Source of the DNA: Paludibacteraceae bacterium
GTDB taxonomy: Bacteria; Bacteroidota; Bacteroidia; Bacteroidales; Paludibacteraceae
Assembly (NCBI GenBank): GCA_017450605.1
Contig: JAFSTG010000077.1
Location: 1-53,516 of the forward strand
DNA length: 53,516 nt
Reading direction: 5' to 3'
The notes under the pieces were generated by a model, which saw only the letters and a program-made list of their open reading frames with translations, ran no database searches and was not told the origin of the DNA. This document shows, piece after piece, positions 1 through 53,516 of the stretch. Position 1 is the stretch's first letter, and every line of letters begins with the position of its first letter. The position numbers were made by a program, and so were the translations under genes.

Positions 1-306
1 ACCCATGTCGAAGAATTGCGCCTCATCAATGCCAACCACGTCCACATCGTTGGCAAGCAAAAGAATACTGCCCGATGATTCGACCGGAGTAGAAGGGATT
101 GCCCGACGATCGTGAGAAACGACCTCTTCCTCGGAATATCTGACATCAATTGCAGGTTTGAATATCTCAACACGCTGTTTGGCAAACTGCGCCCTTCGCA
201 TACGACGAATCAATTCTTCTGTCTTACCTGAGAACATTGACCCGCAAACTACTTCAATACTACCCTTACGAAGAATAGGACCTTGAGTATCTCTTTCTGA
301 AAACAT
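1..306 (-). CDS. tdk: thymidine kinase, 3' end cut by window edge
   Basis: Phosphorylates thymidine to dTMP in the pyrimidine salvage pathway. The reverse strand from the ATG at 306 reads a short N-terminus, then a P-loop of the form [11 protein letters not shown] about 20 residues in, and near the window edge the [11 protein letters not shown] stretch that carries the metal-binding/catalytic acidic pair of type II thymidine kinases. About 102 residues are present; the lasso/zinc part lies outside the window. It begins 11 nt after the recJ stop codon on the same strand, so it is probably the distal gene of the nfeD-floA-recJ operon. The identification rests on motifs I read directly. Confidence 0.93.
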
Positions 307-317
307 ATATAATAAAT

Positions 318-2066
318 TTAATTTTCCGAATCGGTATGTAACTTCATATCTTCAACCATAAGTTGCAACGAACTTCTATCTCTGAAGACATTTTCATCTA
401 TACGATAACATATATCGAAACTCTCGCCTTCAAGCAGGTGTTGAATATAAACTTCACCCTTCCCAAAGGCTATTCCATCAGCCGTAGAGGTACCGTCTGT
501 TACATTTAGTTTGAGGTGTTTGTTATCTTTACCAACGCAGCGACTATATCGATAATTTCTCACTGAATTAGTAGCAAACAATGGTGTGGGATTTTCAGGA
601 CCAAAAGGTTCAAGCGAGCAAAGAAACTTATAGAAATCGGAAGTTATGTCACTAAGATGAAGCTCATTCTCAATGTGAATTGTTTTTACCTGTTGTTCGG
701 CAGTAATATGTAAAGCAACATATTGCTCGAAACGCAACTTAAAAGCAGACAAATTCTCTCTTTTCATCGCTAATCCGGCAGCAAAAACATGTCCGCCAAA
801 ATTAGTTAGCAAATCTCTGCACGACTCTATTGCCGAATAAATATCAAATCCACCGACCGATCTTGCCGAACCGACGTATGTCGATAAATCGTCACCACGG
901 GTAAGCACTATTGTAGGACGATAATATGTTTCTGTCAGGCGCGATGCTACTATCCCCACCACACCCTGCTGCCACTGTTCACCGCATACTACTGTTGCTT
1001 TTTTATTGTCATTCTCAGGGTCTTGACGAAGTTGTTCAAGCGCTTCTATAGTAGTCTGATGGTCATACCCTTTACGTTGTTCATTGTATTGGTTGATACT
1101 TTCGCTATGACGACTTGCCGACTCAATATCTTTAGCAATAAGCAGTTCTACTGCTGTTTTACCGGAACTTATACGACCACTCGCATTGATACGCGGTCCA
1201 ATTTTATATACCAAGTCGCTTATATTAACAGATGTGCTTTCCAATCCTGCCACCTTTAAAATAGCCTTTACACCTGCAGAAGGGGACGTGTTAATTTGTT
1301 TCATACCATGGTATGCCAATATTCTATTTTCACCAGTTAGAGGTACTATATCAGAGGCTATACTCATTGCGAGTAGTTCTAACTGCTTATAGAGGTGTGC
1401 TGAAATTTCTTCTGATCCGTATTTTTGTGTGTACGCCTGCAGCAACTTGAACCCCACTCCGCATCCTGAAAGTTCTTTGTAGGGGTAGTTGCAGTCGTTG
1501 CGTTTAGGGTCGAGAACTGCTACAGCCGATGGCAATTCGACATCAGGCATGTGGTGGTCGCACACAATAAAATCGATATTATTCTTTACTGAGTATGCTA
1601 TCGACTCATTGGCCTTAATACCGCAGTCGAGAGAAATAATAAGGGTGCAGTGGGTTTCTATAGCGTAGTCGATACCCAACTTTGAAACTCCATATCCTTC
1701 TTTATGCCTGTCAGGAATATAAAAGAATAGGGACTCAAGATTGATTATTTTAGAGAGGAATCTATAAACTAACGCAACTGAAGTTGTTCCGTCAACATCA
1801 TAATCACCATATATAAGGATATTCTCATGCTTGTCAACAGCCTGTTTTAACCTTTCAACTGCACGTTCCATATCTTTCATAAGAAACGGATTGTACAAGT
1901 CAGTAAGAGAAGGAGATATGAACTTAATATAATCAGCATGGGTAAAGATATGGCGCTTAACGAGCATTGCCGACTCGACTTGAGAAATATTCAAATCTTT
2001 CTCAAGCGATTTACATTGCTCTTTCTGTTCATCGGTTAATGTGTCAACGACCCATAAAGTTTGCAT
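318..2066 (-). CDS. recJ: single-stranded-DNA-specific exonuclease RecJ
   Basis: 5'-3' single-strand exonuclease of the DHH phosphoesterase family, used in RecF-pathway recombination and mismatch/base excision repair. The 582 residues match the usual length. Visible motifs: GDYDVDG (87-93, motif I), the DHH triad (170-172) followed by [11 protein letters not shown] (291-298), [11 protein letters not shown] (367-377), and the DHHA1 motif GGHVFAAG (424-431). The manganese-binding aspartates of motifs I-III are intact. It lies 27 nt downstream of the nitrilase gene and 11 nt upstream of tdk, all on the minus strand, consistent with co-transcription. Confidence 0.96.
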
Positions 2067-2093
2067 TCTTACAAAACTACTATATACAATTTT

Positions 2094-2870
2094 TTAAGTT
2101 ACTATTTCAAATTTATCAGCATCTTTCCATAAAGGAGAATGTTCTCTGAAAATATGTAACGCGTTAATATCGAGAGTGGCTATCTTTGTTGCCTGCTCGT
2201 TGTCGCCAAACGATACGAGCTGATTGAGATAGGTATCAATAACTGCGGAATGACCATTATAATGCAGACCTAATCCATCGTCCCCCACTCTGTTTATCCC
2301 GCAAACTATGCACTGATTCTCAATAACTCTCGCTTGAAGAAGTGCATCCCAATACTTAATTCTTATTTCTGGCCAGTTAGCAGTATAAAGCAATACATCA
2401 TAGTCGAAACCTGAAGCATTTCTGCTCCATACGGGGAATCGTAAATCATAACATGCCAACATGCAAAATTTAACACCCTTATACTCTACTACTCTGCGCT
2501 GAGAACCGGCTGTAAAAAACTCAGCCTCTCCACCATGAGCGTACAAATGGCGCTTGTCAGAATAGATTATTTCGCCTGAAGGAAGGGCAAAAAACATACG
2601 ATTATATAACTTGTCTGCTTCTTTGGCCATAAACGAACCAAAAATAGCCAAATTATATTTCCCCGCCCACTCTTTAAGTTTGTTTGCTGTGCGAGAATTG
2701 TTAATGTCTTCCGCTAAACTCGAGGTACTGCAAAATCCCGTAGTGAACATTTCAGGCAGAACTACTAAATCGACTTTAGTGTGCAAATTAGCAATTCTTT
2801 CTTCTGTAATTTTAAGGTTTTTGCCGATATCTGCCCATTCTATCGGGTATTGCATTAGTGCAATATTCAT
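2094..2870 (-). CDS. nitrilase-superfamily omega-amidase (YafV-like)
   Basis: Carbon-nitrogen hydrolase of the nitrilase superfamily, 258 residues. The catalytic triad can be read as Glu40 (in LPEMFTTGF), Lys106 (in SDKRHLY) and Cys140 (in LACYDLRFP). The sequence pattern, with MFTTGF after the Glu and LRFPVWSRN after the Cys, resembles omega-amidases such as YafV/Nit2, which deaminate alpha-ketoglutaramate or alpha-ketosuccinamate in metabolite repair. The ATG overlaps the floA stop by 4 nt (ATGA), showing translational coupling. The exact substrate is inferred from family resemblance only. Confidence 0.88.
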
Positions 2871-3853
2871 TTCTTCTTCGTTAATGGCTTCGTCGTAGCG
2901 GGCTTTGCTATTGCATCACGCATAGCAGTATCAGCTTCAATATTTTTCATTTTATAATAATCCATAATGCCAAGATTGCCGGCTCTAAAGGCATCCGCCA
3001 TAGCCTGTGGAACTTGTGCCTCAGCTTCAACCACGTGCGCTCTTGCCTCTTGAGCTTTGGCTTTCATCTCCTGCTCTAATGCTACTGCCATTGCACGACG
3101 CTCTTCTGCCTTAGCCTGAGCGATATTCTTGTCAGCCTCTGCTTGATCCATTTGCAATTGAGCACCAATATTCTTACCCACATCTATATCAGCAATATCA
3201 ATTGATAGTATCTCAAACGCTGTACCTGCATCCAAACCTTTCTTTAGTACTAATTTGCTTATGCTATCGGGATTCTCGAGCACCTGTTTATGGCTCTCCG
3301 ACGAGCCGATTGACGATACAATGCCCTCACCAACACGGGCTAAAATGGTATCTTCACCGGCACCACCGACGAGTTGTTTTATATTGGCGCGCACTGTAAC
3401 TCGTGCCCTCGCTATCAGCTGAATACCATCTTTGGCGACAGCTGTAACAGGAGGAGTATCAATTACCTTAGGATTAACAGACATCTGCACTGCCTCGAAT
3501 ACATCTCGTCCGGCAAGATCAATAGCAGTAGCCATTTGGAAACTCAAATCAATATTAGCTTTGTTGGCACTAACAAGTGCATGAACCACTCGCTCTATAT
3601 GACCTCCGGCAAGATAATGCGCTTCTAAGCCATCGCGCTTAACATCAACTAATCCTGCCTTATGCGCTTCAATCATACAGTCAACTATTTTGCGGGGTGG
3701 AACTTTACGTATTCTCATAAGGAATAACTGAACAAGCGATATATGCACGCCAGAGACTATAGCCGATACCCACAATAGGAAGGGCACATAATAGAAAAAC
3801 ATTATTAGCAAAATAGCTAATAGACAAGTGATAATAATTTCAAATACTGTCAT
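2867..3853 (-). CDS. floA: flotillin-like protein FloA (SPFH domain)
   Basis: 328-residue membrane scaffold of the FloA/YqfA family, thought to organise membrane microdomains and influence fluidity. The N-terminal 35 residues are a hydrophobic hairpin-like membrane segment. They are followed by an SPFH domain with typical runs such as [17 protein letters not shown] and [11 protein letters not shown], and a C-terminal alanine/glutamate-rich coiled coil with repeated [12 protein letters not shown] units (about 235-290). It follows nfeD on the same strand with a 24-nt gap. NfeD-FloA pairing is the standard arrangement for this family, which supports both calls. Confidence 0.95.
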
Positions 3854-3877
3854 AGTTGTATGATTTAAATGTTAATA

Positions 3878-4342
3878 TTATTTAAGTTTAACAATAGCTG
3901 TATTCCCTTCGAATGTTACTATTTCCACCGTAGTATTCTGATCTATAAACGAACTGATACTTTTTGCTTCTATCTCCTTATCGCTTACTCTAATTTTACC
4001 CATTGGAGCCAAGCGCGATATAGTTATTCCCTCATCACCTTCTTTCACGCCGAGCGACGAAATCAAATCGACCTTCGAATTGATATCTGTTTTCAGTGCC
4101 ATCTTCTCGAGTGTACGATTTTTAAAAATAAGCCATACCGAAAAGGCAAGAACCAGCAACATGCAAGCTAATGTTATATGCCCGGCCATAGATCCTACAA
4201 GATAGTAAGCGAAAAACACAGCCGCAGCCATGCATAACGACCCTACAATTCCAGCCATTCCAACTCCGGGAATGAAAAAAATCTCAACAACAAGTAGTGC
4301 CACACCACAAAGTGCGAGAATAACAACCAATAAGATATCCAT
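3878..4342 (-). CDS. NfeD-like membrane protein
   Basis: 154 residues: two to three hydrophobic segments (about 2-24, 28-50 and 55-73) followed by a soluble beta-rich domain (about 95-154) with glycine and proline positions typical of the NfeD C-terminal OB fold. It corresponds to the short, protease-less NfeD type. NfeD proteins partner with SPFH scaffolds, and the next gene downstream is floA. It is the first gene of the minus-strand series nfeD-floA-nitrilase-recJ-tdk and has a good promoter about 55 nt upstream. Confidence 0.88.
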   Translation of the reverse strand: MDILLVVILALCGVALLVVEIFFIPGVGMAGIVGSLCMAAAVFFAYYLVGSMAGHITLACMLLVLAFSVWLIFKNRTLEKMALKTDINSKVDLISSLGVKEGDEGITISRLAPMGKIRVSDKEIEAKSISSFIDQNTTVEIVTFEGNTAIVKLK

Positions 4343-4394
4343 AAAAGTAAATATTTAAAATGTACACTAAATAAGAACCCTATTAACAACGCTG

Positions 4395-4425
4395 CAAATT
4401 TATAAAAAATATATTTACATTGCAA
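4395..4425 (-). promoter_or_regulatory. Bacteroidetes-type promoter for the nfeD-floA operon
   Basis: On the minus strand a -33 TTG (4425-4423) is followed after 20 nt by TAAATTTG (4402-4395), matching the TAnnTTTG -7 box of Bacteroidetes sigma-ABfr promoters. The nfeD ATG lies about 50 nt further on. It overlaps the 3' end region of the rlmL-like gene, so the operon can be transcribed independently. Confidence 0.6.
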
Positions 4426-5763
4426 CTACTGTTTGAACTTTCTATTTTTGTTTTTTTCCCGACTACGCTGAGGATATTGGGGATTTGCCGGTTTATACCG
4501 CATATTATTACGCTCTTGTTTATTACAAGTTATTTTTACTGCTTCGACTCCTTCGGAATTTGAACTATTCTTATCCTTCCATTTTTTTCTCTCTCCTTTA
4601 AATAGTTCATATTTATTATAAGAGCAGTCGAGTTCTCCGTTGAGCAATTTAATTCGCCTTGAAGCATGAAGACCTATATTCTGCATTGCGGCTTCATTCG
4701 AAGAAATAATCCAAGCAGTAGAACCTGCAAACTTATGCTTAAGTATTGTACCGATTTCATCGTATAATTTACATACGGCGGAATCGGTATTTTCTCTATC
4801 TTCTTGAGCTTTATCTTTTGGACGTAATCTCTCGCCATAAGGAGGGTTCATAACAACTAAACAAGGCTGATGTTTGTCTAACTCTTGCATTCTAATTTGT
4901 TTGACGGAGATATATTTCTGCAGTCCTGCAGCCTTAATATTCTCTTCTGCCGTTTTAACAGCATAGAATGAAGTGTCGGACCCATAAATATGATGTATGA
5001 ATTCTTTCTCATCGGCATCGTCGTTATAGAGTTCTTCGAACAATTCTTTATCAAAGTCGAGCCAGTTCTCAAAAGCAAAGCCCGCCCGATATATGCCTGG
5101 TGGTATATTGAGTGCTATCATTGCTGCCTCAATAAGCAGAGTGCCGCTTCCACACATCGGATCGCAGAAATCTGTTTCTCCGTTCCAATCAGCAAGTAGC
5201 AACATTCCTGCTGCTAAAGCTTCGTTAAGCGGGGCAGCAGTCTGATTTTTACGCCATCCGCGTTTATGCAACGACTCGCCGGAGGAATCAAGAGAAATAG
5301 TAACCGATTCGTTGGCAATATGAACATTTATAAATATATCAGGGTTGCTAACCTGTACTGAGGGGCGTTTACCTTCAAGTTCCATAAAACGGTCGGCAAT
5401 AGCATCTTTGGTGCGGTAGGTAACATATTTAGAGTGTCGGAAAGTGTCGCTATATACAGTTGAATCAATGGAAAAACTCATGTTTAGAGTAATGTATTTT
5501 TCCCATTCTATTTTCTTAACTCGCTCATACACCTCATCAGCATCCTTTGCTTTGAAAGAGCATATAGGCATAAGTACGCGACTTGCCGTTCTGAGCCATA
5601 AATTGGCTTTGTACAGCAATCGCTTATCACCGGTGAAACTCACAGCACGGCGTTCTATTTGAACGTTATTAGCACCCAACGCTACAAGTTCGGAGGCTAA
5701 AACATCTTCCAAACCCTTAAATGTTTTAGCAATATATTGATGCTCAGTATTTGAGTTGTTCAT
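4426..5763 (-). CDS. THUMP-domain rRNA methyltransferase (RlmL N-domain/YpsC type)
   Basis: SAM-dependent N2-guanine methyltransferase acting on rRNA, 445 residues. A THUMP/ferredoxin-like RNA-binding region occupies roughly 1-165. The Rossmann fold contains DPMCGSGTLL (201-210, SAM binding) and the catalytic NPPYGER motif (306-312). The protein is single-module, about the size of B. subtilis YpsC or the N-terminal half of E. coli RlmL, and lacks the RlmK half. A basic C-terminal tail (about 395-445) rich in K, R and N may aid RNA binding. It follows pepD by 29 nt on the same strand. Confidence 0.9.
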   Translation of the reverse strand: MNNSNTEHQYIAKTFKGLEDVLASELVALGANNVQIERRAVSFTGDKRLLYKANLWLRTASRVLMPICSFKAKDADEVYERVKKIEWEKYITLNMSFSIDSTVYSDTFRHSKYVTYRTKDAIADRFMELEGKRPSVQVSNPDIFINVHIANESVTISLDSSGESLHKRGWRKNQTAAPLNEALAAGMLLLADWNGETDFCDPMCGSGTLLIEAAMIALNIPPGIYRAGFAFENWLDFDKELFEELYNDDADEKEFIHHIYGSDTSFYAVKTAEENIKAAGLQKYISVKQIRMQELDKHQPCLVVMNPPYGERLRPKDKAQEDRENTDSAVCKLYDEIGTILKHKFAGSTAWIISSNEAAMQNIGLHASRRIKLLNGELDCSYNKYELFKGERKKWKDKNSSNSEGVEAVKITCNKQERNNMRYKPANPQYPQRSREKNKNRKFKQ

Positions 5764-5792
5764 TATTTATCTTATAAGTGTAAAATTTTGTT

Positions 5793-7244
5793 TTATAGTA
5801 GCGAAAGTATGCGTTTGAGCCATTCCCATGTTTTCCTTGTCGAAGATATTGAGAGTTGTTCCATAGGCGAATGTACACCAGACATCTGCGGACCGACCGA
5901 AACCATATCTAAATATGGATACTTGGTAAGGAACAAACCACATTCCAATCCGGCATGAATAGCTTTTACTTCAGGTTCTTGACCGGTAACATCAATATAA
6001 GCTTGTTTTGTCTGTTCTAACAACTTAGAATGCACATTTGGTGCCCAACCCGGATAACCATCACCATGAGTTACCGTTGCACCGGAAAGTCGCAATGCAC
6101 ATTCAACCATATTTTTTAGATTATGTTTTTGACTTTCTACCGAAGAGCGTTGCGAAGTATTTATTTCCACATACTTACCATCTTCGTCCTCCTTCATCTT
6201 TACAGATGCAAGATTAGTAGAAGTTTCAACGAGACCTGGCATGTCTTTCGACATAGCATATACTCCGTGAGGACATGCATATAGCGACAGTAGCAAACGA
6301 TCGCTCACTATTTTGGGCAGTACAAACTCGGGGAAATCACAAGATTCGAGGGTGAGACGCAAATCTTTTTCAACTTCTTTAAATTCGCCTTCTATTTCTG
6401 CTACAAAATGATTAAAGTCTATGCGGAGTTGCTCCTTATAGGCAAAAGGAACAAGTATCGTTGCGAATGCTTCTCGAGCTATAGCATTTCTTAAGTTTCC
6501 ACCATTAATACTTGCTATTCGCAGGTCGGTCTGCTTACTAACTTTGAACAAATATCTTACCAATAGTTTATTTGCGTTTGCTCGACCTTTATTGATATCG
6601 TCCCCAGAATGCCCACCCATCAGTCCGCCTATTTTTACTAATGCGGCAAACATGTCTGAAGGAGTATTCTCTTCTTTGTAGTGAAGTTTAGCAAGTGTAT
6701 CAATTCCGCCGGCACAGCCTATAAATATTTGTCCATCATCTTCAGAATCAAGATTAATAAGTCGTTTCCCTGTCAACATTCCTTCTCCGAGGTTATCAGC
6801 ACCCGTCAGACCTGTTTCCTCGTCAACTGTGAACAAAGCTTCTAATGCAGGGTGCTTAAGCGTGGGAGAAATGAGGGCTGAGAGTGCCATAGCCATACCT
6901 ATGCCATCGTCGCCACCCAAAGTAGTGCCATGAGCCTTAATAAAATCGCCGTCGATATAGGTGCTTATACCTTCAGTTAAGAAATCGTGCTCAGTGTCGT
7001 TGTTTTTTTCGCAGACCATATCCATGTGAGCTTGCAGAATAACACCTTCGTGCTGTTCGTATCCAGAAGATGCAGGGCTGCGCATCACCACATTGCCAAT
7101 TGCATCTATTTGATAATCCAAGTTATGCGATTTAGCAAAATTGATTAGCCACTCACGAATATGTTCTTCGTGTTTCGAAGGACGAGGTACTCGTGTGATT
7201 TCATGGAAGATACCGAATACTTCCTTAGGTTCGAGTGTTTTCAT
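5793..7244 (-). CDS. pepD: aminoacyl-histidine dipeptidase PepD (M20 family)
   Basis: Cytosolic zinc dipeptidase (Xaa-His, carnosinase type) of peptidase family M20, 483 residues, the usual length. Zinc ligands and catalytic residues visible: H73 and D75 in QAHMDMVCE, the bridging Asp in TTLGGDDGIG (about 112), and the catalytic/ligand pair in DEETGLTGA (141-149). A C-terminal His in GPQMSGVHSPME completes the site. It is co-oriented with the PPDK-N fusion gene upstream (33-nt gap) and the methyltransferase downstream (29-nt gap). Confidence 0.95.
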   Translation of the reverse strand: MKTLEPKEVFGIFHEITRVPRPSKHEEHIREWLINFAKSHNLDYQIDAIGNVVMRSPASSGYEQHEGVILQAHMDMVCEKNNDTEHDFLTEGISTYIDGDFIKAHGTTLGGDDGIGMAMALSALISPTLKHPALEALFTVDEETGLTGADNLGEGMLTGKRLINLDSEDDGQIFIGCAGGIDTLAKLHYKEENTPSDMFAALVKIGGLMGGHSGDDINKGRANANKLLVRYLFKVSKQTDLRIASINGGNLRNAIAREAFATILVPFAYKEQLRIDFNHFVAEIEGEFKEVEKDLRLTLESCDFPEFVLPKIVSDRLLLSLYACPHGVYAMSKDMPGLVETSTNLASVKMKEDEDGKYVEINTSQRSSVESQKHNLKNMVECALRLSGATVTHGDGYPGWAPNVHSKLLEQTKQAYIDVTGQEPEVKAIHAGLECGLFLTKYPYLDMVSVGPQMSGVHSPMEQLSISSTRKTWEWLKRILSLL

Positions 7245-7277
7245 ATACTATTTTTTTTGATGATTAACAAAATGATA

Positions 7278-10253
7278 TTATTTGATTTTAATAAAAGCAT
7301 GACTTTTCAAGCCATCTATCACTATTTGCAATTCTTCGTTTAGCCTCACATGTCGAACAAACTCGGTTTCTTCGACAGCAGGCAGACAGTTCAACTGCTC
7401 CTCATCGTAGCAATCGCCACTGCGTGAGAACTCGTCAACGTTAACATAGCCCACATTAAACGAGGTCATATTTTGGAAGAAATGCGACCCTTGAGTGGGT
7501 TCGATGCGGAAATTTTCAATGCAACTTTCTACAATAACCTTAGCCTCGCTTATATCGCTCCACTGCACGGGAACACCCAAGGTCGGAATGGCAGAGCCCC
7601 ATCTACCGAAACCGATAAGAACATAGTTGCTGCCTTTTTCACGCATGGTATTATTCCACTGACGTAGAGTCTGAGCCATCTGCTCTGTTTTTAGTTTGTC
7701 GAATTTTTTCTTCTTCAAATATATAACATCCTTAACCCCGGTTATATTACCGGTACCCAATGCACTATCCGATTTAATAAGTGAACTGCTCTGATTGATA
7801 TTATCCCAGTCAACTACCGCCGACAAACTATCGGCAGAGATAGGACGTATCTGCAGTACATTTAAAGTCTTGGGTGCAGATAATAAATTAGCAGCAAATT
7901 CAATCTCGACGGGTGAATGTATCTCCTCAGCGGCTATTTTTAGCAACTCATTAATTATCTGTGCCAAGGGGAAAGTATTAAATTTGAGAATTTGCGCAAA
8001 GGTGATAAAACGGGGTCCATGCAGGAAGCAAGAATCAACCATTCGCTGATTATCTATATCGAAAGTAGAAGCGACCAATTTAAGTGATTTAAATTGTTCG
8101 CAATCAGATATGTTTAGTCTTTTGAGATTTATTGAATCGTCGGTTGATGTTTTAAAGCGGTCAGGCTGCATAGATAAAGCGAGCATTGACTGCTGTGTAT
8201 CACGCATGGCAAGGTTGGGCGTACTAATTTGCAATACATGTTTGGGGTACTTAGGTGAGAAACGCAGTACTTGTTCACCATCTACCACTACCTTACCCAA
8301 TCCGTAGGCTATCTTCACTATTCCGTCTTCAGCACATTCTCTGCCTACGGGATAAAAATTGATACTCCTTGCCACGCCTGAAATTGTAGGGAAAAACAAT
8401 CCATTTTCCTCTTCGCCGCATACCTCTTGGATAATAATCGCCATTTTTTCTTCTGATATAAGATTGGCTGTAGAGGTTATATATCCGCGTGCTGCAGCGA
8501 AATAGACTGATGAATAGACACTTTTTATTGCTTTACCGAGCATACGCAGTTGCTGGTCTTCGTTCTCGGTAGATGGTATCATATAAGTAGAATATACTCC
8601 GGCAAATGGCTGATAATATGAATCTTCCAATTTACTTGAAGAACGTACTGCCAAAGGGCAATGACTAACGCGTATGAATCTACGGAGTGCATCATTAAGA
8701 TCTTGTGGAAGAGTAGAAGCTACAAATTCAGAAAGAATCTCATCGTCGCTAAGGTCTGATTCTATAACGTATTGCAGGCCATTATCATGAATGAAACGGT
8801 CGAAGAACTCGGTAGTGATAACCATTGTACGAGGCACGAGCACTCTTACATCTTCCCACTTATCATACAAGCCGTATTCTTTTAGCACATGGTTAAGGAA
8901 AGCTAAACCACGCGCCTTTCCGCCAAGCGAACCGGAACCTAAGCGTGAAAACCAAATAGTATCGTTAAAAGTATTATCATTATACTTAGCAACAACTCCT
9001 TGTGCTTGGTTTATGCGATAATCATGAATCAGACGAATATTTTTATCACGCACATTTTCAATATCGCTATCATCATTTATTTTAAGCCGGTTAACTTCCT
9101 TACCTACATCGAACAAGCCACGGGCAAAAAGCCATTTACTGAGGTAATTATTATCAGACAGTCGTCTAAATGCACGTGGTGAAATACTTCTTATTATGCG
9201 CTCAAATCCCTCTAAATCGTTGGCTCTGTCTATTTCTTTTCCAGATTTAGGGTCGATAGCTACGAAATCGCCGAATCCGAACTCTCTGCCAATATATTCA
9301 CTTAGTTGCTGTGTTAGCGTTTTACTCGACTTTACCACAAAGCCTGCTCCTAATTGCCGTGCGATGCTACGCATCGATTCTTGTGAGGATTGCATCAGAA
9401 CCGGCATAGTTGGAATATCAGCTCTTATCAGACGGCAGAGATCTACTCCTGCATCGAGTTTCTCTTTTTCCGGGGCATCACCTCGATGTACGACGAAACC
9501 GATATCAGAAATTACACCTATAATGTTATTAGCATAGCGATGGTAAATGTCGATTGCCTCATCGTAACATGTAGCCATAAGAACTTTCGGACGCGAACGT
9601 TTTCTTATAAGCTGTTGCTGTTCGTTTAAAGCATCTCGTATGGCAATGCTATTCTGCTGAAGAATCAATTTATACAGTAAGGGAAGATAAGTAGAATAGT
9701 AGCGCACAGAGTCTTCAACAAGTAAAATTGCTCTAACTCCCTCTTCTAATATATCATGGTTGGCATTTAATTTGTCCTCAAGAAGTTTTATGATTGCAAT
9801 GATTAGGTCTGTTGAGTTATTCCAACAGAAAACATAATCGATTGCCACTGAATTAACCTGACTACCAACCAAGTTCTTAGCAGATTGAATTCGATAGCGT
9901 TCGTATAATGTTTTAGAGAAGGAAGTGAGCAGAACGATAGGAGTGTGTGGAGCGAGCGCTTTCATCTCTGCAGCAAAACAGAAAGTTGATTCTATTGCAG
10001 AGTTGTTCATTATCATTACGAGATTAAACGACTCTCCATCTCTCACGAGTTCAAGAGCCTCGTCAGTAGTCTCGGTACGAACAATACTTGGCGGATTGCT
10101 AAGATTCAATTCGGCATATTCTTGCGCTATTTGCACATCTATCCTTCCATCCTCGTTTAGCACGAAGCTGTCGTAGTTATTGCAAACAAGCAGAATACGC
10201 TTGATGCGAACTGCCATTAGACTTTTGCTGTCAGTTTTCATTTCAGCATACAC
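7278..10253 (-). CDS. receiver-like domains fused to a PEP/pyruvate-binding (PPDK-N) domain
   Basis: 991 residues, predicted cytosolic. Residues 17-120 look like a degenerate receiver domain, because no acidic pocket or phospho-acceptor Asp is visible at 21-30 or 78-85. Residues 172-325 look like an intact receiver: acidic pair E180-D181, candidate phospho-acceptor D250 and conserved K308. From about 440 onward there is a PPDK-N/PEP-synthase ATP-binding domain with GSLGGKARGLAFLNHVL, LAVRSSSKLEDS and SGVARSINFYP. The phosphohistidine swivel domain and the PEP-binding TIM barrel of true PEP synthase are absent, so it cannot be a complete enzyme. The function is unknown; a signalling or phosphotransfer role is inferred. 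ATG at 10241 is an alternative start. Confidence 0.82.
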   Translation of the reverse strand: MYAEMKTDSKSLMAVRIKRILLVCNNYDSFVLNEDGRIDVQIAQEYAELNLSNPPSIVRTETTDEALELVRDGESFNLVMIMNNSAIESTFCFAAEMKALAPHTPIVLLTSFSKTLYERYRIQSAKNLVGSQVNSVAIDYVFCWNNSTDLIIAIIKLLEDKLNANHDILEEGVRAILLVEDSVRYYSTYLPLLYKLILQQNSIAIRDALNEQQQLIRKRSRPKVLMATCYDEAIDIYHRYANNIIGVISDIGFVVHRGDAPEKEKLDAGVDLCRLIRADIPTMPVLMQSSQESMRSIARQLGAGFVVKSSKTLTQQLSEYIGREFGFGDFVAIDPKSGKEIDRANDLEGFERIIRSISPRAFRRLSDNNYLSKWLFARGLFDVGKEVNRLKINDDSDIENVRDKNIRLIHDYRINQAQGVVAKYNDNTFNDTIWFSRLGSGSLGGKARGLAFLNHVLKEYGLYDKWEDVRVLVPRTMVITTEFFDRFIHDNGLQYVIESDLSDDEILSEFVASTLPQDLNDALRRFIRVSHCPLAVRSSSKLEDSYYQPFAGVYSTYMIPSTENEDQQLRMLGKAIKSVYSSVYFAAARGYITSTANLISEEKMAIIIQEVCGEEENGLFFPTISGVARSINFYPVGRECAEDGIVKIAYGLGKVVVDGEQVLRFSPKYPKHVLQISTPNLAMRDTQQSMLALSMQPDRFKTSTDDSINLKRLNISDCEQFKSLKLVASTFDIDNQRMVDSCFLHGPRFITFAQILKFNTFPLAQIINELLKIAAEEIHSPVEIEFAANLLSAPKTLNVLQIRPISADSLSAVVDWDNINQSSSLIKSDSALGTGNITGVKDVIYLKKKKFDKLKTEQMAQTLRQWNNTMREKGSNYVLIGFGRWGSAIPTLGVPVQWSDISEAKVIVESCIENFRIEPTQGSHFFQNMTSFNVGYVNVDEFSRSGDCYDEEQLNCLPAVEETEFVRHVRLNEELQIVIDGLKSHAFIKIK

Positions 10254-10303
10254 ATACTTTAAAATCTCGATTATCTTATCGTGTTGTCAACACACTGTCT
10301 CTT

Positions 10304-11542
10304 TTATTGACAAACGATTATTTTTCTGCTATTAGTGATATATATTCCGGGTTGCAGATTATTGGCATCAACGGCACGACCATCAATGGTATAAACTGTA
10401 CCGGACACCTGCGGTTCAGCAATTGAATTTTGCATAACAGCTGAGTCATCACTAAAATCGCGCAACGCTTTCAACGAGAATAAGGCTTCTGACACCTTGC
10501 CGTTGTTGGGATTAAATAAACCATGATTATACCACGGCTCATAAACATGGTTGTTGTATGGATTTTCTTCAGGGAACCAATATAATACGCCCTCAAGAAA
10601 ATCGAAATCTTTTATTGTATTAACTAAATCGTCGAGAAAAGCTTTTTGTCCGGCAGCACTTGCCGGCCATACAGAAGTAAAATCATAAGTTGCTTTCGTA
10701 TTATACCAATTGTTGAAATAGCCGGTCTCAACTATCATTACAGGTTTATCGGGGAACGTATTGTTTATATTTTGCAGCATATTTCTAAGGCTGCTAAGCG
10801 AATTGTGCCACTCGGGATAGTAACTCAGTCCGATGATATCATAATCGAGGTCAGCCAATCTTTCGTATATATCTTTTGTAGCAGTCCAGTTGTTAGTACG
10901 TTCGGTATGAATTATTATTTTAGCATCGGGACACACCTCGCGGCAAGCTTCGCCTGCTCTTGTTAGCAGACTGATGAAACGAGGCCAGTTGCCGTCTTTG
11001 GTAGGATAGCAACGATAAATCTGTTTTCCTTCCTCCCCCCAAAGCATACCATAACTTATTTCGTTGCCGGTCTGAATAAAATCGGGAGCAGCACCTGCAG
11101 CCACTAATTGCTGTAACACATCTTTAGTATAATCGTAAATCTTCTGGTATAGATTGTTAGTAGAAAGAGCAACCCATTCAGCTGGGATCCATTGATTAGT
11201 GGGGTCTGCCCATGTATCGCTATAATGGAAGTCGAGCATCAGTTTGAGTCCTTCGTCCTTAATGCGCTTGGATAAAGAAATCACATAATCCAAGTCTTGA
11301 ACGACACCTGTTGTACCTTTTTTGGGATTAACAAATAGTCTTACACGCGCCACATTAAATCCTGCTTCATCTCTGAAATACTTAATCAAGTCAGGTATTT
11401 TGTTGCCATTTACATCGGAATATTTTACGTTGGCTGCTTCGTATTTAGGGAGCATGGAAATATCTCCCCCGACAAAGCGGTCTTTAGCTAAAACAGAAAT
11501 AGCGAATAAAAAAAACAGAGGAATTAGGCGATAGTGTTTCAT
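10304..11542 (-). CDS. secreted arabinogalactan endo-beta-1,4-galactanase (GH53)
   Basis: Extracellular glycoside hydrolase family 53 enzyme that cleaves beta-1,4-galactan side chains of pectin; 412 residues. A signal peptide spans about 1-19. The GH53 fold is shown by GGDISMLPKYE, ARVRLFVNP and LMLDFHYSDTWADP. The acid/base Glu161 lies in TGNEISYGMLWG and the nucleophile Glu272 in IVETGYF. The last about 35 residues (VYTIDGRAV, then LQPGIYI, then KIIV) resemble a short type IX/Por-like C-terminal sorting segment, suggesting export through the T9SS or surface anchoring. No SusC/D pair is nearby, so it appears as a solitary gene. It has a long 5' leader. Confidence 0.92.
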   Translation of the reverse strand: MKHYRLIPLFFLFAISVLAKDRFVGGDISMLPKYEAANVKYSDVNGNKIPDLIKYFRDEAGFNVARVRLFVNPKKGTTGVVQDLDYVISLSKRIKDEGLKLMLDFHYSDTWADPTNQWIPAEWVALSTNNLYQKIYDYTKDVLQQLVAAGAAPDFIQTGNEISYGMLWGEEGKQIYRCYPTKDGNWPRFISLLTRAGEACREVCPDAKIIIHTERTNNWTATKDIYERLADLDYDIIGLSYYPEWHNSLSSLRNMLQNINNTFPDKPVMIVETGYFNNWYNTKATYDFTSVWPASAAGQKAFLDDLVNTIKDFDFLEGVLYWFPEENPYNNHVYEPWYNHGLFNPNNGKVSEALFSLKALRDFSDDSAVMQNSIAEPQVSGTVYTIDGRAVDANNLQPGIYITNSRKIIVCQ

Positions 11543-11825
11543 TGTATTAGTTAATTTATAGTGAGAAACTTTATTATGTTAAAATTCAATCGATTACTCG
11601 TTACTGACAGGTAGATGACAGGAACATGACAGGAAGATGACAGGAGTGAAGTCCTATTAACTCGCTGTAACACACACAATTAGGCTGAATTTTAAGTTAT
11701 ATTTCACAATCACCTCATTTTGATTAGATAATCAACCTGTTAGCAGGCGAGTTGAGTTGAAAATTTAATAACTACATAAACTATTTTTAACCCTGCAAAG
11801 GTAATAAATAATTTTCGAATATCAA
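11543..11825 (-). promoter_or_regulatory. long 5' leader and promoter of the GH53 gene
   Basis: The gene-free stretch 11543-11904 contains, on the minus strand, a promoter with -33 TTTG (11826-11823), a 19-nt spacer and the -7 box TACCTTTG (11803-11796). This predicts a 5' UTR of about 245 nt. The UTR holds four tandem 11-bp repeats (11606-11649), a small CCTG-TTAG-CAGG hairpin (near 11749) and complementary AACTCGC/GCGAGTT segments about 80 nt apart. I do not recognise a known riboswitch. A structured or protein-bound leader is inferred. Confidence 0.45.
11606..11649. repeat. four tandem copies of an 11-bp repeat
   Basis: Units starting GACAGG begin at 11606, 11617, 11628 and 11639 with a constant period of 11 bp; the first three end AT. 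They lie in the leader upstream of the GH53 gene. A period of 11 bp is close to one DNA helical turn, which fits repeated binding of one protein along one face, or simple slippage. Confidence 0.75.
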
Positions 11826-11859
11826 AAAGAGACCGCCTAATGGTATAGGTGGTCTCTTT
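11826..11859 (-). terminator. intrinsic terminator after the acyl-CoA ligase gene
   Basis: Inverted repeat AAAGAGACCGCCT (11826-11838) and AGGTGGTCTCTTT (11847-11859): 13 pairs with one G-T wobble and an 8-nt loop. On the minus strand the stem is followed by a short T run. It lies 45 nt downstream of the acyl-CoA ligase stop codon and slightly overlaps the -33 box of the GH53 promoter, separating the two transcripts. Confidence 0.8.
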
Positions 11860-11904
11860 CAAAAAGAAATATTGCGAACTTATAGAGACGTAATAATGCT
11901 GTTT

Positions 11905-13569
11905 TTATTTATACATGAATCTCTTTATGCTGCGTTTCGGAGTCTTCTCGAACTCTTCGGCGACAAGTTCAATTTTTGCAATCTGAGAATAAGGTGGAAG
12001 TTGTCGGTTGAGTTCTACAAGGTTATTGTCCATCAATTGGTCGATAGTTAATTTTGAGTAAGCAGGTTGCTTCAATATTGCTTTATCCGGATAAACCAGA
12101 GCCACAAGATGTCCTTGACGTGAAACCACAACCGATTCACTTACTCCCGGTTGATTATTGACCTTATCCTCAATCTCTTCGGGGTATATATTCTGTCCGC
12201 TTGAACTTAAAATCATAGCCTTCGAGCGTCCTCTAATAAACAGATTACCCTTATCATCGATAGTTCCGAGGTCGCCAGTATGCAACCATCCGTCCTTGTC
12301 GATTGCCTGTGCTGTTGCCTCATCGTTTTTATAGTATCCCATCATCACATGTTCACCTCTGAACAATATCTCTCCCACCACATTTTGCGGGTCGGCAGAG
12401 TCGATACGCAGTTCATTACGTGTTACACACTTACCGCAGCAACCTTGTACCTCGTCGTACCAATGCTCATAGCAGATAAGAGGACCGGCTTCTGTCATAC
12501 CATAGCCTACTACAAACGGGAATTTGATGCGTCGGAAGACCTTCTCTACCTCTTGATTGATAGCTGCGCCACCGGTAATTAGCCAAATCAGGTTACCGCC
12601 AAATGCCTGCATCAGTTGGTTGTATATTTTTTTCTCTACTATACGGCACAACAGTGGTGTGTTCCATAACAACTTAACGAGAGGTTTGTTAAGAGCCGGG
12701 AAAATTTTTGCTTTGAATATCTTTTCGAGTACAAGAGGTACTGTTAGAATCATATAAGGCTTAGTCTCTGCATAGGCTTTCAGTAAAACAGTAGGAGAAG
12801 GAGTTTTACTTAAGAAATACACATGGCACCCACCAGCTACCTGATAGAGGAACTCAATTGTCATACCAAACATGTGAGCAAGCGGAAGCATACAAACCTC
12901 TGTCCACCCTGCATGGTTAGGAATTGTCTCCTGACTGAACTGGACATTGGCAGATATGTTTCTATACGATAGCATCACACCCTTAGGAGCACTTGTTGTT
13001 CCTGATGTGTAGTTGATTATCATCAACTCATCTAAATTATCTGTAGGGAAGTTAACATCAGTTTTGCCATATCCGTTAGGATACCGCTGAACAAACAATT
13101 GTTCTCCTTTTTCTTGTGCCTTTGCCTCGAGTTCGGTTTTAGCATAAAGGATATGAAAATCTTCGGTGCTGAAAGCAATATTTACATTAGGAGTATTGTC
13201 CATTGATATCTTTGCCCAGACCGAATCTCCTGCAAAAATTGCTTTAGCATCAGAGTGATTGATAAGTTTTTCTATATCCTGACCCACGAAGGCATCCATA
13301 ACAGAAACTATAACTCCCCTATTAGCTGCAATGCTAAGTAGAGCAAGTGCCCAATTGGCGCAGTTCTTCGAACAAATAACCACCTTATCGCCTTTCTTAA
13401 GTCCGGCAGCTTCCAATACGCATTTAAGTCTCGCCATCGCAGCTGCCATCTCACCATAGGTATAATTTGTTTCACCGTCGTAATCGGTAAGTGCGGGTTC
13501 GTCCCAATACTTTGGAATAGTTTTGTTGTAATAATCAAAAAAATGACGTGTTGGTTCTAATGTTGCCAT
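11905..13569 (-). CDS. AMP-dependent acyl-CoA/long-chain fatty-acid ligase
   Basis: ANL-superfamily adenylate-forming enzyme, 554 residues, probably activating fatty acids to acyl-CoA (or acyl-ACP). Motifs: P-loop YTSGTTSAPKG (187-197), VGYGMTEAGPLICY (about 350-365), GDLGTIDDKGNLFIRGRSK (around 430-450) and the C-terminal catalytic-lysine region TPKRSIKRFMY. It is monocistronic, with its own terminator, and diverges from parE across a 300-bp gap. Chain-length preference cannot be read from the sequence. Confidence 0.9.
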   Translation of the reverse strand: MATLEPTRHFFDYYNKTIPKYWDEPALTDYDGETNYTYGEMAAAMARLKCVLEAAGLKKGDKVVICSKNCANWALALLSIAANRGVIVSVMDAFVGQDIEKLINHSDAKAIFAGDSVWAKISMDNTPNVNIAFSTEDFHILYAKTELEAKAQEKGEQLFVQRYPNGYGKTDVNFPTDNLDELMIINYTSGTTSAPKGVMLSYRNISANVQFSQETIPNHAGWTEVCMLPLAHMFGMTIEFLYQVAGGCHVYFLSKTPSPTVLLKAYAETKPYMILTVPLVLEKIFKAKIFPALNKPLVKLLWNTPLLCRIVEKKIYNQLMQAFGGNLIWLITGGAAINQEVEKVFRRIKFPFVVGYGMTEAGPLICYEHWYDEVQGCCGKCVTRNELRIDSADPQNVVGEILFRGEHVMMGYYKNDEATAQAIDKDGWLHTGDLGTIDDKGNLFIRGRSKAMILSSSGQNIYPEEIEDKVNNQPGVSESVVVSRQGHLVALVYPDKAILKQPAYSKLTIDQLMDNNLVELNRQLPPYSQIAKIELVAEEFEKTPKRSIKRFMYK

Positions 13570-13869
13570 AATAAATACTGATTTGTTAGTTTAAATTTGT
13601 GTTTGCTTTAGTTATTGGGTTGCAAAAATAAGAAAAAGCCGATTGTAGAAAAAATTATTGGTGTTTTTTTTATTATTTAAGTGTAAAAAGCCAATTTATG
13701 TGGCGAAAATTCGAAATACGGGGTAAAATTACGAGATACGCGGTAAGTGTATTTCCTTATTAAAATATTTTTTGTAACTTTGCAGCTGCTTTTAACAACC
13801 TGCATAACTCATTTTTGCGAGCAGTGTAAAAAAGTGGGTAGGACCGAAAAAAGATAATTCTAATAGAAT
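13570..13869. promoter_or_regulatory. divergent promoter region between the acyl-CoA ligase and parE
   Basis: 300 bp without a gene. On the plus strand TAACTTTG (13775-13782) is a -7 box for parE, about 88 nt before its ATG; a -33 box is weak. On the minus strand TATTTTTG (13630-13623) is a candidate -7 box for the ligase. Between them lie two similar 16-mers, 13711-13726 and 13731-13746 (pattern CGARATACGNGGTAA), spaced 20 bp apart, just upstream of the parE -7 box. No other gene or RNA is recognisable. Confidence 0.5.
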
Positions 13870-15771
13870 ATGGCAACAGACGCGAACAACACAGTACAGT
13901 ACACAGAAGAAAACATTATCCATCTGGACGACAGAGACCACATTCGTCTTCGTCCCGGTATGTATATCGGCAAGTTAGGCGACGGTTCGCATTCAGACGA
14001 CGGAATATACGTTTTAATGAAAGAGACTATTGACAACTCTATAGATGAATTCAGGATGGGGGAAGGCAAGATTATCGAGGTTACCGTTGCAGATGGCAAG
14101 GTAACTGTAAGAGATTATGGCAGAGGTATTCCGTTGGGAAAGATGATAGATGCAGTATCAATACTGAATACGGGTGGCAAATACGATACAAAAGCGTTCA
14201 AGAAATCTGTAGGTTTAAACGGAGTTGGTACGAAGGCTGTCAATGCTCTGTCGAAAAGGTTTATAGTTCAATCATTCAGAGACGAAAAGACCCGCCGTGC
14301 GGAGTTCTGCCAGGGGCATCTTGTAAGCGATAGCGGAATAGTGGACATGCCAGCAGGTGAGAGCCGCGGGACATTAATTGAATTTGAGCCCGATTCATCA
14401 AAAGGATTGTTCGAAAATTATGCATTTCGCGACGATTTCATCGAGACGATGCTTCAAAATTATTCGTACCTGAACACAGGTCTTACCATAGTTTACAACG
14501 GCAAAAAATTTCAGTCGAAGAATGGTTTGTACGACCTGTTGAACGACAACATGACAGTTGATGCTCTCTATCCGATTATTCACCTCAAGGGCGAAGACAT
14601 TGAGATTGCACTGACGCATGCCAACCAAAATAATGAGGAATATCATTCATTCGTCAATGGTCAGCATACCATACAAGGTGGTACTCACCAAGCTGCCTAC
14701 AGAGAGGCATTAGGTAGAACCATAAAAGACTTTTTCGGAAGAAACTTCGAGTTATCGGACATACGTAACGGCATAGTAGGAGCTATTGCCATTAACGTTG
14801 AGGAGCCTACATTTGAGTCGCAGACAAAAATCAAATTAGGTTCTCGTGACATGTCGCCCGAAGAAGGCAGCATCACAATCAATAAGTTTGTAAACGACTT
14901 TGTCGGGCACGAGTTGGATAATTACTTGCACCGCCACCCTGAAATAGCGGAGGCAATGCTAAAGAAGATTCAGGATTCTGAACGAGAGCGCAAGGCCATA
15001 GCAGGAATTACGAAACTCCAACGTGAGCGTGCGAAAAAGAACATGCTCAACAACCCGAAACTGAGAGACTGCCGTGTACACTTCAACGACAACAAGCCAA
15101 CCAGTTCGTCGAAAGAAGCCGACGACGATTTACGTTTAGAGAGTTCGATCTTTATCACCGAGGGTCTTTCAGCTTCCGGTTCGATAACTCAGTCAAGAGA
15201 CGTGATGACTCAAGCTGTTTTTTCATTAAGAGGGAAACCTCTAAATAGTTATGGACTGACAAAAAAAGTAGTTTACGAAAACGAAGAGTTCAATTATTTG
15301 CAATCGGCACTCAACATAGAAGACGGTTTAGACGACTTACGATATAACAAAGTGATAATAGCCACTGATGCCGATGTAGATGGGATGCACATTAGGTTGC
15401 TTATGCTAACATTCTTTCTTCAATTTTTTCCAGATTTGGTAAAAAAAGGGCACGTCTATATACTACAGACCCCGCTTTTCAGAGTAAAAAACAAGAAGGA
15501 AGTACGATACTGCTATAGCGAAGAAGAAAGGATAAAGGCAATAGAGGACTTGTCTCCCAACCCTGAGATAACTCGTTTTAAAGGATTGGGAGAGATTTCG
15601 TCAAGCGAATTCAAATATTTTATCGGCAAAGATATCCGCTTAGACCAAGTTACATTGCGAAAAGAAGACACCGTGTCTGAGTTGATGGACTTTTACATGG
15701 GAAAAAACACAACCGACCGCCAACAGTTCATTATCGACAACTTGGTGGTAGAAGAAGATGCTGTTGACTAA
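13870..15771 (+). CDS. parE: DNA topoisomerase IV subunit B
   Basis: ATPase subunit of a type IIA topoisomerase that decatenates daughter chromosomes; 633 residues. GHKL ATPase motifs: ETIDNSIDE (52-60) and GRGIP (84-88), with RPGMYIG near 28-34. Lys and QTK-loop elements follow (QTKIKLGS). The TOPRIM domain has EGLSASG (431-437) with the catalytic Glu431, and DADVDG (500-505). The parE versus gyrB choice rests on length and the [14 protein letters not shown] form of the TOPRIM. The residue after EG is Leu rather than the usual Asp. No parC follows directly; the next gene is a small membrane protein. Confidence 0.92.
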
Positions 15772-15853
15772 GAAAAACCTCTTAACCAATACAAATCATT
15801 TTTTAGAAGTACCTTTAAATCAGAATTTCAAAAGAGCCTAAATATATTTCAAA

Positions 15854-16276
15854 ATGTGGTGGATTCCATTATTAATATTTGTACTATTAAGTATCACCAC
15901 TCTTATTCTTATTGAGATAAGAGAACGCAAGCGTCAAGCAAATCCGGCTTCAAATAATAATAGAAGAGAAGAAAAGAAGACTGCAGATAGCAATTGTTGT
16001 GGTGAGCACTTAGTATGCGAACGCGAAACACTACTCAACTCTTCTCCGGAGATAATATATTACGATGATGAGGAGTTAGACTCTTTAGCAGGAATAGAAT
16101 CCGACCAGTTCACAGAAGAACAGACGGAAGAGATATCCGAAATATTTCATAGTCTGCAAGAGACAGATGTAATTGGTTGGGCTCGGAGTTTGCAATTAAG
16201 GAATATCAACATTCCGTTGTCGCTTCGCGATGAAGTGCTTTTAGTAATAAAAGAACAACGAGCAAAATCTCATTAA
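15854..16276 (+). CDS. small conserved membrane protein with a CCGEH motif
   Basis: 140 residues. One N-terminal transmembrane helix (about 3-21) is followed by a basic linker (RERKRQ), then a cysteine motif CCGEHLVCE (about 49-57) and an acidic C-terminal half. The Cys/His arrangement could bind a metal, which is inference. It resembles short uncharacterised membrane proteins found in Bacteroidales but I cannot assign a function. It is 82 nt downstream of parE and convergent with the CPBP protease gene. Confidence 0.75.
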   Translation: MWWIPLLIFVLLSITTLILIEIRERKRQANPASNNNRREEKKTADSNCCGEHLVCERETLLNSSPEIIYYDDEELDSLAGIESDQFTEEQTEEISEIFHSLQETDVIGWARSLQLRNINIPLSLRDEVLLVIKEQRAKSH

Positions 16277-16284
16277 GACTAAGT

Positions 16285-17142
16285 CTATCGCTTATTCTTT
16301 TTTAGTTCCCTAAACACCACATACAGCATTGCTATGGTAAGCACAGCGCTCAGAATGCCGAGCCACAGAGTGTCGCCGGTTCCCAATGTATCGAGCGCAT
16401 CAACATCCTTCCCGAGCGATTTAAAAACATAATAGAGGGCAACAACTGAGAAGTTGTTGGTCAAGTGCGCTGCTATCGGTAACCATAAGGAATTGCTATA
16501 GAGCAATAGATAACCGAACAAAGCTCCCATAAGCATGCGTGGAACAAAGCCGAGAAACTGCAGATGTACAGCAGAAAAGATAACAGCGCATACCCATATA
16601 GCAGCATGTTTACTACGATTATTAGAAAAAATGTTATATAGCGTAGCCCTAAAACAGAGTTCCTCGCTTATAGCAGGAACAAGAGCCATAACGATAAGAT
16701 TCACTATAAGTGCTAAAAAATTATCGACATCAAGGAAAGAAGCCAACAAAGCATTAGCAGCTTCTTCTTGCTGCAGCATAAGAGCTTCAAGCGAAGAGAG
16801 AAAGGCAGGAAGATGAAGTTGCTGATTTACCCAACCTAACAGATTAACGAAGGGTAAAGCAGCAATCATAAGAAATACAACCAATAAAAAAATGTAGCCG
16901 GAGGGCGCAGATTTTAAATATAGATATTCAAAGGGATGAGGAGAAAAGAGATAAGCAGCTAAAACACTCGGAACGCAAAATACCGCCAGTGTTTGTAAGA
17001 ATTGCAGCAGTTTGAGATTTATATGCGGACATAAAATTATCACACTCATAACCAAACCACCACATAAAATCATCAGCAGAAGAAACAATAAAAGTTTCAT
17101 CCACAAGGAACTATCCTGTAACCTTCCTTTCAGAACTGACAT
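16285..17142 (-). CDS. CPBP-family intramembrane metalloprotease
   Basis: Integral membrane protein of 285 residues with about seven to eight hydrophobic helices. It carries the CPBP/Rce1-type motifs EELCFR (E160, E161, R165), a His in FSAVHLQ (H193) and a His/Asn pair in AAHLTNNF (H226, N230), so the putative active site is complete. Members include CAAX proteases and bacteriocin-immunity proteins; the substrate here is unknown. It starts just after the terminator of the upstream zinc-ribbon operon. Confidence 0.88.
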   Translation of the reverse strand: MSVLKGRLQDSSLWMKLLLFLLLMILCGGLVMSVIILCPHINLKLLQFLQTLAVFCVPSVLAAYLFSPHPFEYLYLKSAPSGYIFLLVVFLMIAALPFVNLLGWVNQQLHLPAFLSSLEALMLQQEEAANALLASFLDVDNFLALIVNLIVMALVPAISEELCFRATLYNIFSNNRSKHAAIWVCAVIFSAVHLQFLGFVPRMLMGALFGYLLLYSNSLWLPIAAHLTNNFSVVALYYVFKSLGKDVDALDTLGTGDTLWLGILSAVLTIAMLYVVFRELKKNKR

Positions 17143-17159
17143 AATTATTCAAATAAAAA

Positions 17160-17197
17160 GATGTGTTAAAATAGCACAGTTACTATCTTAACACATC
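17160..17197 (-). terminator. intrinsic terminator of the DUF5606-nif3-zinc ribbon operon
   Basis: GATGTGTTAA (17160-17169) pairs with TTAACACATC (17188-17197). The stem is extended by ATAG/CTAT (17171-17174 / 17183-17186) around an 8-nt loop. On the minus strand it is followed by a T run (CTTTTTA). It lies 16 nt past the zinc-ribbon gene stop codon. Confidence 0.85.
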
Positions 17198-17212
17198 TCA
17201 AAAGATAATATA

Positions 17213-17986
17213 CTACTTATTAGCAGCATTTTTCATTTCGTTAGCCATTTCAGGATCAACTAAGATTCTGCCGCAATACTCGCAAACAATAATTTTCTTA
17301 CGAAGTCGGATATCCAATTGCCTTTGTGCCGGAATCTTATTGAAACAACCAGCGCAGGAGTCACGCTCAACAGTAACAACAGCCAAACCGTTTCGCGCAT
17401 TTTTGCGGATACGGTTGAAAGCATTAAGATAACGCTCGTCGATATGTTTTTCAAGTTCAAGAGCACGAGCCTTAAGATTTTCTGTTTCTTGCTTTGTCTC
17501 TGCAAGAATATCGTTAAGTTCAGCTTTCTTCTGGTTCAAATCGACAGTACTTTCTTCAATAGATTTGATAGTTTTAGCTTTTTCCTCCTGATGATTCTCG
17601 AGCGAAGCGGTATATTCTTTGATGCGCTTCTGGCAAAGTTCGATTTCCGAATTCTGAAACTCTATCTCTTTGGTAAGATTATCATATTCGCGGTTATTAC
17701 GAACGTTGTCTTGCTGCTGTTTGTAGCGAGCAATCATAGCATTTGCCTGCTCTATTCCTACACGGCGTTCGCTGATTTGCGATTCAAGATTTTTAATCTC
17801 AGCCTCAATATTCTGCAAACGGAAACGAAGACCTTCAACTTCATCGCCCTTGTCTTTTACTTCTTGTGGTAATTCTCCTTGCAAAACACGTAAGCGATCT
17901 ATTTCGCTATCTACCTGTTGCAACTCATAGAGAGCCTTCAGTTTGCTCTCGATAGTAATTTCTTTTTCTTGTTTTTCTTTTGCCAT
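17213..17986 (-). CDS. coiled-coil protein with C4 zinc ribbon
   Basis: 257 residues. A long coiled coil (about 15-185, heptad-rich with many E, K, Q and R) is followed by a C-terminal C4 zinc ribbon with cysteines at 211/214 (CAGC) and 235/238 (CEYC). It matches the bacterial zf-RING_7 / CT398-like family, which has been suggested to link nucleic acid or export functions but has no settled role. It sits 24 nt after nif3 and is the last gene before the terminator. This nif3-zinc ribbon pairing recurs widely in bacteria. Confidence 0.88.
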   Translation of the reverse strand: MAKEKQEKEITIESKLKALYELQQVDSEIDRLRVLQGELPQEVKDKGDEVEGLRFRLQNIEAEIKNLESQISERRVGIEQANAMIARYKQQQDNVRNNREYDNLTKEIEFQNSEIELCQKRIKEYTASLENHQEEKAKTIKSIEESTVDLNQKKAELNDILAETKQETENLKARALELEKHIDERYLNAFNRIRKNARNGLAVVTVERDSCAGCFNKIPAQRQLDIRLRKKIIVCEYCGRILVDPEMANEMKNAANK

Positions 17987-18010
17987 AATATGATTATTTT
18001 TAAAATTATA

Positions 18011-18787
18011 CTAAATAAAAGTTTTAATCTGACACACGTCCTTTGTTGCTTTGATACATTTAATCTTATCAGCAAGCAACTCGTAAAACAATTCTTTTGT
18101 ATGCTGTTCTGACTCGAAATGCCCTATATCAAAAACAGAAATACGCCCATCTGAATTAAAAAACTCATGATATTTGAAATCGGCAGAAACATAGGCCTGA
18201 GCTCCCTGCCCAATTGCATCAGGCAGGAATTCACTACCTGCTCCTCCACACATTGCCACCCGTAATATATTATCCGAATCGACAAACGAAGGAAGATATC
18301 TAATTACAGAGGTATGAAAAGCGTCTTTAAGCAATTCCAGAAAATCAGTTATCGTCAAAGGTTGCGGCAAATCGCCGATAACACCCAAGCCGACCTCTGC
18401 ATTATAGGGAGATAGCACTGAATAGTTGCAGATACCCAATCGTTCTGCCATCTTTCCACTAACGCCCGACCTATACTTATCAATAGAAGTATGAGCACTG
18501 TAAACGACCAAACCATGACGTATAATCTTAAGGACACACCTCTCGATATATGTTTCAGAACTTATGCGTTTCAGTCCTTTGAAAAGAAGCGGGTGGTGAG
18601 ACACTATCATCTGACAATTATTCTCGATAGCCTCATCAACAACATCCTCTGTTACATCTATACACAACAAAGCAGAGGAAACCTGTTGATTTCTCTGCCC
18701 TATCTGGAGGCCCGAATTGTCCCAAGACTCTTGGTTAGACAGCGGCGCCACACTTTCTATCAATTCTATTATCTCACCGGCAAACAC
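18011..18787 (-). CDS. Nif3-like dinuclear metal-centre protein
   Basis: Nif3/YbgI/GTP cyclohydrolase I type 2 family, 258 residues. Metal-site motifs are SHHPLLFKGLKRI, HTSIDKYRSGVS and, near the C-terminus, DIGHFESE. Many Bacteroidetes and Firmicutes Nif3 proteins are about 365 residues because of an inserted PII-like domain. Here the length and sequence show the short form without the insert. The start overlaps the end of the DUF5606 gene by 1 nt. The family forms a hexameric toroid and its biochemical role is unsettled. Confidence 0.92.
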   Translation of the reverse strand: MFAGEIIELIESVAPLSNQESWDNSGLQIGQRNQQVSSALLCIDVTEDVVDEAIENNCQMIVSHHPLLFKGLKRISSETYIERCVLKIIRHGLVVYSAHTSIDKYRSGVSGKMAERLGICNYSVLSPYNAEVGLGVIGDLPQPLTITDFLELLKDAFHTSVIRYLPSFVDSDNILRVAMCGGAGSEFLPDAIGQGAQAYVSADFKYHEFFNSDGRISVFDIGHFESEQHTKELFYELLADKIKCIKATKDVCQIKTFI

Positions 18788-19320
18788 TATCCTCTTTTGG
18801 CACCAACTCCGGTTTTAACGGTTACAGCTGATGACTTTTGTGTTTTAACTTGTGACTTGGTATTTACCTTATGTTCTGCTTTCTCTACCTTATCCTCAAC
18901 TAATACCGACTCAGCCTCATTTTCATCGGAAACAGAAAAATCGGTATTGCCGGTTTTAACGAGAATATTATACCAAAGCAGAAGTTTACGAATATCCGAC
19001 GGATAAACTCTATCGCGGTCGAAGTCTGGAACTATCCGTGCGAAGTAAGAACGGAGTTCATCGTTACTTGCTTTTTTAATATCAAACTTTACGGGTTCTG
19101 ATTTCTCGAAGTTTTTAAGTTTCTCAAGCACGTCATGCAGTGGTATATCATCACCTTCGGTAAACATAGAGATATCAGCCAAACTTACGACTTTGTCATG
19201 AGCATAAGTCGGCATACGTTTGCAGTCTTCAAGCGATTCAATAATCAACATGTTATTACCTCTACTAACCAAACGGTATAACCCCGGCTTACCTGTAATA
19301 GCAAGAATGTTTTTAAGCAT
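18787..19320 (-). CDS. DUF5606 protein
   Basis: 177 residues. The opening LKNILAITGKPGLYRLVSR and the following MLIIESLEDCKRMPTYAHDKV match the DUF5606 family, which is conserved across Bacteroidetes and has no known function. A structured N-terminal part (about 1-125) is followed by an acidic then lysine-rich, low-complexity tail. It is the first gene of the three-gene operon with nif3 and the zinc ribbon protein, and its promoter overlaps the divergent smpB promoter. Confidence 0.85.
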   Translation of the reverse strand: MLKNILAITGKPGLYRLVSRGNNMLIIESLEDCKRMPTYAHDKVVSLADISMFTEGDDIPLHDVLEKLKNFEKSEPVKFDIKKASNDELRSYFARIVPDFDRDRVYPSDIRKLLLWYNILVKTGNTDFSVSDENEAESVLVEDKVEKAEHKVNTKSQVKTQKSSAVTVKTGVGAKRG

Positions 19321-19438
19321 AAAATATTGTAAATTAAAAAATTATTCTATGTATAACAATTGATGAGCATTGTTCAAATAAAATTCAATTAATAGCATAA
19401 AGATTTAGAAAACCTGCTTGCATATCAATTGAGTGCTG

Positions 19439-19469
19439 CAAAAATACTATAAATATTTGAATTAACAAA
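19439..19469 (-). promoter_or_regulatory. promoter of the DUF5606-nif3 operon
   Basis: On the minus strand: -33 TTTG (19469-19466), a 19-nt spacer and the -7 box TATTTTTG (19446-19439). It is interleaved with the oppositely directed smpB promoter at 19456-19487, so RNA polymerase binding at one should exclude the other. Confidence 0.55.
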
Positions 19470-19487
19470 ATAAAATTTGTAATTTTG
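19456..19487 (+). promoter_or_regulatory. smpB promoter
   Basis: -33 TTTG (19456-19459), a 20-nt spacer and the -7 box TAATTTTG (19480-19487), the Bacteroidetes consensus. The smpB ATG follows about 62 nt later. Confidence 0.65.
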
Positions 19488-19549
19488 CACGCTTATTACA
19501 AGCACTTAAAGTTTCATCAGTAGCATAGACAGCGATAATCATCACTAAA

Positions 19550-20005
19550 ATGAGGCAAAAATCGAATGTCAATATAAAGAACAAAAGGGCGTGGTTCGAC
19601 TACGAAATTCTATACAAACTTACAGCCGGCATTCAACTCTTTGGTACTGAGATAAAGTCGATAAGAGAGAGCAAAGCGAGTTTGGCTGACACTTATTGCG
19701 CCTTCATAAACCACGAATTATGGGTAAAGCAGATGCATATTTCTGAATACCAATTCGGGAGTTATAACAACCATATAGCAAAAAGAGACCGGAAATTACT
19801 TTTACAAAAGAAGGAACTACGGAAACTTGAGAGAGACACAAAAGAAAGCGGGAAGACCATTATTCCGTTAGTTCTCTTTATCGATGAAAACGGGCGAGCC
19901 AAGTTAGAAATTGCGCTTTGCCGTGGGAAAAGACAATATGATAAGCGTCAAACCTTGAAAGAAAAAGAGGACAAACGACAAATAGAACGTGAAATTAAAA
20001 AATAA
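19550..20005 (+). CDS. smpB: SsrA-binding protein SmpB
   Basis: Partner of tmRNA in trans-translation ribosome rescue, 151 residues. Typical N-terminal pattern [10 protein letters not shown], then [24 protein letters not shown] and [10 protein letters not shown], and the lysine-rich C-terminal tail [25 protein letters not shown] that enters the mRNA channel. It is followed 5 nt later by gpmI. Confidence 0.96.
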
Positions 20006-20010
20006 ATACA

Positions 20011-21537
20011 ATGAGCAAAGCATTATTGATGATTCTCGACGGCTGGGGAATCGGGAAAAAAGACAAAGCCGACGCAATTTATAGTACATCAACTCCTCAT
20101 TGGGATACACTGCTAAAGACCTATCCTAACGCTCAGTTACAAGCCTCCGGCGAGAATGTAGGTTTGCCAGACGGACAGATGGGTAATTCTGAAGTAGGAC
20201 ACCTTAACATCGGAGCAGGCAGGGTAGTATATCAGGATTTGGTAAAAATCAACAGGGCATGCAAAGACGGCAGCATAATGAAAAATCCCGAAATAGTATC
20301 TGCATTCACATACGCTCGGACCCACAACTGCGACCTTCATATAATGGGATTAACCTCCGACGGCGGTGTACACTCGTCGCTTGAGCACTTATTTAAACTT
20401 TGCGATATTGCAGCGGAATATAAACTTAACGGGCACACCTTCGTACATTGTTTTATGGATGGTCGCGACACCGACCCAAAGTCAGGTATAGGTTTTATCG
20501 ACCAACTCGAGGAACACTGCAAACAGAGTGCAGGTGAGATAGCTACAATATGCGGTCGGTTCTATGCTATGGATAGGGATAAACGCTGGGAGAGAATAAA
20601 AGAAGCCTACGACATGCTCGTAAGCGGAAGAGGCAATCAGTACCAGGATATGCATACAGCAATGCAAGAAAGTTACGATAATGACATTACCGATGAATTC
20701 ATTAAACCTGTAGTACATATACGCGATGGCAAACCTCTTGCTACAATTAAGGAAGGAGATGTTGTTATATTCTTCAATTACCGCAACGACCGTGCAAAAG
20801 AACTAACCATTGCTCTCACGCAAAAAGATATGCCGGAAAACGGATTGCATACCATAAAAGACTTGCAATACTATTGCATGACTCCTTACGATTCGTCGTT
20901 TACCGGACTGCATATATTGTTCCCTAAAGAGAATGTTACGAACACACTTGGTGAGATAGTTTCGAAACACGGCCTTCGACAACTGAGAATAGCAGAAACC
21001 GAGAAGTTCGCACACGTTACCTTCTTCTTCTCAGGAGGCAGAGAAGCCGAATTCGAGAATGAAGACAGAATACTTATTCCTTCACCTAAAGTTGCGACTT
21101 ATGACCTCCAGCCAATGATGTCGGCTCCTGAGGTAACGATAGCTCTAAGAGATGCCCTCAATTCGCAAAAATACGATTGCATAATTCTCAATTATGCAAA
21201 CGGTGATATGGTTGGTCATACAGGAGTTTACGATGCTATTCAAATGGCCGTTACAACCATTGATATATGTGTTAACGAAATAGTTACCGCCGCTAAGCGC
21301 AATGGCTATGAAGTTATCATTATTGCCGATCATGGAAACTGCGACCACGCAATAAACGAAAACGGAACACCCAACACAGCTCATTCCTTGAACCCCGTAC
21401 CGTTTGTATATATTAGCGACAATAAAAACGCAAAGGTAGAAAACGGTATTTTAGCCGATGTAGCTCCATCGATTCTGCAAATTTTAGGGATTCAGCAACC
21501 GGAGGAAATGACCGGTCATAGTTTGATAAGTCTTTAA
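20011..21537 (+). CDS. gpmI: 2,3-bisphosphoglycerate-independent phosphoglycerate mutase
   Basis: Manganese-dependent glycolytic mutase of the alkaline-phosphatase superfamily, 508 residues. Metal ligand D10 in LMILDGWG and catalytic Ser60 in [15 protein letters not shown] are visible. Substrate and metal motifs follow in [16 protein letters not shown] and [14 protein letters not shown]. Complete, with no truncation. It directly follows smpB. Confidence 0.97.
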
Positions 21538-21564
21538 TTGCCACAGGAGACAGATACTATCGTT

Positions 21565-21948
21565 ATGAGATTTTTGCGGACTTACATACCAACTATTATA
21601 TCATTAATGGTAATTGGCATTATATGTTTAGCACCAATATCTGACATGCCATCTATAGTAAGCGCGGCAAAAATTCCACATTTCGACAAGTTTGTGCACG
21701 CATTCTCATTTTTACTGCTTTCTATCATTGCCTGGGCAGATACCCGTAAATATACCGGCAAGAGGGATAGGTCGTACATTGTTTCTGTCTTACTATCGGT
21801 AATCTATGGAGGTTTGATTGAAATCATACAAGACTTTACAAAGACCAGGAGCAGCGATATATTAGACTGGATTGCTGACATCACCGGTATGGCAACAGGA
21901 ATAGCAATAATAGTCGCTTGGAGAAAACTCGGAACATATCAAAATTAA
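21565..21948 (+). CDS. VanZ-like membrane protein
   Basis: About 127 residues from the ATG at 21565; a TTG at 21538 is possible but would abut the gpmI stop. The protein has four hydrophobic segments and the VanZ-type signature DKFVHAFSFLLLS, then GGLIEIIQDFTKTRSSDILDWIADITGMATG, which carries the conserved E/D and DxxaN-like positions. VanZ proteins are small membrane proteins of uncertain function, linked in some species to lipoglycopeptide resistance. It is immediately downstream of gpmI. Confidence 0.82.
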   Translation: MRFLRTYIPTIISLMVIGIICLAPISDMPSIVSAAKIPHFDKFVHAFSFLLLSIIAWADTRKYTGKRDRSYIVSVLLSVIYGGLIEIIQDFTKTRSSDILDWIADITGMATGIAIIVAWRKLGTYQN

Positions 21949-21959
21949 AATGCTTAGGC

Positions 21960-23909
21960 ATGGTATTCTTGTTTCTGTCATTGTCGGTAACGACAATGGC
22001 AGAAATTGTTTACAGCCCTGATATGTTAAGTTCAATAATAGAAGATATTTATGAAGAATTGCTCGAAGAGGGGCACGAAGTTGATTTCGAGCAGATGAGT
22101 GAAGACCTACAAGCTCTCAGCTGCAATCCTATCAACCTGAACAACACATCAGAAGAAGAATTGAGCCGTCTGGTATTTCTCAACGACAAACAAATTGAGA
22201 ACATACTGATATCGGCATACAGAAAACCTCTTATCAGTATATATGAGCTCCGTCTAATAGAGGGTCTGAACGATTATGAGATAAGAAACATGCTTCCGTT
22301 TGTCTATGTAGGGGAGAAAGAAGAGGAGAAAGAGTTGTCGGCAAAAGAGTTTTTCAGCAGAGCAAAACACGAATTAGCTATACGATTTGATGCCCGCAAC
22401 ATAGAAAATAACGGCACTGACCCTTTTTACACAGCTATTAAATACCGCCTTAACTGCCGGAACAAACTGCAAGTTGGCTTAACGGCAGAACGCGACGCAC
22501 AAGAGCCATCTTACAGAGAAGGAAAGATATACGGAGCTGATTTCTGGGGCGGATATGCCGAAATAAGAGATATCTGGAAGTTCAAAAAGATTGTGGCAGG
22601 GGACTATAGGGTCTCGTTTGGCGAAGGACTTGTAATAAATACCAACAACACTTTTTACAGCAAAAGGAACATCGTTGAACAACGAAAATTCAAAAAAGAA
22701 GGCATCAATAAAAAATCATCGGCAAGTGAATACGGATACTTAAGAGGTATAGGAACAACTATCGACTTGGGATTAGCTGATTTAACGGTATTATACTCGG
22801 CGAGAAAGATTGATGGAAAATCAGAAGGAGGTTCGTTCCCAACAATTATAAAGACCGGCTATCACCGCACCAACAACGAAATAGAGACAAAAAGACAAAT
22901 TTGGCAACATGTGGCGGGAGCAAATGCTACATTCAAACTCAAAAAGGCCAAAATAGGAATAACAGCCACCGAACATATCCTATCAGACACCCTGTCGCCC
23001 AAACAGGCATACTATAACGCCAATTATTTTAGAGGCAACAAACAATTTTCAGCTGGATTAAACTATCGATGGATAGAGAAGAAATTTACATTATTCGGTG
23101 AAGTAGCAACTACTCAAAACACTACTTGGGGCGTTGCCAATATTACAGGGATTGTAATTCAACCTATCGCCGACGTTAGTATTTCTGCAGTCTATAGATA
23201 CTACTCGAAACATTTTGACAATCTGCTTGCCAATGCAATAAGTTCCACCTCGCGCATAAACGATGAGAATGCTATCACTATTGGCACCGACATATCACTT
23301 GTTCGCGGCTGGAAGTTCCTCATTTATGCCGATTTGTTCCGATTTAGCGGTCCTAAATACGGTATCGCTCACTCTTCATACGGATTTGATTTACTATACG
23401 AAATGCGCTACATGATTGAGGATAAGACAAGTATGCGATTGAAAATACAGGCTAAGGAGAAAGATAAAAAAGATAAAATATCCGGCAGATATGATATCGA
23501 ATTAAATTTCGGTAATTGGAGCGTTAAAGCATTGTTAAATGGTAACATATACTACTACAGAGGTGCAACGGACAAACCCACCTTAGGAGGAATGGCTGCC
23601 GTGCAGGCAGAGTATCTATCTTCGAAGGTCCCTCTGCGCCTACAACTTAGGCTTAGTGCGTTTTCAGCTAAGAATTACAACAACAGGTTATATGTTTACG
23701 AGAATGATGTTCTGTACGCATATAACATACCGTCCTTTTACGGCGAAGGCGGCAGAATATATTTCAATGCAAGTTATAGAATTACCCAACACTTTCAAGT
23801 ATATTTGAAAGTCTCAAATACTTTGTATTCTAAAACGTGGTCAGAAAAGCAATCGTTAGCAAAACGCACAAGTACAGAAGTACATACTTTCTTTCGCTTT
23901 AATTTCTAA
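21960..23909 (+). CDS. helix-hairpin-helix domain outer-membrane protein
   Basis: About 649 residues from the ATG at 21960; a TTG at 21918 would overlap the VanZ gene. A signal peptide (VFLFLSLSVTTMA) is followed by an N-terminal helix-hairpin-helix region with NPINLNNTSEEELSRLVFLND and ISIYELRLIEGLNDYEI. The rest has alternating hydrophobic and aromatic strands ending in HTFFRFNF, typical of an outer-membrane beta barrel ending in Phe. This architecture is common in Bacteroidetes, but its function is not established; a link to DNA handling is only suggested by the HhH motif. Confidence 0.8.
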   Translation: MVFLFLSLSVTTMAEIVYSPDMLSSIIEDIYEELLEEGHEVDFEQMSEDLQALSCNPINLNNTSEEELSRLVFLNDKQIENILISAYRKPLISIYELRLIEGLNDYEIRNMLPFVYVGEKEEEKELSAKEFFSRAKHELAIRFDARNIENNGTDPFYTAIKYRLNCRNKLQVGLTAERDAQEPSYREGKIYGADFWGGYAEIRDIWKFKKIVAGDYRVSFGEGLVINTNNTFYSKRNIVEQRKFKKEGINKKSSASEYGYLRGIGTTIDLGLADLTVLYSARKIDGKSEGGSFPTIIKTGYHRTNNEIETKRQIWQHVAGANATFKLKKAKIGITATEHILSDTLSPKQAYYNANYFRGNKQFSAGLNYRWIEKKFTLFGEVATTQNTTWGVANITGIVIQPIADVSISAVYRYYSKHFDNLLANAISSTSRINDENAITIGTDISLVRGWKFLIYADLFRFSGPKYGIAHSSYGFDLLYEMRYMIEDKTSMRLKIQAKEKDKKDKISGRYDIELNFGNWSVKALLNGNIYYYRGATDKPTLGGMAAVQAEYLSSKVPLRLQLRLSAFSAKNYNNRLYVYENDVLYAYNIPSFYGEGGRIYFNASYRITQHFQVYLKVSNTLYSKTWSEKQSLAKRTSTEVHTFFRFNF

Positions 23910-23922
23910 CTTCTGCAAAGTA

Positions 23923-24615
23923 TTAACTAAGCGATGTTATTAGTTTATCTACTAACTGAGGCACACCGACTGAAGCTTTTTCTTTGATATGCACCACATT
24001 GTCGTAGCCGCTTAGGTCAGGACTGCCCGGATCTACAACATATACTTTAGCATGCTGCGGGATATAGTTCATAAGCGATGCTGCAGGATAGACAGCCAAT
24101 GACGTTCCTATTACAATAAAGATATCGGCAGTAGAAGCCACCTCGCATGCCTTAGAAAAATAAGGAACTCCTTCACCGAAAAATACTATATAAGGTCGCA
24201 ATAAGGAACCATCGGGGTGGCGGTCGCCATAATGTTGTTCCCAGCCTTTTATATCAATAGTATCTGTTTCACTTTTCTGTCCTCTTAGTTTTGTAATCTC
24301 TCCGTGAAGGTGAATCACATTTTTATTACCGGCCCTTTCATGCAGATTATCTATATTTTGGGTAATAATCTCTGTTGTGGGGAAGCACTGTTGTAAGCGG
24401 GTAAGAGCAGCATGTGCAGCGTTTGGCTGCGCAGCAAGCACGTCGCGACGAAGGGCATTGTAAAAGTCAACGCACAACTGCGGATTGCGAAGCCATGCCT
24501 CATGGGTGCAAACATCTTCAATCCGATATTTTTCCCAAAGTCCGTCACTATCTCTGAAAGTACCGAGACCGCTTTCTGCCGAAATACCGGCACCTGTAAA
24601 AACAACTATTTTCAT
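23923..24615 (-). CDS. cobB: Sir2-family NAD-dependent deacylase (sirtuin)
   Basis: NAD-dependent protein deacylase of about 230 residues. Sirtuin motifs are GAGISAESGLGTFRD, the catalytic His in TQNIDNLHERAG ... LHGE, and VIGTSLAVYPAA. I chose the ATG at 24615, since the family starts just before the GAGIS motif; an upstream ATG at 24675 would add 20 unconserved residues. The zinc-binding CxxC...CxxC module that usually follows LHG is absent: the segment after LHGE contains no cysteine. It is convergent with the HhH protein gene. Confidence 0.9.
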   Translation of the reverse strand: MKIVVFTGAGISAESGLGTFRDSDGLWEKYRIEDVCTHEAWLRNPQLCVDFYNALRRDVLAAQPNAAHAALTRLQQCFPTTEIITQNIDNLHERAGNKNVIHLHGEITKLRGQKSETDTIDIKGWEQHYGDRHPDGSLLRPYIVFFGEGVPYFSKACEVASTADIFIVIGTSLAVYPAASLMNYIPQHAKVYVVDPGSPDLSGYDNVVHIKEKASVGVPQLVDKLITSLS

Positions 24616-24975
24616 GGTTTTATAATATATTGGATTATTCAATAGACGATTATTTAAAGTGTCAAAGTTTCCCACTTAAATAATCATAAATGATAATTAA
24701 TGACAAATTTATGGCTAATTCATTACAATTTACGTACAAAAAAATAATAAGAATTAATATCAGAATTGTTTGTGCGCAAAGTTAGTAATTTCCATCTTAA
24801 TTTACAAAAATTTTAACAGATTTTTTGATATGGTTTAATAAATATTCTTCAGGAATCTTCATCTCGAAAAATTTTAATTATACGAGGTTGCGGATTTTCA
24901 AAATAAATTGTAATTTTGTAGCCGATAAAATATTGCCTTAGTCAAACACATAATTTCGCACATTAAAATTCAATT
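24616..24975. promoter_or_regulatory. divergent region between cobB and tsaB, with tsaB promoter
   Basis: A 360-bp AT-rich stretch without a gene. The tsaB promoter is TTG (24888-24890), a 20-nt spacer and TAATTTTG (24911-24918), with the ATG 58 nt further on. On the minus strand TAAATTTG (24711-24704) is a candidate -7 box for the sirtuin but lacks a well-spaced -33 box. I see no repeat or RNA gene. Confidence 0.55.
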
Positions 24976-25713
24976 ATGAACATACTCAGTATCGATACAT
25001 CAACATCAATATGTTCAGTAGCTCTTGGAATCGACGGTAAAGCAGTATTCACTCTTACAAGCGACGATGGAGCAAACCACGCTTCTGTTCTACCGGTTTA
25101 TGCAAAAGAAATACTTCATAAACTGGATGAAAAAAAGTTGACATTAGATGCAGTAGCGGTTTCAGCCGGACCCGGTTCTTACACTGGTCTGCGCATTGGA
25201 GTATCGTTAGCGAAAGGCTATTGTTATGGTTCGGGTGCAAAACTCATTGCTATCGACACTCCGTTGATAGTAGCGAACAGCATACTTGCACAATTATCAC
25301 AACAGCAAGAGCATACCCGCTCTGACGAAAGAGACAAAGATGTGCTTATTTGTCCGATGATTGACGCCCGCAGAATGGAAGTATATACCTCTCTCTATGA
25401 TTGCAGGCTCAACCAGCAAACTCCTGTAGAAGCAGCAGTTATCAATTCAGAAAGTTACAAATCGGAGTTAGCAGCGCACAAAATTTATTTTGGAGGGAAC
25501 GGAGCAATGAAATGCAAAGGCGTTATTCAAAGCGATAATGCCATCTTCGTTGAAGCTTCGCCGAATGCTCAATACATGTGCCAATTGGCTGAAAGATATT
25601 ATAGTTTGGCAAAAGAAGGGGAACGCAGTTTTGAAGACATTGCATATTATACCCCATTTTATCTTAAAGAGTACGAAGCCAAACACAGCGAGGTTAAAGG
25701 GTTGAAAAAATGA
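24976..25713 (+). CDS. tsaB: tRNA threonylcarbamoyladenosine biosynthesis protein TsaB
   Basis: ASKHA-fold dimerisation partner of TsaD in the TsaBDE complex that makes t6A37 on ANN-decoding tRNAs; 245 residues. It opens with ILSIDTSTSICSVAL, followed by DAVAVSAGPGSYTGLRIGVSLAKG, the TsaB/TsaD signature. Overlaps porW by the ATGA quartet. Its partner tsaE is at 40476 in this window; tsaD is not here. Confidence 0.95.
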   Translation: MNILSIDTSTSICSVALGIDGKAVFTLTSDDGANHASVLPVYAKEILHKLDEKKLTLDAVAVSAGPGSYTGLRIGVSLAKGYCYGSGAKLIAIDTPLIVANSILAQLSQQQEHTRSDERDKDVLICPMIDARRMEVYTSLYDCRLNQQTPVEAAVINSESYKSELAAHKIYFGGNGAMKCKGVIQSDNAIFVEASPNAQYMCQLAERYYSLAKEGERSFEDIAYYTPFYLKEYEAKHSEVKGLKK

Positions 25714-28469
25714 CAAGAACAAATAAAATATCGGCACTTCCGCTACTTGTTTTCATCTTACTGGCTACAGGATGTTCTACACAAAAGAACACAGCGTCGT
25801 CGCGTGCATTTCATTCGATGAAAACGAAGTATAATATCTACTTCAACGGCAACACATCGTTTGACGAAGGATTGAAAGCCACACAAGAAGCAAATCAGGA
25901 CAACTATTCTGCCCTTCTGCCATTATATCCACAAAGTAACCACGAGGCAGCCAAAGCCGCCACCTCTCAGATGGACAGAACAATAGAGAAATGCCGGAAA
26001 TGCATAAAGTTACATTCGATAAAGAAAAAACCCAAAATTAATCTCAAGAAACGCAACGACCCTGAGTACAAAGCATGGTTGGAGCACGAAGAGTTTAACG
26101 AGTCGATTGACGATGCCTGGATATTGCTTGGAAAAGCCGAATTCCATAAAGGAGATTTTGAAGGTTGCATAGGAACATTCAGATACATCATTAACCATTT
26201 CGGATATGACAAAGACATTGTTGCGCAATGTCAGTTGTGGATTGTGAGAGCATACACCGAGTTAGGCTGGCTCTACGAGGCTGACGAGCTTCTGAAAAAG
26301 GTTAATGTTGACGACCTTAAGAGGAAAAATGCGCCACTATATTCAGCAACTTCCGCCAACCTGCTCATCAAGCAAGGGAACTACAAAGATGCCATACCAT
26401 TCATAAAGATTGCCGTTCAAGACGAGAAGCGAGACGGCAACAGGCCAAGATTCTATTTCGCCTTGGGTCAGTTATATGAGAATGTCGGCAGCAATACTCA
26501 AGCTTGCGATTACTACAAGAAAGTAATTAAAATGAATCCGGAATGGGAGATGGATTTTAATGCAAGACTAAGGAGTGCACGTCTTTCAACCAACACTGCA
26601 TCAGCCGTCAAGCAACTTGGCAAAATGGCTAAACGCTACAAGTACAAAGACAAACTCGACCAGATATACGAAGCTATAGGAGATGTTTATTTATCACAGG
26701 GAGATACAGCTAACGCCATTAAGAATTATGCTGAAGGAATAGAGAAATCCACTCAAAAACGTATAGAGAAAGCAAGTGTACTAATAAAATTAGGCGACTT
26801 GTATTACGACAAGAAAAACTACAAAGATGCTACGCCTTGCTATACCGAAGCCAGCAGTATTATCGACAACGAACACAGCGACTTTAAACGTGTAAAGAGA
26901 CTATCGGAAACCTTGCAGCAACTAACAGGCGAATACGATGTTGTTGTCCTCCAGGACTCGCTGCAACACCTTGCGACTCTGAGTGAAGAGGAACAATTAG
27001 AGATAGCAAAAAAAATAGTAGAGAACCTTGAAAAAGAGGAGAAAGAAGCCGCCGAAAAAGCGCAGCAAGAGGAACGCGAGTTGCAAAACAACGAGGGACT
27101 GCGCTCGGTAGATACTCAAAACATGTTAGGAGGCGGAGGAGGCACAGCTGATTGGTATTTTTATAATCAACAACTTATTCGTTCGGGCAGACAACAATTC
27201 CAACAAAAATGGGGAAACCGTAAGTTAGAGGACAACTGGCGATTGATGGCAAAAAACTTCAGCACTTCTTTTGTTGAGGATAACCAGACCTCGGAAAATA
27301 ATATTTCAGAAAACGACTCAACATCTGAGGTTCGCTCTATTCTGGTAACCGATTCACACGACCCGCAATACTATCTTCAGCAAATTCCAAAGACCGCAGA
27401 GGAGATTGCCAAGTCAGACTCGCTGATAGCCAAGGCTCTCTATAACATGTTTTTCATATACCGCGACCAGATTGAAGATCAGGAGATGGCATCGCTTACG
27501 TTCGACGACTATCAAAAACGTTTCCCTAACGACAAGAAACTGATTGACCTGTATTATTCGGAATACATCAATGCTATCAAAACCGAAGATATTGCTGCAC
27601 AGAGCAAATATCGCAAACTTATTGTTGAAAAATTCCCCGAAAGCGGAGAAGCACAAATAGTAAGTCAACCCGACTATTTCAACCGTATTCTTCGTTTAGA
27701 GGCAGAACAGGACTCTGTTTATGAACAGACTTACTATGAGTTTACACATAATAATTTTGAAGTTGTAAAGAAAAACAAGCAATATGCCCAAACCAATTAC
27801 CCTCTCTCGAAACTGATGCCCAAATTCTTATTTCTGAACTCAATAGCAGTAGCCAAAACAGAGGGGCAGGATGCATTTATAAGTGAGTTGAGGGAGATGA
27901 TTGACAAATATCCTGAAAGCGATGTTTCAGCGATGGCGAAAGACATGCTTGCGATGCTTAATGTGGGTGCTGAAAGCCAGGCTGACGGAGAGATAAGCAA
28001 TCTTGCAGATAAGCGTACGACCATTGAGACAGAAATTGACAGCAGTCTTGTTGACAAGAGTTTCAGCACTGACATGTCGCAGAACACACTGATATATTAT
28101 ATTTGTCGGAACGATGAACAGACAGTGAACGCACTGCTCTATGAAATAGCCTTGTTCAATTTCTCACAATTCCTAATCAAAGATTTTGATTTAAAGAAAG
28201 AGAGTCCTTTGCACTTCAAGCAGAAAATCGATACTTTCAACCAGACCGAACAGGAAGAATCGGCCGCAGTAGAAGTAGTAAAATTCGACAACTACGACGA
28301 AGCCCTTTGGTATAACGGATTGATAATGCAAAACGAATCGATAAGAAGCATATTCACTTTGTATAACGTGAGCATACTTATTATAACTGAAGAAAACGAC
28401 GAGTTGCTTCGCGCAAAATTCACTCTCGAAGAGTATAGGAAATTTGAGAAAGAGAAACTGACCAAGTAG
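25710..28469 (+). CDS. porW: type IX secretion TPR lipoprotein PorW/SprE
   Basis: 919-residue lipoprotein; the lipobox ends at Cys22 (LLATGC). The mature N-terminus STQKNTASSRAFHSMKTKYN and the sequence YNIYFNGNTSFDEGL match the SprE/PorW family, a T9SS component required for secretion and gliding. Multiple TPR-like helix pairs follow (for example around 220-300 and 320-400), then a charged EKEEKEAAEKAQQEE segment and a second helical-repeat half. It is translationally coupled to tsaB and convergent with tRNA-Asn. Its presence implies a T9SS, which fits the sorting domains on cargo proteins elsewhere in the window. Confidence 0.9.
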   Translation: MTRTNKISALPLLVFILLATGCSTQKNTASSRAFHSMKTKYNIYFNGNTSFDEGLKATQEANQDNYSALLPLYPQSNHEAAKAATSQMDRTIEKCRKCIKLHSIKKKPKINLKKRNDPEYKAWLEHEEFNESIDDAWILLGKAEFHKGDFEGCIGTFRYIINHFGYDKDIVAQCQLWIVRAYTELGWLYEADELLKKVNVDDLKRKNAPLYSATSANLLIKQGNYKDAIPFIKIAVQDEKRDGNRPRFYFALGQLYENVGSNTQACDYYKKVIKMNPEWEMDFNARLRSARLSTNTASAVKQLGKMAKRYKYKDKLDQIYEAIGDVYLSQGDTANAIKNYAEGIEKSTQKRIEKASVLIKLGDLYYDKKNYKDATPCYTEASSIIDNEHSDFKRVKRLSETLQQLTGEYDVVVLQDSLQHLATLSEEEQLEIAKKIVENLEKEEKEAAEKAQQEERELQNNEGLRSVDTQNMLGGGGGTADWYFYNQQLIRSGRQQFQQKWGNRKLEDNWRLMAKNFSTSFVEDNQTSENNISENDSTSEVRSILVTDSHDPQYYLQQIPKTAEEIAKSDSLIAKALYNMFFIYRDQIEDQEMASLTFDDYQKRFPNDKKLIDLYYSEYINAIKTEDIAAQSKYRKLIVEKFPESGEAQIVSQPDYFNRILRLEAEQDSVYEQTYYEFTHNNFEVVKKNKQYAQTNYPLSKLMPKFLFLNSIAVAKTEGQDAFISELREMIDKYPESDVSAMAKDMLAMLNVGAESQADGEISNLADKRTTIETEIDSSLVDKSFSTDMSQNTLIYYICRNDEQTVNALLYEIALFNFSQFLIKDFDLKKESPLHFKQKIDTFNQTEQEESAAVEVVKFDNYDEALWYNGLIMQNESIRSIFTLYNVSILIITEENDELLRAKFTLEEYRKFEKEKLTK

Positions 28470-28478
28470 GTCGGAAGG

Positions 28479-28507
28479 CAAAAAAAAGACTTGCCGAAGC
28501 AAGTCTT
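28479..28507 (-). terminator. intrinsic terminator of tRNA-Asn
   Basis: AAGACTTGC (28486-28494), loop CGAA, GCAAGTCTT (28499-28507). On the minus strand the 9-bp stem has a UUCG tetraloop and is followed by a run of T (28485-28481). It lies directly after the tRNA 3' end. Confidence 0.9.
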
Positions 28508-28510
28508 AAG

Positions 28511-28584
28511 CGCTCCCTCAAGGACTTGAACCTTGGACCCCCTGATTAACAGTCAGATGCTCTAACCAACTGAGCTAAGGAAGC
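28511..28584 (-). tRNA. tRNA-Asn (anticodon GUU)
   Basis: The reverse strand folds as a 74-nt cloverleaf: acceptor stem GCTTCCT with AGGGAGC, D-arm AGCTCAGTTGGTTAGAGC, anticodon loop CTGTTAA with GTT, and T-arm ending GGTTCAAGTCC. The discriminator base is G, as expected for Asn. CCA is not encoded. A terminator follows and a promoter precedes it. Confidence 0.96.
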
Positions 28585-28628
28585 AATTAAAAAACCGACA
28601 TTCGAACCTTGATTTCCGAAAGCGGTTG

Positions 28629-28659
28629 CAAAATTAGTTCTTTTTTTGAAATAAACAAA
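28629..28659 (-). promoter_or_regulatory. tRNA-Asn promoter
   Basis: Minus strand: TTTG (28659-28656), a 19-nt spacer and TAATTTTG (28636-28629), the Bacteroidetes consensus, about 44 nt before the mature tRNA 5' end. Confidence 0.65.
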
Positions 28660-28690
28660 AAAAAATCAAAAAAAAGTCAAAAAAAATGCT

Positions 28691-28698
28691 TATCTTTG
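28691..28698 (+). promoter_or_regulatory. candidate -7 box for the PfkB-plsC-mre run
   Basis: TATCTTTG (28691-28698) lies 25 nt before the kinase ATG and fits TAnnTTTG. The expected -33 position is in a poly-A tract without a clear TTG, so the assignment is weak. Confidence 0.4.
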
Positions 28699-28722
28699 CA
28701 AAAAATATAATCGTCAGCAATA

Positions 28723-29718
28723 ATGAAAAAAGTCTTAGGCTTAGGTAATGCGCTAACTGACATCTTGTTACAGGTATCAGATGAAGATGTCCGCGAATTA
28801 GGAATTGAGAAGGGCAGCATGAATCTGATAAACATCAATCAGGCTCAAGCTATTCAAGGTCGTTTTGCGCACGTGCGCAAGACCATGGTAGCAGGTGGTA
28901 GCGCCGCAAATACCATCAACGCCATAGCATCGATGGGAGGCAAAGCAGCCTTGATAGGTAAGATTGGAAACGACGAGATTGGCGATTTTTACAAGAACGA
29001 CCTCATTAAGAACGGAGCTATCCCGTTGCTTTTGCAATCTGACCTGATGTCGGGATGTTGCACTGTACTTATCACTCCCGACGGCGAACGTACTTTCTGT
29101 ACTTACCTTGGAGCAGCCGCCGACCTTAATGCCGAGGATATTGAGAGGAACGCATTTGTAGGCTATGATGTCTTCCACGTAGAGGGATACATGGTTCAGA
29201 ATCACGACCTGATAGAAAAAGCCATGCACCTTGCTCGAACAGAAAACATGCTTATATCGCTTGACTTAGCATCCTATAATGTAATAAACGAGAATTTAGA
29301 TTTCATAAAGCATATTGTTGAGAACTACGTTGACGTGGTATTCGCTAACGAGGATGAGAGTTATGCATACACAAAGCGTCAGCCGGAGGAATCGGTTGCA
29401 GAATTATCAAAGATATGCAAAATAGCAGTAGTTAAGGTTGGTAAGAAAGGTTCATACGTTATGGAAGGTACTACCCGCGAACATATCGGTGCCATTACAT
29501 CCAACTGCTTGGATTCAACCGGAGCCGGCGATTTATATGCGGCAGGATTCTTATATGGTATGAATGAAGGTCTGGACACGAGACGTTGTGCAGAAATAGG
29601 AACCTTGGCAGCAGGACGGGTTGTAGAAATAGTGGGTACAAAACTTAGTGATGAGACATGGGAAGAGATAAAACGCTTATGCGCACTTTACAAAGGATTT
29701 CACCAACATAATCTATAA
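28723..29718 (+). CDS. PfkB-family sugar/nucleoside kinase (adenosine kinase-like)
   Basis: 331-residue ribokinase-fold kinase. The N-terminal GLGNALTDILLQV and GGSAANTINAIASMGG are substrate-binding signatures, and DSTGAGD (264-270) holds the anion hole and catalytic base Asp270. The overall pattern resembles bacterial adenosine kinase-like PfkB proteins, but the substrate cannot be fixed from sequence alone. It heads a long plus-strand run, with plsC starting 2 nt after its stop. Confidence 0.88.
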   Translation: MKKVLGLGNALTDILLQVSDEDVRELGIEKGSMNLININQAQAIQGRFAHVRKTMVAGGSAANTINAIASMGGKAALIGKIGNDEIGDFYKNDLIKNGAIPLLLQSDLMSGCCTVLITPDGERTFCTYLGAAADLNAEDIERNAFVGYDVFHVEGYMVQNHDLIEKAMHLARTENMLISLDLASYNVINENLDFIKHIVENYVDVVFANEDESYAYTKRQPEESVAELSKICKIAVVKVGKKGSYVMEGTTREHIGAITSNCLDSTGAGDLYAAGFLYGMNEGLDTRRCAEIGTLAAGRVVEIVGTKLSDETWEEIKRLCALYKGFHQHNL

Positions 29719-29720
29719 TT

Positions 29721-30434
29721 ATGAAAGTATTATTCGCTATATACGAACTACTGATTGCGTTACCGCTGTTTATTCTGAGTACTATTTTTTGTGCAGTGTT
29801 CACGATGTGTACAATAAAATGGGCAAACAGTGATTTTGTACATAACGTCCAAGTAGCATGGGCAAGAAGTTTCTGCTATTTGTTCTTATGCAAAGTAACA
29901 ATTGACGGAACAGAAAACATACAAGAGGGGCAAAGCTATGTATTCATCTGCAATCATCAGAGCATAGCGGACGTATTTGTTGTTTACGGATGGTTGCCCG
30001 TGAAGTTCAAGTGGATAATGAAGCAAGAGATTATGAAAATACCCTTGGTAGGAACAGCTTGCAAAGCCGCCGGACATATATTTCTCGACAGAAAGAGCAG
30101 GGGTTCGGCAGTGAAAAGTATTAAAGCAGCAGAGAACACACTACATAACGGTATATCCGTTGTAGTTTTCCCTGAAGGTACACGCAGCGAAGACGGACAA
30201 GTAGGACGTTTCAAACGCGGAGCATTCCAGATTGCTTACGACCTTGAGTTGCCGATGATTCCCATATCGCTTAGCGGTTGCAGAGAGATGATGCCCAAGG
30301 GGGCAACTATAGTTAACTTGGGCAAGAAAGTGCACATGCATATTGACAAGCCTATTGAAACCAAAACAATAGAGCAGGAGCAAATCATCGAATTAACACG
30401 GGATATAGTGATTAAGAACATAAAACAAATGTAA
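29721..30434 (+). CDS. plsC: 1-acyl-sn-glycerol-3-phosphate acyltransferase
   Basis: Makes phosphatidic acid from lysophosphatidic acid at the inner membrane, 237 residues. An N-terminal hydrophobic segment (about 5-30) anchors it. Motif I is NHQSIAD (H79, D84) and motif III is FPEGTRS (151-155 region). Lies 2 nt after the PfkB kinase and 34 nt before mreB, coupling lipid synthesis to the elongation genes. Confidence 0.93.
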   Translation: MKVLFAIYELLIALPLFILSTIFCAVFTMCTIKWANSDFVHNVQVAWARSFCYLFLCKVTIDGTENIQEGQSYVFICNHQSIADVFVVYGWLPVKFKWIMKQEIMKIPLVGTACKAAGHIFLDRKSRGSAVKSIKAAENTLHNGISVVVFPEGTRSEDGQVGRFKRGAFQIAYDLELPMIPISLSGCREMMPKGATIVNLGKKVHMHIDKPIETKTIEQEQIIELTRDIVIKNIKQM

Positions 30435-30468
30435 TAAGAAATATAAACAATTAAAATATTTTCACCTT

Positions 30469-31488
30469 ATGGGTTTATTTACATTCAATCAAGAAATAGC
30501 GATTGACTTAGGTACGGCCAACACTATTATTATATGCAACGACGAGGTTGTAGTTGACGAACCATCGGTAGTGGCAATTAGCTATCACACAGGCGAGATG
30601 GTAGCTGTAGGAAGAAAAGCGCAGCAGATGATAGGCAAGGGAGGCTCAATGATTAAAACAGTGAGACCGCTTCGCGAGGGGGTAATTGCCGACTTTCAGG
30701 CATGCGAGATGATGATCAGAGGTATGATTAAGATGATTCCGAGAAAGAATCAGCTCTTTGCTCCTAATATCAAAATGGTAGTTTGCATTCCTTCAGGTTC
30801 GACCGAGGTAGAGATTCGAGCAGTCCGCGACTCGTCGGAGCATGCAGGTGGCCGCGATGTATATATGATTTACGAACCAATGGCAGCAGCCATAGGTATG
30901 GGTATAAACGTAGAGAGTCCTGAAGGTTGCATGATAGTTGACATAGGTGGTGGAACAACAGAAATAGCAGTCATTTCGTTAGGCGGCATTGTTGCAAATA
31001 AATCGATTAAAACAGCCGGAAACGATTTGAACGCCGATATAGTTGACTATATGGGAAGGATGCATAACCTAAGAATTGACGAACCCACCGCCGAGAAGAT
31101 AAAGATTCAGGTGGGATCGGCTCTTACAGAGCTTGATAATCCGCCTGAGGATTTTATTGTTATAGGTCCGAACAGAACCAACTCGATGCCTCTTGAAGTG
31201 CCTGTAAGCTATCAGGAGATAGCACACTGCCTTGAGAAAAGTATTTCAAAAATAGAGAATGCTATTCTTCAGGCACTTGAGTCGACTCCTCCGGAGCTAT
31301 ATGCTGATATTTACAGACGTGGAATATATTTAGCGGGTGGCGGTGCACTGCTTCACGGATTAGCCAAACGACTAACCGACAAGATTACCATTCCATTCCA
31401 CGTTGCAGAAGACCCGCTCCACGCAGTTGCAAGAGGCACCGGTGTGGCCCTGAAGAATATCAATAATTACAACTTCCTGTTGAGATAA
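30469..31488 (+). CDS. mreB: rod shape-determining protein MreB
   Basis: Actin-like ATPase that forms membrane filaments guiding lateral wall synthesis; 339 residues. Phosphate 1 motif IDLGTANT, phosphate 2 IVDIGGGTTEIAVISLGG, and the adenosine motif YLAGGGALLHGLA. The N-terminal GLFTFNQEIA replaces the amphipathic helix seen in other phyla. First of the contiguous mreB-mreC-mreD-mrdA-rodA set. Confidence 0.97.
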   Translation: MGLFTFNQEIAIDLGTANTIIICNDEVVVDEPSVVAISYHTGEMVAVGRKAQQMIGKGGSMIKTVRPLREGVIADFQACEMMIRGMIKMIPRKNQLFAPNIKMVVCIPSGSTEVEIRAVRDSSEHAGGRDVYMIYEPMAAAIGMGINVESPEGCMIVDIGGGTTEIAVISLGGIVANKSIKTAGNDLNADIVDYMGRMHNLRIDEPTAEKIKIQVGSALTELDNPPEDFIVIGPNRTNSMPLEVPVSYQEIAHCLEKSISKIENAILQALESTPPELYADIYRRGIYLAGGGALLHGLAKRLTDKITIPFHVAEDPLHAVARGTGVALKNINNYNFLLR

Positions 31489-31505
31489 TCATTATATGAT
31501 GCATT

Positions 31506-32339
31506 ATGCGTAATTTGCTTCAGTTGCTGAGCAAGTACAGCATTTTACTAATGTTTGTAGCACTTGAAATCGTTTCGCTGATACTTGTTGTTAGAAATAA
31601 CGAATATCAGCGGAATGCATTTTTTACGTCGGCTAATGTAATTGCAGGGTGGAATTATTCGGTATATGCATACTTTGCACAATATTTTAATCTGAGAGAA
31701 GAGAACCGACTTCTTCAGGAAGAAAACATCCAACTGCAAAACCAACTTTTAACAGCAAAAAATGAACTTCAAAGAGTTATAGAAAAAAAGGATTCGGGGT
31801 ATGTTTCAGCAGAATTGAATAAACATTATATCTCAGCAAGGGTAATAAACATAAGTAGCAGCAAAAGACATAATTATCTCACCATCAACCGCGGGGAGAG
31901 AGACAGCTTAAAGAAGGACATGGGAGTTATCAACTGCTATGGCGTGGTAGGAATTATAAACAACACAAGCCGGCAGTTCGCAACAGTAATTCCGATAATA
32001 AATACATCGATGCAACTGAGTTGCAAAATCAAAAATAATGATGCCTGCGGTCCGTTAGTGTGGAACGGCAAAAATTACAGATACGCAAATTTGACGGACA
32101 TTGCAAAACATATAACTGTGAATCAAGGCGACACAATAGTAACAAGTGGCTTCACCCCTACTTTTCCTGAGGGTATAATGGTAGGCGTGGTAGAAGAAGT
32201 AAGTACACCACAAGGTTCATCATATCATAGTATTAAAGTCCGGTTAGCAGCCGATTATAAAAGCTTAGGCTACGTTAGTGTAATTGCCGACAGAAATCTT
32301 GAAGAGCAAAAAAAATTAGAAGGTGAATATATGGATTAA
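31506..32339 (+). CDS. mreC: rod shape-determining protein MreC
   Basis: Periplasmic bitopic scaffold of the elongasome, 277 residues. A transmembrane helix (about 10-27) is followed by a coiled coil (about 60-100, REENRLLQEENIQLQNQLL) and the MreC beta domains with GVVGIINNTSRQFATVIPIINT and GDTIVTSGFTPTFPEGIMVGVV. Its 3' end overlaps mreD by 17 nt. Confidence 0.94.
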   Translation: MRNLLQLLSKYSILLMFVALEIVSLILVVRNNEYQRNAFFTSANVIAGWNYSVYAYFAQYFNLREENRLLQEENIQLQNQLLTAKNELQRVIEKKDSGYVSAELNKHYISARVINISSSKRHNYLTINRGERDSLKKDMGVINCYGVVGIINNTSRQFATVIPIINTSMQLSCKIKNNDACGPLVWNGKNYRYANLTDIAKHITVNQGDTIVTSGFTPTFPEGIMVGVVEEVSTPQGSSYHSIKVRLAADYKSLGYVSVIADRNLEEQKKLEGEYMD

Positions 32340-32820
32340 GAGCATATTGAGATTGATAATTGTAGTGCTGCTACAAGTATTCCTGTTCAACAACCTTCAG
32401 ATGGGTGGTATATGTACTCCAATGGTATATATACTATTTCTAATTGCCCTACCCAAAGAGGTGCAACGATGGCAGGAACTCCTCATAGGAGCAGCTTTAG
32501 GCTTCATCATCGACTGCTTTACCAACACTCTGGGAGTGAACATGTCAGCCTGCATACTGCTTTGCTACTTAAGACCTCTGCTTATAAAAAGCATGACTCA
32601 AGAATATGAACGCCTTAACGGAGAAATCAACTCAGACAGTTTAGGATTCGGAGTATATGCAAAATTAGTTACAATTCTTACATTCGCACACCACACCACA
32701 GCAATACTTCTTGAAAGTTTTACCACTTCACATCTATGGTTAACTCTAATACAAATTGTAATTAGCAGTGCTTTAACTATTTTACTACTTTTAGGATACG
32801 AACTTCTTAGGAAAAGATGA
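32323..32820 (+). CDS. mreD: rod shape-determining protein MreD
   Basis: Integral membrane protein of 165 residues with about five hydrophobic helices. Contains the family pattern LFNNLQMGGICTPMVYILFLIALP and the following GFIIDCFTNTLGVN. The start is a GTG at 32323 inside the end of mreC; no in-frame ATG gives a sensible N-terminus. The stop overlaps the mrdA ATG (ATGA). Confidence 0.9.
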   Translation: MNIWIKSILRLIIVVLLQVFLFNNLQMGGICTPMVYILFLIALPKEVQRWQELLIGAALGFIIDCFTNTLGVNMSACILLCYLRPLLIKSMTQEYERLNGEINSDSLGFGVYAKLVTILTFAHHTTAILLESFTTSHLWLTLIQIVISSALTILLLLGYELLRKR

Positions 32821-34646
32821 TTAACGAAACATACTATAAGAGAAGATATGTTATAACATCCATAATTATTGTGGCTGTTATAATTTTTCTTATAGAACTA
32901 TTTTGGCTTCAGATAATCGACCAAAGCACTAAAGACAAAGCAGATTCAAATGCTTTGCTAAAACAGACTATTTACCCTTCGAGAGGTTTGATATACGATA
33001 GAAACGGAGAATTACTGGTATTTAATCAACCAATATACGATGTAACGCTAATTTGCAACGAGATGGACAAAAACTTCGATACACTTAATTTCTGTGCAAC
33101 ATTGGGTATATCAAGAGCCGACTTCGAAGAGCGAATATCAGAGAACATAAAGAAGCATGGCAAGTATGCCAAATATACCTCGCAACTTTTTGCCACCCAA
33201 CTAAGCAACGAAGATATAGCACCTTTGCAACAAACTTTGTACAAATACCCGGGAGTGTCTATTCGCAAACGAACACTTCGAGACTACACATATAGTTCTG
33301 CAGCTCAGGTGCTTGGCAGCATAGGAGAAGTGTCGCAAAAGACTATTGACAATGATAATTACTACAGTGTTGGCGACTACGCAGGAAGAGACGGAATAGA
33401 ACTGACATACGAAAAATACCTAAGAGGTGAAAAAGGTATAGAAATTCTGCTCCGCGACTCGAAAGGTAGAATCCAAGGAAGCTACAACGACGGAGAAGAC
33501 GACATAGCTCCAGTATCCGGAGGCAATTTACAACTCACATTAGATATTCAGTTGCAAATTTTAGCAGAGTATCTGTTGCATGGGAAAATAGGAAGTGTTG
33601 TAGCTATTGAACCAAGAACCGGAGAGATTTTAGCATTAGCTTCAAGTCCGACTTGGAATCCCAAACTGCTTGTAGGGAAGACACGGAGCAAGCACTATAA
33701 CGAGCTAATGAATGACCCCACCAAGCCACTACTGAACAGGTCAACGCAAGCCATGTATCCTCCAGGTTCGACATTTAAAACAGCACAAGCTGTTGTTTGC
33801 TTGGAAAACAACACACTTAGTGTCAATACATTTTACCCATGCAACGGGAGAGCGTCGGTTCCGATTGCGTGCACACACTCGCATGGCTCGCCTGTAAATC
33901 TGCTGTCAGCCATAGAGCAGAGTTGCAACCCATATTTTTGGTATGCCTACCGCGATTTCTTAGAAAAAAACGATTATGGCAGCAATAACGAAAATTTCAG
34001 GAAGCAATACCAACTATGGAGAGATATGATTATGAGTATGGGACTCGGCAAAACATTTTCCGACTCTGACGTACCCACACAAAAGGGAGGCTCAATTCCG
34101 TCAATACAATTCTACGATAAAATATATAAAGGGAAGAATAATTGGAAAGCTAAAACAATACGCTCTAACTCAATAGGTCAGGGCGAAGTGCTTGTTACAC
34201 CGTTGCAATTATGCAACATGGCTGCTACAATAGCCAACGAAGGATATTATATTACCCCTCACCTCAACAAAGCCGACTCAATGCTCGAACACCGTCATAA
34301 CACAGGTTTCCAACAGAAGCATTTTAAGATTGTGAAAGAAGGGATGGAGCGAGTAATGGAGTATGGAACAGGGCGATACTATAAATTAGACAGCATCAGA
34401 GTAGGAGGCAAGACAGGTACTGCACAAGTACAGGGCAAGCAAGACCATGCGTTGTTTATAGGAATAGCACCTTTAGATGAGCCTCAAATTGCAGTGGCGG
34501 TAGTAGTGGAAAACGCCGGTTTCGGTGCGACTTGGGCCGCACCAATAGGCTCACTTATCATAGAACAATATCTTACAGATACTGTCAGAAGAACATATCT
34601 CAAGGAACGAATGCATAACTCGATACTAAATCCTAACGTTAAGTAA
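32817..34646 (+). CDS. mrdA: penicillin-binding protein 2
   Basis: Elongation-specific peptidoglycan transpeptidase (class B PBP), 609 residues. One N-terminal transmembrane helix (about 13-32), a pedestal domain (TIYPSRGLIYDRNGELLVFNQ), and the transpeptidase motifs STFK (S318, K321), SCN (S369-N371) and KTGT (532-535). All catalytic motifs are intact. Translationally coupled to mreD and followed by its glycosyltransferase partner rodA after 12 nt. Confidence 0.96.
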   Translation: MINETYYKRRYVITSIIIVAVIIFLIELFWLQIIDQSTKDKADSNALLKQTIYPSRGLIYDRNGELLVFNQPIYDVTLICNEMDKNFDTLNFCATLGISRADFEERISENIKKHGKYAKYTSQLFATQLSNEDIAPLQQTLYKYPGVSIRKRTLRDYTYSSAAQVLGSIGEVSQKTIDNDNYYSVGDYAGRDGIELTYEKYLRGEKGIEILLRDSKGRIQGSYNDGEDDIAPVSGGNLQLTLDIQLQILAEYLLHGKIGSVVAIEPRTGEILALASSPTWNPKLLVGKTRSKHYNELMNDPTKPLLNRSTQAMYPPGSTFKTAQAVVCLENNTLSVNTFYPCNGRASVPIACTHSHGSPVNLLSAIEQSCNPYFWYAYRDFLEKNDYGSNNENFRKQYQLWRDMIMSMGLGKTFSDSDVPTQKGGSIPSIQFYDKIYKGKNNWKAKTIRSNSIGQGEVLVTPLQLCNMAATIANEGYYITPHLNKADSMLEHRHNTGFQQKHFKIVKEGMERVMEYGTGRYYKLDSIRVGGKTGTAQVQGKQDHALFIGIAPLDEPQIAVAVVVENAGFGATWAAPIGSLIIEQYLTDTVRRTYLKERMHNSILNPNVK

Positions 34647-34658
34647 TAGTCAGTTCAG

Positions 34659-36122
34659 ATGGCAAATAGAGGCAACATATTAAGTTCAATCGACTGGTTA
34701 ACAATCGCATTATATCTTATAATGATATTTTTCGGTTGGGTAAATATCTATGGTGCCACATACAATTTCGAACAAACATCGATGGTGAATCTCTCGAATC
34801 CGGCCGGCAAGCAGTTCATGTGGATTGGTGTCTCTTTGGTTATTGCTATTACCATACTGATTATAGATTACAAAACATACGATTTCTTCGCATACGCAAT
34901 ATATATCTTTTGGATTTTAGTATTAATAGCCACACCTATAATAGCAGCTAAAACACACGGCGACATTAAGGGTTCTCTATCGTGGATTAAAATAAGGACA
35001 ATAAGTTTTCAGCCAGCAGAATGGGCAAAATTCATTACAGCCTTGTGTCTTGCAAAATGGATGAGCAGATACGACTTTAAAATAACAGACTGGAGAAGCA
35101 TGGTTGTGCCTTTGGGAATAATCTGCATCCCAATGTTTATCATAATGGTGCTTCAAAAAGAAACCGGCACAGCGCTTGTATTTGCAGCATTTTTCCTCGT
35201 ACTATATAGAGAAGGAATGAGCGGATACATCATTGCAGGAGTTATAGCATTTGCCCTTCTATTTATTATCTCTATAAAATACATGCCAGCAGCCCTACCA
35301 TTAGGCTCGGGTAATTGGGGAATAATATTATCTTGTACCGGATTATATATAGTAATACTGACATTGATATTGTTTAAAGAATATCTAAAGTTACAAACCA
35401 TAATAATCGCATCAGTAATAGCAGCCACATACGCAATAAGCACGCTTCTATCAATATGGATAAAAGTAAATTTCACAATAGTATCAGCCTGTTTGATAGG
35501 TGGTTGCATTATATTCTTAATCATAGAAGCTATATATCTGAGAAGAAAGAGTCTGATTATACTTTCGCTATTTACCATACTTACTGCAGCATCATGCTTT
35601 TCGAGCAGCAAAATATTCAGTCATCTGCCTGACCACCAGAGAAAACGCGTGGAGGTAACACTTAAGATGCGCCAAGACCCGAGCGGTGTTGAATATAACA
35701 CAATACAGGCAAAAATAGCAATAGGGTCGGGAGGCTTTACCGGTAAAGGTTACCTGCATGGAACGCAGACAACACTAAATTTCGTACCTGAGCAACACAC
35801 CGATTTCATCTTCTGTACTGTAGGCGAAGAATTCGGGTTTATTGGGACATTTGGCGTTTTGATAGTTTACTTAATTTTCATACTACGACTCATACAACTT
35901 TCAGAGCGACAAAAAGACATGTTCAGTCAGATTTACGGGTACAGCGTAACATGCATATTTATAATACATTTAATCATCAACATAGGAATGGTTCTCGGCC
36001 TGCTGCCGGTAATAGGAATACCACTACCTTTCTATAGTTACGGCGGAAGCTCACTAATGGGATTTACAATTCTGCTATTTATATTTATTAAATTAGATTC
36101 ATCGAGAGTCGAAAAGTTATAA
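34659..36122 (+). CDS. rodA: RodA peptidoglycan glycosyltransferase (SEDS)
   Basis: SEDS-family polymerase with about ten to twelve transmembrane helices, 487 residues, larger than the about 370 of E. coli RodA owing to an expanded middle region (about 190-330). Signatures include WIKIRTISFQPAEWAK, the extracellular loop DPSGVEYNTIQAKIAIGSGGFTGKG, FVPEQHTDFIFCTVGEEFG and LPFYSYGGSSL near the C-terminus. Acts with PBP2 in the elongasome. Confidence 0.95.
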   Translation: MANRGNILSSIDWLTIALYLIMIFFGWVNIYGATYNFEQTSMVNLSNPAGKQFMWIGVSLVIAITILIIDYKTYDFFAYAIYIFWILVLIATPIIAAKTHGDIKGSLSWIKIRTISFQPAEWAKFITALCLAKWMSRYDFKITDWRSMVVPLGIICIPMFIIMVLQKETGTALVFAAFFLVLYREGMSGYIIAGVIAFALLFIISIKYMPAALPLGSGNWGIILSCTGLYIVILTLILFKEYLKLQTIIIASVIAATYAISTLLSIWIKVNFTIVSACLIGGCIIFLIIEAIYLRRKSLIILSLFTILTAASCFSSSKIFSHLPDHQRKRVEVTLKMRQDPSGVEYNTIQAKIAIGSGGFTGKGYLHGTQTTLNFVPEQHTDFIFCTVGEEFGFIGTFGVLIVYLIFILRLIQLSERQKDMFSQIYGYSVTCIFIIHLIINIGMVLGLLPVIGIPLPFYSYGGSSLMGFTILLFIFIKLDSSRVEKL

Positions 36123-36140
36123 CACGATATAATCAACAAG

Positions 36141-38018
36141 ATGCTTGACAAAAATTTCGAATATGATATTATAGTTGTAGGAGCAGGGCATGCCGGATGC
36201 GAGGCTGCTCTTGCATCTGCCCAGATGGGTTGCAAGACGTTGCTGCTTACTATGGATATTAACCGCATAGCGCAGATGAGTTGCAATCCAGCTATAGGAG
36301 GGATAGCCAAGGGGCAGATTGTAAGAGAGATAGATGCACTAAACGGAGGGATGGGCAGGATTACCGATTCCACATCAATACAGTTTAGAATGCTCAACAA
36401 ATCGAAGGGTCCGGCAATGTGGAGTCCGCGCAGCCAAAGCGACAGAAAAAAATACATAGAGCAGTGGGTGAAAGAATTAGCTGCAACACCTAATCTGCAT
36501 ATTTGGCAGGACACAGCCACGGAACTAATCATTAAAGACAAGAAAGTAAACGGGATAAAGACAAACATAGGAGTCGTATTTCATTCTAAGTGCATAATAT
36601 TGACATGCGGCACCTTCTTAAACGGACTGATGCACTTTGGGCAAGCCCAAATAGCCGGCGGAAGAATATCCGAGCCGGCGTCGACCGGAATAACCGAGCA
36701 ACTCAAAAGCAAAGGATTCATAACCGGAAGGATGAAAACAGGTACTCCTTGCCGAATCGACAAACGCTCTATAGACTTCAGCGAGTTGGAAGAGCAGAAA
36801 GGCGATGGCGACTGGCACAAATTCTCGTTTCTGAGCACCACTCAGAACTTAAAGCAAATGAGTTGCTGGATTACACAGACCAATAAAACAACGCACGAAA
36901 TATTAAGAAACGACCTTTCAAAAAGTCCGCTCTACAATGGTCAGATAACAAGTATAGGTCCGAGATATTGCCCGAGTATTGAGACAAAAATAGTTACCTT
37001 TGCAGACAAAGACTCGCACTTGCTGTTTTTAGAGCCGGAGGGGGTAGATTCGAATGAATATTATCTGAATGGATTTAGTTCGTCGCTCCCATTCGACACG
37101 CAAATTAAGGCTATTCACACAATAAAAGGTTTGAAGAATGCTGTTCTTTACCGTCCGGGATATGCTATTGAATACGATTATTTCGACCCTCAGCAGTTGC
37201 ATCACACTTTAGAGACCAAGATAATAGACAACCTCTTTTTTGCCGGACAGATAAATGGTACTACCGGCTATGAAGAAGCAGCGGGGCAAGGACTGATAGC
37301 AGGTATTAATGCGGCATTGAGGGTGCGGGAGGAAGAGCCTTTTATTCTCAGAAGAGATGAAGCATACATTGGGGTGCTAATAGACGACCTTATCAACAAA
37401 GGGGTTGACGAGCCATACAGAATGTTCACCTCGCGCGCAGAGCATCGCATTCTTCTGCGCCAGGATAATGCCGACGAGAGATTAACTCCCAAAGCGATCA
37501 ACATCGGATTAGCAAGTAAAGAAAGAACGGAAACATTCAAAAACAAATCAACCGAAAAGAAAGAATTGCTCGAGGCAATTAAGCAAATATATTTTACTCC
37601 AAAGGAATCAGACAGTTTCTTGGCATCAAAGGGATATCAAAGCTCCAAGCACAAACTGAGTGCTGCCGAACTTATAAGCAGGCCTGACATTGGCATACAA
37701 GATGTAATAGAGTTATCGCCCGAAATGAAGACTCTCTACGAGAGACTAACCATGAAAGACGAGGTTGCCGAAGCTGCAGAAATAGAGATTAAATACGAAG
37801 GATATATAAAGCGAGAGTGCATTTCAGCCGAAAAGCTCAGGCGGCTCGAGCACATACTCATACCCGACAATTTCGACTACGAAAGTTTGCAGTCGCTGTC
37901 AACCGAAGCCAGGCAGAAGCTCACAAGGGTGAGACCTAAAAGTATTGGCCAGGCTTCGAGGATTTCAGGAGTAAGTCCGAACGACATTTCGGTGTTGCTG
38001 ATTTTAATGGGAAGGTAA
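36141..38018 (+). CDS. mnmG: tRNA uridine-5-carboxymethylaminomethyl modification enzyme MnmG
   Basis: FAD-dependent enzyme that, with MnmE, installs cmnm5U34 on tRNA; 625 residues. The FAD-binding VVGAGHAGCEAALASAQMG is at about 12-30, followed by MSCNPAIGGIAKG, GTFLNGL, FAGQINGTTGYEEAAGQGL and PYRMFTSRAEHRILLRQDNAD. Complete. One nt after its stop codon lies a parS-like palindrome. Confidence 0.97.
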   Translation: MLDKNFEYDIIVVGAGHAGCEAALASAQMGCKTLLLTMDINRIAQMSCNPAIGGIAKGQIVREIDALNGGMGRITDSTSIQFRMLNKSKGPAMWSPRSQSDRKKYIEQWVKELAATPNLHIWQDTATELIIKDKKVNGIKTNIGVVFHSKCIILTCGTFLNGLMHFGQAQIAGGRISEPASTGITEQLKSKGFITGRMKTGTPCRIDKRSIDFSELEEQKGDGDWHKFSFLSTTQNLKQMSCWITQTNKTTHEILRNDLSKSPLYNGQITSIGPRYCPSIETKIVTFADKDSHLLFLEPEGVDSNEYYLNGFSSSLPFDTQIKAIHTIKGLKNAVLYRPGYAIEYDYFDPQQLHHTLETKIIDNLFFAGQINGTTGYEEAAGQGLIAGINAALRVREEEPFILRRDEAYIGVLIDDLINKGVDEPYRMFTSRAEHRILLRQDNADERLTPKAINIGLASKERTETFKNKSTEKKELLEAIKQIYFTPKESDSFLASKGYQSSKHKLSAAELISRPDIGIQDVIELSPEMKTLYERLTMKDEVAEAAEIEIKYEGYIKRECISAEKLRRLEHILIPDNFDYESLQSLSTEARQKLTRVRPKSIGQASRISGVSPNDISVLLILMGR

Positions 38019-38019
38019 A

Positions 38020-38035
38020 TGTTCCACGTGGAACA
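38020..38035. promoter_or_regulatory. parS-like ParB binding site
   Basis: TGTTCCACGTGGAACA is a perfect 16-bp palindrome. It is identical to the form of parS described for some bacteria (e.g. Pseudomonas) and differs in one position from the B. subtilis consensus TGTTNCACGTGAAACA. It starts 1 nt after the mnmG stop and 19 nt before the apt ATG, outside coding sequence. ParB would load here and spread as a CTP clamp to organise the origin region. It is the only such site I noticed in the window. Confidence 0.8.
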
Positions 38036-38054
38036 ATAGAAAAATTAAAGAAAT

Positions 38055-38579
38055 ATGAAAAAGGAAGAATTAAAAAGCACTATCAGAAATGTGCCCGATT
38101 TCCCAATCAAGGGGATTCAATTTAAAGATCTGACAACAATGTTTATGAATGCGAGCGCTCTAAAAGCAGCAGTTGATGATTTGTATGAAGAATACAAAGA
38201 TAAAGGAATTACAAAGGTTGTAGGATTAGAGTCAAGGGGATTTATTATAGGACCAGCGCTTGCCATCAGACTAAATGCCGGATTCATACCAATAAGGAAA
38301 CCGGGAAAACTTCCGTACGATACAATAAAAATAGAGTACAAAAAAGAATATGGCACAGACACAATAGAAATACACACCGACTCAATTGAAGAAAAGGATG
38401 TGGTTCTAATTCACGACGACTTGCTCGCAACCGGTGGAACAGCAGAAGCAGCAATAAAATTAGTTGAGAAGATGAAACCACAAAAAATATACGCTTGCTT
38501 TATTGTAGAGTTAGACAATCTGAAAGGCAGAGAACGGATAAAGTGCCCGACATACAGCACACTTCATTATAATGAGTAA
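38055..38579 (+). CDS. apt: adenine phosphoribosyltransferase
   Basis: Salvages adenine to AMP using PRPP, 174 residues. The N-terminal IRNVPDFPIKGIQFKDLT and VVGLESRGFIIGPALA are Apt signatures; the PRPP-binding motif is VVLIHDDLLATGGTA. Overlaps uvrC by 8 nt. The mnmG-apt-uvrC order is familiar in Bacteroidales. Confidence 0.96.
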   Translation: MKKEELKSTIRNVPDFPIKGIQFKDLTTMFMNASALKAAVDDLYEEYKDKGITKVVGLESRGFIIGPALAIRLNAGFIPIRKPGKLPYDTIKIEYKKEYGTDTIEIHTDSIEEKDVVLIHDDLLATGGTAEAAIKLVEKMKPQKIYACFIVELDNLKGRERIKCPTYSTLHYNE

Positions 38580-40434
38580 AACAGAACTGAAAAACATAAT
38601 AAGGAAAATACCCGAACTGCCAGGAGTATATCAATACTTCAACGAGGACGGAGTTATTATCTATGTAGGGAAAGCAAAGAACCTGCACAGAAGGGTTAGC
38701 AGTTACTTCAACAAGAAAGGTCTCAACAGAAAAACAAAAAAGTTAGTAGAGAACATATCCGATATTAAATACATAGTAGTTGAAAGCGAACAAGATGCAT
38801 TTCTGTTAGAAAACAACCTGATTAAACAATATCAACCAAAATACAACATACTGCTGAAAGACGGGAAAAGCTATCCTAAAATTTGCATAACAAAAGAGGA
38901 ATTCCCAAGAGTATTTAAGACACGAACTATTAACAAAAACGAAGGAGAATACTACGGACCGTTCAGCTACTCGAATACAATCGACTACCTCATAGAACTA
39001 ATTCACACACTTTACCCAATAAAAACATGCAAAACAAAATTCAAGTACGACGACATAAAAGAAGGAAAATACAAAGTCTGCTTGAAATACCATCTTAAAA
39101 AATGCTGCGGTATATGCGAAAATCGCTGCAGAAAAGAGGTATACGACAAGTATATATCAGACATCAAAGAAATAATAAAAGGTAACGCAAGCAAAATAAG
39201 CAAAGAGTTAGAAAGCGAAATGATGAGTTTGGCTAAAGAACTAAAGTTTGAGGAAGCTGAAGCGGTAAAAGAAAAATATCTTTTATTGGAGAAATTCAAG
39301 AATAATACTATCATCAACAACTCGCAAGAAATAACATGCGATGCTATCGGATACGATGAAGATGATAAATGCGCCTACATATCAATTCTGAGAACAAACA
39401 AAGGAAGCATTATTCAAGCACTTGTTATAGAATACGAAAAAAGCTTAGAAGAAGAAAAAGAAGAAATTATATCTCACGCAATAATTGAACTACGAAAACA
39501 ACTCAGCGAACTCAGCGAACAACAGACGAGCAAGCAGAAAAGGGAACTTCTACTTCCTTTCGAAGCAAAAGACACAATAGAAACATACACTATACCTAAG
39601 GGAGGAGTAAGAAAGAAAATACTGGAACTTGCAATGGAGAATGCAAGGCAGTACAAAAAAGACAAGAGCAAAACAAGCTGGCGTGAAAAGAAAAACGAAG
39701 TAAACCAAAAAACACTGCAAGAACTACAGGAGTTGCTTCAACTAAAAAACAGTATTCATATAATAGAAAGTTTCGATAACTCGAATATTCAGGGTACAGA
39801 TCCGGTAGCAGCATGTATAGTATTCAAAGACGGAAAACCATCGAAAGACGACTACAGGAAATACAAGATTAAAACAGTAGAAGGAGCAAATGACTATGCA
39901 AGCATGAGAGAGATTGCCTACAGAAGATACAAAGACTGCTTGCAAAAAGAACCGGACAAAACTAACAAGAACGAAGATAAGCATCAAATACCTGACCTGA
40001 TAATAGCCGACGGCGGAATACAACAAATGCATGCCATAAGAGAAGCCACACATGACATGCTCAACTTAGAGATACCAATAGCCGGTTTAGTGAAAGACGA
40101 CAGACACAGAACTTCAACACTTCTATTCGGATTTCCGCCTAAAGAGATAGATATTAGAAAGCGTAGAGAACTATTCATGCTACTTACACAAATACAAGAC
40201 GAAGTTCACAGGTTTGCAATTACCTATCATAGAAAAAAACACATTAAATCGCAGATTAAAAGCGAACTAAACGAAATAGAAGGGCTTGGAAAGAAAAGTA
40301 TTGAAAAAATTATAAGAAAATATGGAAGTCTGAAAAGAGCTAAAAGCGCAAAATTTAACGAGTTAGCAGAAATAATAGGAAACAAAAGAGCCACAGCGTT
40401 TTACGAGCACTTCAACATAAAAATAAACGAATGA
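38572..40434 (+). CDS. uvrC: excinuclease ABC subunit C
   Basis: Dual-incision nuclease of nucleotide excision repair, 620 residues. The GIY-YIG domain is at the N-terminus (LPGVYQYF, then VIIYVGKAKNLHRRVSSYF), followed by a cysteine-containing CLKYHLKKCCGICE segment, a UVR motif near 215-250, the RNase H-like endonuclease part (ESFDNSNIQGTDPVAACIVF, then LIIADGGIQQM) and a C-terminal helix-hairpin-helix (IEGLGKKSIEKIIRKYGS). Complete. The coding strand is strikingly A-rich. Confidence 0.96.
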   Translation: MSKTELKNIIRKIPELPGVYQYFNEDGVIIYVGKAKNLHRRVSSYFNKKGLNRKTKKLVENISDIKYIVVESEQDAFLLENNLIKQYQPKYNILLKDGKSYPKICITKEEFPRVFKTRTINKNEGEYYGPFSYSNTIDYLIELIHTLYPIKTCKTKFKYDDIKEGKYKVCLKYHLKKCCGICENRCRKEVYDKYISDIKEIIKGNASKISKELESEMMSLAKELKFEEAEAVKEKYLLLEKFKNNTIINNSQEITCDAIGYDEDDKCAYISILRTNKGSIIQALVIEYEKSLEEEKEEIISHAIIELRKQLSELSEQQTSKQKRELLLPFEAKDTIETYTIPKGGVRKKILELAMENARQYKKDKSKTSWREKKNEVNQKTLQELQELLQLKNSIHIIESFDNSNIQGTDPVAACIVFKDGKPSKDDYRKYKIKTVEGANDYASMREIAYRRYKDCLQKEPDKTNKNEDKHQIPDLIIADGGIQQMHAIREATHDMLNLEIPIAGLVKDDRHRTSTLLFGFPPKEIDIRKRRELFMLLTQIQDEVHRFAITYHRKKHIKSQIKSELNEIEGLGKKSIEKIIRKYGSLKRAKSAKFNELAEIIGNKRATAFYEHFNIKINE

Positions 40435-40475
40435 GATTTTAATTTTAAAAATATAATTGATTATAACACGAGAAA

Positions 40476-40907
40476 ATGAAAGAATACACACTCGAAAAAA
40501 TAGGAGAAGATTTAGAGTTAAGAGATACGACAGGCAAAAAAATAAGCTTTACTGATTTGCTCAGCAAAGAAACAAACGTATATCTCTTGAAAGGAGAAAT
40601 GGGAGCAGGTAAAACTACTTTTGTGAAAGAATTATGTAAAGAGCTAAAAATAGAGGATACAGTCAACTCTCCCACATTTGCCATCGTAAACGAATATAAA
40701 GGAAAAAACAATACCATTTACCATTTCGACTGCTACAGACTCAAAAACATACAAGAAGCTATAGAAATCGGATTCGAAGAGTACATAAATTCAGAAAACT
40801 TATGTCTTATAGAGTGGCCGGAAATAGTAGAAAATTTAATAACCGTACCATTTACAACAATCTTTATAGAGGATATCAAAGGTAAAAGGCTAATAAAAGT
40901 TATATAA
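40476..40907 (+). CDS. tsaE: tRNA threonylcarbamoyladenosine ATPase TsaE
   Basis: P-loop ATPase that resets the TsaBD complex in t6A synthesis, 143 residues. Walker A GEMGAGKTT (40-48), then the family motif VNSPTFAIVNEY and HFDCYRL, with LCLIEWPE near the C-terminus. It begins a series of five further genes with very short gaps or overlaps. Confidence 0.95.
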   Translation: MKEYTLEKIGEDLELRDTTGKKISFTDLLSKETNVYLLKGEMGAGKTTFVKELCKELKIEDTVNSPTFAIVNEYKGKNNTIYHFDCYRLKNIQEAIEIGFEEYINSENLCLIEWPEIVENLITVPFTTIFIEDIKGKRLIKVI

Positions 40908-40922
40908 AAAAATTAAAAAATA

Positions 40923-42185
40923 GTGCAAAATAAAAAATACATAATTAGATTTGTCGCAATACTACTTATGATATTCATAAGCAGCGGAACATTTGCTGCC
41001 GGCAATAGATATAACAAAAAAAACTATCGTCAAAGCAGCAAATATGGGTATTCAAAAAGTAGAAGTTCTAAAAATAACACGAAGAATCAGAATAAAAAAA
41101 CAACAAGAAACACCCAAAAGGACAACTATAGTAAAAAGAAAGCAGACAACAGCACTGCAAAGAGTGAATCAACAAACAACGAAAATAGTATAACAATAAC
41201 TCTTTCAGACGACCTTATAAGACATATAAAGATAGAAAGAGAAAAAGAGATAGGCGATAGCATAAAGAAAGAATTAGAAAAAGAACTCAGAAAAGAATTA
41301 GAAGTACGTATAGCAGATAGTCTGACCAAATATAGAAAAGAAATTATACAATACAAATCTGTTACAAAACATGACACAATAATAGAAATACAAAGAATCG
41401 AGCGCAAAGTTACTGACACCGTTACAACAAGATGCGACTCATTATATGGAAAAGCAATTATTCACGAAAATGTCCTGCAATTGAATTTCAGCTACGGTAA
41501 AATAAACGACCTATATCTAAGTCCGCTTATATACAGGGGATTTGCGGCAGGGATAGAAAACGAATGGTGGCAAAACTTAAGGAAAAACAGCAATTTCGGT
41601 CATGTAGGTAACATAAATTTAAAAGCAGGATTATATTGGAATCACAACTATTCTAACAGTATCAATACAATTTCAATTAACGGAGGCTGGGGATTTTATT
41701 CGAACTACAGGCACAAGAATCTACGATTGCTGATAGGTCCGTACATTGAATTAAACAGTTTTATAAAAAACATAAGCAACAATGTGAATAAGCCTGTATC
41801 TGTAGATTTAGGCGCCGACCTGAAAATAATGGGAAGTATAGGTTTTGCCTTTGCAGCCAAAAAAACAAGCTATAGAATAAAATACACAGCGTTTATTAAC
41901 CTGATAGGAGCACAATTCATTCCTGAATATTGGGAATCGTACTACGAAATAAGCAAAAATATAAAGCATGATATCGGCTTTTCATATTTAGGGAACAGAA
42001 TAAATCTGCGACACGAACTTACATTCGATTTTCAATTCCCGCATTCAACATGGAGAATAGGTGCAAGACACGAATATTTGAAATACGGGAACAATGACAT
42101 TCTCATCAGCAACGAAAATTACAGTATAGTTGTAGCCACAATATTCAACTATAGCATCAATGGAAAAGTACAGCTTAAAAGATGA
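40923..42185 (+). CDS. unrecognised secreted protein: Lys/Asn/Ser-rich linker, coiled coil, beta domain
   Basis: 420 residues from a GTG start that restores a full signal peptide (KKYIIRFVAILLMIFISSGTFAA). The mature protein begins with about 70 residues rich in K, N, S and T, with no predicted fold. A charged helical stretch (about 95-150, KELEKELRKELEVRIADSL) follows. The C-terminal 240 residues have alternating aromatic/hydrophobic strands (GIENEWW, INGGWGFYSNY, GARHEYLKYG), as in outer-membrane beta proteins. I do not recognise the family. The basic linker could cross peptidoglycan, which is inference. It overlaps the S41 protease gene by 4 nt. Confidence 0.7.
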   Translation: MQNKKYIIRFVAILLMIFISSGTFAAGNRYNKKNYRQSSKYGYSKSRSSKNNTKNQNKKTTRNTQKDNYSKKKADNSTAKSESTNNENSITITLSDDLIRHIKIEREKEIGDSIKKELEKELRKELEVRIADSLTKYRKEIIQYKSVTKHDTIIEIQRIERKVTDTVTTRCDSLYGKAIIHENVLQLNFSYGKINDLYLSPLIYRGFAAGIENEWWQNLRKNSNFGHVGNINLKAGLYWNHNYSNSINTISINGGWGFYSNYRHKNLRLLIGPYIELNSFIKNISNNVNKPVSVDLGADLKIMGSIGFAFAAKKTSYRIKYTAFINLIGAQFIPEYWESYYEISKNIKHDIGFSYLGNRINLRHELTFDFQFPHSTWRIGARHEYLKYGNNDILISNENYSIVVATIFNYSINGKVQLKR

Positions 42186-43180
42186 AACAGAAAGTGCAAA
42201 TATTAGTTTTCTGCATGCTTGCTTTCAGTTCATGCATATCTCTTGATGTTGTCGATAATAGCAATAAAAGTAATTTTGAAGCATTGTGGACAATTCTCGA
42301 CGAAAAATATTGCTTGTTCGACGACAAGCAAATCAACTGGGATGACATACACGAGGAATATACACAAAAAATAAGCGGTATAGAAGAAAGAAACAAAGTA
42401 GAACTATTCGACACGCTGGCAAGTATGATAGACAAACTCGAAGACGGACACGTTAACCTTTACAGCGATTTCGACGTTTCAAGTTCTTCCAAGTGGTACG
42501 ACAATTACCCGACGAATTTCAACTCTTCTGTTTTATTCGGTAAATACATAACATCATACAGAACTGCCGGAGGCATGCAATATACTACTCTAAATGGTAA
42601 TATCGGATATATTCGCTACAGCAGCTTCTCAAGCGGATTTAACGAGAGTAATTTGAGAAGTATTTTCGTATCGTTCCCTGCCGACTGCAAAGCCGTAATC
42701 ATTGACGTCAGACATAATGGAGGCGGCGATATAACCAACGCACTCAAGCTCGCAAGCATTTTCTTTGAGGAGAATACAGTTATTGGCTATCAGCAACATA
42801 AAATAGGAAAAGCGCATGACGAGTTTTCCGACTTCGAAGAAATATTAGTAGAAACAGCACTTACCGGAGTTAAATGGTTAAAACCGGTAGTTGTGTTATC
42901 AAACAGACGATCGTATTCGGCAACTAACCTTTTTATAACCGGAATGAAGATATGCAAAACATGCACTATCATAGGTGGAAAAAGCGGAGGAGGCGGTGGC
43001 ATGCCGATGTCGTACGAACTGCCTAATAGCTGGTTTATACGATTCTCATCAGTTAAAATGACCGACACTGATTACAAATCGATAGAAGACGGTATAGAAC
43101 CCGACATAGAGATAAACAACACAACAGAAGGAACTGACAGCATATTGGAATATGCTATTAACTATATCAACAAATTATAA
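42182..43180 (+). CDS. S41-family peptidase, lipoprotein
   Basis: 332 residues. The lipobox ends LAFSSC (about residue 18), placing the enzyme in the periplasm or on the outer membrane. The S41 (C-terminal processing protease) core shows LEDGHVNLY, then [12 protein letters not shown] and [20 protein letters not shown]. The catalytic dyad is probably Ser246 (in [10 protein letters not shown]) and Lys267 (in GGKSGG). No PDZ domain is obvious. Substrate unknown; it is coupled to the upstream surface-protein-like gene by an ATGA overlap. Confidence 0.88.
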
Positions 43181-43188
43181 GAAGGCAG

Positions 43189-43851
43189 ATGTCATATATT
43201 GAAGTAAAAAATATCAGCCACTCATTCGGGAACATAAAGGTCCTGAAGGATGTAAATCTCAATATCGAAAAGAAAGAGATTATAGCCATCGTAGGAAAAA
43301 GCGGTGCGGGCAAAACCACACTTCTACAAATTATAGGTACACTGCTCAAACCCGACTCGGGTAAGGTTATTATCGACGGAACAGATAGCACCCTACTGAG
43401 CGACAAGAAACTATCGGAATTTAGGAATAGAAATATAGGATTTATCTTTCAGTTTCACCAACTATTGCCGGAATTCAGTGCTTTAGAAAATGTTATGTTG
43501 CCTGCCCTGATTGGTAAAGTAGGCTACAACGAAGCCGCCAAGAGGGCAAAAGAACTGCTTTGCAACTTAGGATTAGAAAGCAGACTTCAGCACAAACCTG
43601 AAGAACTATCGGGCGGAGAAAAGCAAAGAGTAGCGGTTGCAAGAGCATTGATAATGAATCCGCGAGTTATATTAGCCGACGAGCCTTCGGGAAGTTTAGA
43701 CTCGCAAAACAAACAAGAATTGAACAAACTAATAAATAACATTCGCGACAACTACGGGCAAACTATCATTATCGTTACTCACGACTATGAACTTGCAAAC
43801 ATAGCAGACCGGGTAGTCGAAATAAAAGACGGAACTATTCTAACCGAATGA
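43189..43851 (+). CDS. ABC transporter ATP-binding protein, LolD-like
   Basis: 220 residues. Walker [10 protein letters not shown] (36-44), Q-loop [18 protein letters not shown], signature [15 protein letters not shown], Walker [13 protein letters not shown] and switch His in IIVTHDYEL. It belongs to the LolD/MacB/FtsE group that pairs with FtsX-like permeases. No permease gene is adjacent, so it must work with a subunit encoded elsewhere. LolD would extract lipoproteins for outer-membrane transport; this specific role is inferred. Confidence 0.9.
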
Positions 43852-43852
43852 A

Positions 43853-44866
43853 ATGAAACTAAAAAAATCATATATTATAATTGGCATTATAGCGATACTA
43901 ACATCGTGCAACAACGATGATCGCTTTTTTCCGGATAACTGCAATTATCCGGTCAGGATTGTGCGGTTTGACAGTGCTGTTATTAACTCAGACACCCAGG
44001 ATAAAATAAAAAATTTGTATCATACATACCCAGAGTTTATCGGCGTTTACACAGAAAATATAATGGGAGTAGAGTCAGCCGACACTCTGACAGTTATCAA
44101 TACCTTAGAACAATTTCTTAACGATACAATATATGGCTTCAAGCATACTAATGAAGTCGTTTTGTCAACATTTTCAGACATTACAAGAATACAAGAACAG
44201 CTAAACACAGCTTTCGGGAAAATAAAATTCTTATATAATGATATTAAAATACCTGATATTTACTTTATTGTATCAGGATTTAACTCGTCATTGTTCTTTT
44301 GGCAGGACAGTCTTACGAAAGAAAACATTGCTATCGGAAGCGACATGTACTTAGGTAGCAACTACGAATACTACAACAGAGTGGTTTACAACTATCAAAA
44401 ACAAAACATGAAACCTGAAAGTATTCCTATAGACATTGTGTCGGCGTACTTGTTTAAAAATCTACCCTCAACATACACCAAAAACCGTCTGTTGGAAAAT
44501 ATGATATATCGCGGAAAAATCATGTACGTAGTATCAAAAATATTCAATACGGCGAGCGAGAATGAGATAATGGGTTACACTAAAGAACAGTGGAACTGGT
44601 GCAAGAAAAACGAAAAATTTATTTGGCAAAGAATCATCGACAAGCACGATATCTTCAAATCTGAAAGTCTTGTACTCACCTCATATCTCAACGATGGTCC
44701 CTTCACCGCCGAAATATCGCAAGAGTCGCCCGCCCGACTCGGCACATGGATAGGGATGCGGATAGTGGACAGCTACATGAACAACAATAAAGAAGTAAGT
44801 TTACAAGAGCTAATCAGCAACAATGATGCTCAATATATATTAGAAATGTCAAACTACCGACCATAA
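43853..44866 (+). CDS. GldB-like gliding-motility lipoprotein
   Basis: 337-residue lipoprotein, lipobox ending at Cys19 (AILTSC). The mature sequence has the GldB pattern: PVRIVRFDSAVI, then YHTYPEFIGVYTENIMG, the middle VSGFNSSLFFWQDS and IAIGSDMYLGSNYEYY, and the C-terminal PARLGTWIGMRIV. GldB is needed for gliding in Flavobacterium, but homologues occur in non-gliding Bacteroidales, where their role is unknown. Overlaps sufS by 1 nt. Confidence 0.85.
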   Translation: MKLKKSYIIIGIIAILTSCNNDDRFFPDNCNYPVRIVRFDSAVINSDTQDKIKNLYHTYPEFIGVYTENIMGVESADTLTVINTLEQFLNDTIYGFKHTNEVVLSTFSDITRIQEQLNTAFGKIKFLYNDIKIPDIYFIVSGFNSSLFFWQDSLTKENIAIGSDMYLGSNYEYYNRVVYNYQKQNMKPESIPIDIVSAYLFKNLPSTYTKNRLLENMIYRGKIMYVVSKIFNTASENEIMGYTKEQWNWCKKNEKFIWQRIIDKHDIFKSESLVLTSYLNDGPFTAEISQESPARLGTWIGMRIVDSYMNNNKEVSLQELISNNDAQYILEMSNYRP

Positions 44867-46080
44867 TGCGCAAAGAAGATTTCCCAATACTAAGTAAGAA
44901 AATATATGGCAGGCAACTTGTTTATTTAGACAATGCTGCCACCACACAGAAGCCTCAGGCTATGCTTGATGCCATAAATTTCGCATACTCTGATTTCAAC
45001 TCGAATATCCACCGAGGAGTGCATCACCTCTCGCAAGTAGCAACGGCTAATCACGAGCAGGCACGACGGAAAGTAGCCGATTTTATAGGAGCAAAAAGTG
45101 CCGAAGAAATAATTTTTACAAAGGGTACAACCGATTCTCTTAACATGCTTGCTTTCTGCTTTGGCGAAACGTTCATCTCAGAAGGCGACGAAATAATAAT
45201 ATCATCTGTAGAACATCACTCCAACATCGTTCCATGGCAAATGATGTGTAAGAGAAAAAAAGCAGTATTAAAAGTAATACCTCTGAAAAACGACCTGACC
45301 TTAGACTTAGATAAGTATGTCGGTCTGCTTTCCGAGCGCACCAAGTTAGTTTCTATAGCCGATGTAAGCAACGTTCTTGGAACAGAAAGCGACCTGAGTT
45401 TTATTATCGGTCAAGCACATCAAAGAAATATCGCAGTATGTGTGGATGCTGCACAATCTGTAGCACATAAAAAGATAGATGTTGGTGCACTCGACTGCGA
45501 TTTTCTTGCCTTTTCTGCTCATAAGATTTATTCGCCTAACGGCATCGGAATATTATACGGCAAAAAATATTGGCTGCAGCAACTCACACCATATCAGGGG
45601 GGAGGAGAGATGATAGAGCATGTAAGTTTCGAAAACACAACTTATAATATTCTTCCTTATAAGTTTGAAGCAGGAACACCTAACTACATAGGCTCTTATG
45701 CATTTGCCAAAACTTTAGAATACTTAGAAAGCGTAGGGTTAGAACAAATTTTTGAGCACGAAAACAGTCTTTCGCAATACGCAGAAAAAAAACTCGAAAA
45801 CATTGAAGGTGTAAAAATCTACGCTGCCGGTCAGGAAAAGAAAGGTGTTATATCCTTCAATGTCTATAACAAAGGACAACTTATTCATCCTTACGATATA
45901 GGTATGCTACTCGATAAGCAAGGCGTGGCAGTCCGGACAGGTCATCATTGCGCCGAACCACTGACAAGACTGTTAGGCGTAAGCGGAACGGTAAGGATAT
46001 CGTTGGCACTATACAACGATAGAAATGACATTGATATCTTTATACAAGGACTAAAAAGAGCTATCGCGATGCTGGAATAA
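44866..46080 (+). CDS. sufS: cysteine desulfurase SufS
   Basis: PLP enzyme that supplies sulfur for Fe-S clusters, 404 residues, class II desulfurase. The PLP-binding Lys220 is in SAHKIYSPNGIGILYG and the catalytic Cys362 in RTGHHCAEPL. No sufBCD or sufE is adjacent, so it stands apart from the usual suf operon. It is the last housekeeping gene before the accessory region. Confidence 0.95.
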   Translation: MRKEDFPILSKKIYGRQLVYLDNAATTQKPQAMLDAINFAYSDFNSNIHRGVHHLSQVATANHEQARRKVADFIGAKSAEEIIFTKGTTDSLNMLAFCFGETFISEGDEIIISSVEHHSNIVPWQMMCKRKKAVLKVIPLKNDLTLDLDKYVGLLSERTKLVSIADVSNVLGTESDLSFIIGQAHQRNIAVCVDAAQSVAHKKIDVGALDCDFLAFSAHKIYSPNGIGILYGKKYWLQQLTPYQGGGEMIEHVSFENTTYNILPYKFEAGTPNYIGSYAFAKTLEYLESVGLEQIFEHENSLSQYAEKKLENIEGVKIYAAGQEKKGVISFNVYNKGQLIHPYDIGMLLDKQGVAVRTGHHCAEPLTRLLGVSGTVRISLALYNDRNDIDIFIQGLKRAIAMLE

Positions 46081-46420
46081 ACACCCTGCACCGACAGACG
46101 GCGATAAATGATGGATTGATGAATGATGGATTGATATTTCAACCACATTCAACCATCTTCCACTCAAAGCAATCGTTCGGAGCGCAGCGGAGATAAGCAC
46201 GTTTACGATCGTTCGGAGCAAAGCGTAGTTATGAACCATCTTCAACCATCTTTGAACTTTGGAACCTTGCACGGCTTTGCCGATCGTTCGGAGCGAAGCG
46301 TAGATAAGCACGTTTACGATCGTTCGGAGCAAAGCGTAGATAAGCACGTTTACGATCGTTCGGAGCAAAGCGTAGATAAGCACGTTTACGATCGTTCGGA
46401 GCAAAGCGTAGATAAGAACT
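46081..46420. repeat. repeat array: 36-bp tandem units plus smaller repeats
   Basis: The 340-bp gap after sufS is built of repeats. Copies of a 36-bp unit beginning (G)ATCGTTCGGAGC start at 46171, 46207, 46282, 46318, 46354 and 46390; the last four are contiguous and nearly identical. A 15-bp unit (AATGATGGATTGAT plus G) is repeated at 46107-46135. CAACCATCTT recurs three times between 46150 and 46250. Since 36 is a multiple of three, frames stay open through the array on both strands, but I see no sign that they are coding. No promoter of the TAnnTTTG type is evident in front of the next gene. Confidence 0.92.
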
Positions 46421-48010
46421 TTGAACCTTAAACCCTCCATATTGCTCCTGTTGTTCTGTTTCGTTTCCTGCACGGGTTTGCATGAGGCGCGGGAGACTAT
46501 TGCCGAGGCAGACAGTCTCCGCGCGGCAGGCGTTGCGTATGACGACAGCCTCCGCCTTGATTCAGCCTACCAAACTCTCGGCAGTTGGTGGAACAGAAAC
46601 ATCCATCCTGACGACTATGCCGGCGCATGCTATTACTACGGCAGACTGCACCGCACCCGCGGCAATCAAGTAGAGGCGATGCGCTGTTTCATAAACGGCA
46701 CACATGCACAGTATCTCTACAAGCCGATTGTTAATCCTCTTTTCTCCAACCATTCTATTCTCGGACGTACCTATAGCAATATGGGCACAATGTGCCATAC
46801 AATAGAGGAATACCAACTCTCATACGACATGTACGAGAAATCATCGGAGCAATTCTTGATTGCTAATGACACAATTACATATTATTATGCTCTTTACTAT
46901 ATGTCATTTGAGTTGTCGGAGATGTGTATGTATGATGAAACCATGGCGTTGCTCAACAAGATTGAGAATGAGTGTGAGGATGATAATGTACTTTCATATA
47001 CGTGGATTACAAGATTAAATTTATATGATAAAATTGAGAAGTATGATTCTGTAATATATGCTTCAGACAAACTTCAGGAACTTGGCAATCATGCTGCAAT
47101 AGGTTATGTAACAAAAGCACAGGCTTATTGGCACTTGGAGCAATATGATTCTGCGGTGTTATATGCAAATTATGTTATGTCTTTACCCTATGCAGCAGCA
47201 GAAGATAAATTTAACATGCTGTATATTTTGATTTATAATGATACGACTGCGGGTAATAAAGAAAGAATCAGACTGACAGAAGAACGAGCAGATATAGACA
47301 AGGAAATCCTTGATCCTATTCATCAGCAAGTTTCACAAGCCGTAGAGATACTACGACAGGATATAAACGTCAAGACCCCATATCTGAATATCATATTATT
47401 ACTTGCTTCCGTTTGTCTGCTCATTGCTATTGCCATGTTCGTAAAACTCCGAACAATAAGAATTCACAAACAATCTATCACAGAGATAAACCAAGAGAAG
47501 AATCAGATAGAAGAGATGCGACAAGAAGTTGTTTCCCTGACTATCGAGGAACAGCAAAAGCAAAATATATTGAGAGAACAGCAACAACAGATAGAAGAAG
47601 AAATATCGACATTACAAAAAAAGAATGATAATTTGTTAAAACAACAATTACAAAATAAACAATCCAGACTAAATATAATTTATCAAAATTGCGAGAATAT
47701 TAAAAGTTCAGATGATTTATATAAAGAATTGTGTTGGAAAGACTATGATCGAATGTGCGGTATTATCAATACAAACTTTTTTCAGTTGGCAACAAAATTG
47801 AAAAAGTATTATAATTTGTCGGACCAGGAAATAAGACTATGTATATTGGTGCTATTAGAACAAAGTCAAGAAACGATATCCCAAATGCTGAATTATTCTT
47901 CAAATGGTATAGGAAAATTCAAATATCGTGTAAGTAAAAAAATGGGGACAACCAATAAAAAATTGAGAGAAATCATCCTTGAAATATCCGTTGAAGAGTG
48001 TGTTTCTTGA
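46421..48010 (+). CDS. TPR - transmembrane - coiled coil - HTH membrane-spanning regulator
   Basis: 529 residues from a TTG start at 46421; an in-frame stop lies at 46409 and no earlier start fits. A signal or lipobox-like segment (LLLLFCFVSC) is followed by periplasmic TPR-type helices (about 60-280), a transmembrane helix (about 320-342, LNIILLLASVCLLIAIAMFV), a glutamine/glutamate-rich coiled coil (about 350-425) and a C-terminal LuxR/GerE-like helix-turn-helix (about 470-525, LSDQEIRLCILVLLEQSQETISQML, then IGKFKYRVSKKMG). This layout senses in the periplasm and binds DNA from the inner membrane; such proteins are common but poorly studied in Bacteroidales. The first 150 bp are about 59% GC by hand count and later parts about 29%. 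A DUF3244 gene follows. Confidence 0.82.
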   Translation: MNLKPSILLLLFCFVSCTGLHEARETIAEADSLRAAGVAYDDSLRLDSAYQTLGSWWNRNIHPDDYAGACYYYGRLHRTRGNQVEAMRCFINGTHAQYLYKPIVNPLFSNHSILGRTYSNMGTMCHTIEEYQLSYDMYEKSSEQFLIANDTITYYYALYYMSFELSEMCMYDETMALLNKIENECEDDNVLSYTWITRLNLYDKIEKYDSVIYASDKLQELGNHAAIGYVTKAQAYWHLEQYDSAVLYANYVMSLPYAAAEDKFNMLYILIYNDTTAGNKERIRLTEERADIDKEILDPIHQQVSQAVEILRQDINVKTPYLNIILLLASVCLLIAIAMFVKLRTIRIHKQSITEINQEKNQIEEMRQEVVSLTIEEQQKQNILREQQQQIEEEISTLQKKNDNLLKQQLQNKQSRLNIIYQNCENIKSSDDLYKELCWKDYDRMCGIINTNFFQLATKLKKYYNLSDQEIRLCILVLLEQSQETISQMLNYSSNGIGKFKYRVSKKMGTTNKKLREIILEISVEECVS

Positions 48011-48180
48011 CCTCAAACAAAAATGCCCATCTGAGATTTTTATAACAGGCAGATTTATTGACACTTGCCAAAAGCAAATGCCCATCTGATTTTTTTGTCA
48101 TATCCCTAAGCCTTTATAATTTTGGAGCGTGAAACCTAAAGTTGTTTCATGTTGTTTTTTTTAATTTAAAAAATAGATTT
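48011..48180 (+). promoter_or_regulatory. DUF3244 promoter with duplicated 14-bp motif
   Basis: Promoter: TTTG (48094-48097), a 19-nt spacer and TAATTTTG (48117-48124). Upstream the 14-mer AAATGCCCATCTGA occurs twice, at 48021-48034 and 48076-48089, 55 bp apart; the second copy ends 5 nt before the -33 box. The pair is a candidate operator, perhaps for the HTH regulator encoded just upstream. The flanks (T-rich after each copy) are also similar. Confidence 0.6.
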
Positions 48181-48576
48181 ATGAAAAAGAAATTATTATT
48201 TTGTTGCCTTTTGTTGTCATTTGTGGCAACTCCCTATTCAGTTCGTGCAGAAGAGACAGAAGTCGTAATTCAATTGTTTGAAATTGGTGGTTCAGGTCTT
48301 ATCGGCGGAGATGACCCATGTGGAAATCCAACGCAGGAAGGTGATGTTCCTCCCATTCCTACTCAGTTCCATGCCACTATTACGGGCAATGCTCTTGAGG
48401 TTACGGTTGACAACACCAATTCAACCAATCTTATTGTCCGCAATGCGTCGGGTAATGTAGTCGTTAACTCTCAGTTTGTGTCACTCACTTCTGAGTTCCT
48501 TTCCACATCGGGTAACTACTCGCTCGAAATCCACAACGGTGGTCTGACACTTGTCGGAGCGTTCTCCGTTCAATAA
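48181..48576 (+). CDS. DUF3244-family secreted protein
   Basis: 131 residues from the ATG at 48181 (KKKLLFCCLLLSF begins the signal peptide; cleavage probably after VRA). The mature part is a short Ig-like beta sandwich with FHATITGNALEVTVDN, LIVRNASGNVVVN and SGNYSLEIHNGGLTLVGAFSV, matching DUF3244. In some Bacteroidales, small DUF3244 proteins lie beside secreted proteases and their regulators. No function is established. It is behind its own promoter. Confidence 0.8.
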   Translation: MKKKLLFCCLLLSFVATPYSVRAEETEVVIQLFEIGGSGLIGGDDPCGNPTQEGDVPPIPTQFHATITGNALEVTVDNTNSTNLIVRNASGNVVVNSQFVSLTSEFLSTSGNYSLEIHNGGLTLVGAFSVQ

Positions 48577-48585
48577 TCTGTATCC

Positions 48586-48692
48586 GTTTCCCGCACTATA
48601 TATAATGTATAGTGTATAGTGATATATTGTTGTATAGTGCAGGAAACTAATGTATAGTGTATAGTGATATATTGTTGTATAGTGCAGGAAAC
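48586..48692. repeat. 45-bp tandem duplication with inverted partner
   Basis: Two identical 45-bp units (48603-48647 and 48648-48692) each end in TATAGTGCAGGAAAC. A 15-bp inverted partner, GTTTCCCGCACTATA (48586-48600), matches the reverse complement at 14 of 15 positions, so either copy can form a long hairpin with it. Inside each unit the heptamer TATAGTG recurs several times. It lies between the DUF3244 stop and the next gene. It may be a processing or attenuation hairpin, or a small mobile element remnant. Confidence 0.9.
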
Positions 48693-48730
48693 ATTAGTTT
48701 ATTATTCACGTTAAAAACAATAACAATAAA

Positions 48731-49672
48731 ATGAAAAGAAAAGTGAAAAGAATTTTATGTTTCTTATCGTTGTTTCTGATTATTACAACGATAAATGCCC
48801 AGAGTTGGGTGTCTAGTTTTCCTAAAATGTATGTTAATCCTGACACAACGAAGGTTGGTATCGGTATCACATCGCCTACAGAAAGACTTCATGTCAACAA
48901 TGGCGTGTTAAGAGTGGGTAATGGCTCTACAGGTTCAGAAAGAGCCAAGAATATGATAAAAATAGGTGACGGCGATTTTATTCGTATAGGGGAGTGGGAA
49001 GCCGATGATATGCTTTCATTCAAAGCCTCCAAATATGATTTCACGAATGGCAATGTCGGTATTGGCACTACATCTCCGCAGTATAAATTAGATGTTAATG
49101 GTAAAGTATATATTCATGCAGCGCAATCAACCGAAAGTTATATTCATTGGCAGTGGAATACTCTTGTACTTGGGACCCCGTCCGGTACTTATGCCCACAA
49201 CTCTGTGGACTTGATTCCCGGGGGTGAGAATACACATGGGGATACTCTTTTTTCTCGCTTGCGAATGTTTGAATCTCCGAATGCAACCTTTCATATAGAA
49301 AAGATTCGGTTGTGGACAGCCGGCAACTGCTGGTTTATGAACAGCGGCAACTTCGGCATCGGTACGTCAGCTCCACAATACAAATTGGATGTGAGAGGAA
49401 CGGTTCGCGCCAACGAGATAATTGTCAATACTCCGTCCGGTGCCGATTTTGTGTTTGACAAGGATTATGTTTTGCCGTCGTTGCAGGAAGTTAAATCGTA
49501 TATAGAAGAGAATCATCATTTGCCGGATGTTCCGTCGGAAAAAGAGATGCAGGAAAACGGAATGAATTTAGAGCAGATGGTCATTTTGCTGCTTCAGAAA
49601 ATAGAGGAGCTGACGCTTCACAATATCGAACTCGAAGAAAAAATTATCAAATTGGAAAACAATCAAAAATAA
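48731..49672 (+). CDS. secreted tail-fibre-like repeat protein with trimeric coiled-coil end
   Basis: 313 residues. A signal peptide (to about residue 24, INAQ) is followed by three repeats of the form VGIGT(T/S)SPxYKLDVxG, near positions 38-55, 103-120 and 210-225, as in Bacteroidetes surface proteins related to phage tail fibres. The C-terminal part has PSLQEVKSYIEENHHLPDVPS, close to the region that precedes intramolecular chaperone (endosialidase-type) domains. It ends in a short coiled coil (IEELTLHNIELEEKIIKLE), probably for trimerisation. No T9SS domain is visible. Surface structural role inferred. Confidence 0.8.
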   Translation: MKRKVKRILCFLSLFLIITTINAQSWVSSFPKMYVNPDTTKVGIGITSPTERLHVNNGVLRVGNGSTGSERAKNMIKIGDGDFIRIGEWEADDMLSFKASKYDFTNGNVGIGTTSPQYKLDVNGKVYIHAAQSTESYIHWQWNTLVLGTPSGTYAHNSVDLIPGGENTHGDTLFSRLRMFESPNATFHIEKIRLWTAGNCWFMNSGNFGIGTSAPQYKLDVRGTVRANEIIVNTPSGADFVFDKDYVLPSLQEVKSYIEENHHLPDVPSEKEMQENGMNLEQMVILLLQKIEELTLHNIELEEKIIKLENNQK

Positions 49673-49685
49673 GGAGGACAAGATT

Positions 49686-50378
49686 ATGAAACATCATTTT
49701 TCATTAACTATCTTAACAACCGTTGTTTTTTCAATGGCTTTATTGTTAATTACATCTTCTTGTAAAAGCCATCAGAATCCGACACCTTGGATTGATTTTC
49801 AGTCGAACATACGAGGTCAACTTGGATATACGGTTAATCCGTTTGATTCAAAAGACAGCGTTCTTTGTTTGAATAACGTGTATGACATTAGTATTTTAAC
49901 ATATAGTAGTGAGTATTATGCATATCTGAAAGATATTTTATCCAAGTACGACATATTTATAGACGAGGGTGATGATCCTTCGGTAGATAAAGGAAATATG
50001 CATGAGGCAAGATTTATCATTTATTCAGATATGACAGCCTATCCTGTTATCGATGGCAACTTCATATCTGTTGTTGATAAAACGACTGGTATTATCCCTG
50101 ATTCATTAAGTTTAATATTAAACTTCACAACTGTTTCCGGCTCTGAGACATCTGCCATTAAAGTTATATATCTGAAAAATAGACAAGCAGGCACAGGTAA
50201 TTCTAATGGTTATTACATTGATGAATATGTTGCTTTTCATGGGAATGATTTTATGAACCCTCCATTAATTACGGATTCGATTACTCCTCAAAAAGAACAA
50301 ATTATTTGTTTCGATGGTCATCGAGGTCCGATAGTTTGGAACAAGACCGAAATTGAAACTAAACCCACAAGAAATTAG
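49686..50378 (+). CDS. lipoprotein of unknown function
   Basis: 230 residues. The lipobox ends LLITSSC (about residue 26). The mature part is beta-rich with many S, T, N and D residues (ARFIIYSDMTAYPVIDG, then VSGSETSAIKVIYLKNRQ). I do not recognise the family. It starts 13 nt after the tail-fibre-like gene (an AAGGAGGA-like sequence precedes the ATG) and 5 nt before the C25 peptidase gene, so the three are probably one transcript. Confidence 0.75.
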   Translation: MKHHFSLTILTTVVFSMALLLITSSCKSHQNPTPWIDFQSNIRGQLGYTVNPFDSKDSVLCLNNVYDISILTYSSEYYAYLKDILSKYDIFIDEGDDPSVDKGNMHEARFIIYSDMTAYPVIDGNFISVVDKTTGIIPDSLSLILNFTTVSGSETSAIKVIYLKNRQAGTGNSNGYYIDEYVAFHGNDFMNPPLITDSITPQKEQIICFDGHRGPIVWNKTEIETKPTRN

Positions 50379-50383
50379 CCTTT

Positions 50384-52186
50384 ATGAAATATAAAAATTA
50401 TTGTTTGTATATCTTGTTAATAATATTCTGTAATATAAATGATTTATTTGCAGAATATATTTCAGAAGCCAAATATGATAGTTTGGCGATGTATTTTACA
50501 GAACAGGACATGAAAAGTACTTATGATGATTCTGCTTTTTCTCGTTTCAATAATGATAATAATCTCAGAAGTTTTACGCAAACCCATGAGTATTGCATAT
50601 CACAAGACAATAATAACGTTACTTATATCAACAAGATATTAGTATTGGTTAATGATTATGTGTATGAGGAAATGCCTGATTACATAATAAGATATGCACA
50701 TGATATTCATAATGCTTTTGGGTGTATAGTTGATATTATTTCTATATCAGGCGGAACTTCTGCGCAAATAAAATCGGTAATTTCATCCTATTCTAATAAT
50801 TTGAATGGAGTTGTGATGATAGGATATATAGCAACTGCCTATTATTATAATGCTGCCACTTCAACAGGGTCAACCGATTGGCCGGAAGACACCTATCCTT
50901 GCGATTTGTTTTACATGGACTTGGATGGAACATGGCAGTTGAAAAACGAGAGTGTTAATAATATATATGATAATCACACGGGAAACGTTAAACCGGAGAT
51001 TTTTGTAGGAAGAATAAATACATCTTCTATGGATAATGATGAGATAGAAGATTTAAAGCACTATATGAATCGCAATCATAGATATTGGACAGGAAAAAAA
51101 GTATTGAATAAGCAAAGAGCATTAACGTTTACTTATAAAGATTGGAATACCTCCGATTTTTGGAATAGCGTGTCCCCATTATATGGCAATAGTTATTATG
51201 ATGCAGTCAAAGCCAATAGGTTTGATAAGGATTTATATATTAGTTATTTACAGAATAACAGCTATGAATTTATTCAAATAGCGAGTCATTCATATCCCAA
51301 CAATCATCTATTTGATTCAAATGGTGATACAACATTGTGCAGCGAAGATATTTATTCACTTAACAAAAAACCTATAGGATATAATTTGTTTTGCTGTAGT
51401 GCATGCAGGTGGACTTCATCCAGTGCTGGCCAATGTTTAGGAGAAAGTTATCTTTATGGAATAGATAATAAAACAGAAGCATTAGCAGTTATCGGAAGCA
51501 CCAAGGTTGGAGGCATGTTAGGTTTTGATGATTTTTATACACCGTTGGGTAATCAAAAATGTATAGGAGAAGCATATAAAATGTGGTGGGTGGATCATTG
51601 TGGTTCGTGTCATAGCAAATCTGAAAAATTGTGGTTTTACGGCATGACTATATTAGGTGATCCACTTGTTAATTTTAATTTTACTAATGAGTGTGATGAC
51701 ATACTAGTTCTAAATAGTGGCGAGGAATTGACAAATAGGAATTATTATGTGCAAAACAAAATTGTTGTTCAAAACTATTCAATAACCCAAGGTCAAAGCG
51801 TAACAATGTCTGCACCAGAGATACATATAACAGGTAATTTTATATGTAAGTCTCCTTCTGTTTTTAAGACAAATATTAACGATAATTGTGTCTGCAATAA
51901 CTCTACCCGTGATATGGTAAGGAACAGCAAAATAAATAAGAACACTTATAATTCTGAGAAACTAATACAATTTGCAACTATTTATCCCAATCCTGTAGAA
52001 AATGTTCTCACTATTGAAACCTCCGATACATTGGAAAAAGTAAGTATTTACAATCTCAGCGGGCAATGTGTGATGCATACAACGATGACGCAAATCAATG
52101 TAGCCGCTCTTCCGCAGGGAATGTATCTCTTGCGTGCAATGACCACCGACGGCACTCCGTTGCAAGCCAAGTTTATCAAACAGTAA
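50384..52186 (+). CDS. C25 (gingipain-like) peptidase with T9SS sorting domain
   Basis: 600 residues with signal peptide (to about 25). The catalytic domain (about 85-430) fits peptidase C25: KILVLVNDYVYEE, GVVMIGYIATAYY, PCDLFYMDLDGTW, EIFVGRINTSS, then candidate His302 in QIASHSYPNNH and candidate Cys338/Cys341 in LFCCSACRW, followed by ALAVIGSTKVGG and GMTILGDPLVNF. The C-terminal 75 residues are a T9SS type A sorting domain (YPNPVENVLTIE, YNLSGQCV, LPQGMYLLRA, KFIK). Exported by the T9SS, surface anchored or released. Codons for the sorting domain are about 50% GC, the passenger about 33%, by hand count. Confidence 0.82.
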   Translation: MKYKNYCLYILLIIFCNINDLFAEYISEAKYDSLAMYFTEQDMKSTYDDSAFSRFNNDNNLRSFTQTHEYCISQDNNNVTYINKILVLVNDYVYEEMPDYIIRYAHDIHNAFGCIVDIISISGGTSAQIKSVISSYSNNLNGVVMIGYIATAYYYNAATSTGSTDWPEDTYPCDLFYMDLDGTWQLKNESVNNIYDNHTGNVKPEIFVGRINTSSMDNDEIEDLKHYMNRNHRYWTGKKVLNKQRALTFTYKDWNTSDFWNSVSPLYGNSYYDAVKANRFDKDLYISYLQNNSYEFIQIASHSYPNNHLFDSNGDTTLCSEDIYSLNKKPIGYNLFCCSACRWTSSSAGQCLGESYLYGIDNKTEALAVIGSTKVGGMLGFDDFYTPLGNQKCIGEAYKMWWVDHCGSCHSKSEKLWFYGMTILGDPLVNFNFTNECDDILVLNSGEELTNRNYYVQNKIVVQNYSITQGQSVTMSAPEIHITGNFICKSPSVFKTNINDNCVCNNSTRDMVRNSKINKNTYNSEKLIQFATIYPNPVENVLTIETSDTLEKVSIYNLSGQCVMHTTMTQINVAALPQGMYLLRAMTTDGTPLQAKFIKQ

Positions 52187-52509
52187 ATATAGGGGTCTTA
52201 TTTCCACTGCGTTCCGAACGATTATAAATGTGCGCGTGGAAGGTTGTTGAAGGGATAGAATACTGACCTTGAAATTGACCGCTTTTCTTGCTAATTTTGC
52301 CCATCAAACAGAAGAATCCTACTTCACAGATAAAATGTAGACCTGCCACTATTGAAAATCAACATATTATACATGCATTTGTAGACTTGTGATTTTTGGA
52401 TGTCTTTTCATTTATGTGTAACTTTGCAGCGCAATTAAGAACTATTTAGGCGTTCGAAATGAAGAGCGGCGGACAATTACAAATACAAACACAATAAAAT
52501 CATAATACC
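52187..52509 (+). promoter_or_regulatory. intergenic region with decayed repeat and two promoters
   Basis: 323 bp without a gene. An inverted, diverged copy of the 36-bp repeat family and its flank lies at 52203-52251. Two promoters follow: TTG (52269-52271), 20 nt, TAATTTTG (52292-52299); and TTTG (52395-52398), 20 nt, TAACTTTG (52419-52426). The second is about 84 nt before the ATG of the next gene. The octamer TGCCCATC at 52298-52305 also occurs in the duplicated motif upstream of the DUF3244 gene. Confidence 0.6.
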
Positions 52510-53402
52510 ATGAAACGAATTTTACTTATTTTAGCAGTAATTATACTTGTGCTAAACTCATCGTATGCCATTGCTTTTCCTGACACATGGTATTGCTTGG
52601 ATGAACAACGCAGTTGGGGCCCCAATCCTAACGGACATGATGAAGTCAGCCTTAATATGGCTAAATACTATCTTGACGGTGATACAACAATAAACGATAT
52701 GACCTATTCAAAACTGTTCTAAAAGACTTTCAAGGAAGATCGTATAGAGATGCTTATATAGGAGGGTTGCGTTTCAACGAAGACACCACAAAAATATATA
52801 TTCGTCCTTGGGGAAGTGAATATTATAACTGCAAAGATGATTACTTGCTGTTTGATTACACCATTAAAGAAGGTGAAACATGCGATGCTTTCGTAAGCAG
52901 TGTAGATGATTGGTGGTACTGCGATGAAATAGGTTATATGGATACTGTGGTTCTGCCAATAAAATGTGTTAAGATAGACACTATTAATAATCGTAGATAT
53001 TTCACAATGAAAGCGACTTATTTCTCTACTCCTATTCATGATTATAGTTATCATCAGTTTATATGGATAGAAAGGATAGGAACAAAATTCGGATTGTTCT
53101 CAAGTCCACACCCACTTGATCCCACAGACGAGCAATATTCCGACCACTCGTTACTATGTGCCTTGAGAGGTGACGAAGTATTGTATTCCCGCCCTGATAG
53201 TGAACTTACACATATCGGACATCACGGAGTGTTAAACCACTGCTCGTCGTTCGAAGTAATAAGAAGCGATATTGAAAACAATGATATTTTGGGTGGCGCT
53301 ACTCTCGACCTTTCTGCTCCGATGTATAATATACTTGGCTTGCCAGTGAGAAACGATTATCACGGTATAATCATACAAAACGGACGGAAATATGTGAGGT
53401 AA
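52510..53402 (+). pseudogene. secreted protein gene interrupted by a frameshift
   Basis: Two reading frames together form one protein. The first (52510-52722) has a signal peptide (ILLILAVIILVLNSSYAIA) and continues to YSKLF, then stops. The second frame, open upstream of its nominal TTG at 52767, continues the theme with LKDFQGRSYRDAYIGGLRFNED and ends MYNILGLPVRNDYHGIIIQNGRKYVR, a short sorting-like tail. Loss of one base near 52717-52721 explains it; a -1 ribosomal slip at TTCTAAAA or a sequencing error are alternatives. Similar multi-hundred-residue secreted proteins with the YxKLY...YIGGLRE theme occur in Bacteroidales; no enzymatic motif is evident. Confidence 0.65.
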
Positions 53403-53413
53403 AGAAAATATGT

Positions 53414-53497
53414 TTTTTCTCTGCCGGCATGTACCTGTATTCTCTTGTTGCCGATGGTCAACTGATTGATACAAAACAAATGATATTAACGAAATGA
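53414..53497 (+). pseudogene. orphan T9SS sorting-domain tail
   Basis: In a frame different from the preceding gene the sequence reads FFSAGMYLYSLVADGQLIDT followed by KQMILTK and a stop. This is the second half of a type A sorting domain (compare LPQGMYLLRAMTTDGT in the C25 peptidase). No start codon or upstream half is present. It appears to be a fragment left from another cargo gene or an earlier version of this one. Confidence 0.6.
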
Positions 53498-53516
53498 AAA
53501 TAAAAGTTATGAAAAA
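53494..53516 (+). CDS. possible start of a next gene, cut by window edge
   Basis: ATG at 53494 (or 53509) is followed by lysine-rich codons (KIKVMKK), as at the start of a signal peptide. Too short to identify. Confidence 0.25.

Follow-up and report, generated by a model that had tools for sequence, protein, structure and literature searches.

Locus organization

The window, by which we mean the whole 53,516-nt stretch of Paludibacteraceae DNA analysed, carries a regulator gene followed on the same strand by genes for a small secreted protein, a tail-fibre-like protein, a possible lipoprotein and a T9SS-secreted protein (Table 1), an order that an earlier note, made from the sequence alone, had described correctly. 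The regulator opens with a lipobox-like signal, the Cys17 of which is invariant among 39 aligned sequences, continues with a TPR region (aa 20-160) and a second, more variable TPR half (about aa 170-290), and after a single hydrophobic helix (about aa 322-341) ends in a coiled coil and a C-terminal HTH (about aa 455-529). Because KLRTIRIHK stands directly behind the helix, the C-terminus is predicted to lie inside by positive-inside reasoning, and because the TPR region sits between the N-terminal lipobox signal and the helix, it is predicted to be periplasmic. The window copy falls below the Pfam cut-offs for TPR (best 13.0 bits) and GerE (PF00196; 14.9 bits, cut-off 23.5), and its relatives back both assignments, with TPR_12 matched in 26 and GerE in 5 of 39 homologues (E≤0.01). 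Open reading frame and sequence features are thus in agreement with the earlier description of periplasmic TPRs, one membrane helix, a coiled coil and an HTH.

Table 1. Features of the regulator locus and of the genes behind it, in window coordinates.
Feature	Position	Strand	Basis or remark
Regulator gene, 529 aa, TTG start	46421..48010	+	ORF reading
Operator half-site 1, AATGCCCATCTGA	48022..48034	+	exact-copy search of own genome; predicted site
Operator half-site 2, sequence as half-site 1	48077..48089	+	directly upstream of -33 element
Bacteroidota-type promoter, TTTG-N19-TAATTTTG	48094..48124	+	by inspection
5'-UTR terminal hairpin, GAGCGTGAAACC..GTTGTTTCATGTTG	48125..48154	+	folding z -4.4 for window copy
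Small secreted DUF3244-like protein, 131 aa, signal peptide	48181..48576	+	profile match; proposed periplasmic partner of regulator
Secreted tail-fibre-like protein, 313 aa, C-terminal coiled coil	48731..49672	+	59% identical homologue in cassette L125
Possible lipoprotein (SSC near N-terminus)	49686..50378	+	ORF reading
T9SS-secreted protein, 600 aa, type A sorting domain aa 533-600	50384..52186	+	C25-like by motifs only
Second operator, TGTAGAC-N37-TGTAGAC	52336..52386	+	half-site and spacing as behind paralogous regulator on contig C4
Promoter box TAACTTTG	52419-52426	+	belongs to second operator
Broken secreted-protein gene, three frames	52512..53497	+	ORFs 52512-52721, 52767-53402, tail in third frame

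The small protein resembles DUF3244 (PF11589; structure 3sd2) in its profile match and in being made of a signal peptide and one small domain, but the window copy stays below the Pfam cut-off (15.5 bits, cut-off 25), and Pfam assigns the domain no function. Other cassette members lie above that cut-off (e.g., G031 at 28.2 and G084 at 32.8 bits), DUF3244 is matched by 34 of 43 homologues at E≤0.1 (best 1.4e-6), and a profile of the family matches only structure 3sd2 (E 0.0022). No T9SS type A sorting domain was found in the small protein at the TIGR04183 cut-off of 23 (16.9 bits).

The sorting domain that the earlier note had placed on the 600-aa protein is recovered by both PF18962 (48.1 bits, cut-off 27) and TIGR04183 (49.1 bits, cut-off 23). 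Its gingipain-type, C25 identity was not confirmed by Pfam, with no match to Peptidase C25 (PF01364) up to E=5; the likeness is at the level of motifs (PEIFVGR, SHS, CSAC and GDP, which we take to be C25-like), together with a weak collinear BLASTP stretch (E 0.45) to the C25 protein of another cassette. The last secreted protein of the earlier description does correspond to a secreted-protein gene, but this gene is disrupted, and it has a promoter of its own that comes with the operator of another regulator. That operator pair occurs at two places in the own genome, contig C4 and this window, and the reversed-pattern control gave 0 matches. Two further paralogues of the regulator in the own genome are a sensorless copy on C76, which has no TPRs, and a copy on C31 with part of the TPRs; both are without a small gene. 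The C76 operator pair was found once in the own genome, a weak result because the reversed-pattern control matched too (1+1 matches).

Direct repeats and promoter behind the regulator

Regulator matches numbered 117 and gave 100 distinct 3' ends, including fragments or ends cut by contig edges; 77 of these had at least 250 nt downstream, and 66 of the 77 were long-type (at least 430 aa). The 11 loci omitted were L001, L002, L034 (a 133-aa piece), L058, L059, L060, L062, L063, L064, L065 and L089, with L059 (435 aa) and L002 taken out by name as short types. Among these 11, small-protein matches occur in L058, L059 and L065, where they are weak, and in L089, and repeats occur in L001 and L089; spacer and repeats are both absent from the shorter subfamily (L058-L060, L062-L065).

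The window half-site has just two exact copies in its own genome, both at this locus and with a lag of 55 bp; one mismatch adds two single copies elsewhere, and sharing of the operator with other places of the own genome was not seen. Behind the pair lie a promoter of what we take to be the Bacteroidota consensus and a hairpin, and a search of positions 45800-53516 against Rfam returned no match at E≤0.5. Across the 66 long-type loci, a locus-specific direct repeat behind the regulator has its best lag at 54-57 bp in 52, versus 7.1% of shuffles, and spacings of 44, 66 and 68 bp are also seen. The full operator rule, a repeat close upstream of a Bacteroidota promoter, holds at 53 of 66 loci versus 14 of 1320 shuffles and fails at the other 13.

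In 45 of the 66 loci a TAnnTTTG (-7) box follows 28-32 bp past the end of the second repeat, i.e., the repeat lies upstream of or touches the -33 element, and it is from this position that we infer DNA binding and activation by the regulator. Repression through the repeats, released by a signal, would also suit sites this close to a promoter, but the spacing to the -7 box is that of the usual activator place and SusR is reported as an activator (PMC3878776), making a repressor an improbable reading.

Operator classes differ among loci (one of another class is, e.g., TTCCCACA). When 51 of the 53 operators were compared, after removal of two whose promoter box lay less than 15 bp away, repeat similarity followed recognition-helix similarity (r=0.437, 0/2000 permutations, although the loci are related, so that permutation counts here and below are not clean probabilities) and not sensor similarity (r=-0.017). 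The hairpin folds with z<-2 in 41 of 51 loci, an unselected set. In 25 of these 51, hand-picked from good folders, 93.3% of cells are paired, a figure biased upwards because the sequences were chosen among well-folding ones; double changes occur in 9 of 12 pairs, and the covariation score is 0.587 vs 0.218 for shuffled sequences. Newly described here, as a predicted arrangement, is thus a locus-specific repeat, then a promoter, then a hairpin behind the regulator, with the repeat following the recognition helix and not the sensor.

Pairing and covariation of the sensor with the small protein

A small gene lies just behind the regulator in 48 of 66 long-type loci by ORF search, and intact or broken in 54 once two missed copies and four remnants are added; none was found at the remaining 12, one of which has a doubtful match (L066). 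Conversely, 16 of 17 short-frame DUF3244 matches in the genus stand directly behind such a regulator. The 46 regulator-small protein pairs fall into 34 groups without a common upstream gene, so that the pairing is found at many sites in the chromosome, although the loci are not all independent. Regulator homologues therefore repeatedly adjoin a DUF3244-like gene, as well as secreted or T9SS genes, which is the neighbourhood the earlier note had looked to for support. Searches of an open-licence library turned up no account of the pairing. At E≤1e-20 the regulator family was found in 0 of 24 genomes outside the genus, where profile matches mostly cover the TM helix, coil and HTH only; among the 28 loci examined there, a DUF3244-like small gene stands beside a regulator-like gene only in L178, L179 (divergent) and L196 (weak, E 0.061), and none was found in L180.

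Sensor and small protein covary strongly (r=0.785, and 0.777 given the HTH; 46 pairs). Given a species marker, r is 0.623 over 44 loci and 0.479 in a 35-locus core; this control covers 44 of the 46 pairs (marker present in 37 of 39 genomes searched and in the own genome) and is imperfect in that it rests on one marker protein. The covariation is strongest in the TPR region of aa 20-160, with its peak at aa 69-108. On the DNA, the HTH lies between the sensor and the small gene, yet its covariation with the small protein is near zero. Uncontrolled values are 0.333 for the coil and a weak 0.175 (5/2000) for the HTH, the latter dropping to 0.024 given the sensor. Residues 170-260, the stretch likeliest to bind a ligand specific to the cassette, are only weakly correlated with the small protein (r 0.24-0.28) and more weakly with species, with no relation to operator or cargo.

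The DNA of L087 and L088 is a mosaic, with an identity of 82-95% over the second sensor half plus TM helix, 68-100% in the small gene, 63-74% in the N-terminal TPRs and 54-63% through HTH and operator. Conservation of the second sensor half in this pair makes a contact limited to the N-terminus less likely.

The small protein could instead be the first, widely shared cargo, with an extracellular job of its own, and its match to the sensor could stem from shared descent of the cassette ends while HTH and operator were swapped. Both sensor (r 0.62) and small protein (0.70) do follow the species marker, and copies from one genome tend to be alike in sensor and in small protein (for the sensor, 5 of 6 pairs do not exceed the 23rd percentile). 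Nevertheless, the correlation persists after species control (0.48-0.62), the small protein varies almost independently of the HTH encoded ahead of it, and the sharing of downstream cargo is unrelated to it, so that linkage alone accounts poorly for the data; the shortened C76 and C31 paralogues, both lacking the small gene, also speak against it. We consider joint inheritance unlikely, if a serious contender. HTH and sensor appear to evolve largely as separate modules.

Secreted cargo

ORFs downstream are mostly secreted (75 of 88, vs 22 of 88 upstream), the census taking 88 cargo ORFs from a set of 121, to which no locus gave more than its first three, and the control 88 of 89 upstream ORFs, with the window antisense ORF omitted. 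Proteases recur in the cargo of other cassettes (C10, M12-like, S8, M6 and C25), and the small-protein family precedes such unrelated cargo as YD-repeat sets, Kiwa genes and several protease classes. A match between the variable TPR half (aa 170-290) and cargo type was considered and rejected (0.652 vs 0.644, 734/1000). Judged from sequence, the cargo is interchangeable, with no link to regulator or DUF3244 type.

For the DUF3244 protein and the lipoprotein of this locus, a function as inhibitor or chaperone of the neighbouring protease has been suggested. The tight operon and the recurring protease cargo would fit, but the same small-protein family stands ahead of unrelated cargo, the small protein does not differ with cargo sharing (0.457 vs 0.455, 530/1000), and BLASTP finds no relation between the window lipoprotein and its positional counterpart in L070; we regard such a role as very improbable. 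Metabolite sensing in the manner of SusR, with a small molecule or glycan particular to each cassette bound by the variable TPR half and DUF3244 as no more than an accessory or buffer, has in its favour that aa 169-308 form the most variable stretch of the sensor. Against it, no SusC, SusD or glycosidase occurs among the 25 families listed for the 88 cargo ORFs, out of 29 found in Pfam and 65 in NCBIfam, and cargo type does not track aa 170-290. This reading, too, seems to us on the unlikely side.

Discussion

We think it probable that the locus is a modular expression cassette of SusR-like activator, private repeats, DUF3244 partner and exchangeable secreted cargo. The regulator would be a one-component, membrane-spanning, SusR-like transcription activator that binds two direct repeats peculiar to its cassette and spaced by about 55 bp, or five helical turns, beside the -33 element of the next operon, and when bound switches that operon on. 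The product of the operon's first gene, the small secreted DUF3244 protein, would be the regulator's periplasmic protein partner, contacting the TPR sensor mainly in its N-terminal half and reporting back on export or on the condition of the envelope; the contact is proposed because the small protein varies with the sensor. The rest of the operon would be exchangeable secreted cargo, here the tail-fibre-like protein, the possible lipoprotein and a T9SS-secreted putative protease. Support at the level of sequence comprises the architecture, the way in which regulator, repeats, promoter, hairpin and small gene keep recurring together, the matches of helix to repeat and of sensor to small protein, and the lack of a link to cargo. 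Counting against the model are the 12 loci where no small gene was found, the 13 that fail the operator rule, the shorter subfamily with its missing repeats, and the weak covariation of aa 170-260 with the small protein. The parts are, by prediction, a TPR sensor with its DUF3244 partner, an HTH with its private operator, and interchangeable cargo.

The observations of the earlier note are thus partly confirmed and its interpretation partly supported. Its idea that the regulator could switch surface proteins gains support because a dedicated operator is predicted between regulator and small gene. Of the roles it had offered for DUF3244, inhibitor or chaperone is disfavoured because the protein does not vary with cargo type, and sensor ligand is favoured because it does vary with the TPR sensor. 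A single surface-remodelling module does not fit, the cargo being interchangeable and the last gene standing behind another regulator's operator.

The nearest known kind is the SusR-like regulators, a likeness of layout, repeats and motif tracking. As described in PMC3878776, these Bacteroides regulators, including SusR (BT3705) and SusR2 (BT3091), have predicted direct repeats whose centres are 67 or 77 bp, and thus six or seven turns, apart. Similar to them, the window regulator is a predicted membrane protein with a periplasmic N-terminal sensor, one TM helix and a C-terminal cytoplasmic HTH; long-spacer direct repeats lie in helical phase upstream of the target operon, and motif similarity tracks regulator similarity (PMC3878776). 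In contrast to that account, the spacing here is mostly 54-57 bp, the regulator has a DUF3244 gene as its partner, secreted or T9SS proteins take the place of polysaccharide utilisation genes as targets, and HTH and sensor are largely separate modules.

An exported small protein acting on an inner-membrane sensor of T9SS-related genes, as proposed here, is also met in Porphyromonas gingivalis, where PorA, a small CTD-containing exported protein, influences the inner-membrane sensor governing T9SS genes; PMC7712824 proposes secretion-state feedback through PorA/PorXY-SigP and reports that direct PorA-PorY contact was not detected. That system is a two-component system with an ECF sigma factor over the T9SS machine (PMC7712824), whereas here sensor and transcription factor are one protein. 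The window regulator would moreover control its own cargo operon, and its small protein is DUF3244-like, not PorA. The RRNPP family, whose TPR regulators are cytoplasmic and are encoded next to a signal peptide gene, shares the order of a TPR regulator and then a gene for a small exported protein, but its cytoplasmic TPR domain binds an imported peptide; in the window regulator the TPRs are predicted to be periplasmic, the partner domain has about 109 aa, and the HTH is C-terminal behind a membrane helix.

More tentatively, and at rather less than even odds in our judgement, DUF3244 proteins may be dedicated protein ligands of trans-envelope transcription factors. The cassette would then be a plug-in expression head in which the TPRs read the exported DUF3244 partner as a report on secretion, on the envelope or on neighbour cells, the variable TPR half reads a second, cassette-specific signal, and the freely swapped HTH reads a private operator, with the pairing extending to other Bacteroidales families (L178, L179, L196). 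If true, newly acquired surface proteases and adhesin-like or contact-dependent proteins would come under insulated control.

To our knowledge, the choice of secreted proteins in Bacteroidota is largely open outside polysaccharide utilisation. Gut Bacteroidales carry, by our predictions, many copies of a small switch made of a membrane-spanning regulator, a private DNA site and a small secreted partner, ahead of exchangeable secreted-protein genes. Dozens of natural versions exist of this compact unit of regulator, operator, likely protein partner and targets, which opens the DNA code of the HTH, and likewise the sensing of an exported protein that we propose, to direct tests. The cassette points to a role for the uncharacterised domain DUF3244, and the switch offers a testable idea of how these bacteria might regulate the proteins that they present on the outside.

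Cassette structure and distribution

The cassette, comprising the regulator, a direct-repeat operator, a promoter, a 5'-UTR hairpin, a small DUF3244-like gene and cargo genes, is real and recurrent, and is more structured than the earlier note described. The window is contig C41 in full, and its genome (G000) is a MAG of 2.24 Mb that is 84% complete. The small secreted protein is encoded next downstream of the regulator on the same strand, and after it come genes for a tail-fibre-like protein, a possible lipoprotein and a T9SS-tailed protein. The lipobox cysteine of the regulator (Cys17) is invariant across 39 aligned sequences. The 79 named regulator relatives come from Paludibacteraceae bacterium, Bacteroidales bacterium or uncultured Bacteroidales, and the body site, where given, is part of the ruminant or deer gut, which points to a gut Paludibacteraceae. 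Features with coordinates are collected below.

Positions of features in the window and at related loci
Feature	Location	Position	Strand	Remarks
Regulator	window	46421-48010	+	N-terminal lipobox, TPR-like repeats, one membrane helix, coiled coil, C-terminal HTH
Tandem repeat ATCGTTCGGAGCAAAGCGTAGATAAGCACGTTTACG, 36 bp	window	46172-46416		~6.7 copies; ends 5 nt 5' of regulator TTG start
Perfect tandem duplication, 45 bp	window	48603-48692		Between small gene and tail-fibre-like gene
Second operator, TGTAGAC pair	window	52336-52386		44-bp lag as on contig C4; promoter box; 5' of broken last gene
Region of last secreted-protein gene	window	52336-53497		Gene split over three frames
Regulator L001, 230 aa	contig C76, own genome	7555-8247		TPRs lost; lipobox, TM, coil and HTH kept
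DUF3244-like small gene	L178	5542-5913		~138 nt behind distant regulator-like gene; other Bacteroidales family
DUF3244-like small gene	L196	571-1008		As L178; weak match
Anti-phage Kiwa genes	L046	6309-8021		Directly behind cassette head
Anti-phage Kiwa genes	L109	10116-11777		Directly behind cassette head

Regulator matches at E<=1e-20 were found in 24 of the 61 genomes searched, all within the same genus (24 of its 37 genomes, including the window's own), and in 0 of 24 genomes from other families. Pooling all sources gave 100 distinct 3' ends of regulators, including those of fragments; 77 of them had at least 250 nt downstream, and 66 of the 77 were long-type (at least 430 aa, with the short types L059 and L002 excluded by name). 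A small-protein homologue lay within the next three ORFs at 48 of these 66 loci. Three-frame inspection of the remaining 18 added two intact small genes (L096, L120) and four remnants (L036, L049, L103, L078), giving a small gene, intact or remnant, behind 54/66 regulators, a count that leaves out the match at L066 (E 0.031). In the four remnants the signal peptide and first residues are all that remains, followed in L036 by a different C-terminal tail. Conversely, of 17 short-frame matches to Pfam DUF3244 in the genus, 16 are immediately preceded by such a regulator and one (L183) is not. The earlier note's expectation that regulator homologues repeatedly adjoin DUF3244 is thus borne out. Outside the genus, three of eight short-frame matches were examined: one (L178) lies directly behind a regulator-like gene, one (L179) is divergent and one (L180) is without such a gene.

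Genes 5' of the regulator are variable, with housekeeping genes (uvrB and priA, for example) among them. Sorted by common upstream homologues, the 46 regulator-small loci form 34 groups that have none between them; ten of the groups consist of two or three loci sharing one. Elsewhere in the window's own genome, L001 retains the repeats and promoter box without the small gene, and a shortened regulator on contig C31 (316 aa) is also without it.

Predicted operator, recognition helix and hairpin

In the window, AATGCCCATCTGA occurs twice between the regulator and the small gene, 55 bp apart; these are its only exact copies in the genome, and the second abuts a predicted promoter, TTTG-N19-TAATTTTG. 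The lag of the best direct repeat falls at 54-57 bp in 52/66 loci, compared with 7.1% of shuffled sequences, and the full rule (lags in helical phase plus a downstream promoter box) holds at 53/66 loci versus 14 of 1320 shuffles. The repeat sequence varies between cassettes and tracks the recognition helix. Across 51 operators, operator distance correlated with recognition-helix distance (r=0.437, 0/2000 permutations); sensor distance showed no such correlation (r=-0.017).

Recognition-helix classes and their repeats, grouped by eye; exceptions exist
Recognition helix	Repeat
GKxK(Y/M/L)R	GCCCA
GKLKD	TTCCCACA
GKFKYT	TTTCCCAAT
IRNxK	TCCAC
IRTxK	TTGTGTAC
SIRxxKR	CTACAT
SGIKTLKKR	TGTAGACC
SIGTLKxR	TTGTCTATC

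Directly 3' of the -7 box lies a hairpin with z<-2 in 41 of 51 sequences. Among 25 well-folding sequences chosen by hand, 9 of 12 pairs showed double-sided changes, and covariation was 0.587, versus 0.218 (sd 0.025) when shuffled and at most 0.110 when slid. A search of Rfam over 45800-53516 of the window (E<=0.5) returned no family match to the hairpin, which we infer to be an mRNA-stabilising 5' end.

The TGTAGAC pair of a paralogous regulator on contig C4 recurs at one other place in the genome, before the last secreted-protein gene of the window. Given this C4-type operator and its promoter box, that gene, which the earlier note had counted in the module and which is itself broken, is probably controlled by the C4 regulator rather than by the one at 46421.

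The small protein varies with the sensor

Over 46 regulator-small pairs, small-protein distance followed sensor distance closely (r=0.785, 0/2000; 0.777 given the HTH) and HTH distance weakly (0.175, 5/2000; 0.024 given the sensor, 634/2000). With species controlled for by the marker MnmG, the sensor correlation was 0.623 (44 loci), 0.479 (35-locus core) and 0.573 (one locus per genome), each 0/1000; the HTH hardly tracks species (0.11, 0.05 and 0.03). Scanned along the regulator, small-protein coupling peaks at aa 69-108 (r=0.82; 0.65 given species), is lowest within the sensor at aa 169-258 (r 0.24-0.28) and is near zero at the HTH given species, where operator coupling climbs to 0.52.

DNA identity profiles show that cassettes are mosaic. 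For L087 and L088, the first half of the sensor is 63-74% identical; identity rises to 82-95% across the second half and TM, falls to 54-63% from HTH through operator and is 68-100% in the small gene. L044 and L047, two copies in one genome, share 89-95% in roughly the first 110 codons; for the remainder of the regulator the figure is mostly 46-61%, and for the small gene 60-98%. Two further regulators, L037 and L061 (both from genome G023), lie on contigs that stop at about aa 316 with identical last residues, which could mean a fork in the assembly or two sensors that have one HTH half in common.

Counting against a pure ligand reading, copies inside one genome tend to have similar sensors and small proteins, and part of the sensor-small signal is therefore lineage.

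Cargo

By a crude hydrophobicity rule, 75 of 88 cargo ORFs have a signal-like N-terminus versus 22 of 88 upstream ORFs. A T9SS tail (E<=0.01) was found in 22/88 cargo ORFs and is not among the families listed for the upstream set, down to those with three members. Secreted and T9SS cargo thus does adjoin regulator homologues, as the earlier note proposed; T9SS cargo is also common in the window's own genome, since 24 sorting-domain matches there lie above the cut-off. In one recurrent set, a tail-fibre-like or similar coiled-coil-ended protein stands alongside a T9SS protease whose class differs between loci: C10 in L070 and L102, M12-like in L068 and L125. The tail-fibre-like proteins of the window and L125 are 59% identical. 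The putative protease of the window, called C25 in the earlier note, has no Pfam class; a C25 protease is present as cargo in L114.

Homologous multi-gene sets are common to L003, L039, L108, L130, L135, L139 and L142, behind otherwise different cassettes; they comprise an ORF of about 340 aa, one of about 1000 aa and, behind these, a longer ORF, with YD/RHS-type repeats (YD matched in 6/88 cargo ORFs). KwaA and KwaB of Kiwa were each found in 2/88 cargo ORFs, KwaB being shown in L046 and assigned by homology in L109; other Kiwa assignments come from family counts and homology.

Shared cargo was not associated with similarity of the TPR, TM, HTH, small protein or species, which does not fit a single fixed module; the coiled coil, the only regulator part with any trend, showed a slight one (41/1000). 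An inhibitor or chaperone role for DUF3244, also suggested earlier, is disfavored as far as it is cargo-specific because cargo sharing is unlinked to small-protein similarity.

Comparison with known systems and proposed mechanism

The nearest described kind is the SusR-like regulators, which the cassette resembles in how it works, by features rather than sequence membership. As described in PMC3878776 (also PMC6874557), these have a sensor in the periplasm, an HTH in the cytoplasm and predicted direct repeats with long spacing; the more alike the regulators, the more alike their repeats. From sequence, the cassette regulator is predicted to have the same topology, and its long-spaced repeats likewise track the recognition helix. 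SusC, SusD or glycosidase genes, the usual SusR-like gene context, were not among the 25 families listed for the 88 cargo ORFs. Dma, a recent Bacteroidota anti-sigma factor class described as crossing both membranes (PMC13088901), raises the question of whether the lipobox end of the regulator might lie in the outer membrane.

From sequence, we propose that the regulator sits in the inner membrane with its TPRs in the periplasm, that its HTHs would bind the two repeats, five turns apart, and that the operon would be switched on from the site adjoining -33. The DUF3244 product would be synthesised first, exported, and touch the TPR sensor. For PorA, a small CTD protein upstream of PorXY-SigP in P. 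gingivalis, an export-reporting role has been proposed (PMC7712824); by analogy, the DUF3244 product may signal export capacity, with feedback of either sign.
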